Source of the DNA: Promethearchaeota archaeon
Lineage (GTDB): Archaea > Asgardarchaeota > Lokiarchaeia > Sigynarchaeales > SOKP01
Assembly (NCBI GenBank): GCA_016839845.1
Contig: JAEOTL010000517.1
Location: forward strand, 1 to 13,503
Reading direction: 5' to 3'
DNA: 13,503 nucleotides
Shown piece by piece: positions 1 to 13,503 of the stretch (position 1 is its first letter; each line of letters starts with the position of its first letter). The translations under genes were made by a program, and so were the position numbers. The notes below the pieces were generated by a model. That model was not told where the DNA came from. It saw only the letters and a list, made by a program, of their open reading frames with translations, and did no database searches.

Positions 1-101
1 AAAGTATTAAAAGCAGTGAGAAAGTTACTGATGAATCCATCTTCAACTGAAAATTTTTCAGTAAAAAGATTAGAAAATACAGGGATTCCTCCCTCGGCTA
101 T
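1..101. repeat. 101-bp identical segment, first instance (in TPR copy 1)
   Basis: Bases 1-101 match 2146-2246 without a mismatch; the first difference is A at 102 against G at 2247. The segment encodes the start of the C-terminal domain. Identity includes all third codon positions, while the TPR middle of the same genes is clearly diverged. The identity may extend left beyond the window. Confidence 0.85.
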
Positions 102-1769
102 AATTAAAAGCAATACAGGTTCTTCATCGACTAATTCAGGGGGTTTTAATGCACGTGTTCCCTGTAATCGGGCTATAACGTCATCAATGGAAGCCAATTT
201 AATACGATCCGACATTTTAGCTTTTCTCCTCTTAAGAGCTTGCCATTCTTCTATTTGCTCCAGCAAATTATCATATTCCTTTGAGATAGCTCTTGCTAAT
301 AATTGTAAACCATTCCCTTCAGCAATATCTTGAGCTTGTGTCAGCAATAACTTCGCCTGTTCAATATTCATCCCAATCAATGCTAGTTTAGCTTGTAGTA
401 GCTTTCCCTCAGCTAGATACCAAAATGAGTTTTGATTTTCTGCACTCTCAAGAAGTCTTTGGATCAATGGGGTTAATTCTTTTAAGATTTCTTGATCATT
501 GGATTCATTTAATTCTTTCAATAGAAAATCACACAGAGTAACCAGCGATGCGATATACAATCCCGGTAACGAAATTCCCTCAACAGCGCCATCAACAATT
601 TCCTTTAGTAATTTTTCTGCTTCAGCTCGATCCCTAGATCGTCCCTTCTTTATCAACAAAAGAGCTTTTGCATGTAAATACATTGTATTCTGTTGTGGAG
701 TCTTCTCTGTGAGTTTCTTTAGGTTTTCTAGGTAGTGGACAGCCTTTTTCTCAAACCCTTTTTCAAGGTTTATAAAAAATAGGTGATGATTAGCATAAAA
801 GCTGTGAATAAGAATACCTGTTTTATGTGAAAGCGTTAAGCAGCGATTAAAAGATATTGTAGCTTGATCATAATTACGTTTCATTACTTGGATACTCCCG
901 ATCCCATTTAAAATAGCCAGTATTTGTGAATCACTTGAAATTTCCTCTGCAAGTCGAAGTGCTCCTAATAAATTATCTAAAGCTAAGTCCAACTCACCTT
1001 TATGGATATAACTTACGCCAACAAATTGCAATGCAGTTACTTTTGTTCTTTTGCTAATTTGTTGGATACTTAAACTCTTTTGGCAGAATTCTAATACCTT
1101 ATTAAGTTCCCCTTTAGGATAAAAAGCAGCTGCTATCGCCGATAAACTTGACGCTATCCCCATTTGAAAACCCATTTCTTCCATAAGGTTTAAACTTTTC
1201 ATGGCATAATCTAGAGATGCATCATGTTCACTTCTCCAGAGATATGTTTGATGTAATTGCATCAAAAGATATGCATTACTTATCTTATGTTCCAGTTTTT
1301 CGGCTAGCTCCAGGCTTTTCAAGGTTTTTTCTGTAGAGGCATTTAAATCCCCCATTGAAAAGTAAATCGTTGCTTCTTGCATTAAAATGTTTAGTAACAA
1401 GTCATCTTTATCTGCATATAGTATTTCTTCTGGAAGAGAGTAAAACAATTCTTTGGCTCTTGAAATAAGTTTGAAGGACTTATCAGTATCTTCGATATGT
1501 GCCTTTAGAAGAAGCGCATCTATAGATTCTGGTACAGTTCCTAGCTTTTGACTTAATTGATAGGCCAGTTCCCCTATTTCTACAGTTTGTTTTCCTTGTT
1601 GTTTAGTACTAAGTATCCAACCTTTTAATAAAAGCACCCATAATTGTTCTTTAGGAGTAATTCCCCTATTTTTTTCAAAGTTTACAACTATTTCAAAAGC
1701 TTTATCTGGTTTCCCATTATATATAAGTTCTTCTGCATGGATTAACTCCTTGGGTCTTAGATCGGGCAC
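1..1769 (-). CDS. TPR-repeat protein, tandem copy 1 (3' end beyond window edge)
   Basis: I read the minus strand codon by codon from 1769 down to position 3 and found no stop, so this is an intact gene cut only by the window edge. About 589 codons are visible; by comparison with copy 2 roughly 100 C-terminal codons are missing. The start is GTG (1767-1769), at the same place as the ATG of copy 2, and an in-frame TGA lies three codons upstream (1776-1778), so no earlier start exists. The protein begins MPDLRPKELIHAEELIYNGK and is a helical TPR solenoid up to about residue 515. A charged linker (ALKRRKAKMSDRIKLASIDD) follows, then the first strands of the same C-terminal alpha/beta domain as copy 2 (EPVLLLIIAEGGIPVFSNLF). 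No signal peptide or membrane helix is seen, so it is probably cytosolic. Family knowledge: TPRs bind proteins or peptides. The specific partner is unknown. Confidence 0.85.
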   Translation of the reverse strand, partial: MPDLRPKELIHAEELIYNGKPDKAFEIVVNFEKNRGITPKEQLWVLLLKGWILSTKQQGKQTVEIGELAYQLSQKLGTVPESIDALLLKAHIEDTDKSFKLISRAKELFYSLPEEILYADKDDLLLNILMQEATIYFSMGDLNASTEKTLKSLELAEKLEHKISNAYLLMQLHQTYLWRSEHDASLDYAMKSLNLMEEMGFQMGIASSLSAIAAAFYPKGELNKVLEFCQKSLSIQQISKRTKVTALQFVGVSYIHKGELDLALDNLLGALRLAEEISSDSQILAILNGIGSIQVMKRNYDQATISFNRCLTLSHKTGILIHSFYANHHLFFINLEKGFEKKAVHYLENLKKLTEKTPQQNTMYLHAKALLLIKKGRSRDRAEAEKLLKEIVDGAVEGISLPGLYIASLVTLCDFLLKELNESNDQEILKELTPLIQRLLESAENQNSFWYLAEGKLLQAKLALIGMNIEQAKLLLTQAQDIAEGNGLQLLARAISKEYDNLLEQIEEWQALKRRKAKMSDRIKLASIDDVIARLQGTRALKPPELVDEEPVLLLIIAEGGIPVFSNLFTEKFSVEDGFISNFLTAFNT

Positions 1770-1847
1770 TATATTTCACTGATTAAAGATTGGATCAAAC
1801 TTATGGAAGAAGAATTTCCTTAAAAGCCTTTGTGCTACACATAGGAT
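1770..1847 (-). repeat. Spacer between TPR copies 1 and 2, homologous to 3906-3984
   Basis: This 78-nt spacer aligns along most of its length with the 79-nt spacer at 3906-3984. An 11-bp block, CCTTAAAAGCC on the plus strand, is identical in both (1818-1828 and 3955-3965), as is TTTCACTGA next to the start codon. On the minus strand the block reads GGCTTTTAAGG and is a candidate TATA element about 50 nt before each start. The duplicated unit therefore includes the promoter region as well as the gene. Confidence 0.7.
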
Positions 1848-3905
1848 TTACGGTAGAGTCGAAATCTCAGGACGTTTCTTAATGAAGATTTCTGTTATTA
1901 AGGATTCTAAGGGAGGATTTTCCTTTAATTCTATGCTTTGATGCGTTTTATTAAAATCTTCAAAAGTTCGCCATATAGAGGGCGTATTTTGTACTCGATG
2001 AGCCAACTGAATAAGTTTTTGTTTAGCAGCGTACGATTGCCCCTTGAATAAATAGCACACTTTGAAAGAGCCAATCGAATCCATTATCAATATATACTCC
2101 CCAAACTTAGCCCGATCAAGTCCTTTAGAGAAGACAGTTTCACTGAAAGTATTAAAAGCAGTGAGAAAGTTACTGATGAATCCATCTTCAACTGAAAATT
2201 TTTCAGTAAAAAGATTAGAAAATACAGGGATTCCTCCCTCGGCTATGATTAAAAGTAATACAGGTTCTTCTTCCACTAATTCTGGAGGTTCTACAGCGCG
2301 AGTCCCTTGTAATCGACTAATAACATCATCAATGGAAGCAAATTTAATACGATCCGATATTTTAGCTTTTCTCCTCTTAAGAGCTTGCCATTCTTCTATT
2401 TGATCCAATAATTTATCATGTTCACTTGATGTTTTTCTCGCTAACAACTGAAGACCATGCGATTCAGCAATAAATTGAGCTTGAACTAATAATTGTTTCG
2501 CCTCATTAATATCAAGTCGTATCAGTGCTAATTTTGCTTGCAATATTGTTGCTTCCGCCAAATCTTGAATTGAGTTTTGATTTTTAGCGCTCTGAAGAAA
2601 TCGTTCGATCAATGGGGTTATTTCGTCTATTATCTCAGGATCATTGGATTCATCTAACTCTTCAAAGAGATAATCACAGAGGATAATCATCGCATCTCTA
2701 TTTATCACAAAAATTGTAGTATCTCCCTCAACGATTTGTTTTAAAAGTCTTTCTGCTTCAGCTCGATCACGGGAGAGTCTACTCTTTTTCAACATTATGG
2801 CTTTCGCTAGTAAATAAAAAGGACGTAGTTCATGAGTTTGATCTGTGAGTTCCCGTAAATTTTCTAAATAATAGAGTGTTTGTTTATTAGAATCCTTCAG
2901 AAAGTACGAAATAAACAGGAAATAATTAGCATAATAGCTTTGAAGAAGTGTTCCTGTTTTTTGTGAAACCATCAAGCAGCGTTCAAAATGCTTAATGGCT
3001 TGATCATAATTACCTTTGATTATTTGTATGCCCCCTATGACAACTAAGAGAGATTTTAACAGAAGATCAGATGATATTTCCTCTGCTAGCTGAACCGCTT
3101 GAGTTAGATTATCTAAAGCTAAATCCAATTCTCCTTTCTGTATGTTAATATGACTAAGCGAATGCAATATACCCACTTTCGTTCGTTTACTGATCTCACG
3201 GATGGTAAAACTTTTTTCACAGAGTTCCAACGCTTTGATATATTCTCCTTTACTGATATGGGAAGTTGCTAAATGCGCTAGACTTAATGCTATCCCTATT
3301 TGAAACCCCAATTCTTCCATAATCGTTAAACTTTTCATGCCATAATCTATGGAGGTTTGTTGTTCACCTTTCCAGGTATAAATTGAATTTAGCAAAAGGA
3401 AAGTGTATGCAATATTAATATTTTGCTCAATTTTTTCAGTTAGTCCCAAACTTTTCAATGCTAATTTTAAAGCAATATTAAATTCCCTCTTACCTAAATA
3501 AGACCACGCTTGTTTTAATATAAGCTCTATTTCTAATGTAGTTATTTTGTAAAGATTTGTTTTCTTTGGGAGAGACCTAAGTAATACTTCGGCTTTAGAA
3601 AGAAGTTCAAGAGCTTTATTCTGGTCTTCGACATATGATTTTAGAATAAGGGCTTCAGCAGACTCAGAAACCATTTCTAATAGTTTACTCGATTTGTACG
3701 CCTGTTTCCCCACTTCTGCTGCTTCTTTATTTTGTTCTTTAAAAACATGCACCCAACCTCTTAACAGAAGCACCCATAATTGTTCCTTAGGAGTGATTCC
3801 GCTTTTTTTTTTAAAGTGTACAACTATTTCAAGAGCCTTATCTGGTTTCCCATTATATATAAGTTCTTCTGCAAGGATTAACTCCTCAGGCCTAAGATCG
3901 GGCAT
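1848..3905 (-). CDS. TPR-repeat protein with C-terminal longin/roadblock-like domain, tandem copy 2
   Basis: This is a 685-residue protein. Residues 1 to about 510 are a run of helical hairpins with TPR spacing; examples of the small-residue/Gly-Asp/Glu pattern are WKGEQQTSIDYGMKSL (178-193), SKGEYIKALELCEKSF (218-233) and QKGELDLALDNLTQA (256-270). A charged linker (510-545) leads to a domain at about 546-675 that reads as two strands (LLLIIAEGGIPVFS), a helix (DGFISNFLTAFNTFSETVF), three strands (FGEYILIMDS to CYLFKGQSY) and terminal helices. That order matches longin or roadblock-type folds, but this is inferred by eye. No signal peptide or membrane helix is visible. It is the complete member of a tandem array with copy 1 downstream and a broken copy 3 upstream. 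A likely role is a protein-binding scaffold or sensor; partners may include the adjacent GTPase-like proteins, which is speculative. Confidence 0.88.
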   Translation of the reverse strand: MPDLRPEELILAEELIYNGKPDKALEIVVHFKKKSGITPKEQLWVLLLRGWVHVFKEQNKEAAEVGKQAYKSSKLLEMVSESAEALILKSYVEDQNKALELLSKAEVLLRSLPKKTNLYKITTLEIELILKQAWSYLGKREFNIALKLALKSLGLTEKIEQNINIAYTFLLLNSIYTWKGEQQTSIDYGMKSLTIMEELGFQIGIALSLAHLATSHISKGEYIKALELCEKSFTIREISKRTKVGILHSLSHINIQKGELDLALDNLTQAVQLAEEISSDLLLKSLLVVIGGIQIIKGNYDQAIKHFERCLMVSQKTGTLLQSYYANYFLFISYFLKDSNKQTLYYLENLRELTDQTHELRPFYLLAKAIMLKKSRLSRDRAEAERLLKQIVEGDTTIFVINRDAMIILCDYLFEELDESNDPEIIDEITPLIERFLQSAKNQNSIQDLAEATILQAKLALIRLDINEAKQLLVQAQFIAESHGLQLLARKTSSEHDKLLDQIEEWQALKRRKAKISDRIKFASIDDVISRLQGTRAVEPPELVEEEPVLLLIIAEGGIPVFSNLFTEKFSVEDGFISNFLTAFNTFSETVFSKGLDRAKFGEYILIMDSIGSFKVCYLFKGQSYAAKQKLIQLAHRVQNTPSIWRTFEDFNKTHQSIELKENPPLESLITEIFIKKRPEISTLP
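2146..2246. repeat. 101-bp identical segment, second instance (in TPR copy 2)
   Basis: This is the partner of bases 1-101, identical over its whole length and in the same frame within the C-terminal domain of TPR copy 2. A further block is nearly identical: 181-257 against 2326-2402, with two mismatches by my count. It covers the charged linker before the domain. Confidence 0.85.
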
Positions 3906-3984
3906 TCTATTTCACTGAATAATAATTGGATCTAAATTTACGGAAGAAGAGTTTCCTTAAAAGCCTTTGTACTACAATTGGAGC
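3906..3984 (-). repeat. Spacer upstream of TPR copy 2, homologous to 1770-1847
   Basis: This is the second instance of the TPR-array spacer, between the ATG of copy 2 and the stop codon of the broken copy 3. Besides the conserved block at 3955-3965 it has a TAAATTTA element at 3933-3940, about 31 nt before the ATG, which could be the TATA box for copy 2. The matching place in copy 1 is degenerate (TAAGTTTG on the minus strand). No Shine-Dalgarno sequence precedes either start. Confidence 0.65.
3933..3940 (-). promoter_or_regulatory. Candidate TATA box for TPR copy 2
   Basis: TAAATTTA, palindromic in itself, is centred about 31 nt before the ATG at 3905, which would give a near-leaderless transcript. 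It is not conserved in copy 1, so the conserved TTTTAA element at 3955-3965 is an alternative. Confidence 0.3.
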
Positions 3985-4152
3985 CTATAGTGGAGTTGAG
4001 ACTTCAGTGTTTTTCTTAACAAAGATTTCTGTTATTAGGGATTCAAGTTGAATATTTTCCGTTAATAATATGCTTTGATGTGTCGTATGAAAATCTTCAA
4101 AAGCTCGCCATATAGAATTTTTATATTTAAGAGTTAAGAGTATGGTTTTCAT
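3985..4152 (-). pseudogene. C-terminal remnant of a third TPR gene copy
   Basis: The minus strand here holds a 55-codon open frame from an ATG at 4150-4152 to a TAG at 3985-3987. From about residue 13 it matches the C-terminus of TPR copy 2: SIWRAFEDFHTTHQSI against SIWRTFEDFNKTHQSI, and LESLITEIFVKK against LESLITEIFIKK, ending STPL against STLP. The homologous spacer that normally follows a copy also follows this one. The preceding roughly 630 codons are gone, replaced by AT-rich sequence up to the GTPase-like gene at 4252. The first dozen residues are unrelated to the family. The simplest reading is a tandem copy lost by deletion. It remains possible that the short frame is translated, but no clear promoter was recognised. 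Confidence 0.75.
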
Positions 4153-4251
4153 TAAGAACATAAAGAATAAATATACTAAAATGTAAAAATTACTAGTAAC
4201 CGAAAATGGATTATTAGCTAGGTTAAAGAAGTATAAAAAAGTAATAAAAAT

Positions 4252-5154
4252 ATGAGTACGAAGCCTGAAAGCCCTTTACATTTTAAGATTTCCATTGTAG
4301 GCGATGAGGGAATTGGTAAAGAAAAATTTGTTACCTCATTTGTCAAGAGCCAATTTCTAGAAGAAGCAGATACTGAATCAGGCGTAATTTCTTATAAGGG
4401 CAACATTTCTATTGACGTAGAAGAGGGTGAGCAGGATTCTAGCATTTGGATTTGGGATCTTAAAGAAAAGAAACGGTTTAAAAGTGCATATTCTCGTTAT
4501 TTAGAAGATACTCATGGCATTATGTTGTTTTTTGACTTGACAAATCGTAAATCTTTTGAAAATTTAGCAAGTTGGATCGATATTATTAGAGAAAATATAG
4601 AACCTAACATTCCAATACTCCTTATCGGAAATACAGAGGATTCTAAAAATTTCGTGGTTTCACCTACAGAGATTAACAGGTTAATTCGAAAGTTTAATTT
4701 ATATTATATAGAAACTTCCTTGGCTAAAAGAGAAGGTGTCTTCGATAGTTTTTATTGCATCACCAGCTTGTCACTCGGAATTGATGTTAATAGTGAGCTC
4801 TTTTTGACAAAGGACATTATTTATTATCCGTCCTCAAGTTTATTTAAACCAATTTCTATATCTGAAACTTTGACCTCTCATGATCTTAGTAAATTAGGGC
4901 ATAAGGCTATATTTGAGAGAATTGATTTACTAGAAAACAAAATTAAAAAATCGATGAAACTAGAACTCTCGACTAACTTGGTTAAGGCTGAAATTATTCT
5001 TTCTGTTCTTTCACTTTTCTTATTTATTATAGCTGATTACCTTTATAAATCAGAAGATGATTTAACAGATTCGATTTTATTCATAACAATTGGTTTACAG
5101 ATAGCTTTTGTTGCATTGATTATTATTAGTTATATTAAAAGATATAGGAGGTAA
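4252..5154 (+). CDS. Membrane-anchored Ras/Rab-like pseudo-GTPase, copy 1
   Basis: This is a 300-residue protein with a Ras-superfamily fold at about residues 10-178, recognisable by its motif order. The P-loop is GDEGIGKE (17-24): the Ser/Thr that binds magnesium in GKS/T is Glu24. The G3 motif, normally WDTAG, is WDLKE (68-72), so the Gly and the catalytic Gln region are lost. G4 is NTED (127-130) in place of NKxD. G5 is ETSL (154-157). Rab-like context is otherwise clear (GIMLFFDLTNRKSFENLASW). After a linker with a short charged helix (about 208-240) come two hydrophobic helices (about 246-264 and 273-294), separated by the short acidic loop YKSEDDLTDS, and a basic tail KRYRR. The expected topology has both ends in the cytosol. 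GTP binding may be altered and hydrolysis is doubtful. It is followed after 74 nt by a paralogue. Confidence 0.85.
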   Translation: MSTKPESPLHFKISIVGDEGIGKEKFVTSFVKSQFLEEADTESGVISYKGNISIDVEEGEQDSSIWIWDLKEKKRFKSAYSRYLEDTHGIMLFFDLTNRKSFENLASWIDIIRENIEPNIPILLIGNTEDSKNFVVSPTEINRLIRKFNLYYIETSLAKREGVFDSFYCITSLSLGIDVNSELFLTKDIIYYPSSSLFKPISISETLTSHDLSKLGHKAIFERIDLLENKIKKSMKLELSTNLVKAEIILSVLSLFLFIIADYLYKSEDDLTDSILFITIGLQIAFVALIIISYIKRYRR

Positions 5155-5228
5155 TTAAGTAGGGATCTACCTTTAACCCATGTCTAAATAAAGATTATAA
5201 CTTAGGATGTAAATAATATAAGAGTAAT

Positions 5229-6209
5229 ATGATTATGACGACAAAAGTGGAGAGTCCTCTATTATTTAAAATATCCATATTAGGCGATGAAGGAATTGGT
5301 AAAGATAAGTTTATTAATTTATTCACCACAAACCAATTTCTAAAAGAATCAGATTCAGGATTAGGGGTTGCTTTTTACAAAGGTAGCATAACATTAGAAA
5401 TAGAAAAGGGTGAACAAGAGTGCATTATTTGGATATGGGATCTTAAGGAACGAGAGCGATTTAGGAGGTTGCATTCTCGTTATTTGAGAGGAACTAATGG
5501 CGTTATGTTATTTTTTGACTTAACAAATCGACCATCATTTAACAAGTTACTTAGTTGGATTGAGATCATTAAAAATAACATCGATCCAGAAATCCCTATT
5601 CTTCTTGTAGGGAATAAAGAGTCGGTCAAAAAAATTGTAGTTTCTCCAAATGAAATTAACACTATTGTTCGCAAATTTAATTTATACTACATTGAAACAT
5701 CCTTAACAACAAAAGAAGGCATTTTTGACAGTTTTTATTGTATAACTAGCTTATCTCTTGGAGTAGAAGTCGATAATGAACTTTTCATGTCAAAAGATAT
5801 CATTTATTATCCACGAGCAAATCCTTTAATAGCACATTCTTCTCCATTACTTTCCTCAAAGGATCTTAGCAATATGAGTCAGAAGATCATTTTTAAAAAA
5901 TTCGATTCATTAGAAAAAACTTTTGAGAAATCAACCCAAATTAAAATCCCACTTAAAATGCTTATAAGTCAGGTTATCTTAGCAATTGGTGTCCTTGGAT
6001 TTTTTATTGTTATACATTTTATACATGCTCTAAGTCGAGAAGTTTTTGAGGCAAAAGGAGTATACCCGAGATTCTGTTTTCCTACTTATGCAACATGTTA
6101 CCCACTCCATGAGTTAATCCCAGTTCTTTTTTTTCTAACAATTATTATGCAAATCGTAGCTATGCTCCCGATCATTCTCAGTTATTTTAAACACCGAAAA
6201 TCAAAATGA
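5229..6209 (+). CDS. Membrane-anchored Ras/Rab-like pseudo-GTPase, copy 2
   Basis: This is a 326-residue paralogue of the gene at 4252. The true start is probably the second ATG at 5235, because MTTKVESPLLFKISILGDEG then aligns residue for residue with copy 1. Numbered from 5229, the P-loop is GDEGIGKD (19-26) with Asp at the magnesium Ser/Thr position. G3 is WDLKE (70-74), G4 is NKES (129-132) and G5 is ETSL (157-160). So it has lost the Asp of NKxD where copy 1 lost the Lys. Two membrane helices lie at about 244-266 and 296-318. The extracytoplasmic loop is longer than in copy 1 (about 30 residues) and carries two cysteines (C283 and C290) that could form a disulfide. The tail KHRKSK is basic. 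The gene converges with the nucleotidyltransferase gene, leaving a 26-nt gap. Probably a signalling or trafficking protein; its partner is unknown. Confidence 0.85.
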   Translation: MIMTTKVESPLLFKISILGDEGIGKDKFINLFTTNQFLKESDSGLGVAFYKGSITLEIEKGEQECIIWIWDLKERERFRRLHSRYLRGTNGVMLFFDLTNRPSFNKLLSWIEIIKNNIDPEIPILLVGNKESVKKIVVSPNEINTIVRKFNLYYIETSLTTKEGIFDSFYCITSLSLGVEVDNELFMSKDIIYYPRANPLIAHSSPLLSSKDLSNMSQKIIFKKFDSLEKTFEKSTQIKIPLKMLISQVILAIGVLGFFIVIHFIHALSREVFEAKGVYPRFCFPTYATCYPLHELIPVLFFLTIIMQIVAMLPIILSYFKHRKSK

Positions 6210-6235
6210 ATCGAACTGAATAAATCAAATTTCTA

Positions 6236-7018
6236 TTATAAATCTCCTACGTATGGTTTCCCATCAATCCAAGCCCATTCAGAATCGATCAAGAATCTTA
6301 TTGCCCAAAACTCGGAGGAATGCCATTTTTTAAATCCCTTGATTGCATCAAAAAGAGTTTTTGCATTTTCAGAATTTTTTTTCTTCAGAAGAGTGTTTAT
6401 TAACCGCATGAGGTTTTCAGGCTTATCAGGTGCTTTTTCTAAAGTTTGCATAAATAATTTGTGAAAAGGATACAAGATTTCATTGTGCTCAAGGATAAGT
6501 CGTCCCCCGAATAAGATAAGATCAGTTACCGCTCTGGTTAATAAATATTCATCATTTCTTCTCTCTGCTTCTGTAATCATCCAATTAGCGGTTTCAAATT
6601 GTGCGAGGAATTTTGCGATCTTTTCTTCTTTTTCTTCTTTTTGAAATACTGGAATCCTTTTGAGCAGATCCTCAAGTTCGGGGATTTTTGAGTATGCGAT
6701 CCAAGATTCCCTAAACGCATCCCTGGCGGTTTCACTCCCTCTTTCTGCTACTGTCTTTAAAAACTCAATGTTTACAACCTTTCCATCTATATAACCTCCT
6801 GGATAATCGCAAAACTTTGTCTCATAATAAAGATACGTACTCCGCTTTTTTCGTTTCTCAAATTCTTCATCAGTAGCAACAAGAGTGACATCAATGTCAG
6901 AATCTTCTCGCTCCATACCTTTTGCGACCGACCCCCCTATTATCAAGGCTAAAAATCTCTCGTCTTGTTTAATACTTTCAACTAATTTCTCTATAGCTAA
7001 TTTATGATGTGGTCTCAT
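6236..7018 (-). CDS. Aminoglycoside-nucleotidyltransferase-like protein (pol beta superfamily)
   Basis: This is a 260-residue protein. The N-terminal domain has the nucleotidyltransferase signature GGSVAKGMEREDSDIDV (28-44): Gly29-Ser30 bind the nucleotide, Asp41 and Asp43 are the expected metal ligands, and Glu85 in VVNIEFL is the likely third carboxylate. A helical C-terminal domain (about 120-260) follows, as in kanamycin-nucleotidyltransferase-like enzymes. The predicted chemistry is transfer of a nucleotide from NTP to a small molecule or other acceptor; the substrate cannot be told. The C-terminal pattern (YPFHKLF, APDKPENLMRLI, IDSEWAWIDGKPYVGDL) resembles, from memory, a family common in Firmicutes, so acquisition from bacteria is plausible. 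A purine-rich GGGGAAG lies about 10 nt before the ATG and may be a Shine-Dalgarno site. The gene is divergent from the one at 7134. Confidence 0.8.
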   Translation of the reverse strand: MRPHHKLAIEKLVESIKQDERFLALIIGGSVAKGMEREDSDIDVTLVATDEEFEKRKKRSTYLYYETKFCDYPGGYIDGKVVNIEFLKTVAERGSETARDAFRESWIAYSKIPELEDLLKRIPVFQKEEKEEKIAKFLAQFETANWMITEAERRNDEYLLTRAVTDLILFGGRLILEHNEILYPFHKLFMQTLEKAPDKPENLMRLINTLLKKKNSENAKTLFDAIKGFKKWHSSEFWAIRFLIDSEWAWIDGKPYVGDL

Positions 7019-7104
7019 AAAATGTCTTCCCCTTTTATGTACTATTAATATTTTAAATTATTAATTTGTTAAATCTCTACTGAAAAAACTCAAAATTCTT
7101 AAAA

Positions 7105-7112
7105 TTTAAATA
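7105..7112 (+). promoter_or_regulatory. Archaeal TATA box for the gene at 7134
   Basis: TTTAAATA is centred about 26 nt before ATG 7134, in the preceding context CTTAAAA. The spacing fits a TBP site driving a leaderless transcript. The surrounding DNA is very AT-rich, so the match alone is weak evidence; the spacing is what supports it. Confidence 0.45.
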
Positions 7113-7133
7113 AACATATTTCATATCCTTAAA

Positions 7134-7544
7134 ATGGTGACTTCAATGTCAAAACCAACTAAAGATGATGCTAAAATATTTCTCAAAATAATGGAAATTG
7201 CCACAGCAGATGAAAACTACAGGAAAGCAACAAGGTGGGTCTTTGAGGAACTTAACATAAAGGATTATGATGAATTTAAAGCACAGCATCCAAGGGGAAG
7301 CGAAGGTTACAGAAACTTCCAGAGTTTTGCTACATATGGAGAACTTATTGGTACTCTTATCAACAGAGAGCTTCTTAGTGAAGATCTAATTTTTGATCTA
7401 TATGGCGATATGTTTTGGGATAAAATAGGACCTATAGCTCAAGGTATGCGAAAAGATTTTGGAATGGCGAGATTATACGAGAATTACGAAGTGTGCGCTA
7501 AGAAATATCTCGTCTGGGCGAAGAAAAATCCTCCGAAAGTCTAG
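7134..7544 (+). CDS. Small helical protein of unknown function (possibly DUF4760-like)
   Basis: This is a 136-residue, probably all-helical soluble protein with no signal peptide or membrane segment. The stretch FQSFATYGELIGTLINRELL (62-81), followed by DLIFDLYGDMFWDKIGPIAQGM (84-105) and LYENYEVCAKK (114-124), recalls the DUF4760 type of protein, but I place it there only tentatively. No catalytic motif is seen. The start at 7134 is supported by a TTTAAATA box 26 nt upstream, which would give a leaderless mRNA; ATG 7146 is the alternative start. A nine-T run soon after the stop is a plausible terminator, so it is probably a single-gene transcript, divergent from the nucleotidyltransferase gene. 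Confidence 0.75.
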   Translation: MVTSMSKPTKDDAKIFLKIMEIATADENYRKATRWVFEELNIKDYDEFKAQHPRGSEGYRNFQSFATYGELIGTLINRELLSEDLIFDLYGDMFWDKIGPIAQGMRKDFGMARLYENYEVCAKKYLVWAKKNPPKV

Positions 7545-7559
7545 GAATATCAAATTCTC

Positions 7560-7568
7560 TTTTTTTTT
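7560..7568 (+). terminator. Poly-T transcription terminator
   Basis: A run of nine T residues begins 15 nt after the TAG stop (7542-7544) of the small helical protein, with no strong hairpin before it. Archaeal RNA polymerase terminates intrinsically at such U-tracts. Confidence 0.5.
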
Positions 7569-7644
7569 AATATTGAATTATTATAGAGCTCAATCCGAGT
7601 AAATTTCCATCTCCCAGATCATCAATCGTTTTATAAAACTATAA

Positions 7645-7658
7645 GAAAAAGTTTAAAT
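7645..7658 (+). promoter_or_regulatory. BRE/TATA promoter of the ferredoxin-nitroreductase gene
   Basis: A purine run GAAAAA (7645-7650, BRE-like) runs directly into GTTTAAAT (7651-7658, TATA), centred about 26 nt before the ATG at 7681. This is the clearest archaeal promoter in the window and implies a leaderless transcript. Confidence 0.55.
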
Positions 7659-7680
7659 CGTTTAGAACTGTCTAATTTTT

Positions 7681-8490
7681 ATGTCTATAGTTGGAATTGA
7701 TCAAGATAAATGCTCTGTCTGTAAAAGATGCATAACTGATTGCACTAGAGGCCTTTTTCAAGAAGACTCTACTGGGAATGTAGTACGTATCGCTGATCCA
7801 ATGAATCGCTGTAATTTCTGTGGAAAGTGTGTGGCTATCTGTAAAGATCGGGCAATCCTGTGGGAGGGAGACTGGGAATATGATGTGGAATCTTATCCCG
7901 GTGTAGAAGATTATAAAGAAAACGTCTCATATGATAACCTAATGCAACTTTTAAAAGCCAAGAGATCCGTGCGTCAATATAAAGCTAAGGAAATCCCTAA
8001 AGAAGTACTAGAAAAGGTATTTGAAGCTATGCGTTATGCTTCAAGTGCTGATAATCGTAGAGCTTGGAAATTTTCAGTGATATCCGATTCTGCAATAATT
8101 AAAAAATTAAGTCGGGAATCAATAAAAATCGTGTATCCCTATATTGGATGGCCCTCTGCAGAAGCAGCCCTAAAGCACTTTGAATCTATTGATAGAGATC
8201 CGATTTTTCATAAAGCTCCAGCAGTTATATTTCTTGCCTCAACCCCGAATACTTCGATGCCACAGGTAGATGCGGGTATCGTACTAACTTATGGCCAACT
8301 TGCTGCTCATACGCTTGGGTTAGCAACGTGCTGGATTGGAATGGCTCACGGGCTGGCAATGAATAAGGAGATGATGAAAGTTATTGGATTAAAGGGTCCA
8401 ATTCAAGGTGTTTTGACAATTGGGTATCCCGCAGTCAGGTATCATCACACTCCCCCTCGAGCTCCATTAGATATAGTCGGTCTAGATTAA
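7681..8490 (+). CDS. Ferredoxin-nitroreductase fusion (2x[4Fe-4S] plus FMN flavoprotein)
   Basis: This is a 269-residue protein. The N-terminal domain has two four-cysteine motifs, CSVCKRCITDC (C11, C14, C17, C21) and CNFCGKCVAIC (C44, C47, C50, C54), each expected to hold a [4Fe-4S] cluster. From about residue 84 it is a nitroreductase-family domain: LKAKRSVRQYKAKEIPKEVL (91-110) and RYASSADNRRAW (118-129) are the FMN-contacting region, and GIVLTYGQLAAHTLGLATCW (199-218) and LTIGYPAVRYH (245-255) are typical C-terminal elements. Family knowledge: electrons pass from a ferredoxin or other donor through the clusters to FMN and on to an electron-poor substrate. The substrate is unknown. The usual Asn-rich PSxxNxQPW motif is SSADNRRAW, a moderate deviation. 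It is a soluble cytoplasmic protein; ogt starts 47 nt downstream on the same strand. Confidence 0.92.
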   Translation: MSIVGIDQDKCSVCKRCITDCTRGLFQEDSTGNVVRIADPMNRCNFCGKCVAICKDRAILWEGDWEYDVESYPGVEDYKENVSYDNLMQLLKAKRSVRQYKAKEIPKEVLEKVFEAMRYASSADNRRAWKFSVISDSAIIKKLSRESIKIVYPYIGWPSAEAALKHFESIDRDPIFHKAPAVIFLASTPNTSMPQVDAGIVLTYGQLAAHTLGLATCWIGMAHGLAMNKEMMKVIGLKGPIQGVLTIGYPAVRYHHTPPRAPLDIVGLD

Positions 8491-8537
8491 TTTTCCTTTC
8501 AATTTTATTGTAATTATATGCCTTATAAAACCTAAGC

Positions 8538-9095
8538 ATGACTAAACTATTTTATACTACTTTTCCATCCCTTTTCGACTCTTTTACTATAGTGTGGAAA
8601 GATTCAGAGTCAGAATTAGACATACACCGTATCTATCTTAGTGATCCTGAATCCATATCTGAAGTTAAAGCTACATTATCTATAAAAGGAATCAAGTCAA
8701 AATCATCTTCAGCAATTTCTTCACTTGGGAAGAAAATTCAACTCTTCTTTAAAGGAGAAGATATAAAATTCGACTTAAGGATATGTAATTTTGATGGATG
8801 TACTGAAATTCAAAAAAAGGTGCTGTTAGCAGAATTTGGTATCCCTAGAGGGTGGATTAGCACTTACAAGAGGATTGCTGTAAAAATTGGCATTCCAAAT
8901 GGTGCTAGAGCCGTTGGAAATACCCTTGCCAGAAATCCTTTCCCGATTATAATTCCCTGCCATAGAGCAATAAAATCAAGTGGAGAACTTGGTGGATATC
9001 AGGGTGGGATTGAAATGAAACGGAAACTGTTAGAATCAGAAGGACTAGAATTTTCTGTCAAGGGGAAAGTAATTACAGAAAAAATTTACTATTAA
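8538..9095 (+). CDS. ogt: Methylated-DNA-protein-cysteine methyltransferase
   Basis: This is a 185-residue O6-alkylguanine-DNA alkyltransferase, which repairs O6-alkylguanine by moving the alkyl group irreversibly onto its own cysteine. The active site is IPCHRAI (139-145) with Cys141 as acceptor and His142-Arg143 after it; Glu168 in ESEG is the expected helper. Upstream is the DNA-binding part, GIPRGWISTYKRIA (101-114), and ARAVGNTLARNP (123-134) with Arg124 as the base-flipping arginine finger. The first 85 residues are the variable N-terminal domain and lack recognisable metal-binding cysteines. The length is normal. A weak TATA-like TAATTATA (8511-8518) lies about 24 nt before the ATG, so it may have its own promoter or be read through from the nitroreductase gene. 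It converges with the TPR gene at 9128. Confidence 0.93.
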   Translation: MTKLFYTTFPSLFDSFTIVWKDSESELDIHRIYLSDPESISEVKATLSIKGIKSKSSSAISSLGKKIQLFFKGEDIKFDLRICNFDGCTEIQKKVLLAEFGIPRGWISTYKRIAVKIGIPNGARAVGNTLARNPFPIIIPCHRAIKSSGELGGYQGGIEMKRKLLESEGLEFSVKGKVITEKIYY

Positions 9096-9109
9096 CATAG
9101 AAAGTCAGC

Positions 9110-9115
9110 AAAAAA
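9110..9115 (-). terminator. Possible U-tract terminator of the TPR gene at 9128
   Basis: Six T residues on the minus strand lie about 13 nt past the stop codon of the TPR gene, in the 32-nt gap to convergent ogt. The run is short, so the call is weak. Confidence 0.3.
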
Positions 9116-9127
9116 CAGTTAGACTTT

Positions 9128-11218
9128 TCAATCCCCAGTAATTTTACTGATAAAAATCTCATCTATAAGAGATTCTAGAGGTTGACTATCCTTCAATTCA
9201 AGAACACGGCTAGTTCGATAATATTTCTCTATAATTTGCCATATATCTGTAGCAGTTTGTAACCTCTCTGTAAATTTAGTTAATTTTTGTTTTGCAGGAT
9301 ATGTTTGACCCTTATACAAATAACACACTGTAAAAGCCCCCACAGACTCCATAAGTACAGTGTATTGTCCGAACTTTACCCTATCAAGTTCTTCAGAGAA
9401 AAATTCATCACTAAACGAGGTGAACGCTGATAAAAAACTGCTAAAAAGATCTTCATCTCGCACCCAATCATCAGTAAATGGACATGAGAAAATAAGAGTC
9501 CCACCTTCGCCTATAATTAAGAGAAGTGTTGATTCTTCATCAACCACCTCAATAGATTCTACTCTACGTTTTTGTTGTATACGATCAATAATCCCCTCGA
9601 AGGAAGCAAGTTTTACTCGTTCTGAAACTGGTGCATCCCTTTCTTTAAAATCATTCCAAACATCTAATTGTGTTAAAAGTTTGTCGTGGTCTGTAGAAAT
9701 TTTGGCAGCTAATAGATCAAATTCATGGGTTTCTGCAATACGTTGCGCTTCGACCAATATTTTTTCAGCTTCAGTGGTTTTCAACTGAATTAGTGCAAGT
9801 TTTGACTGTAGCAATTTAGTTTCTGCTAAATAAATTGCCGAATGTTTCTCATCAGCAAGTTTAATCATTTGTGTGAGTAATGGATTAATATCTTCTAAAA
9901 TCTCCAAATCATTAGACAAAGACAAATCCTCAAGATAGAGATCACAGAGATTAGCTAATGAAAGCATTTTCATATCAGCGGTAGAACCTGATTGAAATTG
10001 ATACTCTATTTTATTGGTTTCTTCTAAAATGCTTTTGAAAAGTAATTCTGCTTCTGCACGGTTACGCGTTCGACCACTGGTTTTAAGCATCATAGCCTTG
10101 GCTAGCTGGAAACCTATTTTAGCGAATCTCATACTCCGAAAATTAGCAAACGATTCTAAATCTTTTAGATACTTCTGTGCTTGCTCCCGAGTTCCCTTAT
10201 CAAGATTTACCAATATAAGAAGTACTAACGGAGTAATTATTTCGAATTTAACTTGAGGTGCTATAATTAAACTAGATTCAAGTACTTCTATTGCTAGATC
10301 GTGTTCTCCCTTTAAATGGTATAGATATCCTAGTTGATAAGAACAACGGACTAGTAAGATATCAAAATTCTGTTTCTGGGCAATCTTTTTTGCTTGGTTA
10401 ATATACTCCAAACTTTTATTTAATTCATTCTTTCTAAAATAAACCACTGATAAACTTTCTAGAATCTGGTATTTGGAAACTTCTCTTATTTCCTTGAAAG
10501 ATAAACTTCTGTTAAGATAATTTAAGGCTTGGTTTAGGTCTCCCTTATTAGCGTATATGTTCCCAATTAAAAAAGAACTTGAAGAGATACCTCCTTCTAA
10601 ATCTATTCCTTCATTAATACCTAAACTTCGAAGTGCATACTCAAGTGCTGTATCTAACTCTCCGTTACGCAAATAAACCTCCCCATAAAGTCGATAACAG
10701 CTTGCTATTAGATTTTTATTCCCTAATTTCTTCCTAAAATGCAAAGCCTTCTCTACTAATTCTAATGCTCTCTTCTCCTCACCTGTGGCCATAAAGTACC
10801 ATGCCATCATCGAATATACGGTCCCTTTAATACCAATAACATCCAAAGAAGATTTAATATCGTAGGTATCAATAAGTTTTTCACATTTAGCAAGTAATCT
10901 CATACTTCTTGGTGCTCCACTAAAATCTTTTGGAGAATATATAATATGTGCTTCTAGAATACGTGCGTAAATGGATTCCAAAATAAAATCATGCTTTTTG
11001 GCTAATTTGAAGGCAATTTTACCGATATCAACTGCATCAAGAAATTTGCCAGTAAAAGTATATATTCGACCTTTTAGAAGAAGTGTCCATAATTGATCAA
11101 GGGAGTTATGAGATTCTCTTTTCTCGAAATTCTCAACGATTTGGAGTGCTTCCTTAAATTTATTTTCATAAATAAGTCGTTCAGCTTGGATAAGATCTTC
11201 ATGTCGTAAGTCAGACAT
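9128..11218 (-). CDS. TPR-repeat protein with C-terminal longin/roadblock-like domain, diverged paralogue
   Basis: This is a 696-residue protein with the same architecture as the array at 1-3905 but clearly more diverged. It begins MSDLRHEDLIQAERLIYENK, against MPDLRPEELILAEELIYNGK. TPR hairpins run to about residue 520; examples are RNGELDTALEYALRSLG (184-200), NKGDLNQALNYLNRSL (224-239) and LKGEHDLAIEVLESSL (302-317). The linker (SERVKLASFEGIIDRIQQ) and the C-terminal domain (about 564-690) are the best-conserved parts: LLLIIGEGGTLIFS (565-578), LDRVKFGQY (611-619), VCYLYKGQTYPAKQKL (631-646) and LESLIDEIF (681-689). ATG 11218 is fixed by an in-frame stop (TAA, 11222-11224) just upstream. 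A TTTATAAAA element at about 11265-11275 could be its promoter. It lies 105 nt downstream of the EutA-like gene on the same strand. It is probably a cytosolic scaffold; no partner is known. Confidence 0.87.
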   Translation of the reverse strand: MSDLRHEDLIQAERLIYENKFKEALQIVENFEKRESHNSLDQLWTLLLKGRIYTFTGKFLDAVDIGKIAFKLAKKHDFILESIYARILEAHIIYSPKDFSGAPRSMRLLAKCEKLIDTYDIKSSLDVIGIKGTVYSMMAWYFMATGEEKRALELVEKALHFRKKLGNKNLIASCYRLYGEVYLRNGELDTALEYALRSLGINEGIDLEGGISSSSFLIGNIYANKGDLNQALNYLNRSLSFKEIREVSKYQILESLSVVYFRKNELNKSLEYINQAKKIAQKQNFDILLVRCSYQLGYLYHLKGEHDLAIEVLESSLIIAPQVKFEIITPLVLLILVNLDKGTREQAQKYLKDLESFANFRSMRFAKIGFQLAKAMMLKTSGRTRNRAEAELLFKSILEETNKIEYQFQSGSTADMKMLSLANLCDLYLEDLSLSNDLEILEDINPLLTQMIKLADEKHSAIYLAETKLLQSKLALIQLKTTEAEKILVEAQRIAETHEFDLLAAKISTDHDKLLTQLDVWNDFKERDAPVSERVKLASFEGIIDRIQQKRRVESIEVVDEESTLLLIIGEGGTLIFSCPFTDDWVRDEDLFSSFLSAFTSFSDEFFSEELDRVKFGQYTVLMESVGAFTVCYLYKGQTYPAKQKLTKFTERLQTATDIWQIIEKYYRTSRVLELKDSQPLESLIDEIFISKITGD

Positions 11219-11323
11219 ATTTTATCATACTATATGAATGGAATCACCTTTTAGGAATTTAGGTTTTTATAAAAGTTTTTGGCATTTCCCAAACTCTACG
11301 GTTTCAATAATAATACTTTGATG

Positions 11324-13411
11324 TCACGATGAATCATCACCTTTATTAAAGACTAAACTCTTAATAGTAATTGGGAATGCTTCACCAGAGCTGAGCGGGG
11401 CACCAATATCAATCCAGTCTCCCGCTTCAAGCTCCAATTCATCAAGGCAAAATATATTATTTTTGATGGATGTCTCACGTTTGAGTGTAATTCCCAGTAT
11501 TTTACCACCATCAAATCTCAAGATTATAAGAATCATCTTTTCATTTGCAGCAGAATTTGGGAGTGCTGACTCAATTTCCCTAGCAAAAACTGACAAATCT
11601 CGTCGATTTAACAAATCCTTAAAATATAACGCATATATGTCCTCTCCTTCTTTCATATCAAAATTATTTAGAGCTTGGTCAATTTCAGTTTTGAGAATTT
11701 TCGGGTTTCCAGAAAACTCTTTCATATCCATATTAACGGGAACAACAGGAACATTTTCAAGAGGGAGTTTAATATTTTCATCATAATAACAAGTTGAACC
11801 TGATACAGAAAGAGAAAAGGCTCCTGCTCCGATCACTGTTGCTCTGATTTTATATTCTGGTTCAATTAAGGGTACATTCAACTCACTCACAAGATTCATA
11901 ATTTCTTCAGCAAGATACATACCAATATCGTTATAGGTTTTCCCATCATTTTTATCAAAAATCATCTCCGCAACACCGCCTGAAAAAGACACTGCATCAA
12001 TCGGGATGGAAAAATCTAAATCTTCAGCCAATATCAATTTTTTTGCTATATTACTTGTTGCGGGACCTTTCATGACCTCAATTAATGCTTTAGCATATTC
12101 CTGAGCTATTGTTTTCACATCCTCTTCTGGAATGATATTACCTATCATATAATTCATATTTAGCTCTTTCATGACAACTTCACTAGGTTCATCAATTCTC
12201 CAGATCTTGAAATTTTCATCAATTCCGAGTAATCTACCTCCCACGTTGATGCATGAAGTGCTCAAGACATTTCCTCTTGATGAGATTGCTAGATTACTAG
12301 TACCTCCACCTATATCGACATTTAATATGGTGTTTTGCTTCTCGCGCGATAGATCAACGATACCGCTCCCCATTGCCCCGAGAAGAGATTCAAAATTGGG
12401 TCCGGTAGAAGCACTAACGAATTTCCCCGATTTAGAAGATAATCGTCTAACTATTTCTGCAGCGTTTTGCTTTTTAGCGGTTTCACCAGTTACAATTACT
12501 GCCCCTGTATCAACCATTTCAGGTGTAATACCTGCTTTTTCATATTCTTCTTCACAGAATTTGATAATTGCTTCGATGTCGATGGTATATCGGTCAATTA
12601 AGGGAGTTAATATAATATTACCTTCATATATGAGTTCCCTATTAACAAGAATAAATCGATTTGACATGTTAAATAAGCTAGTTTCCCTTCTAAGGGTAAG
12701 ACGTGAGAAAACAAGATGAGAAGTTGAAGATCCAACGTCAATTCCAACACTTAATATGTTCAAATATTCAACTTTAGATTCAGCGGAATCTAAATGCCCC
12801 ATTAAAAGTTCAGCCGAATAAATTTCTATTTTTTTTTCCTCGCTCTCACTTTTCATTATAGGTTCTTCTTTTGGGGGTCTTTTAATTCTGATCTCCATCT
12901 CTCTATCATGATGTTTAGGCAATTCCATTTTCTCAGAAGAATTTAATAATTTCGTTTTCACATCTGGTGGAATTTCAAATTCTTGCTTACACACTGTACA
13001 AAAATATTTCAGATTGATTTTTGGGTTACTCCCTGGTAAAACTGGTCCTTTTTGTTGGATGCTCCCTTTTTCTTCATTGATTTGCCTTCTAATTCTATCT
13101 AAAGTGACATTAAATTGCATAACTGCGATATCACAAATTTCATCAAATTCCTTTCCGGGTTGCATAACAGATGCTAAGGCAGGTTTGAATTCCATTACTA
13201 ACCGGTAAAATCGCGAGAGATCTGTCTTATATTCTTGATCATGAGCTTGAAGTAAACTTTCATATTTCTTAGTAAAGGTTTCTACTAGAGTTTCTGCCTC
13301 ATTAGGAGAAATCTTCATAAGATAAACTTTTATTGTCTGAATAATACCCCATTTTAAACTGTCAATAGAGGGAATCTTAAACTCAGCGATTCTTTTTTCA
13401 TTATCCTGCAT
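11324..13411 (-). CDS. EutA-like ASKHA-family protein with N-terminal zinc-binding extension
   Basis: This is a 695-residue protein. Residues about 217-695 match EutA, the ATPase that reactivates ethanolamine ammonia-lyase by exchanging damaged cobalamin. The ASKHA motifs are GIDVGSST (223-230, phosphate 1), DTGAVIVTGETAKKQNA (301-317, a EutA hallmark), DIGGGTSN (366-373, phosphate 2) and FSGGVAE (476-482, adenosine region). Canonical EutA is about 470 residues and starts near residue 215 here. The extra N-terminus has a helical part (about 10-112), then a putative zinc site FCTVC (C138, C141) with LPKHHDR (H167, H168), then a charged linker (170-200). No EutB, EutC or shell-protein gene is in the window, so the true client may be another B12 enzyme or none. 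The symbol is left empty because the architecture is not standard EutA. ATG 13411 gives the full extension; the zinc domain is in frame with no stop. Confidence 0.85.
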   Translation of the reverse strand: MQDNEKRIAEFKIPSIDSLKWGIIQTIKVYLMKISPNEAETLVETFTKKYESLLQAHDQEYKTDLSRFYRLVMEFKPALASVMQPGKEFDEICDIAVMQFNVTLDRIRRQINEEKGSIQQKGPVLPGSNPKINLKYFCTVCKQEFEIPPDVKTKLLNSSEKMELPKHHDREMEIRIKRPPKEEPIMKSESEEKKIEIYSAELLMGHLDSAESKVEYLNILSVGIDVGSSTSHLVFSRLTLRRETSLFNMSNRFILVNRELIYEGNIILTPLIDRYTIDIEAIIKFCEEEYEKAGITPEMVDTGAVIVTGETAKKQNAAEIVRRLSSKSGKFVSASTGPNFESLLGAMGSGIVDLSREKQNTILNVDIGGGTSNLAISSRGNVLSTSCINVGGRLLGIDENFKIWRIDEPSEVVMKELNMNYMIGNIIPEEDVKTIAQEYAKALIEVMKGPATSNIAKKLILAEDLDFSIPIDAVSFSGGVAEMIFDKNDGKTYNDIGMYLAEEIMNLVSELNVPLIEPEYKIRATVIGAGAFSLSVSGSTCYYDENIKLPLENVPVVPVNMDMKEFSGNPKILKTEIDQALNNFDMKEGEDIYALYFKDLLNRRDLSVFAREIESALPNSAANEKMILIILRFDGGKILGITLKRETSIKNNIFCLDELELEAGDWIDIGAPLSSGEAFPITIKSLVFNKGDDSS

Positions 13412-13437
13412 ATTAATGTTAAATATTACAGATTATT

Positions 13438-13450
13438 TGAAATCATTTCA
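13438..13450. promoter_or_regulatory. Perfect inverted repeat TGAAAT-C-ATTTCA upstream of the EutA-like gene
   Basis: Two 6-bp arms are separated by a single C, starting 27 nt upstream of the start codon at 13411, where the promoter should lie. A TATA-like CAAATAAT on the minus strand (13432-13439) overlaps it. The geometry suits a dimeric regulator's operator. In AT-rich DNA a 6-bp palindrome can also occur by chance. Confidence 0.35.
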
Positions 13451-13473
13451 TACATAGGAAAGATTGAAACAGA

Positions 13474-13495
13474 TCGTGAAACCATGATTTCACGA
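13474..13495. promoter_or_regulatory. Perfect 8-bp inverted repeat TCGTGAAA/TTTCACGA upstream of the EutA-like gene
   Basis: The 8-bp arms (13474-13481 and 13488-13495) are separated by CCATGA. The inner TGAAA/TTTCA arms match those of the repeat at 13438-13450, so both could bind the same regulator. As RNA it could also form a hairpin, for example at the end of a gene beyond the right edge, though no T-run follows inside the window. Confidence 0.4.
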
Positions 13496-13503
13496 AATTG
13501 CAG

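Follow-up and report, generated by a model that had tools for sequence, protein, structure and literature searches.

A putative tandem pair of membrane-anchored Ras-fold pseudoGTPases in Asgard archaea and the unequal conservation of their switch regions

Related systems and the position of the locus

Asgard archaea encode many small GTPases, and it is an open question how switches of this type came to be coupled to membranes before there were eukaryotes. Archaeal Rab-like GTPases are described as apparently active proteins for which a membrane-association signal was not found (PMC4915359), and Asgard Rab-like proteins and membranes are treated in PMC10933270. The pseudoGTPase domains pG1 and pG2 of p190RhoGAP, as presented in PMC5593906, are an analogue of the proteins considered here, but they are domains inside a RhoGAP. 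GIMAP2 is described in PMC8201404 as having a double C-terminal hydrophobic domain and as pairing with another G protein, in arrangements proposed to serve as membrane scaffolds; according to the same source, GIMAP2 and GIMAP7 differ from the present proteins in having a septin-related G domain, and GIMAP2 binds GTP with high affinity. Septin hetero-oligomers, which unlike the present proteins form filaments, include some members that have lost GTPase activity and some that evolve fast, according to PMC10731463. The open-licence literature that was searched yielded no paper combining Asgard archaea with pseudoGTPases, and none combining Asgard archaea, the TIR domain and GTPases.

The locus analyzed in the present work lies on a contig of a Promethearchaeota archaeon (JAEOTL010000517.1), which is related to the archaea nearest to eukaryotes; the whole stretch of DNA that was analyzed, 13,503 nucleotides in length, is referred to below as the window. 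Two open reading frames, ORF A (4252..5154, 300 codons) and ORF B (5229..6209, 326 codons), are arranged in tandem on the forward strand with a spacer of 74 bases (5155..5228) between them, and each encodes what appears to be a Ras-fold pseudoGTPase domain followed by a helical linker and two predicted C-terminal membrane helices. The flanking genes, at 1848-3905 and 6236-7018, are both on the opposite strand, so that A and B seem to form a separate unit, and no gene for a partner protein is linked to them in the window. To our knowledge, the p190RhoGAP pseudoGTPases are not encoded as a gene pair with membrane helices, and we know of no C-terminal membrane hairpin in septins.

The initial annotation, made from the letters of the sequence, gave both proteins a Ras/Rab layout, which is borne out by the Pfam Ras profile (E 8.4e-28 for A and 4.1e-30 for B). 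Rab11-type proteins are the best sequence matches of both among solved structures, AlphaFold2 predicts for each a Ras fold with two long C-terminal helices (mean pLDDT 82 for B and 74 for A), and the predicted models of both match Rab and Ras in Foldseek, as does the model of B in VIA-align; G-domain fold and profile thus place A and B in the Ras superfamily. At E-values up to 1, Pfam assigns neither A nor B to the AIG1 (GIMAP) family, and the Septin profile PF00735 gives only E 0.096 with A, which is below the family cut-off.

In a midpoint-rooted tree, A and B each form a group of their own and one long branch leads to both (100/100 for A and B together, 99/95 for A), A and B together join relatives fused to TIR, nitrilase or other domains (97/99), and all of these join a canonical family of Asgard GTPases of 540-600 amino acids, here called the N family (100/97). 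Of the N family, 8 out of 17 sequences are in the tree, which omits P0029, P0053 and P0070-P0093; P0031 and P0052 were flagged as long branches, and their placement beside A and B (88/81) is unsure. Because the A and B proteins separate in this way, their duplication seems to be older than the sampled lineages, with the B group weakly supported (81/16).

The N family (L050-L054 and L061-L072, 17 sequences in total) resembles A and B in the G-domain signature around NLYYxETS. Its examples L050 and P0073 differ from A and B in carrying GKT, TIGVDF, WDTGGQE and NKSD together with a C-terminal Cys4 motif. A membrane segment was not found in the family, members of which were recovered at E 1e-45, one per genome, from 13 of the 227 genomes searched in the same phylum. 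The TIR- and nitrilase-fused Asgard GTPase-like proteins (P0031-33, P0042-48, P0050-53 and P0072) share with A and B both the G-domain family and a similar following helix, and most of them likewise have no Ser/Thr after GK, while five retain GKT and the others do not (the set includes P0053, which is partial). They differ from A and B in that a TIR domain (PF13676) or, in P0052, a CN hydrolase domain (PF00795) replaces the hairpin, and in that those scanned, which did not include P0072, have no membrane segment. Among the PADLOC defence models, none matches A, B or P0031, and the single match of P0046 is weak (PbeC, 0.0015); P0051 matches TIR-type models (best 1.2e-9), the nitrilase of P0052 matches DRT nitrilase models (2e-13), and the TPR neighbour upstream of the pair matches a TPR model (3.4e-6). 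Further relatives (P0034-37, P0049 and P0071) have a different C-terminal domain, recognizable by QWDD..GPKL..YFP, for which no Pfam family was found in P0034 and P0037 or among the precomputed domains of P0035, P0036, P0049 and P0071.

G motifs and the predicted C-terminal hairpin

The motif counts given here refer to alignments of 28 rows, 15 A-type and 13 B-type, from which the incomplete P0012 and P0029 were omitted; the later-retrieved P0070, which is without its N-terminal half, is not part of any alignment. The P-loop of A (4300..4329, residues 17-26) contains GDEGIGKE and that of B (5283..5312, residues 19-28) contains GDEGIGKD, in agreement with the initial annotation, so that GK is retained in both and the usual Ser/Thr is replaced by Glu in A and by Asp in B. 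Across the 28 rows GK is followed by Asp in 22, by Glu in 5 and by Gly in 1, but never by Ser or Thr, and the canonical GxxxxGK[S/T] is accordingly absent throughout. The presence of Asp or Glu in 27 of the 28 rows points to selection on an acidic residue at this position.

The remaining motifs are altered to different degrees. At the place aligned with the G2 Thr no row has Thr; the 13 B-type proteins all have Gly and 12 of the 15 A-type proteins have Glu, as do the respective window copies. A Thr stands one place earlier in 15 of the 28 rows, so the loss of G2 depends on the alignment. G3 reads WDLKE in both window copies, as had been noted, which makes both DxxE; DxxG is intact in 4/15 A-type and 0/13 B-type proteins. 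The B-type G3 is WDLKERE in 13/13, while the A-type G3 ranges from WDLKE to CNIEG and RNLRE. In B this motif and the next helix form switch II (5436..5498, residues 70-90), which lies within a stretch that is frozen in B-type proteins and drifts in A-type proteins. At G4, A has NTED and B has NKES, and the earlier claim that the two copies had lost different residues of NKxD therefore holds for the window pair; it does not hold as a fixed difference between the A and B types, because the Lys and Asp positions vary across the family, in which a complete NKxD occurs in 0/28 rows and the Asp position is kept in 5/28. Every row (28/28) has GK and the G4 Asn, and the G3 Asp is present in 25/28 rows and the Ser of ETS in 27/28; given the first three of these, the proteins may still bind nucleotide or phosphate in some form.

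The proposal that each protein is held in the membrane by two C-terminal segments is supported by hydropathy, which locates them at residues 243-261 and 274-292 of A and at 244-262 and 299-317 of B. The predicted hairpins correspond to 4978..5127 (residues 243-292 of A) and 5958..6179 (residues 244-317 of B), and this GIMAP2-like layout of two C-terminal hydrophobic segments is found by predicted structure as well. The segments are conserved among relatives, as the proposal had implied: the hydropathy scan finds both in 16/17 A-type proteins, the exception being P0012, which is cut short, and in 13/13 B-type proteins scanned, and two membrane helices are predicted in all 28 aligned rows. Rab-type prenylatable cysteines are lacking, A ending in KRYRR and B in KHRKSK with no terminal Cys.

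Membrane segments can be oriented by the positive-inside rule. The mean net charge over the 28 rows is +1.1 before the first segment, -1.0 in the loop and +2.7 in the basic tail after the second, and by this rule the basic C-terminal tails and the on average acidic loop would place the G domain in the cytoplasm; the charge pattern fits a hairpin with both of its ends on that side. Two cysteines are present in the loop of 5/13 B-type proteins, window B among them, and could pair as a disulphide outside the cell. The idea that membrane helices are widespread among Asgard GTPases was also considered and was rejected, since they were found in 0/91 Ras-like open reading frames from 72 loci, a rate that is biased by the mostly canonical queries with which these were fetched.

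Gene pairing and selection on the switch regions

A search with A retrieved 41 proteins, of which 17 are A-type and 13 are B-type; the partial P0070, retrieved with B as the query, brings the B-type total to 14, and a profile search added further fused relatives. The named sources of the A and B proteins are Promethearchaeota, Hodarchaeota or marine sediment metagenome. In ten cases (10/17 A, 10/14 B) the longest recorded contigs of an A-type and a B-type protein are equally long, the sizes being 13503, 27288, 21907, 467602, 5076, 5068, 3236, 2579, 2501 and 2100 bases. Since four of these contigs measure only 2,100 to 3,236 bases, the A and B genes must be near neighbours on them, and one pair has consecutive locus tags (LCGC14_0563720 and LCGC14_0563730). 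The remaining A and B proteins may also have a partner, because each cluster lists its longest contig only.

The pair was not found at E 1e-45 in 227 genomes of the same phylum, a search in which at most 10 candidates were scored per genome and a miss is thus possible; 14 of these genomes matched at that threshold, 13 with the N family bearing GKT and one with a TIR fusion. From this distribution the pair seems to be accessory and restricted to some lineages. Nine genomes with close relatives of the EutA-like protein of the window (genome completeness not given) all match the profile at E 1e-20, with no match extending to the hairpin and the furthest, from a TIR fusion, reaching profile position 248. 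Scans with two short patterns for the pair gave 93 pattern matches in GTDB r220 contigs and 31 in viral contigs, with no relatives among either.

The comparison of window A with window B by the Nei-Gojobori method gives dN 0.34 and dS 2.03 overall, the latter saturated, and dN 0.21 and dS 3.3 in the G domain. Conservation of the family and a window dN/dS far below 1 uphold the earlier suggestion that the copies are functional and not decaying. Canonical homologues, which had been named as a possible sign of decay, do exist, but they make up other families.

The conservation of the switches was compared in nine of the ten tandem pairs, so that both sets represent the same hosts, with the pair of the partial P0029/P0070 omitted; the switch boundaries were taken from the Ras layout, and the nine-pair test was run after the entropy table had been viewed. 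For switches I and II combined, the mean pairwise difference among the A proteins is 0.460 and among the B proteins 0.101, while over the rest of the G domain it is 0.28 and 0.24, respectively. The alpha4-beta6-alpha5 region differs by 0.187 in A and 0.182 in B, and the G domain beyond this region and the switches by 0.317 and 0.262. In the linker helix (0.328 vs 0.227) and in TM2 (0.615 vs 0.433) it is B that varies more than A, and in TM1 (0.470 vs 0.525) it varies less. When two blocks of the same sizes were moved along the G domain, the observed gap between the A and B switches had a p of 0.00035, and when the members of the pairs were relabelled, so large a gap arose in 1/256 labellings, which was the true one. 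The asymmetry, which is new here, is one of aligned sequences: switches I and II of B are nearly frozen and those of A drift.

The ratio of switch difference to the difference in the rest of the domain is 0.42 for B and 1.65 for A, compared with 0.17 for the canonical N family, whose switch difference is only 0.027, and 0.44 for a canonical R set. The R set was retrieved partly by a switch II pattern, which lowered its switch diversity, and the profile-retrieved N family is the fairer yardstick. By these ratios the switch face of B is guarded in much the same way as in canonical Asgard GTPases, in spite of the lack of the usual residues of GTP chemistry, and the switch face of A is not. The ratio is 1.44 for the five TIR-fused or otherwise fused relatives with GKT and 1.45 for those without it; the former value implies that drifting switches alone do not mark a dead GTPase.

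Possible roles of the pair, and the neighbouring genes

A and B are probably an old, duplicated, side-by-side pair of membrane-anchored Asgard pseudoGTPases that is maintained by selection. The interpretation favoured here, with a probability of roughly 0.5, is that this membrane-fixed pair acts as a heterodimer in which B provides a permanent docking face and A is the structural half. Neither protein would go through the normal GTP-Mg switch cycle; the G domains would lie on the cytoplasmic face of the membrane; A and B would heterodimerise, perhaps via the alpha4-beta6-alpha5 face together with the helix after the G domain, which are conserved in both; and the frozen switch face of B would hold a partner at the membrane, the candidates being soluble paralogues with the same G domain and with TIR, nitrilase or zinc-ribbon parts. 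The proposal of a heterodimer draws only on tandem retention and the shared conserved faces. An extension that we consider improbable is a receptor made of two dead Ras proteins, in which B, through its frozen switch face, would mimic an always-on GTPase and recruit to the membrane the TIR- or nitrilase-bearing paralogues that have the G domain and helix in common with it, in Asgard defence or stress signalling, with fixed recognition replacing GTP switching. A Ras-type domain appears here to be fixed in the membrane by a hairpin and has seemingly given up its switch chemistry, with the switch surface of one partner still guarded. If the favoured interpretation is true, Asgard archaea employ Ras-fold proteins as fixed membrane scaffolds, and the two genes would offer a small, clean system for testing the division of labour in pseudoGTPases.

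It is conceivable, though rather doubtful, that A, B or both still use the P-loop lysine to hold GTP, GDP or some other phosphate ligand, as permanently loaded pseudoGTPases of class II/III in which the acidic residue binds the metal in another way or makes it needless. In favour of this are the retained GK, G4 Asn, G3 Asp and Ser of ETS, and several septins are reported in PMC10731463 to be without GTPase activity and yet to bind GTP; against this, neither a Ser/Thr after GK nor a full NKxD is found in any of the 28 rows, and the P-loop difference is higher in A (0.26) and B (0.19) than in the canonical N family (0.00) and R set (0.05). The unequal conservation of the switches could reflect two independent proteins with separate partners, which would stand together merely through their origin by tandem duplication and would form no heterodimer. 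This is unlikely in view of the ten A/B pairs on equally long contigs and of an alpha4-beta6-alpha5 region that is conserved to an equal degree in both.

Far less probable than either is that A and B are decaying duplicates of a canonical Asgard GTPase, as the existence of canonical relatives and the free variation of the switches and G3 of A might suggest. The identical loss of G1 and the hairpins are seen in 28/28 rows, and we take decay to be refuted for the pair as a whole by the open frames, by a window dN well under dS and by the frozen switches of B.

The other genes of the window include three that encode paralogous TPR proteins with a common C-terminal stretch (3-1769, truncated by the end of the window, 1848-3905 and 9128-11218, all on the reverse strand); in the two of the three that were scanned, this stretch matches no Pfam family above cut-off, and it looks like a longin- or roadblock-like candidate. 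An alkylguanine-DNA alkyltransferase domain (PF01035, 3.6e-27) with a PCHR motif is encoded at 8538-9095 on the forward strand. The EutA-like protein (11324-13411, reverse strand) has an N-terminal extension of about 217 amino acids ahead of its EutA match; proteins from two genomes of the phylum that includes the Lokiarchaeota loci match it at 77 and 81% identity, by which the genes around the pair mark the host as an Asgard archaeon, and a relative is present in 101 of the 227 genomes of that phylum.
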